Of a stretch of DNA of 40,071 nucleotides, positions 1 to 40,071 are shown one piece after another. How positions within the stretch are numbered: the first letter of the stretch is position 1; every line of letters starts with the position of its first letter. The position numbers were made by a program, and so were the translations under genes. This DNA comes from Amphritea sp. GTDB lineage: Bacteria > Pseudomonadota > Gammaproteobacteria > Pseudomonadales > Balneatricaceae. The stretch lies in contig JAIBCZ010000003.1 in the NCBI GenBank assembly GCA_024679645.1, forward strand, positions 1 through 40,071, in the 5' to 3' direction. Below the pieces are notes generated by a model, which was not told the DNA's origin, did not search any database, and worked only from the letters and a program-made list of their open reading frames with translations.

Positions 1-66
1 ACTCAAATTGTGGGTTTGATTCAGAACAGTCGATTTTACACTATTCAGTCTTTTTTTGGCCAAAAG

Positions 67-95
67 AAAAGCCCCGTGCAGAACACGGGGCTTTT
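67..95 (-). terminator. Rho-independent terminator after groEL
   Basis: A 12-bp perfect stem (67-78 with 84-95, GC-rich inner part) closes a 5-nt loop. On the minus strand it is followed by a short T run from the A tract at 62-65. It lies about 30 bases past the groEL stop codon and so should end the groESL transcript. Confidence 0.9.
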
Positions 96-123
96 CGAAT
101 AGCTAAGGCTTAAAAAGCCGGTA

Positions 124-1797
<1,674 letters not shown>

Positions 1798-1828
1798 TCA
1801 ATCAAAAACGTTTGTCAGTCGGCTGAAA

Positions 1829-2122
1829 TCAGCTTTCCAGCACACCGTAGATATCGCTTTCATTCATGATCAGCAGCTCTTCACCGTCAACTTTAACGGT
1901 GTTTGAACCTGCGTACTGACCGAACAGTACGGTGTCACCGACCTGAACATCTAAAGCCTGAACGTCGCCAGTACTGGTAATACGACCAGTACCGATAGCC
2001 AGAACTTCACCTTGATTAGGCTTTTCTGCAGCAGAACCTGGTAGCACGATACCACTTGCAGTAGTTGCTTCTTCTTCTTTACGGCGAACAACAACACGGT
2101 CGTGAAGCGGACGAATTTTCAT
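1829..2122 (-). CDS. groES: Co-chaperonin GroES (Hsp10)
   Basis: This is the 97-residue lid of the GroEL chamber. It starts [14 protein letters not shown], carries the mobile-loop region around residues 18-32 ([20 protein letters not shown]) and ends with the usual beta-barrel segments ([28 protein letters not shown]). A strong AGGAGA ribosome binding site lies a few bases before the ATG. It is the first gene of the groES-groEL operon and sits downstream of fxsA, as in enterobacteria. A sigma-32-type promoter at 2212-2241 points into it. Confidence 0.99.
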
Positions 2123-2175
2123 TGAATCTATCTCCTGATCTCTTGATCAAAAAAGTGATTTTTGTTTTAAAGCGC

Positions 2176-2191
2176 AGTGGCCGAAGCCACT
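2176..2191 (-). promoter_or_regulatory. UUCG-capped hairpin in groES 5' leader
   Basis: On the minus-strand transcript, AGTGGC-TTCG-GCCACT forms a 6-bp stem with a C(UUCG)G tetraloop, an exceptionally stable loop type. It lies between the heat-shock promoter and the groES ribosome binding site, about 54 bases before the ATG. It could protect or regulate the leader; that role is inference. Confidence 0.5.
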
Positions 2192-2211
2192 ACGTACCAT
2201 TAGATGACTGA

Positions 2212-2241
2212 ATAAATGGGGGCGGTAAAAATCATTTCAAC
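2212..2241 (-). promoter_or_regulatory. Sigma-32 (heat shock) promoter of groESL
   Basis: Read on the minus strand, GTTGAAA (2235-2241) is followed after 12 bases by CCCCCATTTA (2213-2222). This closely fits the sigma-32 consensus CTTGAAA / CCCCATNT. It is placed between fxsA and groES, about 90 bases before the groES start, where a heat-shock promoter is expected. Confidence 0.85.
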
Positions 2242-2258
2242 GCCCAGTTGAAAAAAAG

Positions 2259-2741
2259 TTAGTCTTCGCGACGAAAATCGCCATCAATCACATCGCCATT
2301 CCGGTCTTCATCCTGAGGGTGCAGAGGGTTAGCCCGATGAACGAAAGGATTTTCAGCATTACTACCCTGCTGTTGCTGCGACATAGCCACAATTGAAAAG
2401 CGACTTATCACCAGTCGGGCAAAACGTTTACGCGTAAAAGGAATAAGACAGAGAAAACCCACAACATCGGTCACAAACCCGGGGGTTAGCAACAACGCTC
2501 CACCCACAGCAAGCACAATACCCTCAACCATCTCATTTCCGGGTATCTGCCCCTCATTCATACGTTGCTGAGCCCGCGCCAGGGTGGAGAGTCCCTGATA
2601 GCGCAGCATATTAACGCCGATAAACGCCGACAACAGTACCAGGCCTACGGTATACCAGGCACCAATAGCCTGCCCCACGTTAATCAACAAAGTAATCTCA
2701 ATTACCGGGACGATAATAAAAAGTAAAAACAGAAAACGCAT
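2259..2741 (-). CDS. fxsA: FxsA family membrane protein
   Basis: This is a 160-residue inner-membrane protein of the FxsA family, named for suppression of F exclusion of phage T7; its normal role is poorly known. The sequence opens MRFLFLLFIIVPVIEITLLI, has a second hydrophobic pair near residues 28-45 and 70-110 (GGALLLTPGFVTDVVGF, the typical FxsA signature) and a hydrophilic tail rich in N, D and R. A longer frame reaches 2813, but the ATG at 2741 follows a GGAG site and matches the family's N-terminus. It lies directly upstream of groES on the same strand, an arrangement also known in E. coli. Confidence 0.9.
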   Translation of the reverse strand: MRFLFLLFIIVPVIEITLLINVGQAIGAWYTVGLVLLSAFIGVNMLRYQGLSTLARAQQRMNEGQIPGNEMVEGIVLAVGGALLLTPGFVTDVVGFLCLIPFTRKRFARLVISRFSIVAMSQQQQGSNAENPFVHRANPLHPQDEDRNGDVIDGDFRRED

Positions 2742-3159
2742 AGTGCTCCAACCTTCACACCGGATTCGTACCGGGCTTATCGAAAAAATTTCTTCTTTAG
2801 GACAAATAAACACTAAAGAGTAGCGAATAGAAAAAACGCCTGTTAATCAACATAGTTAGGGGCATTTCCTGATTTTTCAACCCCATCCCGGCAACAAGCA
2901 ATCGCAGCATTTACACTTAAAACATGCAAATAATGGAATGCCGCTATGCAGTATTATCCTTTATCAATCAGACACTTAATGAATAACTACTTTTTTAGCC
3001 TCATGATAACTTATTGTTTATTAAGCAATAAGCAATCTAACACTTTTGGGCAGTAGACTTTTGTGCAGAAGCGTTATAAGTTCTTACTCAGCATATTTTG
3101 CAATGCACAATAACTGCTATATTAATAATGAAAATATAGAAGATAAGGTAGTAGAACTG
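2742..3159. other. Divergent intergenic region fxsA / SDR
   Basis: No gene is supported here. There is an inverted repeat CTTATTG (3010-3016) / CAATAAG (3026-3032) overlapping tandem copies of AAGCAAT, which could be an operator. A possible promoter for the downstream reductase is TTGCAA (3098-3103) with an AT-rich -10 around 3120-3126. A frame extending the reductase upstream to a TTG at 3046 is open but unlike the family and is not believed. Confidence 0.4.
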
Positions 3160-3921
3160 ATGGAATTGAAAGATAAAGTAATCGTTGTAACCGGCGGTGG
3201 TCGTGGTCTGGGTCGTGCTATGGCGTTGGAACTGGCGCAAAAAGGCGCGAAGCTGGCACTGGCTGATCTGGATCAGGAAGGTCTGGATGAGACCATTGGT
3301 ATGTGTATGGAATTCGGCGTAGAAGCCCGTGGTTACATCGCAAACGTGGCCGACGAAGCCTCTGTTGAAAAGCTATTCACCGACGTTGCTGCCGACTTTG
3401 GCGCACTGAATGGCCTGGTAAACAATGCTGGCGTTACTCGCGACGGTCTGTTTATTAAAGTTAAAGAAGGTAAGGTTGTTGGCAAGATGAGCCTGGACAA
3501 CTGGAACCTGGTTATGGATGTAAACCTGACCGGTACTTTCCTATGCGGTCGTGAAGCGGCTATCAAGATGATCGAGCTGGGCTGTGAAGGCTGCATCGTC
3601 AACATCTCTTCTATTTCTCGCCACGGCAACATGGGCCAGACTAACTACACCGCAACTAAAGCTGGTGTACAGGCAATGGCTGTTACCTGGGCTAAAGAAC
3701 TGGCTCGCTACGGCATCCGTGCAGCATCTATCGCTCCGGGTTACATTGCAACCGAAATGGTTATGAGCATGAAGCCAGAAGCACTGGAAAAAATTGCTGC
3801 CGGCATCCCTGCTAAGCGTTTGGGTAAGCCACAGGAGATCGCTAACACTGTAGCCTTCATCCTGGAAAACGATTATGTAAATGGTCGTTGTATCGAAGTT
3901 GATGGCGCACTTCGGGTTTAA
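3160..3921 (+). CDS. FabG-like 3-oxoacyl-ACP / SDR reductase
   Basis: This 253-residue classical short-chain dehydrogenase/reductase probably reduces a 3-oxoacyl thioester or similar ketone with NAD(P)H. It shows the Rossmann motif TGGGRGLG (residues 11-18), NNAG (88-91), and the catalytic Ser150, Tyr163 and Lys167 in ISSIS and NYTATK. The ATG at 3160 (MELKDKVIVVTGG) matches the usual family start. It is monocistronic, with a strong terminator immediately after it. It is not part of the APE operon, which has its own ketoreductase. The exact substrate cannot be told from sequence, so no gene symbol is given. Confidence 0.85.
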   Translation: MELKDKVIVVTGGGRGLGRAMALELAQKGAKLALADLDQEGLDETIGMCMEFGVEARGYIANVADEASVEKLFTDVAADFGALNGLVNNAGVTRDGLFIKVKEGKVVGKMSLDNWNLVMDVNLTGTFLCGREAAIKMIELGCEGCIVNISSISRHGNMGQTNYTATKAGVQAMAVTWAKELARYGIRAASIAPGYIATEMVMSMKPEALEKIAAGIPAKRLGKPQEIANTVAFILENDYVNGRCIEVDGALRV

Positions 3922-3943
3922 TTCTTAACTCGATAAGCCCCAC

Positions 3944-3973
3944 AAAAAAGCCAGCAGACATGCTGGCTTTTTT
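3944..3973 (+). terminator. Rho-independent terminator after SDR gene
   Basis: A 13-bp stem (3944-3956 with 3961-3973) around the loop GACA has an A tract on one side and a T tract on the other. It is a clear intrinsic terminator that could work in both directions. Confidence 0.92.
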
Positions 3974-4314
3974 CGTTTTATCTCAGTGTTGTCCCGAAAT
4001 AAGCTTATACCTTAAGACCTTACATCATAGATACCAAATCCCATTAGCAAGTACTCTCGGCTTCGGGTTAGAGGTTAGAGGTTATCAGAGAGACTTAACC
4101 TGCCTGCTCCCGCCAGACTGGTACAGTTACAACGTTTAGATAAAAACACATACTTGCCGTTATACCCATAATGATTAACTACACAGGTTCTGCCGACCGG
4201 GATCTATTGTTAGCGAAGCGACAATAAGGCATATTTATCTGCACCCGATGAGTGACTCTGAATGCCGGAAAGCTCATTTCTTAGTATTAAACTTCACATA
4301 GATAAGGATGCTTT
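3974..4314. other. Intergenic region with short direct repeats
   Basis: No gene is supported. GGTTAGA occurs twice in tandem, followed by a partial third copy (about 4067-4085). A weak inverted repeat ATTGT / ACAAT spans 4206-4225. An AAGGA ribosome binding site at the right end serves the lipoprotein gene at 4315. Nothing else recognisable is present. Confidence 0.4.
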
Positions 4315-4755
4315 ATGAAGCGGCTAATAACACTATTGCTCACTGCCATTACGACGACAGTACTCACCGGCTGTGCAAATACAGAACTAGTCTCAGACAT
4401 AGATCCACAGGTTGATATCTCACAAATACGATCGGTTCATGTTGTAAAATTTGAAAAAGATAATCGTGGTATTGAGAAACTGATAGCCAACAGTTTGAAT
4501 GGCCGGGGAATACAGGCCACAGCCAGTCCAACTAAGCCTCAACAACCGGTTCAGGCAATTGTTGAGTATCGCGATAAATGGATGTGGGACCTGACTATGT
4601 ACATGCTAGAGCTGAATATTGATTTTCGTGACCCTGAAACTAACTACAAGTTTGCTACCGGGCGCTCTTACCGTACCTCTCTTGCTCGTAAGTCACCAGA
4701 AGAGATGGTCGATGAGGTTCTTAGTGATATTTTTAACAAAGGAGTGTCAAAATGA
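4315..4755 (+). CDS. Small lipoprotein, unknown family
   Basis: This is a 146-residue predicted lipoprotein. A signal peptide (residues 1-18, basic MKR then a hydrophobic run) ends in the lipobox LTGC, giving Cys19 as the lipidated residue. The mature part is a compact mixed alpha/beta sequence (ISQIRSVHVVKFEKD, then VQAIVEYRDKWMWD and ELNIDFRDPETN). Its pattern recalls periplasmic lipoproteins that pack as small alpha/beta domains, but I do not recognise the family. It overlaps the next lipoprotein gene by 4 bases (ATGA), so the two are probably translated together and may form a pair. Position 20 is Ala, so outer-membrane sorting is expected by the +2 rule. Confidence 0.75.
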   Translation: MKRLITLLLTAITTTVLTGCANTELVSDIDPQVDISQIRSVHVVKFEKDNRGIEKLIANSLNGRGIQATASPTKPQQPVQAIVEYRDKWMWDLTMYMLELNIDFRDPETNYKFATGRSYRTSLARKSPEEMVDEVLSDIFNKGVSK

Positions 4756-5384
4756 AGCTACTCAAACTTTCAACTGCTGCCTTATTCATCTCAATTCTTT
4801 CTGGATGCGCCGTTGGTAATAAATACGATTATCAACAAGCCGAGGTATCACTCCCGGTACAAGGTTCTGAACAAATCAGCTTAGGCGTTATTGATAACAG
4901 AAGCTATATCATCAATGGCGATAAACCGGCGAACTTTATCGGACTTCAGCGGGGTGGTTTTGGCAACCCTTTCGACGTAACCACTAGCAGTGGTCAACCG
5001 ATGACCGATGATATGACAGAAGTACTGAGTCGATCTTTAGAAAACGCTGGATTTAAAGTAACAAAACTATACTTTTCCTCACCGGATACTTCACTGGTTG
5101 CAAATATCATAAAAAAAGATGGTCAGCAGAAGAATATAATTCTGACTGTATCTGAATGGAAGACCGATTCGATGATGAGCTTTGCACTTATCTATGATCT
5201 GCTATTACAGGTCAAAGACAGCAAAGGTGAGGAGATAGCATCCGCCTCAATTCGGTCAAATGGTAAAGAAACGCTGTCCGGCGCCGGCTTTGAAGAACAA
5301 AACTCTCGCACTGCTACCTCCGCATTTGAAACCAAGATATCCCGACTATTTAACAACCCCTCAATAGTTGAGGCCTTAAAATAA
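4752..5384 (+). CDS. Lipoprotein, YajG-like organisation
   Basis: This is a 210-residue predicted lipoprotein with the lipobox LSGC (Cys19). The mature region has the order seen in YajG-type outer-membrane lipoproteins. A short beta strand (ISLGVIDNRSYI) comes first, followed by a helix introduced by TDDMTEVLSRSLENAGF. A central strand (NIILTVSEWKTDSMMSFALIYDLLLQVKD) follows, and a C-terminal helix ends at NPSIVEALK. That comparison rests on pattern only. An AAGGAG site lies inside the end of the upstream lipoprotein gene and the ATG overlaps its stop, indicating translational coupling. Function is unknown. Confidence 0.75.
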   Translation: MKLLKLSTAALFISILSGCAVGNKYDYQQAEVSLPVQGSEQISLGVIDNRSYIINGDKPANFIGLQRGGFGNPFDVTTSSGQPMTDDMTEVLSRSLENAGFKVTKLYFSSPDTSLVANIIKKDGQQKNIILTVSEWKTDSMMSFALIYDLLLQVKDSKGEEIASASIRSNGKETLSGAGFEEQNSRTATSAFETKISRLFNNPSIVEALK

Positions 5385-5398
5385 CTAACTCTCTCTTT

Positions 5399-5432
5399 GG
5401 CAGCTGCTCTGGTCCGTACCAGCTCAGCTGCC
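5399..5432. terminator. Hairpin between convergent lipoprotein and apeR genes
   Basis: GGCAGCTG (5399-5406) pairs with CAGCTGCC (5425-5432). Inside it, CTGGT pairs with ACCAG around the loop CCGT, separated by a CT/CT internal mismatch. It lies between converging genes and could stop transcription from both sides, although neither flank has a long T tract. Confidence 0.55.
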
Positions 5433-5526
5433 TTACAACTCTTGATTCAATTTAGCTGTCGCTTGCATAGAGCGCGAGCTGTCACACTCTCCCCAGCTAA
5501 CAACACTTTCGAAACAACTTAGCGAC

Positions 5527-6753
5527 CTAATTCCAGCGTTTAAAAACCAGAGAAGTATTTATCCCCCCAAAAGCAAAGTTATTGCTCATGACATACTCTG
5601 TACTAATACTCCGTCGCTCCTCCATGATGTAATCAAGCTCAGCACACTCAGGGTCAACATTAACAAGGTTTGCCGTTGGACAAAACCATTCGTCATTCAT
5701 CATCTCGATAGCTGTCCAGGCCTCGAGGGCGCCGCAAGCGCCTAGCGTGTGCCCGGTATAGCTTTTTAGTGAGCTAATCGGCGTGTTACCACCAAATACG
5801 GCTGCGGTTGCATGGCTTTCTGCGATATCGCCACGATCTGTTGCTGTACCATGAGCACTGACATAGCCTATATCGGTTGCAGATACCTGCGCATCGCTCA
5901 GCGCCAGCTGCATCGCCACTTCCATTGTCTCAGCATTAGGCTGAGTGACATGCTGACCGTCTGAGTTAGTGCCAAAACCGACAACTTCCGCATAGATACT
6001 GGCACCCCGGTTCAACGCATGCTCGAGCTCTTCCAGAATCAGCGTACCGCCGCCCTCTCCTATCACTAAACCATCTCTGTCTTTATCAAACGGCCGCGGT
6101 GATAGTTCTGGCGTATCATTAACCACACTGGTGGCAAACAACGTATCAAATACAGCCGCCTCGGTAGCACACAAACCTTCACTGCCGCCTGCCACCATCA
6201 CCTGCTGCATACCGTATTTTATCGACTCGTAGGCGTAACCTATCCCCTGACTACCCGAGGTACAAGCACTGGAGGTGGTGATAACCCGGCCACGGAGACC
6301 AAAATACACGCCAATATTTACTGGAGCAGTATGCGCCATCATCTTCACATAAGAATTAGCGTTCAGGCCGTCTGATGAATGATTAATCAACATATTGCCA
6401 AAATCAATGAAGGCTTTAGTATCACCGGCTGAAGAACCGAACGCGATACCTACTTGTCCCTGACCCAACTCTTCAGAATTCAGCAGTCCCGCATCGGCCA
6501 GTGCTCGTTCAGTACTATAAACACCAAACTGCGCCACCCGGCCCATACTGCGAAGGTCTTTTCTTTTATAATGGGAAGGCATCGTAAAATCTAAAACGGG
6601 CGCAGCAAGACGAGTATTAAGACCATCATAGATGTCCCATTCATCCATTCTGACAATACCCGTTTTTAATGTTCTCAGGCTTTCGCTGATCGTTTGCCAG
6701 TCATTTCCGATTGGAGAGAAGCCTGCCACCCCAGTTACAACAACACGTTTCAT
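5527..6753 (-). CDS. apeR: APE beta-ketoacyl-ACP synthase (ApeR type)
   Basis: This is a 408-residue ketosynthase of the FabF/KAS II type that condenses malonyl units onto ACP-bound chains. It is complete, with Cys164 in SSACTSG, His301 in SAHGTATD and His335 in YTGHTLGA forming the C-H-H active site. In characterised APE systems ApeR is a homodimeric second ketosynthase that complements ApeO:ApeC; assigning that role here rests on gene order and the intact active site. It is the last gene of the operon. Its start overlaps the stop of the ketoreductase gene by one base, so it is translationally coupled. Confidence 0.93.
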   Translation of the reverse strand: MKRVVVTGVAGFSPIGNDWQTISESLRTLKTGIVRMDEWDIYDGLNTRLAAPVLDFTMPSHYKRKDLRSMGRVAQFGVYSTERALADAGLLNSEELGQGQVGIAFGSSAGDTKAFIDFGNMLINHSSDGLNANSYVKMMAHTAPVNIGVYFGLRGRVITTSSACTSGSQGIGYAYESIKYGMQQVMVAGGSEGLCATEAAVFDTLFATSVVNDTPELSPRPFDKDRDGLVIGEGGGTLILEELEHALNRGASIYAEVVGFGTNSDGQHVTQPNAETMEVAMQLALSDAQVSATDIGYVSAHGTATDRGDIAESHATAAVFGGNTPISSLKSYTGHTLGACGALEAWTAIEMMNDEWFCPTANLVNVDPECAELDYIMEERRSISTEYVMSNNFAFGGINTSLVFKRWN

Positions 6754-7478
6754 TAATACATCCCGCCATTTACAGATATTACCTGCCGGGTAATATATCC
6801 AGCATCTTCAGACATAAGGAAACTGATCGTGCCGGCAACTTCATCTATACTTCCTACCCGTTGCATAGGCACCATCTTCATCGCTTCATCCAGCGCCAGA
6901 TGTTCTGTCATTTCGGTTTCAATAAGGCCAGGGGAAACACAGTTCACTGTAATTTTCCGTTTTGCCAATTCTACTGCCAACGCCTTTGTCGCGCCGATGA
7001 TACCTGCTTTTGCTGCGCTGTAATTAACCTGCCCACGATTACCCATCTCACCTGATACCGAAGACAGGGTAACGATCCGACCGGCTTTCCGACGCCGAAT
7101 CATCGACATAATTACCGGATGAAGAACATTATAAAAGCCATCCAGGTTGGTCCTTAATACCTCATCCCACTCCTCTCCAGGTATCGCTGGAAAAGCATTA
7201 TCTCGTGCCACACCTGCATTACAGACAACACCATAGTAGCCGCCAAATTCTTCTGTATCCTGCTCCAGGACTTCGCGAGTTTTATCGCGATTGGCGATAT
7301 CAAACTGTAAAACTCTTACCTTTTGCCCAAGCGCCTGAATCTGAGCCGCTACTTGTTCAGCGTCCGCAAAATTAGAACGACAATGCAACACAATATCATA
7401 GCCATCCCGGGCTAACCGCAGCGCGATACCTTTACCAATGCCTCTACTTGAACCGGTAACCAGAACTGTTCCCTTCAT
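6753..7478 (-). CDS. apeQ: APE 3-ketoacyl-ACP reductase (ApeQ type)
   Basis: This 241-residue FabG-like short-chain reductase reduces the beta-keto group after each condensation in polyene synthesis, using NADPH. The motif TGSSRGIG (8-15), CNAG (86-89), and catalytic Ser140, Tyr153 and Lys157 (SSVSG ... NYSAAK) are all present. It overlaps the dehydratase gene upstream by four bases and the apeR gene downstream by one. Its place between ApeP- and ApeR-like genes is the standard APE order. Confidence 0.93.
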   Translation of the reverse strand: MKGTVLVTGSSRGIGKGIALRLARDGYDIVLHCRSNFADAEQVAAQIQALGQKVRVLQFDIANRDKTREVLEQDTEEFGGYYGVVCNAGVARDNAFPAIPGEEWDEVLRTNLDGFYNVLHPVIMSMIRRRKAGRIVTLSSVSGEMGNRGQVNYSAAKAGIIGATKALAVELAKRKITVNCVSPGLIETEMTEHLALDEAMKMVPMQRVGSIDEVAGTISFLMSEDAGYITRQVISVNGGMY

Positions 7479-7927
7479 TCACTTGCCCCCTGTAAAAACT
7501 GTTCCGCATCTTCGGGCTGAAAAACATTTAAGCTCGCTGTGGCGGTATAACTATTCGCACGCAGATGACACTCGAAGGCACTCAAGCCATTTTCAGCCTG
7601 CATGTTCCTGATCACTTTCAACTCCAGTTGATCACCAGGCAGAAAGTAATCAGTACTACAAATATACTTACGTGTTCCCAACAAAAAACCCAGCTTGGGT
7701 GACTCACCCTTAAGCCTCTCCTGCAAGCCAGCAAAAGCACCGATGGCCTGAGCCAGATATTCAAGACCAACCCATGCAGGTACACCTTTAGAATCAGCAA
7801 ACATTGAATCCTGAGTAATCACTACCTGTGCAGACAACCAGTCTTCGCCCTGTCCCGTAATCGATGTTAACAGGCTCATTCGCCCCGAGTGAGGCACCAG
7901 ATCAGCTACCTGATATTCAGATTTCAT
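7475..7927 (-). CDS. apeP: APE 3-hydroxyacyl-ACP dehydratase (ApeP type)
   Basis: This 150-residue single hotdog-fold protein is similar to the dehydratases of APE clusters, which work with the ApeI dehydratase to make each double bond. The N-terminus (YQVADLVPHSGRMSLL) and the segment GVPAWVGLEYLAQAIGAFAG, where the hotdog central helix lies, are typical. His13 in VPHSG is the likely catalytic-type residue by analogy. It overlaps apeQ by four bases and apeO by one. Its partner domain here is the C-terminal hotdog of the ligase fusion at 15876. Confidence 0.88.
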   Translation of the reverse strand: MKSEYQVADLVPHSGRMSLLTSITGQGEDWLSAQVVITQDSMFADSKGVPAWVGLEYLAQAIGAFAGLQERLKGESPKLGFLLGTRKYICSTDYFLPGDQLELKVIRNMQAENGLSAFECHLRANSYTATASLNVFQPEDAEQFLQGASE

Positions 7928-9090
7928 TACAACCGCCTCAATATCAGAGATATATTATTGCCACCAAAAGCAAATGAGTTGCTCAGCATATATTCCAGTT
8001 TCTCATCTGTGGATTTAGCCACAAGGTTGATAGCAGGCAGACCGGGATCAGACTCACCATCCCAGTAATGCGGAGGTATCAAGCTCTCCCGCAACGCCAG
8101 CCAACCGATAGCCGCTTCAAGAGCACCAGCAGCGCCCAGAGTGTGTCCGGTAAAGGGTTTAGTTGAACTACAACGCACTTGCGTACCAAATACTTCAGTT
8201 ACCGCTCTTGACTCCATCTGATCGTTCAGTGGTGTCGCTGTGCCATGAAGATTAATATAACTAATCTTTTCGGCAGAGATTCCCGCATCAGCTAATGCCG
8301 CAGACATACACCTGACCGCACCTGCACCTGATGGATCTGGCGCAGAGATATGATGAGCATCGGAACTTTCACCAACCCCCGCAAGCTCAACGCCTTCAGC
8401 CTCGGCAGTAACCAGAAATAGCGCTGCGGCTTCACCGATATTAATACCATTCCTATTAACACTGAATGGGTTACAAAGCTGTTCACTAACCGCTTCCAGT
8501 GACGAAAATCCCTGTACAGTCAGGTGGCACATTGTATCTACTCCACCTGCGATCACGGCATCACAGAGGCCTGATCGCAGCAATCTTCGAGCCGATGCCA
8601 GCGTCTTGCTCCCAGAAGAACAGGCCGTAGAAATGCCAAACACAGGCCCGCTAACATCTAACTCTTCAGCCACGAAGGCTGCGGTGGCACCCATCTCCTG
8701 AAGACCATAATCATACTCGTCAGGAACTTGCCCCGTTATCGCCCGTTGATTAAGAAAGGCTTCGCTATCGCCGATACCCGAAGTAGATGTGCCTATGACC
8801 ACAGCAACCCGATCGGCACCATAACGCTTTATTGCTGTATTCACCTGACTTCTGATCTGATCTAAAGCAGCCAGAGCAAAGCGATTATTTCGGCTCTGCC
8901 ATTTCGGCTCACTAAATTGAATTTCTGGTAACTCACCGTCATATAGCCCCAACGGAAGTTGCTGGCCGGGACTGAATTGATCAGTCAGGGTTAATTCTGG
9001 CTGACCAGATCTGAGTAAGTCACAGACTTTCCCTGGCGAATCTCCCATCGCGCTGAGCATTGCCATTGCATTGAGGTAACATCGTTTCAA
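7927..9090 (-). CDS. apeO: APE beta-ketoacyl-ACP synthase (ApeO type)
   Basis: This 387-residue ketosynthase is the expected catalytic partner of the chain-length-factor-like protein at 19399. Cys157 (TACSSGS), His282 (NLHGTAT) and His316 (FTGHTLGA) give a complete C-H-H active site. The N-terminus is short and divergent compared with FabF. It is separated from its presumed partner ApeC by about 10 kb within the same operon, as is usual for these loci. It overlaps the ApeN-like lipoprotein gene by four bases. Confidence 0.92.
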   Translation of the reverse strand: MKRCYLNAMAMLSAMGDSPGKVCDLLRSGQPELTLTDQFSPGQQLPLGLYDGELPEIQFSEPKWQSRNNRFALAALDQIRSQVNTAIKRYGADRVAVVIGTSTSGIGDSEAFLNQRAITGQVPDEYDYGLQEMGATAAFVAEELDVSGPVFGISTACSSGSKTLASARRLLRSGLCDAVIAGGVDTMCHLTVQGFSSLEAVSEQLCNPFSVNRNGINIGEAAALFLVTAEAEGVELAGVGESSDAHHISAPDPSGAGAVRCMSAALADAGISAEKISYINLHGTATPLNDQMESRAVTEVFGTQVRCSSTKPFTGHTLGAAGALEAAIGWLALRESLIPPHYWDGESDPGLPAINLVAKSTDEKLEYMLSNSFAFGGNNISLILRRL

Positions 9091-9662
9091 GGTTCCAAAT
9101 CCTTCTGCTCAAGGGTCTCAATTAGAACCCGGTATTTGGCCAGATAATTGTATATATTGATCTGCTGTTCATGGTAACTGACATCTACCCACAAATTATC
9201 ATTATGGGTCAGTTCTCGACGACCATCGGTTATATCAATATTCCACCCCTGATCCGAACGATAATTACGCAGCAGCGTATCCCCGGGCCATAGCGCAAAT
9301 TGAATCAGCGCCAGTATATCTTTACCCGGGAGTTCAATCGAGGGCATCGCCCGCTGTTCCAGCTGTTCTCCATCAAATTCAAGGTACAGCAGCTGCTGTC
9401 CAGTTGGCAGTAAAGCGACCAGTTTAGACTGTTCATAGGTGAACCGGGCGATCGCAACAAACTGCTTTTGCTGCCCCCAGCTACTTAAAGTCACACGCTG
9501 TGTCAACAATACCGGCGCCGGCCCGTGTACCGGTTTAAGTAGCAGCATTTCAGGCGAACGTTCCACAGTACCAAAACTGCTACAGCCCGCCAGTAAAAAC
9601 AGGAACAGTGCGCAGCCCATTCTGGTTAGCGGAGTCTTCAATTCCGACATCAGTTGCGACAT
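9087..9662 (-). CDS. apeN: APE DUF3261-type lipoprotein (ApeN)
   Basis: This is a predicted lipoprotein of up to 191 residues. A hydrophobic signal segment (GCALFLFLLAGC) ends in the lipobox LAGC. The mature part is beta-rich (VLLTQRVTLSSWGQQKQFVAIARF, LYLEFDGEQLEQRAMPS), as expected of DUF3261 proteins that accompany LolA-like proteins in APE clusters, probably in moving or holding the pigment at the outer membrane. A later ATG at 9650 would give a TGATG junction with the gene upstream, matching the coupling used elsewhere in this operon, and may be the true start. Its function has not been shown directly in any member I know. Confidence 0.8.
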   Translation of the reverse strand: MSQLMSELKTPLTRMGCALFLFLLAGCSSFGTVERSPEMLLLKPVHGPAPVLLTQRVTLSSWGQQKQFVAIARFTYEQSKLVALLPTGQQLLYLEFDGEQLEQRAMPSIELPGKDILALIQFALWPGDTLLRNYRSDQGWNIDITDGRRELTHNDNLWVDVSYHEQQINIYNYLAKYRVLIETLEQKDLEP

Positions 9663-10882
9663 AGTTCAGCCAGGGTCGTCAGACGATCTGGATCCCGCAC
9701 ATAAGGATTCTTAATATCCCAGGCATAACCTGCCAGAATCGAACTGATCATCTCTTTAATCTGATCACTTTTCTCTTCTGCAAAAATAACATCTTGCAGG
9801 CGGCCATCGTACCAACCTTCGACAAAAGCCCTAAAGGTATCAACTCCCCGCATCAGAGGAATCGCATACTCTGCCTTCCAGTCAGGCTGCAATCCCTGAA
9901 GCTGCTGATGCACCACCCCTGCAGCAAGTGATGCCGACTTCAAAGCGATAGTCACACCGGAGGAAAACACCGGATCGAGAAACTCACCGGCATTACCCAG
10001 CAGCGCAAAACGCTCGCCAAAAAGGGTTTCAACATCACACGAATAGCCATCAATGATCCCTACAGGCGTATCAAACGCTGCGTTCTCGAGCACCCTATTT
10101 AACATGCCCCCTTCACTGATAAAGCGTTGAAGAATGTCGTCCTCTGTTCCTTCCAGATCAGCATACATCTCCCTCGGTAAAACAACGCCCGCAGAGGCTC
10201 GACCATTACTGAAAGGAATTAACCAATACCAGACTTCCTTATGCTCTGGATGAACGGTAATCAATATCTTATTCCGATCAAAGGAGCTGTCGGAGATATT
10301 GTCTTCTATATGCGTAAATAGCGACACTCGTGAAGCAAGAGCAGATGATTTTTCCAGCTGCATCAGACGAGGGAGCACCCGACCAAAGCCACTACCATCG
10401 AGTATAAATGCGGCACTAACTTTATAAGCAGAACCGCCATCAGAAACAACATCGATATGCACCGCATCCGTTACAGTTTTTACTGCAACAACCGTCTGAC
10501 CATACCGAATTTCAACCCCCCGGGAACTGGCGCAATCCGCCAGCACTTTATCAAAGCGATCTCTTTGTACCTGAAAGGTAGTACCCCAACCCGACGAAAA
10601 TTTTTGTCGAAAATCAAAGCAGTCATAATCATTTGCGCGGGTAAACGCAGCGCCATTCTTATATTGGAAACCTGCTTCAACAACCGCTTGCAGCATGCCA
10701 GCCTGCTCAAGAAACTCCATGCTCTGAGGCAACAGACTCTCACCGATTGAGAAACGCGGAAAATGCTCTTTTTCCAGGACTAAAACCTTGTAGCCATAGT
10801 CCGCTAGTAGTGAAGAGGCCACAGCTCCTGAGGGGCCTGCGCCTATAATAACGACGTCGTAACATCCCTGTGAAACAGTCAT
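9650..10882 (-). CDS. Flavin-dependent halogenase-like FAD oxidoreductase
   Basis: This 410-residue flavoprotein has the N-terminal FAD motif GAGPSG (residues 14-19) with the following acidic residue in VLVLEKE. It also has the motif W219-Y-W-L-I-P224, which fits the WxWxIP signature of flavin-dependent halogenases. Lys75 in GFQYKNGAAF sits where such enzymes keep the catalytic lysine that binds HOX. A DGSGFGR segment near 163-169 and FALLGNAGEFLDP later complete the FAD fold. It lies inside the APE operon between the exporter and the lipoprotein genes, overlapping both. It may halogenate the aryl head group; alternatively it could be a related reductase or hydroxylase that has kept the motifs. 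Confidence 0.75.
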   Translation of the reverse strand: MTVSQGCYDVVIIGAGPSGAVASSLLADYGYKVLVLEKEHFPRFSIGESLLPQSMEFLEQAGMLQAVVEAGFQYKNGAAFTRANDYDCFDFRQKFSSGWGTTFQVQRDRFDKVLADCASSRGVEIRYGQTVVAVKTVTDAVHIDVVSDGGSAYKVSAAFILDGSGFGRVLPRLMQLEKSSALASRVSLFTHIEDNISDSSFDRNKILITVHPEHKEVWYWLIPFSNGRASAGVVLPREMYADLEGTEDDILQRFISEGGMLNRVLENAAFDTPVGIIDGYSCDVETLFGERFALLGNAGEFLDPVFSSGVTIALKSASLAAGVVHQQLQGLQPDWKAEYAIPLMRGVDTFRAFVEGWYDGRLQDVIFAEEKSDQIKEMISSILAGYAWDIKNPYVRDPDRLTTLAELCRN

Positions 10883-13197
10883 GTTTTAATCTCCGGTTGT
10901 AACCTTCGCATCAGTGGTGCAATCAACCAGACCAAACAGAGTCCGGGTAATACAATGATGCCAAAATGATAAAGTACGGGGGTTTTGCTAAAGGTTAATA
11001 ATCCAAATGCCAACAGGCTTGTCACAGCCGACAAGCTTACCGCTAGCCAGGTATGATCGCTATCCGCAGACTCATAGAGGAAAATCCCCATATCCAGGCC
11101 GATACCTAATACCAACATCAGGGCGATAAGGTTAAACAGATTATAACCACCATTACTGAGTATCAGCGCCGCAAAGGTTATCAGCGATGCGGTCAATGGT
11201 GGCAGGATAATACGCCAAAGATCGGTGCGATATCGAATCGCCAGAAGACCCAATACTAAGCCATATGCAATCATCAACCACTGGATTATCTGTTGTCGGT
11301 AATCGGACAACAGGATGCTAATGCTGTCAACGCGGTCAACCCAGTAAACCCCGGCTTCTCCGTCGGTCAATAACTTCAGCTGCCCTTTCAGATCTGAGTC
11401 CAACACCCCCTTCAAACGAATAACACTCGCCACTGCCCCTGAAGTATCACTAACAAGTAGTGAGCGCCAACCCTCACTAGCCTGTAACTGCTGCCATTCA
11501 GTCGGTGTCATAGGTTGCTTAACACCCCGTTCAAGCTCAGTTTCGATATTCAGTCGTTGAAACTCTGAAATGCGAAGAACTGTGCTTATCTCTGGCAGGT
11601 ATTGTCGATACAGATCACGAACTAAGTGATGGTTTTCAGATTGCCGCTGCAGTGACGGTAGCACCTGAGATAAGGCTTGATAGTCTTGTAATCCTGACGG
11701 ATCAACTAATGCCTGCAGGGCTGGTAGTAACCGCTCTTCTGTTTGCAGAACCTTTTCAACACTAGCCCCTGTGATCAGGATAAACTCTGAGCTGCTACTG
11801 TTTCCCAGTAGCTGTTGCACCTGATGATCTTCCTCCAAAAGTTCAATCGAAGAGGTCTGCAGAAGGCGAATATCATCCTGTGACTGTCCCTGCCAGATGA
11901 TAACCAGAGTGCTAAGTGATACCAGGATAAAACCGACAATCAACAATGGCTGGGATTCCAGATGTGGATAACTTTGTCGCCACCGATTCAACAGTGCAGC
12001 AGAGGGCAGCGCTTTCGAAGCTTTCCCACTGCTGATAAAAGGAAGCCATAGCAGAACTGTCAACCAGGCTGCCGTTAACCCGGTTACAGAGAACACCGCC
12101 ATCTGACGCAACCCAGGAAATGGTGCTAGCGCTAGTGCTGCATAGGCGGTCACACTGGAAACCAATCCCAATAGCAAACCTGCAAATAGATTTTTTACGA
12201 CCCTATCTGCAGGCTGCACCTGTCTCTCACAGATAAAGTGCAGCGCATAATCGACAGACACCCCCACCAGTCCAGCGCCAAAGGCCAGGGTTATCAAATG
12301 AACCTTTCCAAAGATCAACAGTGTCACTGCACCGGCCATCAGGCAGCCAATCAAAACCGGAAGTAAAACAGCGCCCAGCGCACTGATACGCTTAAAAACC
12401 AGTAGCATCAGCAGTACGATGCCAAGTAAAGATCCAAGCCCTATCGTTGATATCTCATTTTTGGCCTGTTGCGCACCGGCTGCAGAGTGCCAGATTAACC
12501 CGGAGCGATACAGCTGAGCACCGAGCTGCTCCAATTCCTGATCGAGAGGATCAACCACCGCCAACACCCGTTGCTGTATAGGCAAAGAAAAAGGATCGTT
12601 GTCCAGGCTAAGACGAATAAGGTAAGAAGGCTGCTTAGCCGAAGTCAGTCGAAAAAGCCCCTGCTCCAGGGTTAGCTGTAAACCAGACTGCTGTGCCATC
12701 TGCAGATCTGCATAAAAAGTAAAAGGATCACGGATCGGATCCTGAACACTACCTGAGAGTGGGCTGAATAGTCGCTGTAACGCCAACTGATATTGCTGCT
12801 TACCCTGCCCGGCTAATAACCGGTTGCGTACCTCATCACTCAGCACACTAAAGCGAAAAGGATACAATTCATCAGCGACAAGCGCTGATTCATCTAACTG
12901 CCAGTCTATGCGAGCGATATCAGACAAATTACCTAATTGTTTCACTGCAATAGCAACCGCTTTACGGGCCACATCTTGTTCGGGTGCAGATATAGCCAAT
13001 AATACTTGTCCGGAGAAATCACTGGACAACTTGTCAACAGCCTGGCCAATTTCCGGTCGCTGCTCAGTAACCGGTAAGAGAGCTATCAAACTGGTATCAA
13101 ATGACGGCCCTTGCCTGATGGCAGTTATTACCATGCCCATGACGATAATGAGCCATAGCAGAGCAACCACGTGTCCTTTTTGCAGCGTAATCTTCAT
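10879..13197 (-). CDS. apeM: APE MMPL/RND-family exporter (ApeM)
   Basis: This is a 772-residue inner-membrane protein with two repeats. Each has one membrane segment followed by a large periplasmic loop and then a bundle of about five helices (first bundle near residues 250-420, second near 640-770), for about twelve helices in all. This is the layout of MMPL proteins that move lipids. In APE clusters it is thought to pass the aryl polyene lipid to periplasmic carriers. Acidic residues in the second bundle (GIGLDMGIFLYESADSDH) are in the place used for proton coupling. It overlaps the genes on both sides by four bases. Confidence 0.88.
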   Translation of the reverse strand: MKITLQKGHVVALLWLIIVMGMVITAIRQGPSFDTSLIALLPVTEQRPEIGQAVDKLSSDFSGQVLLAISAPEQDVARKAVAIAVKQLGNLSDIARIDWQLDESALVADELYPFRFSVLSDEVRNRLLAGQGKQQYQLALQRLFSPLSGSVQDPIRDPFTFYADLQMAQQSGLQLTLEQGLFRLTSAKQPSYLIRLSLDNDPFSLPIQQRVLAVVDPLDQELEQLGAQLYRSGLIWHSAAGAQQAKNEISTIGLGSLLGIVLLMLLVFKRISALGAVLLPVLIGCLMAGAVTLLIFGKVHLITLAFGAGLVGVSVDYALHFICERQVQPADRVVKNLFAGLLLGLVSSVTAYAALALAPFPGLRQMAVFSVTGLTAAWLTVLLWLPFISSGKASKALPSAALLNRWRQSYPHLESQPLLIVGFILVSLSTLVIIWQGQSQDDIRLLQTSSIELLEEDHQVQQLLGNSSSSEFILITGASVEKVLQTEERLLPALQALVDPSGLQDYQALSQVLPSLQRQSENHHLVRDLYRQYLPEISTVLRISEFQRLNIETELERGVKQPMTPTEWQQLQASEGWRSLLVSDTSGAVASVIRLKGVLDSDLKGQLKLLTDGEAGVYWVDRVDSISILLSDYRQQIIQWLMIAYGLVLGLLAIRYRTDLWRIILPPLTASLITFAALILSNGGYNLFNLIALMLVLGIGLDMGIFLYESADSDHTWLAVSLSAVTSLLAFGLLTFSKTPVLYHFGIIVLPGLCLVWLIAPLMRRLQPEIKT

Positions 13198-13754
13198 TGT
13201 TGAAGTTCGATAAACTTAATCTGCGTCTGATCCCCTGCCGCTTCAAAAAGCAACACCTCGCGAAGTAACTCATCGCCGCTGAGTTCAACCCGGGCAACCA
13301 CTTGCTCAACACTTTTATCTATTGGATGCAATGTCACTGTCCAATGCTCTTTCGAACCCTGTATATCCATCTCAAAGTATTCTGCAAGCGTCTGCCACTG
13401 CGCCGTCATTACACCGAAAAAAATATCGCTAAAAATTGTTACTACCGGATTAGTCTGACTATCCAGGTTTGAAAGCAGGGTATCACCTTGCTGACTGGAA
13501 ATTGTCCGGGGGGTCAGTGTTAACAAGTTATCGATAGGCTTCAGAGTATGCCAGCGAATCGAGCTACCCCGTTGATAGTCAAAACGACCGGATGATTCAA
13601 ACCGGGCATCCAACGCTTGCACATACTTCACCTGGGTAAACTGCCCCTTTAGCGCTTCCGGCGCAGTTGTAAGCGACTCAAGCAGCCTGGAGTCTGCCGC
13701 CTGGCTCACAACAGGCCATCCGACAAACAAGAGTATAACCAACCATCGAATCAC
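13194..13754 (-). CDS. apeL: LolA-like outer membrane lipoprotein carrier (ApeL)
   Basis: This is a 186-residue periplasmic protein with a signal peptide (MIRWLVILLFVGWPVVSQA, cleaved before ADSR) and the half-barrel pattern of LolA (residues 35-50 LKGQFTQVKYVQAL, then FDYQRGSSIRWHTLKP). It probably carries the aryl polyene lipid or a partner lipoprotein across the periplasm rather than serving general lipoprotein sorting, since it is embedded in the APE operon. It overlaps the thioesterase gene and the exporter gene by four bases each. Confidence 0.87.
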   Translation of the reverse strand: MIRWLVILLFVGWPVVSQAADSRLLESLTTAPEALKGQFTQVKYVQALDARFESSGRFDYQRGSSIRWHTLKPIDNLLTLTPRTISSQQGDTLLSNLDSQTNPVVTIFSDIFFGVMTAQWQTLAEYFEMDIQGSKEHWTVTLHPIDKSVEQVVARVELSGDELLREVLLFEAAGDQTQIKFIELQQ

Positions 13755-14158
13755 GATTTCAGCCCTAGTTTTTGAAACAGAATATCTGGAGACACATAGA
13801 GCATCTCTCCACTGGCGACGTCTACAGCAACTTGAACGGTATACGCTTTCGTCAGACGCTTGCCGGTTTCCACATCGGTAATCAGGTAATTAACCTTCAA
13901 TCGATTTTCCCACTCTACCAGTGTCGCCTTAACCCTGACTTTCTGCTGAAAATGCAAGGGCTGCGCATAGCGGATACGCATATCGATCACCGGCCAGGCA
14001 TAACCGGACGCTTCCATCTGGGGAACGTTGTAATCAAACTGCTCGAATAGCTCGCAGCGGGCAATTTCTAAATACTTGGCATAGTGCCCGTGCCAGGCAA
14101 CCCGCATCACGTCGACATCATGGAAAGGGATTTCAATAATACTCTCAGCTTCAACCAT
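13751..14158 (-). CDS. apeK: Acyl-CoA/ACP thioesterase, 4HBT hotdog (ApeK)
   Basis: This is a 135-residue hotdog thioesterase of the 4-hydroxybenzoyl-CoA thioesterase type. The motif FHDVDVMRVAWHGHYAKYLEIAR (residues 12-34) carries the catalytic Asp of DVDVMRVAWHG. In APE synthesis it probably releases or edits ACP-bound chains. It starts 32 bases after the acyltransferase gene, one of the two small gaps in the operon, and overlaps the LolA-like gene by four bases. Confidence 0.88.
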   Translation of the reverse strand: MVEAESIIEIPFHDVDVMRVAWHGHYAKYLEIARCELFEQFDYNVPQMEASGYAWPVIDMRIRYAQPLHFQQKVRVKATLVEWENRLKVNYLITDVETGKRLTKAYTVQVAVDVASGEMLYVSPDILFQKLGLKS

Positions 14159-14190
14159 ACGACTTCCTAAGCGACTGCGGCATTAAACAA

Positions 14191-15138
14191 TTAATTTCTG
14201 GATTCATCTGAAGCCTGCCCTGATTGCCAGAACGGAAAGAAATTAAACCATTGCAAAGGAGCAAGTTGACAATAGTGCTCGAGTCTTTTCGCATAAGTCT
14301 GTACAGCGCCCTTAATCTGTTCACTGCGATTACGTCTATTAAAACTTATTTGCGCCGCAAACTGTTCTAAATAAAGATGATATCGTTGTTCCTGTTTCAG
14401 ACAGAATAACAGGTATACCGGGCAGCGCAGTAATCCGGCCAGAATAAAGGGGCCTTGTGGAAAACTTGCCTCAGCACCTAAAAAATCAACCAAAGAGGTG
14501 CGGCCCGTTCCGTTAACCGGAGTACGATCTGCTGCAATGACGACATACTCTCCAGCTTCAATACGCTCGGACAAAACCATCGCTGTCGCGGGTGAGATAT
14601 CGGTCACCTGCATTAAATTGATACAGGCACTACTATTGGTTTGTTTCATCAGTGCGTTAAATTTTTCAGCATGCTGGGTATATACCAGCATCGTAATCCG
14701 AATATCAGGCAGCTGATGAGCCAGTGCGCTGCAGATCTCGGTATTACCTAAATGAGATACAAAGATCACACCGCCACGAGTACTTTGATCTACCTCGGCA
14801 AATACATCCGGTGTTTCAAAGATCACATCTTCCCGGTGAATACGACCCATCCAGACCAGTAGTTTATCCAGCAAAACCTCGCCAAAACTCCAAAAATGCT
14901 GACGCGAACTCAATGCCTCCATGAAGCTATTTGGAAAAGCTTTCTGTAAGCGGTCCAAATATTCGGCAGAAGCCTGTCGTGCCGACTGACGGGTGATATA
15001 AAAATAACTGATCACCGGCAGCAGGATCAGCCGAAACCCCCAGCGCCCAAACAATCGGTAGACCAGCAGCAGAAATTTCATCCCGAGCAACGATCCGGCT
15101 TCGCCGATACCGGACCAATGCTTTTGCGGCTCAGCCAT
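14191..15138 (-). CDS. LpxL/HtrB-type acyltransferase (ApeJ C-terminal half)
   Basis: This is a 315-residue lysophospholipid/lipid A-type acyltransferase. An N-terminal hydrophobic anchor (LLGMKFLLLVYRLFGRWGFRLILLPVISYFY) precedes the HX4E-type motif SHLGNTEICSA. RTPVNGTGRTSLVDFLGAEASFPQGPF also fits LpxL-like enzymes. It probably acylates the glycan or lipid anchor with the aryl polyene or a fatty acid. I chose the ATG at 15138 because GGAAGAAG lies just before it; the frame is open to 15198. It overlaps the glycosyltransferase gene by eight bases. In many APE clusters the two are one protein (ApeJ); here they are separate genes. Confidence 0.82.
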   Translation of the reverse strand: MAEPQKHWSGIGEAGSLLGMKFLLLVYRLFGRWGFRLILLPVISYFYITRQSARQASAEYLDRLQKAFPNSFMEALSSRQHFWSFGEVLLDKLLVWMGRIHREDVIFETPDVFAEVDQSTRGGVIFVSHLGNTEICSALAHQLPDIRITMLVYTQHAEKFNALMKQTNSSACINLMQVTDISPATAMVLSERIEAGEYVVIAADRTPVNGTGRTSLVDFLGAEASFPQGPFILAGLLRCPVYLLFCLKQEQRYHLYLEQFAAQISFNRRNRSEQIKGAVQTYAKRLEHYCQLAPLQWFNFFPFWQSGQASDESRN

Positions 15139-15898
15139 TAAACTTCTTCCGGATAATCCCAGGCAAACGCAGCAACATGCCAAAGAAAAGACGAGCATGC
15201 ATTCGAGAGATCAAAATATTATCTTTCACAACATTGAAATGAGAGACCCCATCAATCGGGTAATTCACACGGGTTGGCAGGTTTCTGACAGAAAATCCCT
15301 GCCAGGCCCAACGCACAATCACCTCTGTGTCATAATCCATACGATTGCCACAAGGTTCCTGCTCAAGCATCGCCACCGTCTTCGCCAAGGGATAAACCCG
15401 GAAACCGCACATAGTATCTTTGATGGCAAAGGAAAGCGTATTGATCCAAACCCAGATATGGGTCAGATAGCGTGCATAATAGCGGTGTGCCGGAACAGAC
15501 TCATCATATCGAGGATATCCGATCACCAAAGCCTCTGGCGTTCTTTTAGCGGTCGCCATAAACAGTGGCAGATCCTGCAGGTCATGCTGTCCATCCGCAT
15601 CTACCTGTACCGCGTGGCTATAACCTGCCGCAAACAACTGTCTAAGTCCCGCTTTAACCGCAGCCCCCTTGCCGGAATTTTGCTCCAAACGAATCAACTT
15701 CACCCGATCTGGATGCTGATCACTCAATTGAACAAGCAGATCACGACACTCTGGTGAACTTCCATCATCCACCAGCAATACCGGATAGCCATAACTCAGG
15801 ACATCCGTCAGCGTCACTCCGATAGCTTCTTCATGGTTATAAACCGGAATAACAACAACCGGCTTAAAGTCGATCTCAGCTAAAACAGATCCGGCCAC
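15131..15898 (-). CDS. Family 2 glycosyltransferase (ApeJ N-terminal half)
   Basis: This 255-residue GT-A glycosyltransferase uses a nucleotide- or polyprenyl-linked sugar. VVVIPVYNHEEAIG, VDDGSS and the metal-binding VDADGQHD motif (near residue 98) are present. It resembles the dolichol-phosphate mannosyltransferase-like members that sit in APE clusters. The start is a GTG at 15898, preceded by AAAGGAG and overlapping the ligase gene by 23 bases. It likely builds the glycan or lipid part to which the polyene is attached, together with the acyltransferase just downstream. Confidence 0.87.
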   Translation of the reverse strand: MAGSVLAEIDFKPVVVIPVYNHEEAIGVTLTDVLSYGYPVLLVDDGSSPECRDLLVQLSDQHPDRVKLIRLEQNSGKGAAVKAGLRQLFAAGYSHAVQVDADGQHDLQDLPLFMATAKRTPEALVIGYPRYDESVPAHRYYARYLTHIWVWINTLSFAIKDTMCGFRVYPLAKTVAMLEQEPCGNRMDYDTEVIVRWAWQGFSVRNLPTRVNYPIDGVSHFNVVKDNILISRMHARLFFGMLLRLPGIIRKKFNG

Positions 15899-17576
15899 TG
15901 GAGTGGACTCCTTTATCGGAATAAAAACGAAAACTAAGTTTATCTGTTTCAGGGTTAAATTCGAGCGACAGGCTGATGGTCGACTCAGGAAAAATAACCT
16001 GCTGAAATTTTATAACTTGTAAACGATCAAACCGCCCTGTCAGGTTCAGCATCTGACGCCCATAATGTTCAGCCCAGTGAACTTGTGCGATGCCAGGTAA
16101 AATAGGATTCCCGGCAAAGTGCCCATCAAAATAGATCAGCTCTGCGGGTATACGGCAAACTAACTCAGCGACCTGACCTTCAACGGTCTGACTCAGCAGT
16201 TCAGGCCATTTAACTTCTTCCTGTTCAAACATAGCTTGCAAGCTATCCATCGGTAATTTCCCCTGAGCGTTGTAAGGCATCTGATCAACAAAGCGCCAGC
16301 GTCGAGGCAATAACACCGGTTCAAAGAAATCTTGTAAATACTGTCTGAACTGTTGCACCAGTTTTCGTTTGCCTATCAGGGCTAATTCCTGTCGCCCCAT
16401 CCCGGTAAGCTCAGCGACCAACGCAACTTCAGTCCGTTTACGAGTAATCACCAGCGCCTTTACTACTTCGATAAAGGGATTATTCTGAACGACCAGCTCC
16501 ACTTCCGCCAGTGATACGCGCTTGCCTTCGACTTTAACAATACGATCGACTCGCTCCAATAGTTTAAATCGACCGTCACAAACAAACTCAACACGATCAG
16601 ACATTTTAAAACCTGGTTCCAGCAGCTGATTTGCCGTCACCGTTAATAATGAATCGTCCGTCTGTGACAACCTGATCCCGGGTAACGCCTGCCAGGCTTC
16701 TTCATTTCTATCTGATTGAATCCTCCAGGCAATTGCACCGGTTTCTGAACTACCATAAATTTCACGCACCTGAGTTTTCAGCAGCTTCGCTACCGACAAA
16801 CTGTCTTTCCGCTGTAACGGCGCTGCAGATGAAAGTACTGAGCAGCAGCGCTCAGCGACTTCGGCCCAGGCAACTGTGGTATTAATACGTCCGAGGTGTG
16901 AAGGGGTCGACACCAATGAAAAAGCAGAATAGCGCTGCGCCCTGCTATACACATCCTCGGTGTACTGCCATTGCTGAATTTCAAAGCACTGTCCCCTGAC
17001 CATAGGCCATATCAGGCGAAATATAAGGCCGTAGAAGTGCTGATGAGTTGCCGTTGAGATAACAACAGCGTCGCGATTACCAGGCCAGAGGGCTTCAAGC
17101 GCTGCCACCTCGCTCTCTAACTGAGCAAATGTTTTACCTATAGCTTTAGGCTCTCCGGTCGTGCCCGAGGTGTAGATCTCTAGCGCTGGAGAATCGGTAT
17201 TAAGGACTCTCCATTCAGGTGCTACGTCAAAACTGACAACAACACCCGAAATATCGTAACTCACTAAATCAGCCGGAAAATCACCAATAAACCCCTGAAC
17301 TCGCTGACGCAACCTTTCGCAGGTCGCAGGCCGATTATCACCGGGAATACAAGCGATGCAATCCAGTTGCCAGAGTGCAAACACAATAGACAGGAACTCT
17401 GCCGAATCTTTATGGTATACAGCCCAACGCTGCCCCTTCTCGGCAGGTAGAATCCGCATCCAAAAGGCGACCCTGTTTTCCAAGTCCGATTTACTAACAG
17501 AGCTATCAGCAGCGTAAGCGATAACGCCCTCTGGAGCACTGTTTAACCAACAGGTCAGCGAAAGTAAGTTCGTCAT
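15876..17576 (-). CDS. Aryl-acid AMP ligase fused to hotdog dehydratase (ApeH-ApeI)
   Basis: This 566-residue fusion is read from an ATG at 17576 that gives a TGATG junction with the upstream gene; the frame is open to 17609. The N-terminal part is an ANL adenylating enzyme with the motif YTSGTTGEPK (135-144) and a GSSETG-type A5 region (IYGSSETGA). It should activate the aromatic starter acid and load it on an ACP. The C-terminal 100 residues (about 465-566) are a FabA/FabZ-like hotdog domain with FDGHFAGNPILPG, His486 being the likely catalytic residue. In characterised clusters ApeH and ApeI are separate proteins, so the fusion is notable. Confidence 0.88.
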   Translation of the reverse strand: MTNLLSLTCWLNSAPEGVIAYAADSSVSKSDLENRVAFWMRILPAEKGQRWAVYHKDSAEFLSIVFALWQLDCIACIPGDNRPATCERLRQRVQGFIGDFPADLVSYDISGVVVSFDVAPEWRVLNTDSPALEIYTSGTTGEPKAIGKTFAQLESEVAALEALWPGNRDAVVISTATHQHFYGLIFRLIWPMVRGQCFEIQQWQYTEDVYSRAQRYSAFSLVSTPSHLGRINTTVAWAEVAERCCSVLSSAAPLQRKDSLSVAKLLKTQVREIYGSSETGAIAWRIQSDRNEEAWQALPGIRLSQTDDSLLTVTANQLLEPGFKMSDRVEFVCDGRFKLLERVDRIVKVEGKRVSLAEVELVVQNNPFIEVVKALVITRKRTEVALVAELTGMGRQELALIGKRKLVQQFRQYLQDFFEPVLLPRRWRFVDQMPYNAQGKLPMDSLQAMFEQEEVKWPELLSQTVEGQVAELVCRIPAELIYFDGHFAGNPILPGIAQVHWAEHYGRQMLNLTGRFDRLQVIKFQQVIFPESTISLSLEFNPETDKLSFRFYSDKGVHSSGRICFS

Positions 17577-18118
17577 CAGTTCCGTCTCACCCTTTGCCGG
17601 ACAATCCATTCCGCAGCCATCAGGAAACCGATCAAAATATAAGCGATAAAGCCGTTATACAACATCCATGTCTCCTCAGAACCCCAGATAGCAGTCCCGG
17701 CAGATATTGTTCCATTCAGCACAAAGAAAGCACACCAGACGCGGGTAACGTTACGGGTATAGGCAATCGCCTCTGGCGGAAGATCCGGCTCTTTAATCCG
17801 GGCGAGCTTTTCAACAACCGTCTGCCGGGCATAGAGGCTACTACCAAATATCACCAGCATACTAAAATTGACCAACACCGGATAAAACTTCAAGCCTTGC
17901 TGTATACCCCAAATAATAGCGATCAGTGCAACACCTACCGCACTGGCGAAAATGACTTTACGGTCGGTGCTCTGTTCACCCGCTACCCAGCGCAGCGCCA
18001 AAATGATAGCAAGCAGTGGCAGCAGCAGAGCTGCATTGAAACTCTGTAATCCCCAATACACAATAAAGGGATACGCCAGCGTCAGCACTAGCGCACCGAT
18101 TTTAAAAACCATCGACAT
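17576..18118 (-). CDS. apeG: Membrane protein, COG4648 type (ApeG)
   Basis: This is a 180-residue integral membrane protein with about five hydrophobic segments and the loop ARIKEPDLPPEAIAYTRNVTRVW, which is typical of the COG4648 proteins found in APE and related clusters. The function is unknown, but its invariable place between the ACP genes and the ligase suggests a role in membrane assembly of the pathway. The start overlaps the stop of the second ACP gene by one base (TGATG). Confidence 0.85.
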   Translation of the reverse strand: MSMVFKIGALVLTLAYPFIVYWGLQSFNAALLLPLLAIILALRWVAGEQSTDRKVIFASAVGVALIAIIWGIQQGLKFYPVLVNFSMLVIFGSSLYARQTVVEKLARIKEPDLPPEAIAYTRNVTRVWCAFFVLNGTISAGTAIWGSEETWMLYNGFIAYILIGFLMAAEWIVRQRVRRN

Positions 18119-18363
18119 CAGCCAACCAGTTTTTCAACTTCAGTCACCACATCCTGTACAGTGCGGACCGATTTAAAATCTTCCGGCTTAATTTTCTTAC
18201 CGGTCATCTTTTTCAGTTCAACCACCAGATCAACCGCATCAATACTATCGATATCCAGATCCTGATACAGGTGTGCTTCAGGATGAATGGCGGCGGGGTC
18301 AATCTCAAACAACTCGACAAGTACCGCTGAGATTTTCTGATAAACTTGCTCCTGATCAATCAT
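18118..18363 (-). CDS. apeF: Acyl carrier protein 2 (ApeF)
   Basis: This 81-residue acyl carrier protein is acidic with helices in the usual pattern. The phosphopantetheine attachment serine is Ser40 in DLDIDSIDAVDLV. It is one of two tandem ACPs. In Xenorhabdus work one ACP takes the aryl starter and the other carries the growing chain; which is which here cannot be told. It starts nine bases after the first ACP gene and has an AGAGG ribosome binding site. Confidence 0.93.
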   Translation of the reverse strand: MIDQEQVYQKISAVLVELFEIDPAAIHPEAHLYQDLDIDSIDAVDLVVELKKMTGKKIKPEDFKSVRTVQDVVTEVEKLVG

Positions 18364-18372
18364 AAAAACCTC

Positions 18373-18633
18373 TTAACTCGCCCGTTGTGATTCAATTAAA
18401 ATAGCCAGAGCGTTAACACTCGAAAAGTGTTCACGCGTATCTTCTGAGTCAGCTTTTAACTTAATTCCATACCGCTTTTGCAGCGCCAGACCGATCTCCA
18501 GAGCATCAATCGAATCGAGCCCCAGACCCTCAACAAACAACGGTTCATCATCAATGATCTCCGCTGGCTCAATATCTTCTAAATCCAGGGTTTCAATGAT
18601 CATCTGTTTAATTTCCAGCTGCAGATCGCTCAT
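18373..18633 (-). CDS. apeE: Acyl carrier protein 1 (ApeE)
   Basis: This 86-residue acyl carrier protein has the attachment serine Ser41 in GLGLDSIDALEIG. A GGAG ribosome binding site precedes the ATG, which lies 26 bases inside the end of the acyltransferase gene. With the second ACP next to it and a phosphopantetheinyl transferase gene divergent from the operon, the cluster carries its own means of priming carrier proteins. Confidence 0.93.
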   Translation of the reverse strand: MSDLQLEIKQMIIETLDLEDIEPAEIIDDEPLFVEGLGLDSIDALEIGLALQKRYGIKLKADSEDTREHFSSVNALAILIESQRAS

Positions 18634-19402
18634 ACAGTATCAACTCCTTATTAAAATATTCTGTCAGATCCGTAGTCAGTTTCCTTGCACCGACGGATGG
18701 GGCACTCTCAGCTAAATAAGGGGCCACCAAAATTTTTTCGCACACCTTAATCCGGAAATGAACTTTCTTCGATGGCACATGATACCACCGATTTTCTTTG
18801 CTCAGCGTAGTCGGAACACATTCAATCAGCACCGGCGTTATATCTGCAGCAGCTCTGATTGCAACATTCGCGGCGCCACGTTTTAGGCTACTCGGTTGCT
18901 GTGGAGTTGTACGCGTTCCTTCTGGGAAGATAATCAGCGCATCACCTTTAGTAAAAGCCTCTGACGCTGCGGATATCACAAATTCGCTGCTTTCATTAAT
19001 AATATAACCTGCCGTCTTAATCGGCCCCCGGGTAAAAGGATTTCGTACCAGTCCCCCTTTTACAACGCAGTTGGCATTAGGCACTAACGAAATCAGGAAG
19101 ATGACATCGATCAAGGATGGATGATTAGCCAGAATCAACTTAGCCTGGCGTAACTTATCCACACCCTCCAGTTCATAACTCAAAACCCCAAGGAATTTCA
19201 TCATGCCGATATAAAAACGAAACGAATGATGAATAACGCCCTGCGCACGACGCTCCCGCTGTCGCTCAGTACCTGGCATAAGATAAAGTACCGGAACAGC
19301 AAATAGAGGCAGTAGGATACCGCCAAGACCAAAAACAAAAAAACTAAACGCAGTGGCAACCCAACGCCAGCCATGGTTTATGCGAGCTAGTAAACAGTTC
19401 AT
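18608..19402 (-). CDS. apeD: PlsC-type 1-acyl-glycerol-phosphate acyltransferase-like (ApeD)
   Basis: This 264-residue membrane-anchored acyltransferase has the motif NHPSLID (His94 and Asp99 of HX4D), a PNANCVVKGG segment and FPEGTRTT near residues 159-166. A hydrophobic anchor spans about residues 13-42. It probably transfers the polyene or a fatty acyl group to a lipid. The ATG at 19402 gives a 4-base overlap with the upstream gene, matching the operon's style; a GTG at 19420 is the alternative. Confidence 0.87.
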   Translation of the reverse strand: MNCLLARINHGWRWVATAFSFFVFGLGGILLPLFAVPVLYLMPGTERQRERRAQGVIHHSFRFYIGMMKFLGVLSYELEGVDKLRQAKLILANHPSLIDVIFLISLVPNANCVVKGGLVRNPFTRGPIKTAGYIINESSEFVISAASEAFTKGDALIIFPEGTRTTPQQPSSLKRGAANVAIRAAADITPVLIECVPTTLSKENRWYHVPSKKVHFRIKVCEKILVAPYLAESAPSVGARKLTTDLTEYFNKELILYERSAAGN

Positions 19403-20121
19403 TCTGGGGATATCCGCCACCGGCTACGGGTCAGGGAACTGCCGAAAACTACGCTGGACTCCAAACCATTGAGCAAGCGGAGCAAGGTCATAAAATCATC
19501 GCTCTGAGTCGGGTCACTACCTTGTCCATTGTCACTCTGCAATATAAAACCATCCCCCTCTTCCCGACTGAGAATCATCGCCACCGCGCATGGAAATGGT
19601 GTTGAATCACTATAGGCTTTATAGAGCTCAGGCAGAGGTAAGTCATAGATAACACAGAGAACCCGGGGCTGGTCCTGTAGTTGAGTCACCGCTTCGATAA
19701 GTGCATTGGGAATAAGGTTTTCCGTCGCCGCAATCGCAGTTACTTCACTGACATCTTTTCGAGCGATAGAAAGCAAGCCGCTCAGGGCATTATGCACAGC
19801 AAGGCTAAAACCGGTAGGCGACATCGGCTCACCTTCAGCAATACCTTCGAGTAAAGAAAGAGTCAGTGGCGTATCGCCATGGCGGGAAGCAAATACTCCG
19901 GGGATAGCATCGACGTCCTCAAGCAGAGGCAGAGCAGCACCCGCCGCACAACGTCCTAACTCAGTAAAGCGCCGCCTGAGCATAGGCGGAATCTGTTTCA
20001 GAGACGTTTTCCCCAGTTCCGGGGAAAGTTCCGATGGGTGCAGAAGCCATTCACGCCATGCCTGATGGTTTTCCAGTCCCGGGGCAAATGCATTCCATGA
20101 TTGCAATTTAAAACGAATCAA
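19399..20121 (-). CDS. apeC: Chain-length-factor-like ketosynthase (ApeC)
   Basis: This 240-residue protein is of the short ketosynthase-like family found only in APE-type clusters. It lacks the catalytic cysteine of a full KS, and in characterised systems it pairs with ApeO as the chain length factor. The sequence IRFKLQSWNAFAPGLENHQAW is the typical N-terminus. I chose a TTG at 20121 because GGAG lies eight bases before it and it gives the family length. An ATG at 20145 and a TTG at 20160 are open alternatives without a good ribosome binding site. It is the first gene of the operon. Confidence 0.85.
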   Translation of the reverse strand: MIRFKLQSWNAFAPGLENHQAWREWLLHPSELSPELGKTSLKQIPPMLRRRFTELGRCAAGAALPLLEDVDAIPGVFASRHGDTPLTLSLLEGIAEGEPMSPTGFSLAVHNALSGLLSIARKDVSEVTAIAATENLIPNALIEAVTQLQDQPRVLCVIYDLPLPELYKAYSDSTPFPCAVAMILSREEGDGFILQSDNGQGSDPTQSDDFMTLLRLLNGLESSVVFGSSLTRSRWRISPE

Positions 20122-20240
20122 GCGCTCAACTCCGACAACAATCATATGTAAAACATACAATCTTACGCATTAACGTATTATCCCTAATTTTCAGTGTGGA
20201 ATTCTACTCGTTAGGCTCTCTGATGCAAACCTAAAGATCA

Positions 20241-20269
20241 TTGAAGCGGCGCGTTTATCTCCCTATAAT
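20241..20269 (+). promoter_or_regulatory. Sigma-70 promoter for the divergent pair
   Basis: TTGAAG (20241-20246) is followed after 17 bases by a perfect TATAAT (20264-20269). It points rightward into the secreted protein and phosphopantetheinyl transferase genes. The opposite promoter for the APE operon must lie to the left in the same 190-base gap but is not clear to the eye. Confidence 0.75.
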
Positions 20270-20307
20270 CGGCACATTAAATGGACACTATCCACATGGA
20301 GTAAATC

Positions 20308-20748
20308 GTGAAATTATTGATCACTATTCTAACAACCACTCTACTGTTAGTTGCCCCTGAGGCTTTCAGTCGTGATTCAAAATTGATGTTTTCAATCCAG
20401 GATGCAATGCAATCAGCTGATTTTCAGGAACGTTTAGATCCGAATATTCGTTTATATTTCGGCACCCAAAATCATCCCAAAAAATCACAATCTCTCGGTA
20501 ATTTCACCACCAACAAGAAAACTAATGCATTTGGCAAAAGTGATGGCGAAGCATGCCGCTGGGTATTTCTGTCCGCGTTACTCACGTTGCAGGAAAGAGC
20601 AAAAACTGAGGGTGGCAATGCCGTCGTAAATATTATTAGTTATTACAAGAAAGAAAGAAACAGTAGTAACAGTGAGTTCGAATGCCATGCCGGCGCTATT
20701 ATAGCGGGTGTAGCACTGAACGGTGACGTAGTTAAACTTGCCCGCTAA
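20308..20748 (+). CDS. Secreted YbjQ-like protein at APE locus
   Basis: This is a 146-residue exported protein with a signal peptide (MKLLITILTTTLLLVAPEAFS). The mature part contains ERAKTEGGNAVVNIISYY, which resembles the GANAV signature of YbjQ-type heavy-metal-binding-like domains. Two cysteines (in EACRWVF and FECHAG) could form a disulfide. Small proteins of this kind, often labelled excinuclease-like in databases, occur beside APE clusters, so it is probably part of the pathway, but its role is unknown. It shares a promoter with the phosphopantetheinyl transferase gene, whose start overlaps its stop. Confidence 0.7.
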   Translation: MKLLITILTTTLLLVAPEAFSRDSKLMFSIQDAMQSADFQERLDPNIRLYFGTQNHPKKSQSLGNFTTNKKTNAFGKSDGEACRWVFLSALLTLQERAKTEGGNAVVNIISYYKKERNSSNSEFECHAGAIIAGVALNGDVVKLAR

Positions 20749-21421
20749 GGCAGAGCAACCATCGGTCCGGTTCTGGTACAGCCACACCGGATTAGCTAAC
20801 AGCCTAATTTATCAGAAATGGCTGTCGCTACTACCGCTTGCTCAACAAGACTACTATCAAGCCATTAAGCATTGTCGCAGACGTAAACAGTTTATCTCCA
20901 GCAGGCTACTAATATGCTCAGCCCTGAGCCAACTATTCAAAAAGCCCTTAAACTACTGGCAGATTGAAGAAAGGAATAACTCGACCCCGGTTATTCACAA
21001 CCTTCCCGAGCCTCACTTTCTCAGCCTGACTCACAGCCATAACATAGTCTGCTTTGCGCTGAGCAGTAAAAGAATCGGCATTGATGCTGAACTATTAAAT
21101 GGAGACAGAGACTTTCACGCAGCTGCAGAGTTCTTTATGAACACTGAGGAGCTTGATCGACTACCCGGGTCTGGCGATGCTTCAGGTCAATACTTTTATC
21201 GCCTCTGGTGCGCCAAAGAAGCTTTTTACAAAGCGCTTCCAATTGCTGATCAAGATAAAATAACCCTCGCCTCTCTTTCATATTCAGACCTGAAAGAAGG
21301 TAAAACAGAGTGGCAATTATTTAAGACTCAGATCGACAGTTATCAAATTGCAGTTGTCACACAAAAACCGAAAGAAACAGGTGAAATACTGCTGATCGAC
21401 ATAGATTTAGCCCGTATTTAA
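20738..21421 (+). CDS. 4'-Phosphopantetheinyl transferase (Sfp type)
   Basis: This 227-residue enzyme transfers phosphopantetheine from CoA to ACP serines. GIDAELL (Asp116 and Glu118 bind magnesium) and WCAKEAFYKAL (Glu161) are the family motifs, and SLTHSHN lies before them. The only plausible start is a TTG at 20738 inside the end of the preceding gene, so translation is probably coupled. It most likely primes the two APE carrier proteins encoded on the other strand. The product ends just before a convergent transporter gene. Confidence 0.9.
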   Translation: MPAKAEQPSVRFWYSHTGLANSLIYQKWLSLLPLAQQDYYQAIKHCRRRKQFISSRLLICSALSQLFKKPLNYWQIEERNNSTPVIHNLPEPHFLSLTHSHNIVCFALSSKRIGIDAELLNGDRDFHAAAEFFMNTEELDRLPGSGDASGQYFYRLWCAKEAFYKALPIADQDKITLASLSYSDLKEGKTEWQLFKTQIDSYQIAVVTQKPKETGEILLIDIDLARI

Positions 21422-21460
21422 AACAGATTAATCAACCACACTACTGGAATATTGTATGCT

Positions 21461-22747
21461 TTAACCAGTACGGTTAGCACTCTCTACATTAAGACGATCC
21501 CCATGCCAGGGAGCAACCTTGAGTAACAAAATCATCCCCGGTATCGCCAGCACTGCACAGATATAGAAGAACAAATTCCAGCCAACAGCATCAACAATAT
21601 ATCCGGTGATAGCATTAACAAAAGTACGCGGTAATGCAGCCAAAGCGGTAAACAAGGCAAATTGAGTGGCCGCAAAAGCAACACTGGTAGAGCGCGCAAT
21701 AAAGGCAGTAAAAGCGGCGGTACCTAATCCAACACCCAGATATTCAAGGCTGATAACAATCGCCAGCATCAGTTTGTCCGGGCCGGCTTCAGCGAGTAAA
21801 GCAAAACCGAGTATAGTAATCACTTGCACCACGCCAAAGATCCACAGGGCTCGGTTTATACCCAGTTTGATCATCCACAGACCCCCGAGAATACCACCGA
21901 CAACAGACGCCCAAAGTGCAGATGCTTTGGCGATGACGCCTATTTCTGTCAGGGTAAAACCCAGATCGATATAGAAAGGTGTCGACAGCGCCGTCGCCAT
22001 ATTATCCCCAAGCTTATAGAGGAACATAAAGCAGAGAATCTGCAGCGCCCCTGTCCAGCCAAGCCGGGTAATAAACTCATGGAAGGGTTCGACTATCGCC
22101 TCTTTCAAGGTTTTAGGCGCCCGGGGCTCAGTAACCGGTTCTTTTACCACCAGCGTCATCAGTATGCCGATCAGCATAAACGCGGCAATAATCATAAACA
22201 CGCTACTCCAGGGGAGGATATCCGCCAGAATCAAACCCAGGGCACCTGGAACCAGGCCGGAGATACGATAAGCCTGCACATGCACTGAGTTACCCCAACC
22301 CAACTCCTGATCCGGCAACAACTCCCGCCGATACGCATCCAGGACGATATCCTGACTGGCACTAAACAGCGCAACAGCGGTGGCCAGGTAGGCAATCGTC
22401 ATAATCGACATCGTTGGATCGAACAAACCTAAGCAGGCAATCGACCCCAGTAGAGCCAGCTGCATAATAAACATCCAGCCACGGCGACGCCCAAGAAACG
22501 GTGGGATGTAACGATCCATCAAAGGCGCCCACATAAACTTCCAGGTATAGGGGAAGGTAACGAGCGCAAACAAACCGATCTCTTTAAGCCCTACCCCTTC
22601 AGCACGCAGATAAGCAGGGAGCAACTGGAATAAGACATAGAGCGGCATACCCGAAGAGAAGCCGGTGAAGATACAAATTAACGTCCGCCGGTTAAGCACG
22701 GCATCTAACCAGTTTTGTTTAGTCTCAGGGGGATTAACCGTGTCCAC
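21461..22747 (-). CDS. AmpG-like MFS muropeptide permease
   Basis: This is a 428-residue major facilitator protein with about twelve to fourteen membrane helices and the AmpG hallmarks: GFSSGMPLYVLFQLLPAYLR near the start and GLFALVTFPYTWKFMWAPLMDRY. AmpG imports anhydro-muropeptides from the periplasm for cell wall recycling. The GTG at 22747 follows AAAGGA at good spacing; the longer TTG start at 22789 has no such site. The gene stands alone between convergent and divergent neighbours. Other transporters of the same clade exist, so substrate is inferred from the family. Confidence 0.85.
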   Translation of the reverse strand: MDTVNPPETKQNWLDAVLNRRTLICIFTGFSSGMPLYVLFQLLPAYLRAEGVGLKEIGLFALVTFPYTWKFMWAPLMDRYIPPFLGRRRGWMFIMQLALLGSIACLGLFDPTMSIMTIAYLATAVALFSASQDIVLDAYRRELLPDQELGWGNSVHVQAYRISGLVPGALGLILADILPWSSVFMIIAAFMLIGILMTLVVKEPVTEPRAPKTLKEAIVEPFHEFITRLGWTGALQILCFMFLYKLGDNMATALSTPFYIDLGFTLTEIGVIAKASALWASVVGGILGGLWMIKLGINRALWIFGVVQVITILGFALLAEAGPDKLMLAIVISLEYLGVGLGTAAFTAFIARSTSVAFAATQFALFTALAALPRTFVNAITGYIVDAVGWNLFFYICAVLAIPGMILLLKVAPWHGDRLNVESANRTG

Positions 22748-22841
22748 TATATATCCTTTGAGGGCAATGATTGGCTTATATCGGATCAAGCGTATAGGTT
22801 AAACAATAATGACAGCTGAACGCTGTCGTTATTAAGTATAA

Positions 22842-23324
22842 TTAATCACGGAAATTCGTGTATTGGAGGGGCAGTTCAAGATCAGCTTCACGTAACAGCG
22901 CCATAACCTGCTGAAGGTCATCACGTTTTTTTCCCGTCACCCGCACCTGTTCGCCCTGAACCTGGGATTGAACTTTCAGTTTGGCATCTTTGATCATTTT
23001 AACTATTTTCTTACTGAACGGCTGATCCAACCCCTGCTTCAGCGTCACAATCTGACGCGCACGCATATGCACGGTCTGCGCCTCACCGATCTCAAGACTT
23101 TTCGTATCAATCTTTCGGCCCACCAGCTTATTACGCAGAATATCCATCATCTGCTGCAACTGAAAATCTACCTCAGCCTGCAGCGTGATCACTTCACCCG
23201 CCAATTCAAAGGTCGCATCGACTTTATTAAAGTCGTAACGGGTACCCAGTTCACGGTTTGCCTGATCTACCGCGTTGTTGACTTCATGCAGATCCAGCTC
23301 TGAAACGATATCAAATGATGGCAT
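22842..23324 (-). CDS. yajQ: YajQ family nucleotide-binding protein
   Basis: This is a 160-residue protein of the YajQ (UPF0234) family, two ferredoxin-like domains that bind nucleotides. Some members bind cyclic di-GMP and act with a transcription factor. MPSFDIVSELDLHEVNNAVDQ and GKKRDDLQQVMALLR near the end are typical. It is divergent from the PanE-type gene, with a gap of about 120 bases. Whether this one senses cyclic di-GMP cannot be told. Confidence 0.93.
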   Translation of the reverse strand: MPSFDIVSELDLHEVNNAVDQANRELGTRYDFNKVDATFELAGEVITLQAEVDFQLQQMMDILRNKLVGRKIDTKSLEIGEAQTVHMRARQIVTLKQGLDQPFSKKIVKMIKDAKLKVQSQVQGEQVRVTGKKRDDLQQVMALLREADLELPLQYTNFRD

Positions 23325-23443
23325 CGAAATTACTCCTTAAAACAATCACCGCGCACCTGCGGCCTAATTCGTTTGATCCTGCCTATCATACCGCTATGAT
23401 GGACAGACACCTACCCCATTCAGTAAGAGTTTTGGAATCAATA

Positions 23444-24355
23444 ATGCAATGGCATATTTTAGGCGCAGGAGCGATTGGTCTGCTCTGGGCCGGCAAATTA
23501 CATAAGGCGGGTCATCAGGTCTGCCTGATTCTTCGAAATCAGGAAAAGCTGGTTCAATACCGTAAAAACGGACACTTTTCTGTCACTACTAACAAACAGA
23601 CAGAACACTTCGAAACAGCGGTAGAGCTCGCCGATAATACAACACCTATCCACCAGCTGCTGATCACCACAAAATCTTTTGCTGCAGTAGATGCCTTTAA
23701 CTCAATCCGCCACCGATTGGCCGATGATGCCCGCATTCTTTTATTGCATAACGGTATGGGACCACAACAGCAACTCGTCGATGACAATCCGGAATTAGAA
23801 ATATGGGCCGGCAGCACAACCGATGGCGCATACTTCAACGCTCCCTTTAACCTTATCCGCGCAGGCATCGGCGACACCCAGATCGGCAGGCTCTCAAAAC
23901 AGGGTAACGATCAGCTGTTTGAAGAGATAGCTGCTGTCGATGACAAGTTGACACTGACAACTGATATCAACTCTGTTTTATGGCGAAAGCTGGCTATCAA
24001 CTGCGCCATCAACCCGCTTACCGCGCTGTACAATTGCCGTAATGGCGATCTGATTAAGTATACCGATCGGCGGGCTGCAATGGCCCAAATCTGCAAAGAA
24101 GTAGACAGCGTAGCCGAAGCATCAGGCATCTTTCTTTTTGAGCGGAAGTTAATGGAACAGGCCTGGAATGTAGCAGAGCTGACCGGCAACAATCACTCAT
24201 CGATGCAGCAGGATGTTAGTCATAATCGAGCAACTGAGATTGAGACCATCACCGGTTTTTTCTGCAAGGTGGCAGAAAAAGTAGGCATTCCCGTACCCGC
24301 AAACCAACTCTTATTGGAGGCTATCCGTACGATTAATGAACCCGGTGACCGTTAA
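23444..24355 (+). CDS. panE: 2-Dehydropantoate 2-reductase (ketopantoate reductase)
   Basis: This 303-residue NADPH enzyme makes pantoate for coenzyme A. GAGAIG at residues 6-11 begins the Rossmann fold; TTKSFAAVDAF carries the lysine-bearing segment, and RKLAINCAINPLTALYNCRNGDL is the family signature in the C-terminal helical domain. The frame is open upstream to 23315, but the ATG at 23444 is the natural start and follows a GGA site. It could be another member of the ketopantoate reductase family with a different substrate. It is followed 51 bases later by the PPK2 gene on the same strand. Confidence 0.88.
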   Translation: MQWHILGAGAIGLLWAGKLHKAGHQVCLILRNQEKLVQYRKNGHFSVTTNKQTEHFETAVELADNTTPIHQLLITTKSFAAVDAFNSIRHRLADDARILLLHNGMGPQQQLVDDNPELEIWAGSTTDGAYFNAPFNLIRAGIGDTQIGRLSKQGNDQLFEEIAAVDDKLTLTTDINSVLWRKLAINCAINPLTALYNCRNGDLIKYTDRRAAMAQICKEVDSVAEASGIFLFERKLMEQAWNVAELTGNNHSSMQQDVSHNRATEIETITGFFCKVAEKVGIPVPANQLLLEAIRTINEPGDR

Positions 24356-24406
24356 ACCCCTATTCCGGCTAATCATTATTAACTAAAAACAGATAAGGAT
24401 ATGACA

Positions 24407-25264
24407 ATGACTAAAAAGAAATCGGAGATGAGCCCCTCGGAAAGGCGCAGATCATTAGGGCTGGGGGAAGATTACCCTTATGATGAGAAACTGTCCCGAA
24501 AAGCTTACGAGAAAGAGAAGCAACAGCTACAGATCGAACTGTTGAAAATGCAAAACTGGATCAAAGCAACGGGCCAGAAAGTTGTTATCATTTTTGAAGG
24601 GAGAGATGCCGCAGGTAAAGGCGGTGCTATACAGCGCTTCACCGAACACTTGAGCCCCCGGGGAGCTCGTATTGTCGCGTTGGATAAGCCATCCATTGTT
24701 GAGCAAGGACAGTGGTACTACCAGCGCTATATGGAACAACTCCCTAATGCTGGTGAAATGGTTCTGTTTGACCGTTCCTGGTATAACCGGGGCGGCGTAG
24801 AGCAGGTTATGGAGTTCTGTACAGAAGAGGAATATAAACTCTTCCTGAAACATACCCCCATGCTGGAACAGATTCTGGTAGAAAGTGGCGTCAAACTTTT
24901 CAAATTCTGGTTCTCGGTAAATCAGCGCGAGCAGTTCCGTCGTTTTAAGAAACGCAGTAAAGATCCGTTGAAACACTGGAAGCTCAGCCCTATGGACCTG
25001 GCTTCAGTCGAAAAATGGAAGGAATACACCAAAGCGAAAGAAGCGATGTACCATTACACCCATACCGAGTTCGCTCCCTGGACTACGATCATGTCCGATG
25101 ACAAAAAACGAGCCCGTTTGGAAACCATGAAGATAGTCCTTAACGCCCTGCCCTACGAGGATAAAAACAAAAAAATCAATCTTAAGCCTGATAGCTCAAT
25201 CGTTGCCGATGCTATGGACCGGCTTCCTCAGTTTGGCAAAAAACATATCCCTAAACTTGATTAA
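24407..25264 (+). CDS. ppk2: Polyphosphate kinase 2 (PPK2)
   Basis: This 285-residue kinase transfers phosphate between polyphosphate and nucleotides. The P-loop FEGRDAAGKGG and the Walker B/lid segment DRSWYNR are present, along with a C-terminal WKLSPMDLASVEKWKEYTKAKEAM helix typical of one-domain PPK2 proteins. Whether it favours GDP/ADP or AMP cannot be told from sequence alone. The ATG at 24407 is better than the one at 24401 because AAGGA ends only one base before the latter and seven before the former. Confidence 0.92.
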   Translation: MTKKKSEMSPSERRRSLGLGEDYPYDEKLSRKAYEKEKQQLQIELLKMQNWIKATGQKVVIIFEGRDAAGKGGAIQRFTEHLSPRGARIVALDKPSIVEQGQWYYQRYMEQLPNAGEMVLFDRSWYNRGGVEQVMEFCTEEEYKLFLKHTPMLEQILVESGVKLFKFWFSVNQREQFRRFKKRSKDPLKHWKLSPMDLASVEKWKEYTKAKEAMYHYTHTEFAPWTTIMSDDKKRARLETMKIVLNALPYEDKNKKINLKPDSSIVADAMDRLPQFGKKHIPKLD

Positions 25265-25365
25265 GCGCCAGACTAGCCCGGTCACCTATCCTGGATGACC
25301 CGAATTCATTAGAGGCTGATACATTTTCATTTGACCAGAGCGCTACTGCAACATAGAGTAGCGCC

Positions 25366-25570
25366 TCGTTCTACTGGTGCCCAAAGCTGATTCCACAGCC
25401 AGGGTTAATCGGGAAGACTGGTGCGCTCCTTAACAGAGCAAATCCAGCGCTGCCCCCGCAACGGTAAGTAACCGCAAAACTGACACACGCCACTGTTATG
25501 GGAAGGCGTCAGTTGATGTATAGATCAGCAAACGGCTGATCAGGTTACAAGCCCGGAGACCGGCCAGTAA
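25366..25570 (+). ncRNA. Cobalamin riboswitch
   Basis: The leader of the receptor gene contains the conserved pieces in order: GGTGCCC (25376-25382), GTTAATCGGGAA (25404-25415), GCTGCCCCCGCAACGG near 25449-25464, CACTG ... GGGAAGG (25490-25507), and the B12 box AGCCCGGAGACCGGCC (25550-25565). The distal end lies about 50 bases before the ATG, where it can control translation or termination. Adenosylcobalamin or a related form should switch the gene off. The exact ends are estimates. Confidence 0.95.
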
Positions 25571-25618
25571 TTAGTTCACTATTTAGGTGCACGGTGGGTG
25601 CGCTAAACAGGAAATACA

Positions 25619-27553
25619 ATGAAACATTCCAGTCTTTATCAGGCTGTGCTACTGGGCACTTCACTGATCTCTGCTGCTGCCGTAGCACAAGAAAACACCT
25701 TAAGCACCGTCGTCGTATCCGCTACCCGCTCAGAGCAGAGTGAAAACCTGGCGCCTGCGATGATCTCCGTAATCGATTCACAGCAGATCGCCCGTAGCAG
25801 CGCAAACACCCTGGCAGATCTGCTTCGCAGCAGTGGTATGGTTCAAATACGGGATACTCTGGGCGACGGTAACCGAGTATCAGTTTCGATGCGCGGCTTT
25901 GGCCAGAACACCAGCAGTAACGTCCTGATTCTTGTCGACGGACGACGCTTAAACAACCCTACTCTGGAAGCCCCCAGGCTCAGTAGCGTTGCGATCGAAG
26001 ATATCGAGCGGATCGAAATTACGCATGGCAGTGCCGGATCTCTTTATGGTGAACAGGCTGTTGGCGGTGTTATCAATATCATTACTAAAACATCAACAGA
26101 AACCCGTGGCAGCATCCAGTTCAGTGGCGGCAGCGATGATACCAATAGCCTACAGGCCAACATTAGTCACAGCTACGACAACGGTATCGGTATCCGCCTC
26201 AGCGGTAAGCACGCAGTCAGCGACGGTTATCGGGATAATAATGATTCTGAATTTGACACCTACACCGGTGAACTGAGCTATCAGCATAACAGCGGTGAAC
26301 TGTTTATCGAAAAACAAAAAATCAATGATGATCTGCGCTTGCCGGGCGCTCTTAATGACACAGAACTGGCAGAAGACCGGCGCCAGAGCTCTAAAGACGA
26401 TTTCAGTAACGGTACGACGGATATTCTCAGACTAGGTGTTGATCAAGTTCTGACAGACAATCTCAGCCTGCTAGGTGAATATAGTAAACGGGAATCCAAG
26501 AACTACGGTTACCTTAGTGGTAACTTTAATAATAACTCCACAGTCGAAAGCCTCACACCACGACTCAGTGGCGAATGGGACCTGAATAAGGGTACGCTAT
26601 ATTTAACTGGTGGTTTTGACCAAATCCAAAGCAACTATGAGAACTCCTGGGGTAGTAAATATCGACAAGACCTGCGAGCTTTCTACTTACAGACCATTAT
26701 CCCCCTAACCAGCAGCGTAGACCTGACCTTAGGCGCACGACATAGCCGGGTTGAAGATAAAAACTTAAGTAGCTTTACATCAAAAAGCCGAAATAACAAA
26801 GAAAGCGCGACAGTCAAAGAGATCGGGGTATCCTGGCAGTTGAATCAGCAACAGCGGCTATTTGTAAGACGTGATGAAAACTTCCGTTTTGCCAACTTAG
26901 ACGAGCATGGCTTTACTTTACCCTCTGTCGAATTCCTCAAACCACAGGAAGGCACATCATGGGAGATGGGCTGGCAGCGTCAGCTTGATAACTCCAACTT
27001 AACAACCAGCCTTTACCACCTGACATTAAAGAATGAGATTCTTTACGATGCGGAAATAGCTAATCCATTCGGTTTCGGGGGAAAAGGGGCTAATATTAAC
27101 CTTGATGACTCCCGGCGCCAGGGGGTCATCGTAGAATTTAGCCAGACCCTGACAGCGTCTCTACTTGCAGGTGCTACCTACACCTACACCGATGCAGTAC
27201 TGACTTCAGGAAGCTTCAAAGGAAACGCTGTGCCTTTCGTAGCAGAGCACACACTGAACCTGTTTACCGATTATCAGTTCAGCAGTCAGTGGAGCCTGTT
27301 TGTTGATGGCCAGTACACCAGCTCGCGTTATCAGGATGACGACAATACAAATGTACAGCGCCAAATCCCTGAGCTGTTCATTCTGAACACGGCGGTTAAC
27401 TACAAACGCGATAACTGGTTTGCAAGCTTTAAGGTAAATAACCTGAGCAACGAAAAATACGATGGCTACGCTATCTATTCAGCTTTCTCTGGTGCCAATC
27501 ACTACCCAGCTCCTGAGCGTAATCTGAGGCTGACCCTGGGCTATCGCTTCTAA
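25619..27553 (+). CDS. btuB: TonB-dependent cobalamin receptor BtuB
   Basis: This is a 644-residue outer-membrane receptor. A signal peptide (residues 1-23, cleaved after VAQ) is followed by the TonB-box-like stretch NTLSTVVVSATRSE. A plug domain comes next, with LILVDGRRLNNPTLE, IERIEITHGSAGSLYGEQAVGGVINIITK (residues 125-155), then a beta-barrel of about 480 residues ending in LTLGYRF with the C-terminal Phe. The cobalamin riboswitch directly upstream and the BtuF and adenosyltransferase genes nearby point to vitamin B12 or related corrinoids as substrate. An AGGAAA site precedes the ATG. Confidence 0.92.
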   Translation: MKHSSLYQAVLLGTSLISAAAVAQENTLSTVVVSATRSEQSENLAPAMISVIDSQQIARSSANTLADLLRSSGMVQIRDTLGDGNRVSVSMRGFGQNTSSNVLILVDGRRLNNPTLEAPRLSSVAIEDIERIEITHGSAGSLYGEQAVGGVINIITKTSTETRGSIQFSGGSDDTNSLQANISHSYDNGIGIRLSGKHAVSDGYRDNNDSEFDTYTGELSYQHNSGELFIEKQKINDDLRLPGALNDTELAEDRRQSSKDDFSNGTTDILRLGVDQVLTDNLSLLGEYSKRESKNYGYLSGNFNNNSTVESLTPRLSGEWDLNKGTLYLTGGFDQIQSNYENSWGSKYRQDLRAFYLQTIIPLTSSVDLTLGARHSRVEDKNLSSFTSKSRNNKESATVKEIGVSWQLNQQQRLFVRRDENFRFANLDEHGFTLPSVEFLKPQEGTSWEMGWQRQLDNSNLTTSLYHLTLKNEILYDAEIANPFGFGGKGANINLDDSRRQGVIVEFSQTLTASLLAGATYTYTDAVLTSGSFKGNAVPFVAEHTLNLFTDYQFSSQWSLFVDGQYTSSRYQDDDNTNVQRQIPELFILNTAVNYKRDNWFASFKVNNLSNEKYDGYAIYSAFSGANHYPAPERNLRLTLGYRF

Positions 27554-27581
27554 GCGACCCAGAGTCTAATTACTTCAGTGG

Positions 27582-27609
27582 AAAGGGGAGCAAAAAACGC
27601 TCCCCTTTT
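27582..27609 (+). terminator. Rho-independent terminator after btuB
   Basis: A 10-bp stem (27582-27591 with 27599-27608) encloses the loop AAAAAAC and is followed by a T tract. It ends the receptor transcript, so the adenosyltransferase gene 70 bases later probably has its own promoter. Confidence 0.88.
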
Positions 27610-27676
27610 TTATACTTATCGGATGAGCCACTGCATATACTAACATTTAGCATCCGACCTTCAGAAGGGGATCACT

Positions 27677-28237
27677 ATGGCCAACCGCCTCACCAAGATC
27701 TACACCCGCACCGGCGATAAGGGAACTACTTCGCTAGCCAACGGCAGTAACGTCAATAAAGACCACCCCCGCATAGAGACACTGGGAGACACCGACGAGC
27801 TAAACTGTCTGCTCGGCGTACTGATCGCGGAACTAACCGCTCAGGAACCGTTAAGGAAACTGTTGCTACAGTGCCAAAATGATCTGTTTGATCTGGGGGG
27901 GGAATTAGCGGTGGCTGATCCCGGTTACCAAGTCATTACGACAGCGGTCATCACTGAGATGGAACGACAGATTGATCGCTTAAATAGCGATTTACCGCCC
28001 CTGAAAGAGTTCATTCTCCCGGGCGGTAATCGTGTAGCAGCACTTTGCCACCAGGCGCGTAGCGTATGCCGACGGGCTGAGCGTAGAATTGTTGAACTTG
28101 CACGACAGGAAAAGGTCAATCAGGAAGCCGTTACTTATCTTAACCGGTTGTCCGACCTGTTGTTTGTCGCAGCACGGATACTGGCCCGCCAGGGTGATGG
28201 AGAGGAAGTGTTATGGCGCCCTCGTAAACCAGCCTGA
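27677..28237 (+). CDS. Cob(I)alamin adenosyltransferase, PduO type
   Basis: This 186-residue enzyme makes adenosylcobalamin from cob(I)alamin and ATP. The N-terminal ATP-binding motif IYTRTGDKGTTSL (residues 9-21), GDTDELNCLLG (36-46), RAERRIVEL (near 135) and YLNRLSDLLFVAARI (152-166) are all family signatures. A GAAGGGG site precedes the ATG. It stands with the receptor and the periplasmic binding protein in a B12-use block; biosynthesis genes are not seen in this window, suggesting salvage. Confidence 0.93.
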   Translation: MANRLTKIYTRTGDKGTTSLANGSNVNKDHPRIETLGDTDELNCLLGVLIAELTAQEPLRKLLLQCQNDLFDLGGELAVADPGYQVITTAVITEMERQIDRLNSDLPPLKEFILPGGNRVAALCHQARSVCRRAERRIVELARQEKVNQEAVTYLNRLSDLLFVAARILARQGDGEEVLWRPRKPA

Positions 28238-28315
28238 CTTTATGAAAAAGATGAAGCCCGAAGATGCAAAGCACCGGTGAACGATGCCAGTGTTTAACTT
28301 AAAAGAGAGATTGAT

Positions 28316-28588
28316 ATGTTGCGTTTAATCGCCCCACTGACCATTGCCCTTACAGCAACCCTGCTAGCACCTGTGGCGCTGGCTGATTGTGCCGATGAAC
28401 AAACCTGGTGTGAAACCAAGTGCGAAGTAAAGCATGTAACCGATAACGCCGCAGCGACCGGCTGTAAATCTAAGTGTGTCGCCGCACGGGCAGCGTGCAG
28501 TACTCAATCAGGTGCAGAGACCGCATGGGATGCAACTAAAGATGCCGCCCAAAAAACTAAATCGTTCTTTAAAGGACTGACCGAATAA
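28316..28588 (+). CDS. Small periplasmic six-cysteine protein, unknown
   Basis: This is a 90-residue protein with a signal peptide (first 23 residues, ending LALA). The mature part has six cysteines spaced C-x6-C-x3-C-x13-C-x3-C-x6-C, a mirror-symmetric pattern with two CX3C motifs. This suggests a helical hairpin stapled by disulfides. The tail (AWDATKDAAQKTKSFFKGL) is probably an amphipathic helix. AGAGAG lies a few bases before the ATG. It is on the same strand as the adenosyltransferase gene, 78 bases downstream. I do not recognise the family; metal or heme handling, or stress response, would be guesses. Confidence 0.8.
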   Translation: MLRLIAPLTIALTATLLAPVALADCADEQTWCETKCEVKHVTDNAAATGCKSKCVAARAACSTQSGAETAWDATKDAAQKTKSFFKGLTE

Positions 28589-28636
28589 GCACTACACCCG
28601 GGCTCTATTTCAGTCTCCCGTTAAGCATTAGCCAGG

Positions 28637-29524
28637 TTATTGGGCAACAACCTCTCTTGCCTGCTGCATCAACCTACACATCTGATCAGCACCATCGAGA
28701 ATTCGCATCGTCGGGCGATAAAGCAGATCTTCATTAAGCCGATAGAATTGTGCATATCGACTGGCCGACAGCATTGGCCAGCGCTGCCACTGTCGTTCCC
28801 AACCTTCTGGCACATTTTCACCAGTCAGAATTATCTGCGGATCGGTTATTAAAACAGACTCCACCCCTAACCTGGGAATCACTTCCTGGTGTTCCGAAAA
28901 GACATTCGTCCCACCACACAGGCCGATTAGCCGATCAACCAACTGGGTGTGGTTTATCGTCATTAATGGTTGATTCCAGAGCTGATAAAACACCCGTAAC
29001 TTGTTGCTCCTGTTAAAGCGTTGTTGCAACGCCTGCAACCGTTCTTCAAATAAGACAGCCTGCTGCTCAGCTTCCGGAAGCTGAAACAATTCACCCAACG
29101 CACGCAAATTAAAAGGGATATCACTGAATTCATGTGGATCAGAGTAATAAACAGGAATACCCATCTGCTCTAATCGCTGCAGCGGCAGCTGAGGATTCCC
29201 CCCCGGCCAGGCAACAATCAGGTCGGGTTGCAACTGAATAATCGCTTCTAAATTAAAGCTCTGAGAGTCCCCCACAATAGGAAGTTCTGTCGCCTCTACC
29301 GGATAATCACTATGGCTGGCCACACCCACAAGATAAGGCCCAGCGCCAATAGCAAACAAGTTTTCAGTAATATGGGGTGCCAAAGCAACGACCCGGCGGG
29401 CAGGTTGAGCAATATCAATCACCCGCCCGTGGTTATCTGACACACTTATACCCGCCTCAACCACTGAAGCAGCTATCAGTAAGTTACATACAAACAACTT
29501 AAAACAGAGTAACGTCAACCGCAT
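28637..29524 (-). CDS. btuF: Periplasmic cobalamin-binding protein BtuF-like
   Basis: This is a 295-residue periplasmic binding protein of the class III fold. A signal peptide covers about the first 24 residues (ending VVEAG). RRVVALAPHITENLFAIGAG (42-61) and GVASHSDYPVEATELPIVGD are typical of BtuF, and a long helix joining the two lobes follows QHQ-like repeats of Gln and Leu. It should deliver corrinoids to an ABC transporter (BtuCD), which is not in this window. It is convergent with the six-cysteine protein and divergent from nnrS. Related iron-siderophore binders share the fold, but context favours B12. Confidence 0.87.
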   Translation of the reverse strand: MRLTLLCFKLFVCNLLIAASVVEAGISVSDNHGRVIDIAQPARRVVALAPHITENLFAIGAGPYLVGVASHSDYPVEATELPIVGDSQSFNLEAIIQLQPDLIVAWPGGNPQLPLQRLEQMGIPVYYSDPHEFSDIPFNLRALGELFQLPEAEQQAVLFEERLQALQQRFNRSNKLRVFYQLWNQPLMTINHTQLVDRLIGLCGGTNVFSEHQEVIPRLGVESVLITDPQIILTGENVPEGWERQWQRWPMLSASRYAQFYRLNEDLLYRPTMRILDGADQMCRLMQQAREVVAQ

Positions 29525-29642
29525 AACGAACAGCCGAACCTATGTGATAGAGTTAATAAAGCAATTATTTTACTCTATTCAACAGAACAAAAGCGTTTCG
29601 ATTGCAGTATTAATCATTGATTTTCTAAGGCATAGACACCCA

Positions 29643-30830
29643 ATGCAAATTCAAGAACCCCACCAAAGCAGAGGTTTTGCCCTCTTTAATCTGGCCTTTA
29701 GACCCTTTTTCCTCTTTGCAGCCCTGTCCAGCTTGCTATTGATGGTCCACTGGCTGATGCTGCTGGGCAAAGGTCATTTAACCTATAGCTATTACCAACT
29801 GAGTCAGGTTTGGCACGGCCATGAAATGCTTTTTGGCTACGCCGTAGCTGTCATCGTCGGCTTTCTATTAACCGCAGTACGCAACTGGACGTCCATCCAA
29901 ACGCCATACGGTAAAACTCTGGCCGGGCTTTTCCTGCTCTGGTTAAGTGCACGCCTGTTACCTGTTATCAACGAGTTCCTTGTACCCATACCCTCCGTGG
30001 TGATTGCCACTATCGATCTGGTGTTTCTGCCATTAGTCGTCCTGTCTATCAGCATACCTATTATCCGCTCAGGTAATTACCGTAACCTGATATTCACTGT
30101 CATTCTGAGCGCCATGACACTGGCAAACCTGTTGACCCACCTACAACTATTAGGGCTAACAGAATCCACTCTGGCCAAAGGGATGCAGTTAGAACTAGGA
30201 CTGATTGTTATCGTCATGTGTGTCATGGGAGGACGGGTAATCCCATTCTTCACCGAACGCGCGCTGGCATTTGACGCGAAGCGTTTCAACTGGATTGAGA
30301 AATCGATCATCCCACTGGCAGCGGGCTGGCTGATAGCAGACTTGTTTCAATTACATATCGCCACCAGCCTGCTTGCGGCTGTAAATGCTCTTGTCCACTG
30401 CATTAGACTGGCAGGCTGGTTTAAACCTCGCATGTTTCGCAACCCTCTTATCTGGATTTTGCATGCTGCTTACCTGTTTATCCCTCTAGGTTTTTTGTTG
30501 GATGCTTTAAGCGGGCTTTCACTGTTATCGCCATACCTTGCCATCCACGCTTTTGCCGCTGGTGCGATTGGGTCTATGACGATAGGCATGATGGCCAGAG
30601 TTTCTTTGGGTCACACAGCCAGACCACTTAAGCTGGCAAAAATCACCGTTGCCGCTTTTATAGTGATGGTTGCCGCCGGTATCATCCGGGTAGCCCTGCC
30701 ACTGATACCTGAACTCAGCTCTCTCGCTATTCATATATCCGGCGGTCTCTGGGCTCTATCCTGGCTAATGTTTCTGATCCCCTATACGTCGATTCTGCTA
30801 AAACCCAGAATGGATGGACAGTTTGGATAG
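29643..30830 (+). CDS. nnrS: NnrS family heme-copper membrane protein
   Basis: This is a 395-residue protein with about twelve membrane helices of the NnrS family, which contain heme and copper and protect against nitric oxide or related nitrosative stress. It begins MQIQEPHQSRGFALFNLAFRPFFLFAAL, typical for the family, and contains SQVWHGHEMLFGYAVAVIVGFLLTAVRNWT (His pair) and GAIGSMTIGMMARVSLGHT near the C-terminus. A longer frame opens at a GTG at 29544, but the ATG at 29643 fits the family better. No clear FNR/DNR site was found in the upstream gap. Its neighbours are B12 genes, not denitrification genes. Confidence 0.88.
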   Translation: MQIQEPHQSRGFALFNLAFRPFFLFAALSSLLLMVHWLMLLGKGHLTYSYYQLSQVWHGHEMLFGYAVAVIVGFLLTAVRNWTSIQTPYGKTLAGLFLLWLSARLLPVINEFLVPIPSVVIATIDLVFLPLVVLSISIPIIRSGNYRNLIFTVILSAMTLANLLTHLQLLGLTESTLAKGMQLELGLIVIVMCVMGGRVIPFFTERALAFDAKRFNWIEKSIIPLAAGWLIADLFQLHIATSLLAAVNALVHCIRLAGWFKPRMFRNPLIWILHAAYLFIPLGFLLDALSGLSLLSPYLAIHAFAAGAIGSMTIGMMARVSLGHTARPLKLAKITVAAFIVMVAAGIIRVALPLIPELSSLAIHISGGLWALSWLMFLIPYTSILLKPRMDGQFG

Positions 30831-30955
30831 TTTAAGTCATCCCGACCCGGTTATGCCGCTGGCAAAAAGTCGCCTGGTGACTTACCCCACTTTTGGAAAA
30901 GCGTCACCAAAGGTTTTGGCTGGTGCTTTTTCTCAACCCGCTTCCGGTTAGATTG

Positions 30956-31261
30956 ATGCAACGCTTAAGAGATATGCCGGGATTAGGCCCTAAATCTGAG
31001 GACTGGCTGATACAGATAGGGATTAATACGCCCGAAGAGTTGCGGAATATCGGAGCAGTCCACGCATTTTTCAGGCTCAGTAAAGAGTCTGACACCCAGC
31101 CCAGCCTTAACCTTCTTTATGCCATGGTCGGTGCCCTTGAAGGTGAAAGCTGGCTAAAAATTGCTAAACATGAAAAAAGTCGCCTACTATCCGAGTTAGA
31201 AGGTTACCGGGAATTGGAAGTACTGTTTCAAGCAGAAGGAATAAAACTTCCCCCGCCATAG
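30956..31261 (+). CDS. TfoX C-terminal-domain protein
   Basis: This is a small protein of 101 residues (122 from a TTG at 30893). LRDMPGLGPKSEDWLIQIGINTPEELRNIGAVHAFFRL carries the helix-hairpin-helix-like start of the TfoX C-terminal domain. The N-terminal domain of TfoX/Sxy is missing, as in the many stand-alone C-terminal-domain proteins, so a competence role is not implied. The mobile element begins 13 bases after its stop codon, so the gene is intact but has lost its natural downstream DNA. Confidence 0.75.
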   Translation: MQRLRDMPGLGPKSEDWLIQIGINTPEELRNIGAVHAFFRLSKESDTQPSLNLLYAMVGALEGESWLKIAKHEKSRLLSELEGYRELEVLFQAEGIKLPPP

Positions 31262-31273
31262 GCCGGACGACTA

Positions 31274-31324
31274 AAACAAAAAAAGAGACTATATAAGTCA
31301 AGCCATTTACCTTTTGTGTGCATG
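31274..31324 (+). repeat. Left terminal inverted repeat
   Basis: The outer part is an A tract followed by GAGACTATATAAGT. The inner 26 bases (31299-31324, starting CAAGCCATTTACC and ending GTGTGCATG) match the right end with one difference. The next bases (AGGTAAGTGGCT, 31325-31336) are nearly complementary to AGCCATTTACCT at 31301-31312, so the left end can also fold on itself. Confidence 0.85.
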
Positions 31325-31362
31325 AGGTAAGTGGCTAATTACCCGCGAATCACCTAGGCTTA

Positions 31363-31376
31363 TGGTTATATAACCA
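31363..31376 (+). promoter_or_regulatory. 14-bp palindrome before transposase gene
   Basis: TGGTTATATAACCA is a perfect palindrome ending 17 bases before the transposase ATG (31394). It is AT-rich at its centre and could be both a -10 region and a binding site for a self-repressing protein. That role is inference. Confidence 0.5.
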
Positions 31377-31393
31377 GTGTTTAAGGTGCATTC

Positions 31394-33211
31394 ATGGGAC
31401 AAATATCTGGCCAAGCCTCACAGCACCGAGTACCTCCTCCAGAAAACGGCATTAACATCAATCGATGTGCCACCCCTACATGTCCGAACTTTGACGTCCC
31501 GGCTACAGCCAGTCGTTACGATCCAAACTACAAAGTGTCTGGTACAGGCAAAAATAGCTCTGCCCTTATGTGCCTCGGCTGTGGTCGAAGTTACATAATC
31601 AAGAGTAACCAGGCGATAGCTGATGAGTTGGCGCGCTTTGAAGCTAAACCGCAACTTTCAAATGTGTATCGGCAGGATGGTTATTCTTGTCACAACATGG
31701 AGTGTGAGAATTTCGGCCTTTATGCAGACGTGCCGAGCAATTTGTACCGGAAACGCGGTAAAACCTCCAGTGGTAATCCACGAATTCAGTGCCGAAGTTG
31801 CGGTATTACGTTCACCAGAGGATCTCAGAAGAGGAGAAGCCACCCCTCTGCTCGCACCTACGACAATGTCTGGTTGTTTAAGCTGCTGGTTAATCAGAAC
31901 AGTATCAATCGCATCATGGAATTGACTGAGTTGTCCCCACGGGCCATCTACAAGAAGATCGACATGTTCTATGAGCGCTGCTTGTTCTTTACAAAGCAAC
32001 GAGAGGCACAACTAAACCAAATGGACCTCAGATGGATGCGACTGGCGACGGATCGCCAGGAATATCAAGTCAATTGGACGCATCGAAAGGATAAGCGCAA
32101 TGTAATTCTTTCGGCCATCGGGTCTGCTGATAAAAGCAGCCGATATGTATTCGGTATGGACGTCAACTTCGATAGGTCGATAAACCTGAAAGACATAGAG
32201 GAATCGGATGCTTACAAGGCAGATGAGACCCTCAAAGACTACAACCGAACCTATGCCCGTATTTGGACACCCAGGGATTATTTGAAAGCGGTAAGGTCCA
32301 GCAAGGAATTTCGTAACCGCGCTGAAACCGCTATGAATGGGTATCTTGCTGGGAATACCCTCCCTCTCAGCGAAGCAGGATTGGAGTATATCCGGGCTCA
32401 GGTTGAAGAAGAGTTTGGCATGTTGCCAAGCGAAATCACTTCCACAACCCGCTTACCAGTCAGCGGCACGTTGGTCCGGTCTGAATACACCATGTACGCT
32501 CATTTCAAGCGCTTGAATGAACTTCTGGGTCATACTGGCGGGCTGCGGTTTTACCTTGATCAAGAGCCCGCCATTAATCGGGCGTGCTGCTTGGCCTTTG
32601 CCAAGAAGATTCGCGAAGGCTCATGCCATGTAGCTTACGTCAAAATTGACAAGGAACTCACCAATGACGAACGGCTGATTCGCGTAAATATCACAGAGAA
32701 AATGGTCAATGAAATTTTGAATGAGGGCCTTGCCCAAGACAAATACGGGGCGCACCGTGTTATCGCGGCAAGTGCTCTAAATACGCCATACCACTTTCCC
32801 AAAACTAAAGAAGCCTGGTTTTATGTTCCTGTTCATCGCATTTTTGAGGCTGAAAAATACGTATCGGTTCTGACTGACAGCAGTAGGCTGGGTCATGATC
32901 AGCTGGTATCAATGCTCGTGGACGCGTCACTTCACCCGATCGATAATTTCTTCCAGTTCGTCAGGCGCAGGCTCTCGCCCCTAGAGAGACCAATCCACTC
33001 GTCCTCCAACACTGGGCGCGTGTGGACGGGTAAATCCCCTTATAACCCAGACATGGTCCATAAGCTTCTTCAGATACTGAGAACCTATTTCAATTACTGC
33101 TTCAAAGGAGATGACGACCGCAAGACCCCTGCACATAGACTAGGGTTGGCGAAAGGGCCTGTAGAGATCAGAAAGATCCTCTATCCGGTGCATGGTGGTA
33201 TAGTGGATTGA
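31394..33211 (+). CDS. Zinc-ribbon DDE-type transposase, 605 aa
   Basis: Residues 25-63 and 99-136 each hold a C-x4-C ... C-x2-C zinc ribbon (Cys25/30/60/63 and Cys99/104/133/136). The second resembles the InsA zinc finger of IS1-like elements (GNPRIQCRSCGITF). A helix-turn-helix follows at about 160-190. The C-terminal part has candidate catalytic acids: Asp220 (RLATDRQ) or Asp256 (FGMDVNFD), Asp389 (RFYLDQEPAIN) and Glu531 (LSPLERPI). A KTPAHRLGL ending is common in DDE transposases. The double zinc ribbon and the length of 605 residues exceed usual IS1 or IS1595 proteins. An AAGG site precedes the ATG. It probably moves the element; catalytic residues are inferred by pattern only. Confidence 0.78.
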   Translation: MGQISGQASQHRVPPPENGININRCATPTCPNFDVPATASRYDPNYKVSGTGKNSSALMCLGCGRSYIIKSNQAIADELARFEAKPQLSNVYRQDGYSCHNMECENFGLYADVPSNLYRKRGKTSSGNPRIQCRSCGITFTRGSQKRRSHPSARTYDNVWLFKLLVNQNSINRIMELTELSPRAIYKKIDMFYERCLFFTKQREAQLNQMDLRWMRLATDRQEYQVNWTHRKDKRNVILSAIGSADKSSRYVFGMDVNFDRSINLKDIEESDAYKADETLKDYNRTYARIWTPRDYLKAVRSSKEFRNRAETAMNGYLAGNTLPLSEAGLEYIRAQVEEEFGMLPSEITSTTRLPVSGTLVRSEYTMYAHFKRLNELLGHTGGLRFYLDQEPAINRACCLAFAKKIREGSCHVAYVKIDKELTNDERLIRVNITEKMVNEILNEGLAQDKYGAHRVIAASALNTPYHFPKTKEAWFYVPVHRIFEAEKYVSVLTDSSRLGHDQLVSMLVDASLHPIDNFFQFVRRRLSPLERPIHSSSNTGRVWTGKSPYNPDMVHKLLQILRTYFNYCFKGDDDRKTPAHRLGLAKGPVEIRKILYPVHGGIVD

Positions 33212-33266
33212 GAAGTTACTGATATAGTAACTTGCCGTATTCAACCAGACTCTTAAGGACAAGATC

Positions 33267-33881
33267 ATGTTAATCCCTGTTCATGAAGGTGATATCAATC
33301 GCCTTATAGCTGCATTGGGTATCGATGGTAGCCCAGTACGTCTTGATCTCGAACCCAAGCCTCATTCATTACCCTGCGAGTGCTTTCCAAATGTGGAAAA
33401 GCAAGTGCAGAAACAAGGCGGTGAGATCGTCTACGGGTGGCAACTATGGCAATCGGGAAGCTTCTTCATTGAAGCTGAGTTTCATGCCATCTGGAGGGAC
33501 CCTGATGGTATTCTTCATGACATCACACCAAAACCTTTACCAACAATAACGCAAATACTGTTCGTAGAAGACGTTAACCGAACCTACCAAGGACAGCAGG
33601 TTAATAACGTCCGATTGAACCTATCGGGAAACAAGGTCGTAGACCATTTCCTGAAGCTCAGCGACAAGAAGTTTGAGATTGAGAATGCCGGTGATCGAGC
33701 CGATCAGCACCAGATTTCCCTGCAAGGTGATGAGCTTGAGATGTATGAAGGGCTCATGCGATTGCTGATGGATATGGAGCAGTTCATGAAAAGCGGGGCA
33801 ACTGTCCGAAGCCCTTGTTTATGTGGCAGTGGCGAGAAGTACAAGAAGTGTCATGGGCGAATGATTGAAGCGTTTGTCTAA
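33267..33881 (+). CDS. SEC-C motif passenger protein, unknown
   Basis: This is a 204-residue protein ending in a SEC-C zinc motif, PCLCGSGEKYKKCHG (residues 183-197). The N-terminal half has CEC (37-39), then YGWQLWQSGSFFIEAEFHAIW (56-76) and DPDGILHDITP (78-88), a conserved-looking module with His73 and acidic residues that might be a small metal site. It lies 55 bases after the transposase gene on the same strand and is probably co-transcribed. SEC-C tails occur on many proteins of mobile and defence-related loci, often as zinc-binding adaptors. No function can be assigned. Confidence 0.75.
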   Translation: MLIPVHEGDINRLIAALGIDGSPVRLDLEPKPHSLPCECFPNVEKQVQKQGGEIVYGWQLWQSGSFFIEAEFHAIWRDPDGILHDITPKPLPTITQILFVEDVNRTYQGQQVNNVRLNLSGNKVVDHFLKLSDKKFEIENAGDRADQHQISLQGDELEMYEGLMRLLMDMEQFMKSGATVRSPCLCGSGEKYKKCHGRMIEAFV

Positions 33882-33906
33882 TCAGTCTGTACGTTTTTAT
33901 ACAAAA

Positions 33907-33927
33907 GGGTTCTGATAAACAGAACCC
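33907..33927. terminator. Terminator between converging halves of element
   Basis: GGGTTCTG (33907-33914) pairs with CAGAACCC (33920-33927) around ATAAA. On the minus strand the stem is followed by TTTTGT, giving a better terminator for the toxin-antitoxin transcript than for the plus-strand genes. Confidence 0.75.
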
Positions 33928-33933
33928 CTCTCC

Positions 33934-33947
33934 ATTCAATATTTGAA
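33934..33947. repeat. Near-copy of the TA operator motif
   Basis: ATTCAATATTTGAA is the same motif as the palindrome at 34890-34903 with one extra T. It lies just past the 3' end of the antitoxin-like gene, so copies flank the pair on both sides. It may be a second binding site or coincidence in AT-rich DNA. Confidence 0.4.
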
Positions 33948-33952
33948 CGGAA

Positions 33953-34549
33953 TCAACTTGCAGCTGCAATGACTTTAAGTTCATCGAGCGTCTTCTGATT
34001 AAGACCATCCAGCACATCGTGCTTAGCTCGGACCGCAATTGCCTTTACGACATCGGCATCACTTCTGAGGTGGGCAGACTTCTCGATTGCCTTGAAGTCA
34101 GTTTTGATTGAGCGGCCTTTCACTGAAACCCTATACGTACCTTTTCCGGCAACAACGTCATCCTTCAATAGTTCAGATATTTCACCCGCTGGTATGGCTG
34201 CATTGGCCATCTTTTTCGCATAATAGCGAATCAACGTACCTTTAAAGTCGACAGTTGCACTGAGCTTATCACAGACCACGTTAAAGATGTCTTCGACCTG
34301 TACTGGTACTCGGCTGTCGATTGATTCCCTCTCTTGCTCTCGCTTTACAGTTTCCTGGACGCGAGCTAGGCTTTGGTGCGGAAAGCCACACACCGTGTCA
34401 CAACGATCACACACAATGGCAAGAGCGCCTTTAACTTTATTCTCACTCCCTCTAATTGGAAGGTCTCGAATCTGGTACGTGGTATCAACAAGACTTTTGC
34501 ACTCTTCACATAGGGCCTTGTCTTTATCACCCACTTTATAGATTTTCAT
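33953..34549 (-). CDS. MqsA-like zinc-domain antitoxin candidate
   Basis: This is a 198-residue protein read from the ATG at 34549, which follows AAGGGG at ideal spacing; the frame is open to 34579. The N-terminus has C14-x2-C17 and C47-x2-C50 around YQIRDLPIRGSENKVKGALAIVCDRC, the arrangement of the MqsA zinc domain (Cys pairs about a DIP-like strand). The C-terminal part (TDFKAIEKSAHLRSDADVVKAIAV and others) does not look like the usual XRE helix-turn-helix, which sets it apart. It starts ten bases after the toxin-like gene. Its role as antitoxin and autorepressor is inferred from the pairing, the zinc domain and the operator upstream. Confidence 0.6.
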   Translation of the reverse strand: MKIYKVGDKDKALCEECKSLVDTTYQIRDLPIRGSENKVKGALAIVCDRCDTVCGFPHQSLARVQETVKREQERESIDSRVPVQVEDIFNVVCDKLSATVDFKGTLIRYYAKKMANAAIPAGEISELLKDDVVAGKGTYRVSVKGRSIKTDFKAIEKSAHLRSDADVVKAIAVRAKHDVLDGLNQKTLDELKVIAAAS

Positions 34550-34559
34550 TGCTGACCCC

Positions 34560-34853
34560 TTATTCATGGATGCTAACAAAAACAGCGTTAGGATCCAGAA
34601 AGTACCATTTGATATACCATGTTTTCGCCTTCAAGATGTGGATCTCCACCCCATCCATCCAGTGATGCTCTCTGCTTTCATAATTATTCCCACGAGAACG
34701 GGTTATCAGTTCCCTTACTTCTGCCGTGGTAACTTGACCTGAATGAAGTAGGTTCTTTTGGTCGATATCAGACCGCGTCTCATGACGAATGCTTCCATCG
34801 TCAATGGATTCAAGAACCTTACGCTTTGCTTCCTTGAAGCCCATTCTTTCCAT
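34560..34853 (-). CDS. MqsR-like toxin candidate
   Basis: This is a 97-residue protein whose second half, HWMDGVEIHILKAKTWYIKW and VFVSIHE, resembles the core of MqsR/RelE-fold mRNA interferases (a W-x-D-V strand, then Y-x-K and a VxVSxxE end). The upstream half (RELITRSRGNNYESREH) fits the helix before it. As in mqsRA, the toxin gene comes first and the zinc-containing partner second. Similarity is by eye and not strong. Other possibilities are a small adaptor or a different RelE-like toxin. Transcription is from the promoter at 34867-34895. Confidence 0.55.
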   Translation of the reverse strand: MERMGFKEAKRKVLESIDDGSIRHETRSDIDQKNLLHSGQVTTAEVRELITRSRGNNYESREHHWMDGVEIHILKAKTWYIKWYFLDPNAVFVSIHE

Positions 34854-34866
34854 TTAGATAGCTCTT

Positions 34867-34895
34867 ATTGTACGACAGGTTTCGGGCAAATTCAA
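34867..34895 (-). promoter_or_regulatory. Promoter of the toxin-antitoxin pair
   Basis: On the minus strand, TTGAAT (34890-34895) is followed after exactly 17 bases by TACAAT (34867-34872), a near-consensus sigma-70 promoter 14 bases before the toxin-like start codon. Its -35 box is part of a perfect palindrome, so a repressor bound there would block RNA polymerase. Confidence 0.75.
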
Positions 34896-34903
34896 TATTG
34901 AAT
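34890..34903. promoter_or_regulatory. Perfect palindromic operator at TA promoter
   Basis: ATTCAATATTGAAT is a 14-bp perfect palindrome overlapping the -35 box of the toxin promoter. This is the usual place for an antitoxin-dependent operator. Binding by the MqsA-like protein is inferred; the sequence differs from the E. coli MqsA site. Confidence 0.65.
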
Positions 34904-34993
34904 CACTTTTGCGTTGCTTAGCGAATAATTCTATAGGTTGATTGATGCGCCATCAAAGCTAGATCCACTGAACAAGACTGTGCATTTTGATTC

Positions 34994-35034
34994 TTAAATA
35001 AAGAACCCAGCTAATGGCTGGATTCTTTATTTAA
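34994..35034. terminator. Strong hairpin inside right end of element
   Basis: TTAAATAAAGAA (34994-35005) pairs with TTCTTTATTTAA (35023-35034), and CCAGC (35007-35011) with GCTGG (35017-35021), with one mismatch between the two helices. It is a near-symmetric stem-loop with A and T flanks next to the right inverted repeat. It probably insulates the element from transcription entering or leaving. Confidence 0.8.
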
Positions 35035-35035
35035 C

Positions 35036-35085
35036 CATGCACACGAAAGGTAAATGGCTTGCATATAAGTCCCTTTTTTGTTTTT
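35036..35085 (-). repeat. Right terminal inverted repeat
   Basis: In reverse, this reads from an A tract through GGGACTTATATG to a 26-base core (35036-35061) matching the left end at 25 of 26 positions. It defines the right boundary of the element. Confidence 0.85.
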
Positions 35086-35166
35086 ACTAGCAAGTCGCGG
35101 AGCGACGTCTAACCACTAGCAACCCGCATAGCCACATCTAGCCAACCTGCAAAGCCGGTGGCCTGA

Positions 35167-35197
35167 CAAATAATTGCCGCTGCGCGGTAATTATTTG
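35167..35197 (-). terminator. Hairpin at the 3' end of acuI
   Basis: CAAATAATTGCCGC (35167-35180) pairs with GCGGTAATTATTTG (35184-35197) with one G-T wobble. The stem straddles the acuI stop codon. There is no long T run, so it may be a weak terminator or a 3' protective hairpin. Confidence 0.5.
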
Positions 35198-36174
35198 TTG
35201 GGATCAACCAGCGTTCGTCCCTGAATTTTGCCCGCTACAATATCTGCAGCTGCCTGAGGTAACTCTGCTAAACCAATAACATTCGAGATTTCACCCAATG
35301 CATTAGCAGGCAGATCAGTCAGCAATCTATTCCAGGCAGCTGAACGGATATCTACCGGACAAAGCACTGAATCAACACCTTGTAGACGAACGTTGCGCAA
35401 AATAAATGGCATCACGGTAGAAGGTAGCTTATACCCACCTGCCAGACCACACGCAGCGACAACTCCCCGGTAGTCAGTCTCTGCCAGAAGCCGGGCTAAG
35501 ATAGTATCACCTACGGTATCAATGGCCCCAGCCCAACGCTGCTTTTCCAGAGGCCGCGCTTTTTCAGCCATTTCTTCACGGGACAGCAGTTCAGTCGCAC
35601 CCAGACCACGCAGATACTCATGGGTCGATTCTCGCCCGGTCACAGCAGCCACTTTGTAGCCCAGCTTACTCAGAATAGCGACGGCAACACTACCGACACC
35701 GCCAGCCGCACCGGTAACCACAACGGTACCTTTATCCGGGGTAATACCACCTTCTTCCAGTGCCATCACGCAAAGCATTGCGGTCAATCCTGCGGTACCG
35801 ATACTCATCGCTTTAGCCGCATCCATGCCCTGCGGCATCTTTACCAACCATTCTGGTTTCATACGAGCGTACTGGCTATAACCACCCCAATAACGCTCAC
35901 CCACACTCCAGCCGGTCATAATAACCTGATCGCCAGGCTGAAAACCGGGATCACGGGACTCTTTTACCACCCCTGCCAGATCGATACCTGGCACCATTGG
36001 AAAGCTATGGACGATTTTCCCGGTCCCGGTTACCGCCAACCCGTCTTTATAATTTAAAGAGGAGTAGGTTACCTCGATCAAAACATCTTCATCGGGAAGA
36101 TCGCTCATATCCAGCTGCTTTATAGCGGCTAACGTTTTGCCTTCTTCCTGTTCAAGTACCAGAGCATTAAACAT
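35191..36174 (-). CDS. acuI: Acrylyl-CoA reductase AcuI / YhdH
   Basis: This is a 327-residue medium-chain reductase of the YhdH/AcuI type that reduces acryloyl-CoA to propionyl-CoA with NADPH. SSLNYKDGLAVTGTGKI (38-54) and the cofactor motif VTGAAGGVGSVAVAIL (153-168) are typical, and the zinc residues of alcohol dehydrogenases are absent. In marine bacteria it detoxifies acrylate from DMSP or serves 3-hydroxypropionate use; the DMSP link is inferred only from habitat. The adjacent divergent GntR-family regulator probably controls it through the palindromes at 36273-36330. Confidence 0.9.
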   Translation of the reverse strand: MFNALVLEQEEGKTLAAIKQLDMSDLPDEDVLIEVTYSSLNYKDGLAVTGTGKIVHSFPMVPGIDLAGVVKESRDPGFQPGDQVIMTGWSVGERYWGGYSQYARMKPEWLVKMPQGMDAAKAMSIGTAGLTAMLCVMALEEGGITPDKGTVVVTGAAGGVGSVAVAILSKLGYKVAAVTGRESTHEYLRGLGATELLSREEMAEKARPLEKQRWAGAIDTVGDTILARLLAETDYRGVVAACGLAGGYKLPSTVMPFILRNVRLQGVDSVLCPVDIRSAAWNRLLTDLPANALGEISNVIGLAELPQAAADIVAGKIQGRTLVDPNK

Positions 36175-36272
36175 AATTCACCTCTTCTCATCTTTATGAA
36201 GTTATCTACTATCGTCTTTTCTACGAGCGGCAAGCCAGACAAATATATTTTGCGACTTTAAGCCTGATCTCT

Positions 36273-36287
36273 ATTTGTCTTACAAAT
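36273..36287. promoter_or_regulatory. Operator-like palindrome 1
   Basis: ATTTGTCTTACAAAT is a 6-bp inverted repeat around three bases, followed by TAACATTAAG. It is nearly identical to the copy at 36316-36330. It lies between divergent acuI and the regulator gene, where a GntR/FadR-family protein would bind. Confidence 0.75.
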
Positions 36288-36315
36288 TAACATTAAGCCA
36301 ATTTACACCAATTTT

Positions 36316-36330
36316 ATTTGTCATACAAAT
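36316..36330. promoter_or_regulatory. Operator-like palindrome 2
   Basis: ATTTGTCATACAAAT, followed by TAACAATAAG, repeats palindrome 1 with two changes across 25 bases. The starts are 43 bases apart, about four helical turns, so two regulator dimers could bind on the same face of the DNA. It ends 54 bases before the regulator start. Confidence 0.75.
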
Positions 36331-36384
36331 TAACAATAAGTCGATTATATGAAATAATCCCTCTACCACTGTAGGAGGTATTCC

Positions 36385-37125
36385 GTGAGTTTAGAAATAG
36401 CGCCCGTTGCCCAGCGTAGCCTTTCAAGTCAGATCGCCCATCAAATCCGTCAGGCGATCATGGATGGCTCCCTTAAGGCAGATGATCGCCTGCCAACTGA
36501 GGAAGAGCTGGCACAGCGATATCAGGTTTCCCGCCCCACTATCCGTGAAGCGCTCAAGCGACTGGCAGCACAAAATCTGATTCGCTCTCGCAGAGGACCA
36601 ACCGGAGGAACTTTTATTAACCGTCCCTCCGCTGCCGACCTGAGCGACGCACTGGCGAGCGCTACAACTCTGCTAGTGGGTATGGATGCATTCTCAATGG
36701 AAGATATTTATCAAACCCGTCTGTTACTGGGAGCAAGCTGTCTCAAGTTAGCCGCTCAGCACATCAGCGATAAACAACTGGGGCAATTAGAGCTAGAGCT
36801 TATGCAGCAACAAGATAACAGTCTTTCGCCTGAGGAATTCTGTGCATCAGATGTTCGCTTTCACCGACTCATTGCAGAGGCATCTGGCAACCCACTGCTC
36901 AGTTTTATAATGCTCAGCGTTATCGAAGCCCTGCAACCGGTCAGTAACATGGTCACTTTTCGCTTTCGGGAACGTTCCGTTATTATTGGCCAACACCAGC
37001 GTTTACTTTCTGCATTAGAACAACATAACCCGGAACTCGCCTGCTCTGTCTTTACAGAGCAGGTATGTTATCTGGCTGAGAAAACCGACCAGGCACAACA
37101 ATGGAAAGCCGAAAAGCCTGCTTAA
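36385..37125 (+). CDS. GntR/FadR-family regulator (FCD domain)
   Basis: This 246-residue transcription factor has an N-terminal winged helix (residues 10-75, with LPTEEELAQRYQVSRPTIREALKRLAAQNLI) and a C-terminal all-helical FCD effector domain (about 100-235). FCD metal-site residues are suggested by DVRFHRLIAEASGN and the later IIGQHQRL. The start is a GTG with a strong AGGAGG site. It is divergent from acuI and likely controls acuI and itself. Its effector is unknown; an acyl-CoA or organic acid is likely by family. Confidence 0.9.
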   Translation: MSLEIAPVAQRSLSSQIAHQIRQAIMDGSLKADDRLPTEEELAQRYQVSRPTIREALKRLAAQNLIRSRRGPTGGTFINRPSAADLSDALASATTLLVGMDAFSMEDIYQTRLLLGASCLKLAAQHISDKQLGQLELELMQQQDNSLSPEEFCASDVRFHRLIAEASGNPLLSFIMLSVIEALQPVSNMVTFRFRERSVIIGQHQRLLSALEQHNPELACSVFTEQVCYLAEKTDQAQQWKAEKPA

Positions 37126-37217
37126 TCATGTAAAACATTACCCCTAAATTAACGTAGGCTTCAGCCTGTAATTGCGGTATTCTTCTGCTGTAGATCAGCA
37201 GGATTTGAGGAGTTACA

Positions 37218-37790
37218 GTGGAAGAGAATAGCGTCTGGATAATTGGTATCGTTACCCTGGCAGCCGGAGCATTGATCGGTTATTTAATGGGTCGCTCCAG
37301 CGACAACTCTGGCCAACAGAAGTTAGTCGACCAGTTGAACGAAGCTCAGCAGGAGCTAAGTGAATATAAAGGGCAGGTAAACGGCCACTTCGAAAAAACC
37401 GCAGAGTTAGTTAATAATCTGACCGAAAGTTACCGTGAAGTGCACCAACACCTGGCGCAAGGTTCGGAAAGCCTGTGCAAAGGTGAACACTCCCCGGCTC
37501 AGCTGGACAACAACACCCAGCCCAAAATTGCTGAACTATCAGATACTGAGCAGGAAGAGCAGATACCCACTGTTACTGACGAAATAGCGCCTGCACCTGA
37601 AGAACCAGAAGCCATTGAGCCACCTAGGGACTATGCGCCAAAAAGCCCGGATGAAGAGGGTACCCTATCTGAGAAATTTGGCTTGAAAAAGGAACAGGAT
37701 GCGAATGAGGAAGAAGACATCCCACCGGTTTTGAAGGACCATGTCCCTAACAACCACTCTTATGATAGCGACAGTAAGCCCTCAGCCTGA
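37218..37790 (+). CDS. YhcB/ZapG-like inner membrane protein (DUF1043)
   Basis: This is a 190-residue protein with one N-terminal membrane helix (about residues 5-24, VWIIGIVTLAAGALIGYLMGR), then a coiled coil (30-85, QLNEAQQELSEYKGQVNGHFEKTAELVNNL) and an acidic, proline-rich tail. It is longer than E. coli YhcB (about 130 residues), the extra part being the low-complexity tail. YhcB/ZapG affects cell division and envelope growth. It starts at a GTG with a GAGGAG site. The gene often sits near degQ/degS-type protease genes, as here. Confidence 0.85.
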   Translation: MEENSVWIIGIVTLAAGALIGYLMGRSSDNSGQQKLVDQLNEAQQELSEYKGQVNGHFEKTAELVNNLTESYREVHQHLAQGSESLCKGEHSPAQLDNNTQPKIAELSDTEQEEQIPTVTDEIAPAPEEPEAIEPPRDYAPKSPDEEGTLSEKFGLKKEQDANEEEDIPPVLKDHVPNNHSYDSDSKPSA

Positions 37791-37804
37791 GAATAAATAC
37801 GTTT

Positions 37805-37830
37805 AAAAAACCGACTTCTGTCGGTTTTTT
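37805..37830 (+). terminator. Terminator after yhcB
   Basis: AAAAAACCGAC (37805-37815) pairs with GTCGGTTTTTT (37820-37830) around TTCT. It lies between converging yhcB and the Nif3-family gene and can end both transcripts. Confidence 0.9.
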
Positions 37831-37855
37831 TATACTCGCTAAGTCATTACGGGGC

Positions 37856-38617
37856 TCAGACCGGATTATTGATATCGATGAACTCATGTTCAAGATTAAA
37901 CTTCCCGGCAAGGTGTTCACCCAGCGCCTGTACACCGTAACGCTCCGTCGCATGATGGCCCGCGGCAAAGTAGTGAATCCCCAGCTCTCTTGCACAATGG
38001 ACCGTAGGCTCGGAAATCTCCCCGGATATAAACGCATCTAACCCTAAAGCAGCCGCTTTTGCGATATACCCCTGAGCTGCACCGGTACACCAGCCGACAG
38101 ATACTATCTGCTCCGGACCACCTTCAATATGCATCACCTCACGATTCAGTACCGCCCCGATACGCTGACTAAACTCTTCCCCGCTTAGCGGTTGATCTAA
38201 GCATCCTGTCAAACCAATACTCAATGGATTATCTGGCTCCAGCCCCCCTTTTATCGTCAGCCCAAGCTTGTCAGCCAGCTGCGCATTATTCCCTAACAGA
38301 GGATGACCATCTAAAGGCAAATGGTATGCCAGCAAACTAATATCATGGTTCAGAAGCGTTTTCAGACGACGCTTTTTCATCCCGGTCACAGGTTCTGCTT
38401 CTCCTTTCCAGAAATAACCGTGGTGCACAAGAATAAGATCAGCCTTCTGCTCTACTGCTCTATCCAGCAATGCCTGGCTAGCCGTTACCCCTGATATAAT
38501 CCGACTGACTGTGTTCCCGCCTTCCACCTGTAATCCATTCGGACAATAATCCCGATATTTATCAGGCGTTAACAGAGAGTCACAGTAATCAATCAGTTGT
38601 TTTAGCGCTATAGCCAT
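37856..38617 (-). CDS. Nif3-like dinuclear metal center protein
   Basis: This is a 253-residue protein of the Nif3 / YbgI family, which assembles as a toroid and holds two metal ions; its enzymatic role is still debated. DYCPNGLQVEG (residues 23-33), LILVHHGYFWKG (56-67, metal His pair) and HYFAAGHHATERYGVQAL (near 215-232, metal His) are the family signatures. It is divergent from the degS-like gene, an order shared with Pseudomonas. Confidence 0.92.
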   Translation of the reverse strand: MAIALKQLIDYCDSLLTPDKYRDYCPNGLQVEGGNTVSRIISGVTASQALLDRAVEQKADLILVHHGYFWKGEAEPVTGMKKRRLKTLLNHDISLLAYHLPLDGHPLLGNNAQLADKLGLTIKGGLEPDNPLSIGLTGCLDQPLSGEEFSQRIGAVLNREVMHIEGGPEQIVSVGWCTGAAQGYIAKAAALGLDAFISGEISEPTVHCARELGIHYFAAGHHATERYGVQALGEHLAGKFNLEHEFIDINNPV

Positions 38618-38709
38618 AATCTTTTCTTTAAATTCCCAAAGTTACCGGATAATCCGTATAATTCTATGACAGCTGTATAACTTTGCCACTGTTTATAAAG
38701 GCTTATTAC

Positions 38710-39882
38710 GTGATTCAACGCTTTGCTTTTCTGGTCTGGCCTATTCTGTCGGGTATTTTGGCAGCGGTAGCGCTACTGATCTACCTGCCGGATATGTTTG
38801 CGCCTCAGGCGCACACACTACAGGTTAATCAGGCTGAAGACTCTCAGGGCGCGCGCCAGGGGCCATTCTCCTATGCTGATGCTGTAGAACATGCTGCTCC
38901 AAGCGTGGTGAACATCTATACCCGCACAGCCTTACCCAATAATAACAAATCTCTCTACAACGACCCCAATATTCAACAGCATTACGATAAGAATCAAAAA
39001 AAGGAACGAACTCAATCCAGTCTCGGCTCCGGTGTAATTCTCAGCCCGGAAGGCTATATCGCCACGAACAATCACGTCATCTCCGGCGCCGATAGCATCG
39101 TTGTCGCACTAAAAGACGGTAGGGAAGCCACTGCATCGGTCATCGGCAGCGATCCGGATACAGATCTTGCTGTATTAAAAATAAACCTTCCCGACCTTCC
39201 GGGCATTACCATTAGCTCCTCGGCAAACCTCAGGGTAGGCGATGTCACTCTGGCAATAGGTAACCCTTTCGGGGTTGGCCAGACCGTGACGATGGGAATC
39301 ATCAGCGCAACCGGCCGCAACCAACTGGGGCTTAATACCTATGAAGATTTTATTCAAACCGATGCAGCCATCAATCCGGGCAACTCCGGGGGCGCACTCA
39401 TCAATGCTGCCGGCCATCTGATCGGCATAAACACTGCGATCTTTTCACGCTCAGGCGGATCACAGGGCATTGGATTTGCGATCCCCTCAAATCAGGCCAA
39501 GCAAGTTATGCAGGATCTGATTGAACATGGACGGGTTATACGGGGCTGGGTTGGCGTTGAAGCACAGGAGATCACTGCCGAGCTGGCCGAATCATTCGGT
39601 CTGAAAGACACCAAAGGCCTTATCATCGCAGGCGTATTCCGAGACGGTCCAGCTCATAAAGGCGGTCTGTTACCTGGTGATATTTTATTAGAGATCAACG
39701 GTAAAAAAATTATCAACAGCTACAACTCAATGTACAGCGTGGCCCGCATGCTACCGGACACAAACCTTCCTCTGAAGGTATGGCGTAACGGTAAATTACT
39801 GGAACTCATGATAACAGTTGCTGAACGTCCGGCTAAAGGCGTAAACAACCCACCCTCCGCTCCCAACGGAAGCAACAACTGA
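38710..39882 (+). CDS. degS: DegS/AlgW-type periplasmic serine protease
   Basis: This is a 390-residue membrane-anchored HtrA-family protease that cuts the anti-sigma factor to start the envelope stress response. An N-terminal membrane helix (residues 5-28) is followed by a trypsin-like domain with His in TNNHVISGAD, Asp in DPDTDLAVLK and Ser in NPGNSGGALI. A single PDZ domain (residues 270-370, EITAELAESFGL through GDILLEINGKKI) is DegS-like rather than DegP-like, which has two. The GTG at 38710 with AAAGG before it is preferred to the TTG at 38683. AlgW is the pseudomonad name. Confidence 0.9.
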   Translation: MIQRFAFLVWPILSGILAAVALLIYLPDMFAPQAHTLQVNQAEDSQGARQGPFSYADAVEHAAPSVVNIYTRTALPNNNKSLYNDPNIQQHYDKNQKKERTQSSLGSGVILSPEGYIATNNHVISGADSIVVALKDGREATASVIGSDPDTDLAVLKINLPDLPGITISSSANLRVGDVTLAIGNPFGVGQTVTMGIISATGRNQLGLNTYEDFIQTDAAINPGNSGGALINAAGHLIGINTAIFSRSGGSQGIGFAIPSNQAKQVMQDLIEHGRVIRGWVGVEAQEITAELAESFGLKDTKGLIIAGVFRDGPAHKGGLLPGDILLEINGKKIINSYNSMYSVARMLPDTNLPLKVWRNGKLLELMITVAERPAKGVNNPPSAPNGSNN

Positions 39883-39912
39883 AAAAGCTGAACCACTGGC
39901 TGAACAGCATAA

Positions 39913-39938
39913 AAAAGCCCCGCACTAGCCAGGCTTTT
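39913..39938. terminator. Weak hairpin between degS and hisD
   Basis: AAAAGCC (39913-39919) pairs with GGCTTTT (39932-39938) around a 12-base loop. It sits between converging genes and may be a modest terminator. Confidence 0.5.
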
Positions 39939-39952
39939 AAAACGCTGATTGC

Positions 39953-40071
39953 TCAACCTTTTATACGATACTCTGCTGAACGCGCATGGGCAGTCAGACT
40001 TTCACCTCGCGCAAGCACCGAAGCGACTTTACCCATCTCTGACGCACCGTCTTCAGAAAACATAATTAAAG
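39953..40071 (-). CDS. hisD: Histidinol dehydrogenase, C-terminal fragment at window edge
   Basis: The final 38 codons of a minus-strand gene are visible, ending with TGA at 39953-39955. The translation ends in [20 protein letters not shown] followed by RIKG, which matches the C-terminus of histidinol dehydrogenase (the conserved L-T-A-H pattern carries the metal-binding His region). The rest lies beyond the window. In P. aeruginosa hisD is also close to algW, which supports the call. Confidence 0.8.

What the first reader, a model, noticed from the sequence alone, without database searches (positions are those of the whole stretch)
33953..34853. MqsRA-like toxin-antitoxin pair with an atypical antitoxin inside the element
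Seen: toxin-like gene first, partner gene 10 bases later with an ideal ribosome binding site, zinc cysteines 14/17 and 47/50 around a strand as in MqsA, and a strong promoter. The partner's C-terminal half lacks the XRE helix-turn-helix of MqsA. Inference: a transposon-stabilising addiction module with a divergent antitoxin.
Basis: partly seen in the sequence, partly recalled or inferred. Interest (0 to 1): 0.65.

Follow-up and report, generated by a model that had tools for sequence, protein, structure and literature searches.

The report
Toxin-antitoxin pair with chimeric antitoxin
A small mobile DNA element carries what looks like a self-regulating poison-and-antidote gene pair whose poison is predicted to be shaped like a known RNA-cutting toxin (MqsR), while the antidote joins the usual poison-binding zinc domain to a DNA-binding module otherwise seen in a plasmid-transfer protein.

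Summary
A 97-aa gene (34560-34853, minus) is followed after 10 bases by a 198-aa gene (33953-34549, minus) with cysteines 14/17 and 47/50, inside a 3.8-kb element with ~50-bp terminal inverted repeats. No curated family tried recognises the 97-aa protein, but its predicted structure matches MqsR best (Z 8.1; next 4.0). The partner's N-terminal part matches the MqsA zinc domain. Its C-terminal half is predicted to be two ribbon-helix-helix units in one chain, best matching F-relaxosome chains that I take to be TraY (Z 9.2). Seventeen further loci hold both genes or remnants (plasmids, viral contigs, genome contigs). An inverted repeat GTACGA-N6-TCGTAC lies upstream of the first gene in 17 of 18. 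In 8 of 18 the first gene is disrupted with the second intact; in 0 of 18 the reverse. This argues for an autoregulated type II toxin-antitoxin system. The toxin fails the sequence test for MqsR and the antitoxin the HTH criterion of MqsA: an MqsRA-like variant, not an MqsRA member. Toxicity, neutralisation and RNase activity are inferred. The pair was not found with this transposase elsewhere, so 'transposon-stabilising' remains a guess.

The parts
34560..34853 (-). Toxin-like gene, 97 aa, predicted MqsR/RelE-type fold
   Evidence: 9-member alignment
33953..34549 (-). Antitoxin-like gene, 198 aa
34322..34549 (-). Antitoxin residues 1-76: MqsA-like zinc domain (C14, C17, C47, C50), predicted toxin-binding part
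   Evidence: 3gn5_B Z 5.7 over 61 residues, 3hi2_C Z 5.4 over 59 of 59
33956..34333 (-). Antitoxin residues 73-198: predicted single-chain tandem ribbon-helix-helix (strands 75-82 and 138-145), DNA-binding part
   Evidence: 9f10_E Z 9.2, rmsd 3.2, 102 residues
34870..34887 (-). Candidate operator, GCCCGA-N6-TCGTAC on the minus strand (10 of 12 positions of GTACGA-N6-TCGTAC)
   Evidence: 2 of 500 shuffles reach this score; motif at 10 or more of 12 in 17 of 18 loci
34867..34895 (-). Promoter-like site TTGAAT-17-TACAAT with the operator in its spacer
34890..34903. Second perfect 14-bp palindrome ATTCAATATTGAAT overlapping the -35 hexamer; not among the repeats listed for the other 14 loci
31274..35085 (.). 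Mobile element bounded by ~50-bp terminal inverted repeats and flanked by ACTA (31270-31273, 35086-35089)
   Evidence: exact boundaries and ACTA by direct reading
31394..33211 (+). IS1-related transposase-like protein, 605 aa
   Evidence: NF033558 E 3.4e-6, below its cut-off
33267..33881 (+). SEC-C motif passenger protein, 204 aa, unknown function
   Evidence: PF02810 above cut-off; phrog_37148 E 2.1e-41

Best explanation
A type II toxin-antitoxin operon with the toxin gene first. The 97-aa protein is an MqsR/RelE-fold toxin, probably an RNase that stops translation (inferred). The 198-aa antitoxin binds it through an MqsA-type zinc domain (inferred from predicted fold). Its C-terminal half is a single-chain tandem ribbon-helix-helix, TraY-like, in place of MqsA's helix-turn-helix (a confident prediction, not a solved structure). 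That half represses the operon by binding an inverted repeat GTACGA-N6-TCGTAC in the promoter spacer; the conserved repeat is shown, binding is inferred. The TACGA half-sites lie 11 bp apart, about one helical turn, so I expect two antitoxin chains per operator, each giving a complete pseudo-dimeric binding unit. Loss of the operon would free the toxin from a shorter-lived antitoxin, so the pair acts as an addiction module of whatever element carries it (inferred from type II systems in general).
For: Toxin model pLDDT 84.7 matches MqsR 3hi2_D at Z 8.1, rmsd 3.4, 86 of 91 residues; next chain Z 4.0, and many of the following rows are RelE-superfamily toxins. Antitoxin model pLDDT 85.4: residues 12-76 match MqsA's N domain, 73-193 match F relaxosome chains E/G at Z 8.5-9.2, and VirC2 at 4.3. 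Foldseek's first two targets for the antitoxin are full-length MqsA (E 0.0048) and relaxosome chain E (E 0.018). The relaxosome paper says F TraY holds a whole RHH dimer in one polypeptide (passages of PMC12117103). All 8 plasmid records with a toxin relative also hold the antitoxin beside it. Operator in 17 of 18 loci; shuffles average 6.6-7.2 of 12 against 10-12 observed (15 loci). Asymmetric decay: 8 of 18 toxin disrupted with antitoxin intact, 0 of 18 the reverse. Toxin Y80, K82, S94 and H96 are invariant in 9 of 9 and fall on MqsR Y81, K83, S94 and K96 in a seeded alignment.
Against: No sequence support that the toxin is MqsR-like: hhalign score 15.3, beaten by 2 of 50 shuffled alignments, and lower than its score against the unrelated MqsA N domain (17.1); no Pfam match for 9 of 9 members and only incidental NCBIfam matches. 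Foldseek alone gave no target at E 0.001 or better for either protein; toxin best E 0.18. Sequence-level RHH matches are all weak. The tool notes that Z near 8, and up to about 13 for helical folds, can be a common arrangement. The models rest on 5 and 7 sequences. The window's own operator is imperfect in its left arm. Toxin pI is 7.0 or lower in 6 of 8 pairs, whereas type II toxins are usually basic. Loci are not independent: nine of the 18 are Rhizobium or Acetobacter relatives. Loci were counted because both genes were recognised, so linkage in them is by selection. Neither toxicity nor neutralisation was tested.
Confidence: 0.8

Rival explanations
1. An ordinary but diverged member of the MqsRA family whose antitoxin merely lost its HTH.
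For: Gene order, predicted fold and zinc domain; sub-threshold hits of YgiT/MqsA profiles in 2 of 13 antitoxins and of PF15731 in 1 of 13.
Against: The toxin has no MqsR match; the C-terminal half is predicted as a different DNA-binding fold that aligns across 13 antitoxins, with its own conserved repeat upstream.
Confidence: 0.08
2. Not a toxin-antitoxin pair: a regulator plus small partner that controls the transposon, with the tandem RHH protein acting as a TraY-like accessory factor.
For: The C-terminal fold is best matched by a relaxosome protein; the pair lies inside a transposon.
Against: No transposase relative in 20 related loci (17 with the pair, 3 with orphan antitoxins) and no such pair in 5 related transposase loci; the repeat sits in the pair's own promoter region; toxin-only decay.
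Confidence: 0.07
3. A HigBA/RelBE-type system with reversed gene order, not MqsR-related.
For: Foldseek's first rows include RelE and HigB.
Against: Under VIA-align MqsR scores Z 8.1 and RelE-type chains about 3 to 4; the antitoxin carries an MqsA-type zinc domain.
Confidence: 0.05

Closest known systems
MqsRA (YgiU-YgiT) of E. coli
   Same: Toxin gene first; RelE-superfamily toxin of similar size; antitoxin larger than toxin, with N-terminal four-cysteine zinc domain (PMC4803016 and PMC2791442, passages; here).
   Different: Toxin unrecognisable by sequence; histidine where MqsR has K96; C-terminal DNA-binding domain predicted as tandem RHH, not XRE HTH.
TraY of F plasmid (and VirC2 of pTi)
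   Same: Two strand-helix-helix units in one chain (PMC12117103 passages; for VirC2 recalled).
   Different: TraY is an oriT-binding relaxosome protein; no zinc domain or toxin partner is known to me; no significant sequence match was found.
PanA-type antitoxin paired with MqsR (ZBD-HTH-Panacea)
   Same: Shows MqsR neutralised by a zinc domain carried on a differently built antitoxin (PMC10440598 passages).
   Different: There the HTH is kept and a Panacea domain is added; here the HTH is replaced.
Toxin-antitoxin passengers of Tn3-family transposons
   Same: TA pair inside a transposon (PMC7157771 passages).
   Different: Those toxins are ParE, Gp49, PIN_3, PIN or HEPN (MqsR: 0 occurrences in that main text); this element's transposase weakly matches IS1.

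Membership tests
MqsR toxin (PF15723) | Match to the family profile | tested here: not met
   No Pfam match for 9 of 9 members at E up to 1; hhalign against 11 MqsR proteins no better than shuffles
MqsR toxin (PF15723) | MqsR fold | tested here: met
   Predicted model only: 3hi2_D Z 8.1, rmsd 3.4, 86 of 91; next 4.0
MqsR toxin (PF15723) | Functional residues such as Y81 and K96 | tested here: inconclusive
   Y80 aligned to Y81 in 9 of 9; histidine at the K96 position in 9 of 9; the alignment was seeded with both families
MqsR toxin (PF15723) | mRNA cleavage | not testable with these tools
   Needs an assay
MqsA antitoxin | N-terminal zinc domain with two CxxC pairs | tested here: met
   Cysteines invariant in 13 of 13; predicted fold 3gn5_B Z 5.7, 61 residues, rmsd 3.2; hhalign 26.3 against best of 50 shuffles 23.0; curated profiles only sub-threshold, 2 of 13 and 1 of 13
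MqsA antitoxin | C-terminal XRE helix-turn-helix | tested here: not met
   The C-terminal half is predicted as two strand-helix-helix units and aligns along its length to relaxosome chain E; its profile does not align with MqsA C-termini (score 11.1 over 9 columns)
MqsA antitoxin | Toxin gene upstream of antitoxin gene | tested here: met
   18 of 18 loci in which both were recognised
Ribbon-helix-helix, single-chain (TraY-type) | Two RHH units in one chain | tested here: met
   Prediction only:
Ribbon-helix-helix, single-chain (TraY-type) | Match to RHH profiles | tested here: not met
   Weak only: RHH_1 E 0.19 in 1 of 8, BrnA E 0.056 in 1 of 13, DUF1778 protein 7zg5 E 0.41 with the 13-member profile
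Type II toxin-antitoxin | Toxicity and neutralisation | not testable with these tools
   Indirect: asymmetric decay, 8 of 18 against 0 of 18
Type II toxin-antitoxin | Autoregulation through an operator | tested here: inconclusive
   Conserved repeat in 17 of 18 loci; binding not tested

The most novel reading that the evidence does not exclude
The antitoxin is a fusion of an MqsA-type toxin-binding domain with a single-chain RHH of the kind used in conjugation relaxosomes, and the toxin has a histidine-based active site unlike MqsR; in mobile elements the antitoxin may do double duty, repressing its operon and acting on element DNA, thereby coupling addiction to element maintenance or transfer.
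Probability: 0.12. Interest if true: 0.75.

Novelty: new variant of a known kind. Interest (0 to 1): 0.6.

Why it matters
If true, the MqsA zinc domain is a transferable toxin-binding module: the same kind of toxin recognition wired to an unrelated DNA-binding fold and operator. The toxin matched none of the curated profiles tried, and both genes are labelled hypothetical in the annotated plasmid records seen, so such pairs are likely to be missed in counts of toxin-antitoxin systems. It gives a direct test of whether antitoxin DNA-binding domains can be exchanged, and the conserved histidines offer a test of how MqsR-fold toxins cut RNA.

Tried and rejected
Pfam, NCBIfam, PADLOC and PHROGs on the window proteins gave no match for the toxin and only weak zinc-finger or chance hits for the antitoxin. 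phmmer against the PDB gave only chance-level hits; profile searches gave one suggestive RHH hit. One antitoxin member also matched NF008671 (LexA regulated protein) at E 0.0013, the best E-value; I did not follow it. hhalign of the toxin against MqsR failed to beat shuffles. Foldseek alone reached E 0.001 for neither protein; the fold claims rest mainly on VIA-align 2, a second look at Foldseek's candidates.

Genome sampling showed the family to be rare: 2 of 95 relatives including the window's own genome, 3 of 398 in the phylum sample including it, 1 of 369 (its own genome) with the antitoxin profile in the class sample, 0 of 78 in one further class (without a positive control). No phage record matched the window toxin or the L021 antitoxin. 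A relative of the transposase was found in 1 of 95 relatives, the own genome.

Left out of the 18-locus tally: L007, L008, L017, L022 and L023-L026, antitoxin relatives beside which no toxin was recognised (tblastn for L007, L008, L017; only ORFs of 60 aa or more on one strand were read for L022, L023, L024 and L026; L025 was not read). In the MqsR comparison 18 matches were returned; 13 were read and 11 full-length ones used. Five were dropped before reading for internal stops or partial matches (L034, L038, L042, L043, L045) and two afterwards for length (L039, L041). MqsA partners with fewer than four cysteines were left out of the MqsA set. The YgiT-finger loci were not used.

Full report
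Observation. The 97-aa gene runs 34853 to 34560 on the minus strand, ten bases follow, and the 198-aa gene runs 34549 to 33953. The cysteine pairs are at 14/17 and 47/50. The ribosome binding site AAGGGG is good rather than ideal. A promoter-like TTGAAT-17-TACAAT precedes the operon, but such sites are as common in shuffled sequence (2 found, 2.0 expected).

Setting. Inverted repeats at 31273-31324 and 35036-35084 (87% identity over about 51 bp) bound an element of about 3.8 kb. By direct reading it runs 31274-35085 with ACTA on both sides; four bases are too few to prove a target duplication. It holds a 605-aa protein weakly matching IS1 transposases, a SEC-C protein, and the pair. One copy is in the own genome as held, which is 76% complete. 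Relatives of the transposase are on 129 plasmid records. In the five of them that I opened (L080-L084) no such pair was found, and no relative of the transposase or of the SEC-C protein lies in 20 loci: 17 with the pair and 3 with orphan antitoxins (locus lengths 1.5 to 10 kb). The pair is therefore best read as a passenger.

Relatives. tblastn found toxin relatives in 8 plasmid records, Rhizobium and Acetobacter, and antitoxin relatives in 11. All 8 toxin-bearing records hold the antitoxin beside the toxin. Scans of viral contigs gave L015 and L016, where the pair lies directly behind what I read by its sequence motifs as a tyrosine integrase (no profile was run; in L016 it is split over two overlapping frames), and pairs in L018 and L021. 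A scan of genome contigs gave a Marinobacter locus (L002); genome searches gave L010, L013 and L014. The aligned antitoxins share 26-36% identity with the window's, the toxins 40-50%.

Toxin. Nothing in Pfam matches any of nine members, PADLOC does not match the window protein, and NCBIfam gives only incidental hits. An AlphaFold2 model from five sequences has mean pLDDT 84.7. VIA-align 2 puts MqsR (3hi2_D) first with Z 8.1, rmsd 3.4, 86 of 91 residues; the second chain has Z 4.0, and many of the rows that follow are RelE-superfamily toxins or NTF2-like proteins. Foldseek by itself had no significant hit. Profile comparison with 11 MqsR proteins scored 15.3, within the range of shuffled alignments (2 of 50 higher) and below the 17.1 that the toxin profile scored against the MqsA zinc domain. 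So fold similarity is supported and common descent is not shown by sequence. Eighteen positions are invariant in nine toxins, among them H64, H72, W79, Y80, K82, S94 and H96. In an alignment seeded with both families Y80 falls on MqsR Y81 and H96 on K96, residues that the MqsR structure paper pairs with RelE residues (PMC2791442, passages). In another MqsR, substitution of a predicted catalytic tyrosine (Y97) abolished toxicity (PMC10440598, passages); that it is the equivalent of Y81 I have not checked.

Antitoxin. The model (pLDDT 85.4 from seven sequences) has a zinc-ribbon-like N-terminal domain with a following helix, then strand-helix-helix (75-82, 83-95, 102-115), a short helix, and again strand-helix-helix (138-145, 148-159, 164-179). 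Foldseek's first two targets are full-length MqsA (3gn5_A, E 0.0048) and F relaxosome chain E (9f0y_E, E 0.018). In VIA-align 2 the N-terminal part matches MqsA (3gn5_B Z 5.7, rmsd 3.2, 61 residues; 3hi2_C Z 5.4, rmsd 3.1, 59 of 59), and the C-terminal part matches relaxosome chain E (9f10_E Z 9.2, rmsd 3.2, 102 of 112) and, more weakly, DndE (5.5) and VirC2 (4.3). The tool warns that Z up to about 13 can be a common arrangement in helical folds. That chain E is TraY I infer from its fold and from the paper, which says that F TraY contains the whole RHH dimer in one polypeptide (PMC12117103, passages). Weak sequence signals agree with both halves: YgiT/MqsA profiles E 0.024-0.025 in 2 of 13 and BrnA in 1 of 13, PF15731 MqsA E 0.16 in 1 of 13, DUF1778 protein 7zg5 E 0.41 aligned at the second strand, RHH_1 E 0.19 in 1 of 8 C-terminal halves. 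The N-domain profile comparison with MqsA scored 26.3 against 23.0 for the best of 50 shuffles.

Operator. Upstream of the toxin an inverted repeat GTACGA-N6-TCGTAC is found. In 15 loci the best match within 80 bases is 10 to 12 of 12 positions, where dinucleotide shuffles average 6.6-7.2; at most 2 of 500 shuffles reach the observed score in any locus. Of all 18 loci, 17 carry it at 10 or better; in L087 the upstream region is rearranged. The motif was read off these same sequences, so the test is not independent of its discovery, and nine of the 18 loci are Rhizobium or Acetobacter relatives. By eye the repeat sits between a TTGA-type -35 and a TA-rich -10 in several loci (sequences). In the window the left arm is degenerate (GCCCGA), and a second palindrome overlaps the -35 (34890-34903).

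Decay. Of 18 loci, 10 have both genes intact: window, L003, L005, L086, L010, L014, L015, L016, L018, L021. Eight have a disrupted toxin beside a full-length antitoxin: L002 (first two thirds absent), L004 (no usual start codon), L006, L011, L012 and L088 (frameshifts; L012 also without a usual start), L013 (in-frame stop), L087 (rearranged). None has an intact toxin beside a broken antitoxin. The antitoxin is twice as long, so undirected decay would hit it more often. Both toxin and antitoxin queries were used, but antitoxin queries alone brought in some loci (L018, L021), so the ratio is not free of sampling bias, and five of the eight disrupted copies are in Rhizobium. Antitoxin relatives without a recognised toxin (L007, L008, L022, L023, L024, L026) fit the same order of loss.

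Mechanism. Shown: gene order, predicted folds, conserved repeat, direction of decay. Inferred: the toxin cleaves RNA; the zinc domain neutralises it, as in MqsRA, where MqsA-N binds MqsR without blocking its active site (PMC2791442, passages); the tandem RHH represses the promoter; differential stability makes the carrier addictive.

Comparison. In the passages I saw, a comprehensive survey links YgiU/MqsR to HTH partners, with either a zinc finger or a GepA domain (PMC2701414). A later network study adds a Panacea domain to zinc domain plus HTH (PMC10440598). A search for papers holding both MqsA and ribbon-helix-helix gave 38, of which 15 titles were listed and two read in passages; none of the listed titles names an MqsA with an RHH domain (a wider search listed 12 of 22). 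This does not exclude a description elsewhere, as most subscription journals are not held. TA pairs are known in Tn3-family transposons (PMC7157771, passages), where MqsR has no occurrence.

Verdict. A new variant of the MqsRA kind: by its anatomy it should work like MqsRA, but it fails the sequence test of MqsR and the HTH test of MqsA.

Noticed in passing
window 31274-35085: IS1-related mobile element with ~50-bp terminal inverted repeats, a 605-aa transposase-like protein and passenger genes; relatives of the transposase on 129 plasmid records, 90 of them Enterococcus.
   Followed up: partly
window 33267-33881: SEC-C passenger protein matching phage family phrog_37148 at E 2.1e-41, function unknown.
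   Followed up: no
window 33907-33927: Stem-loop GGGTTCTG/CAGAACCC between the convergent SEC-C and antitoxin genes, followed by a T-rich tail on the minus strand (direct reading; not listed by the scan).
   Followed up: no
window 33935-33947 and 34890-34903: Two similar palindromes, TTCAATATTTGAA and ATTCAATATTGAAT, one at each end of the operon (direct reading).
   Followed up: no
L015 1520-2454, L016 4001-4932: The pair lies directly behind an apparent phage tyrosine integrase (read by motif) in two viral contigs.
   Followed up: partly
L021 and L023, L024, L026: Same neighbour gene in each; L021 has the full pair, while the others show only a truncated antitoxin and no toxin ORF of 60 aa or more (L025 not read).
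   Followed up: partly
L022 4001-4600: Full-length orphan antitoxin with an RHH-like C-terminus in a 113-kb viral contig, no toxin ORF of 60 aa or more seen upstream.
   Followed up: no
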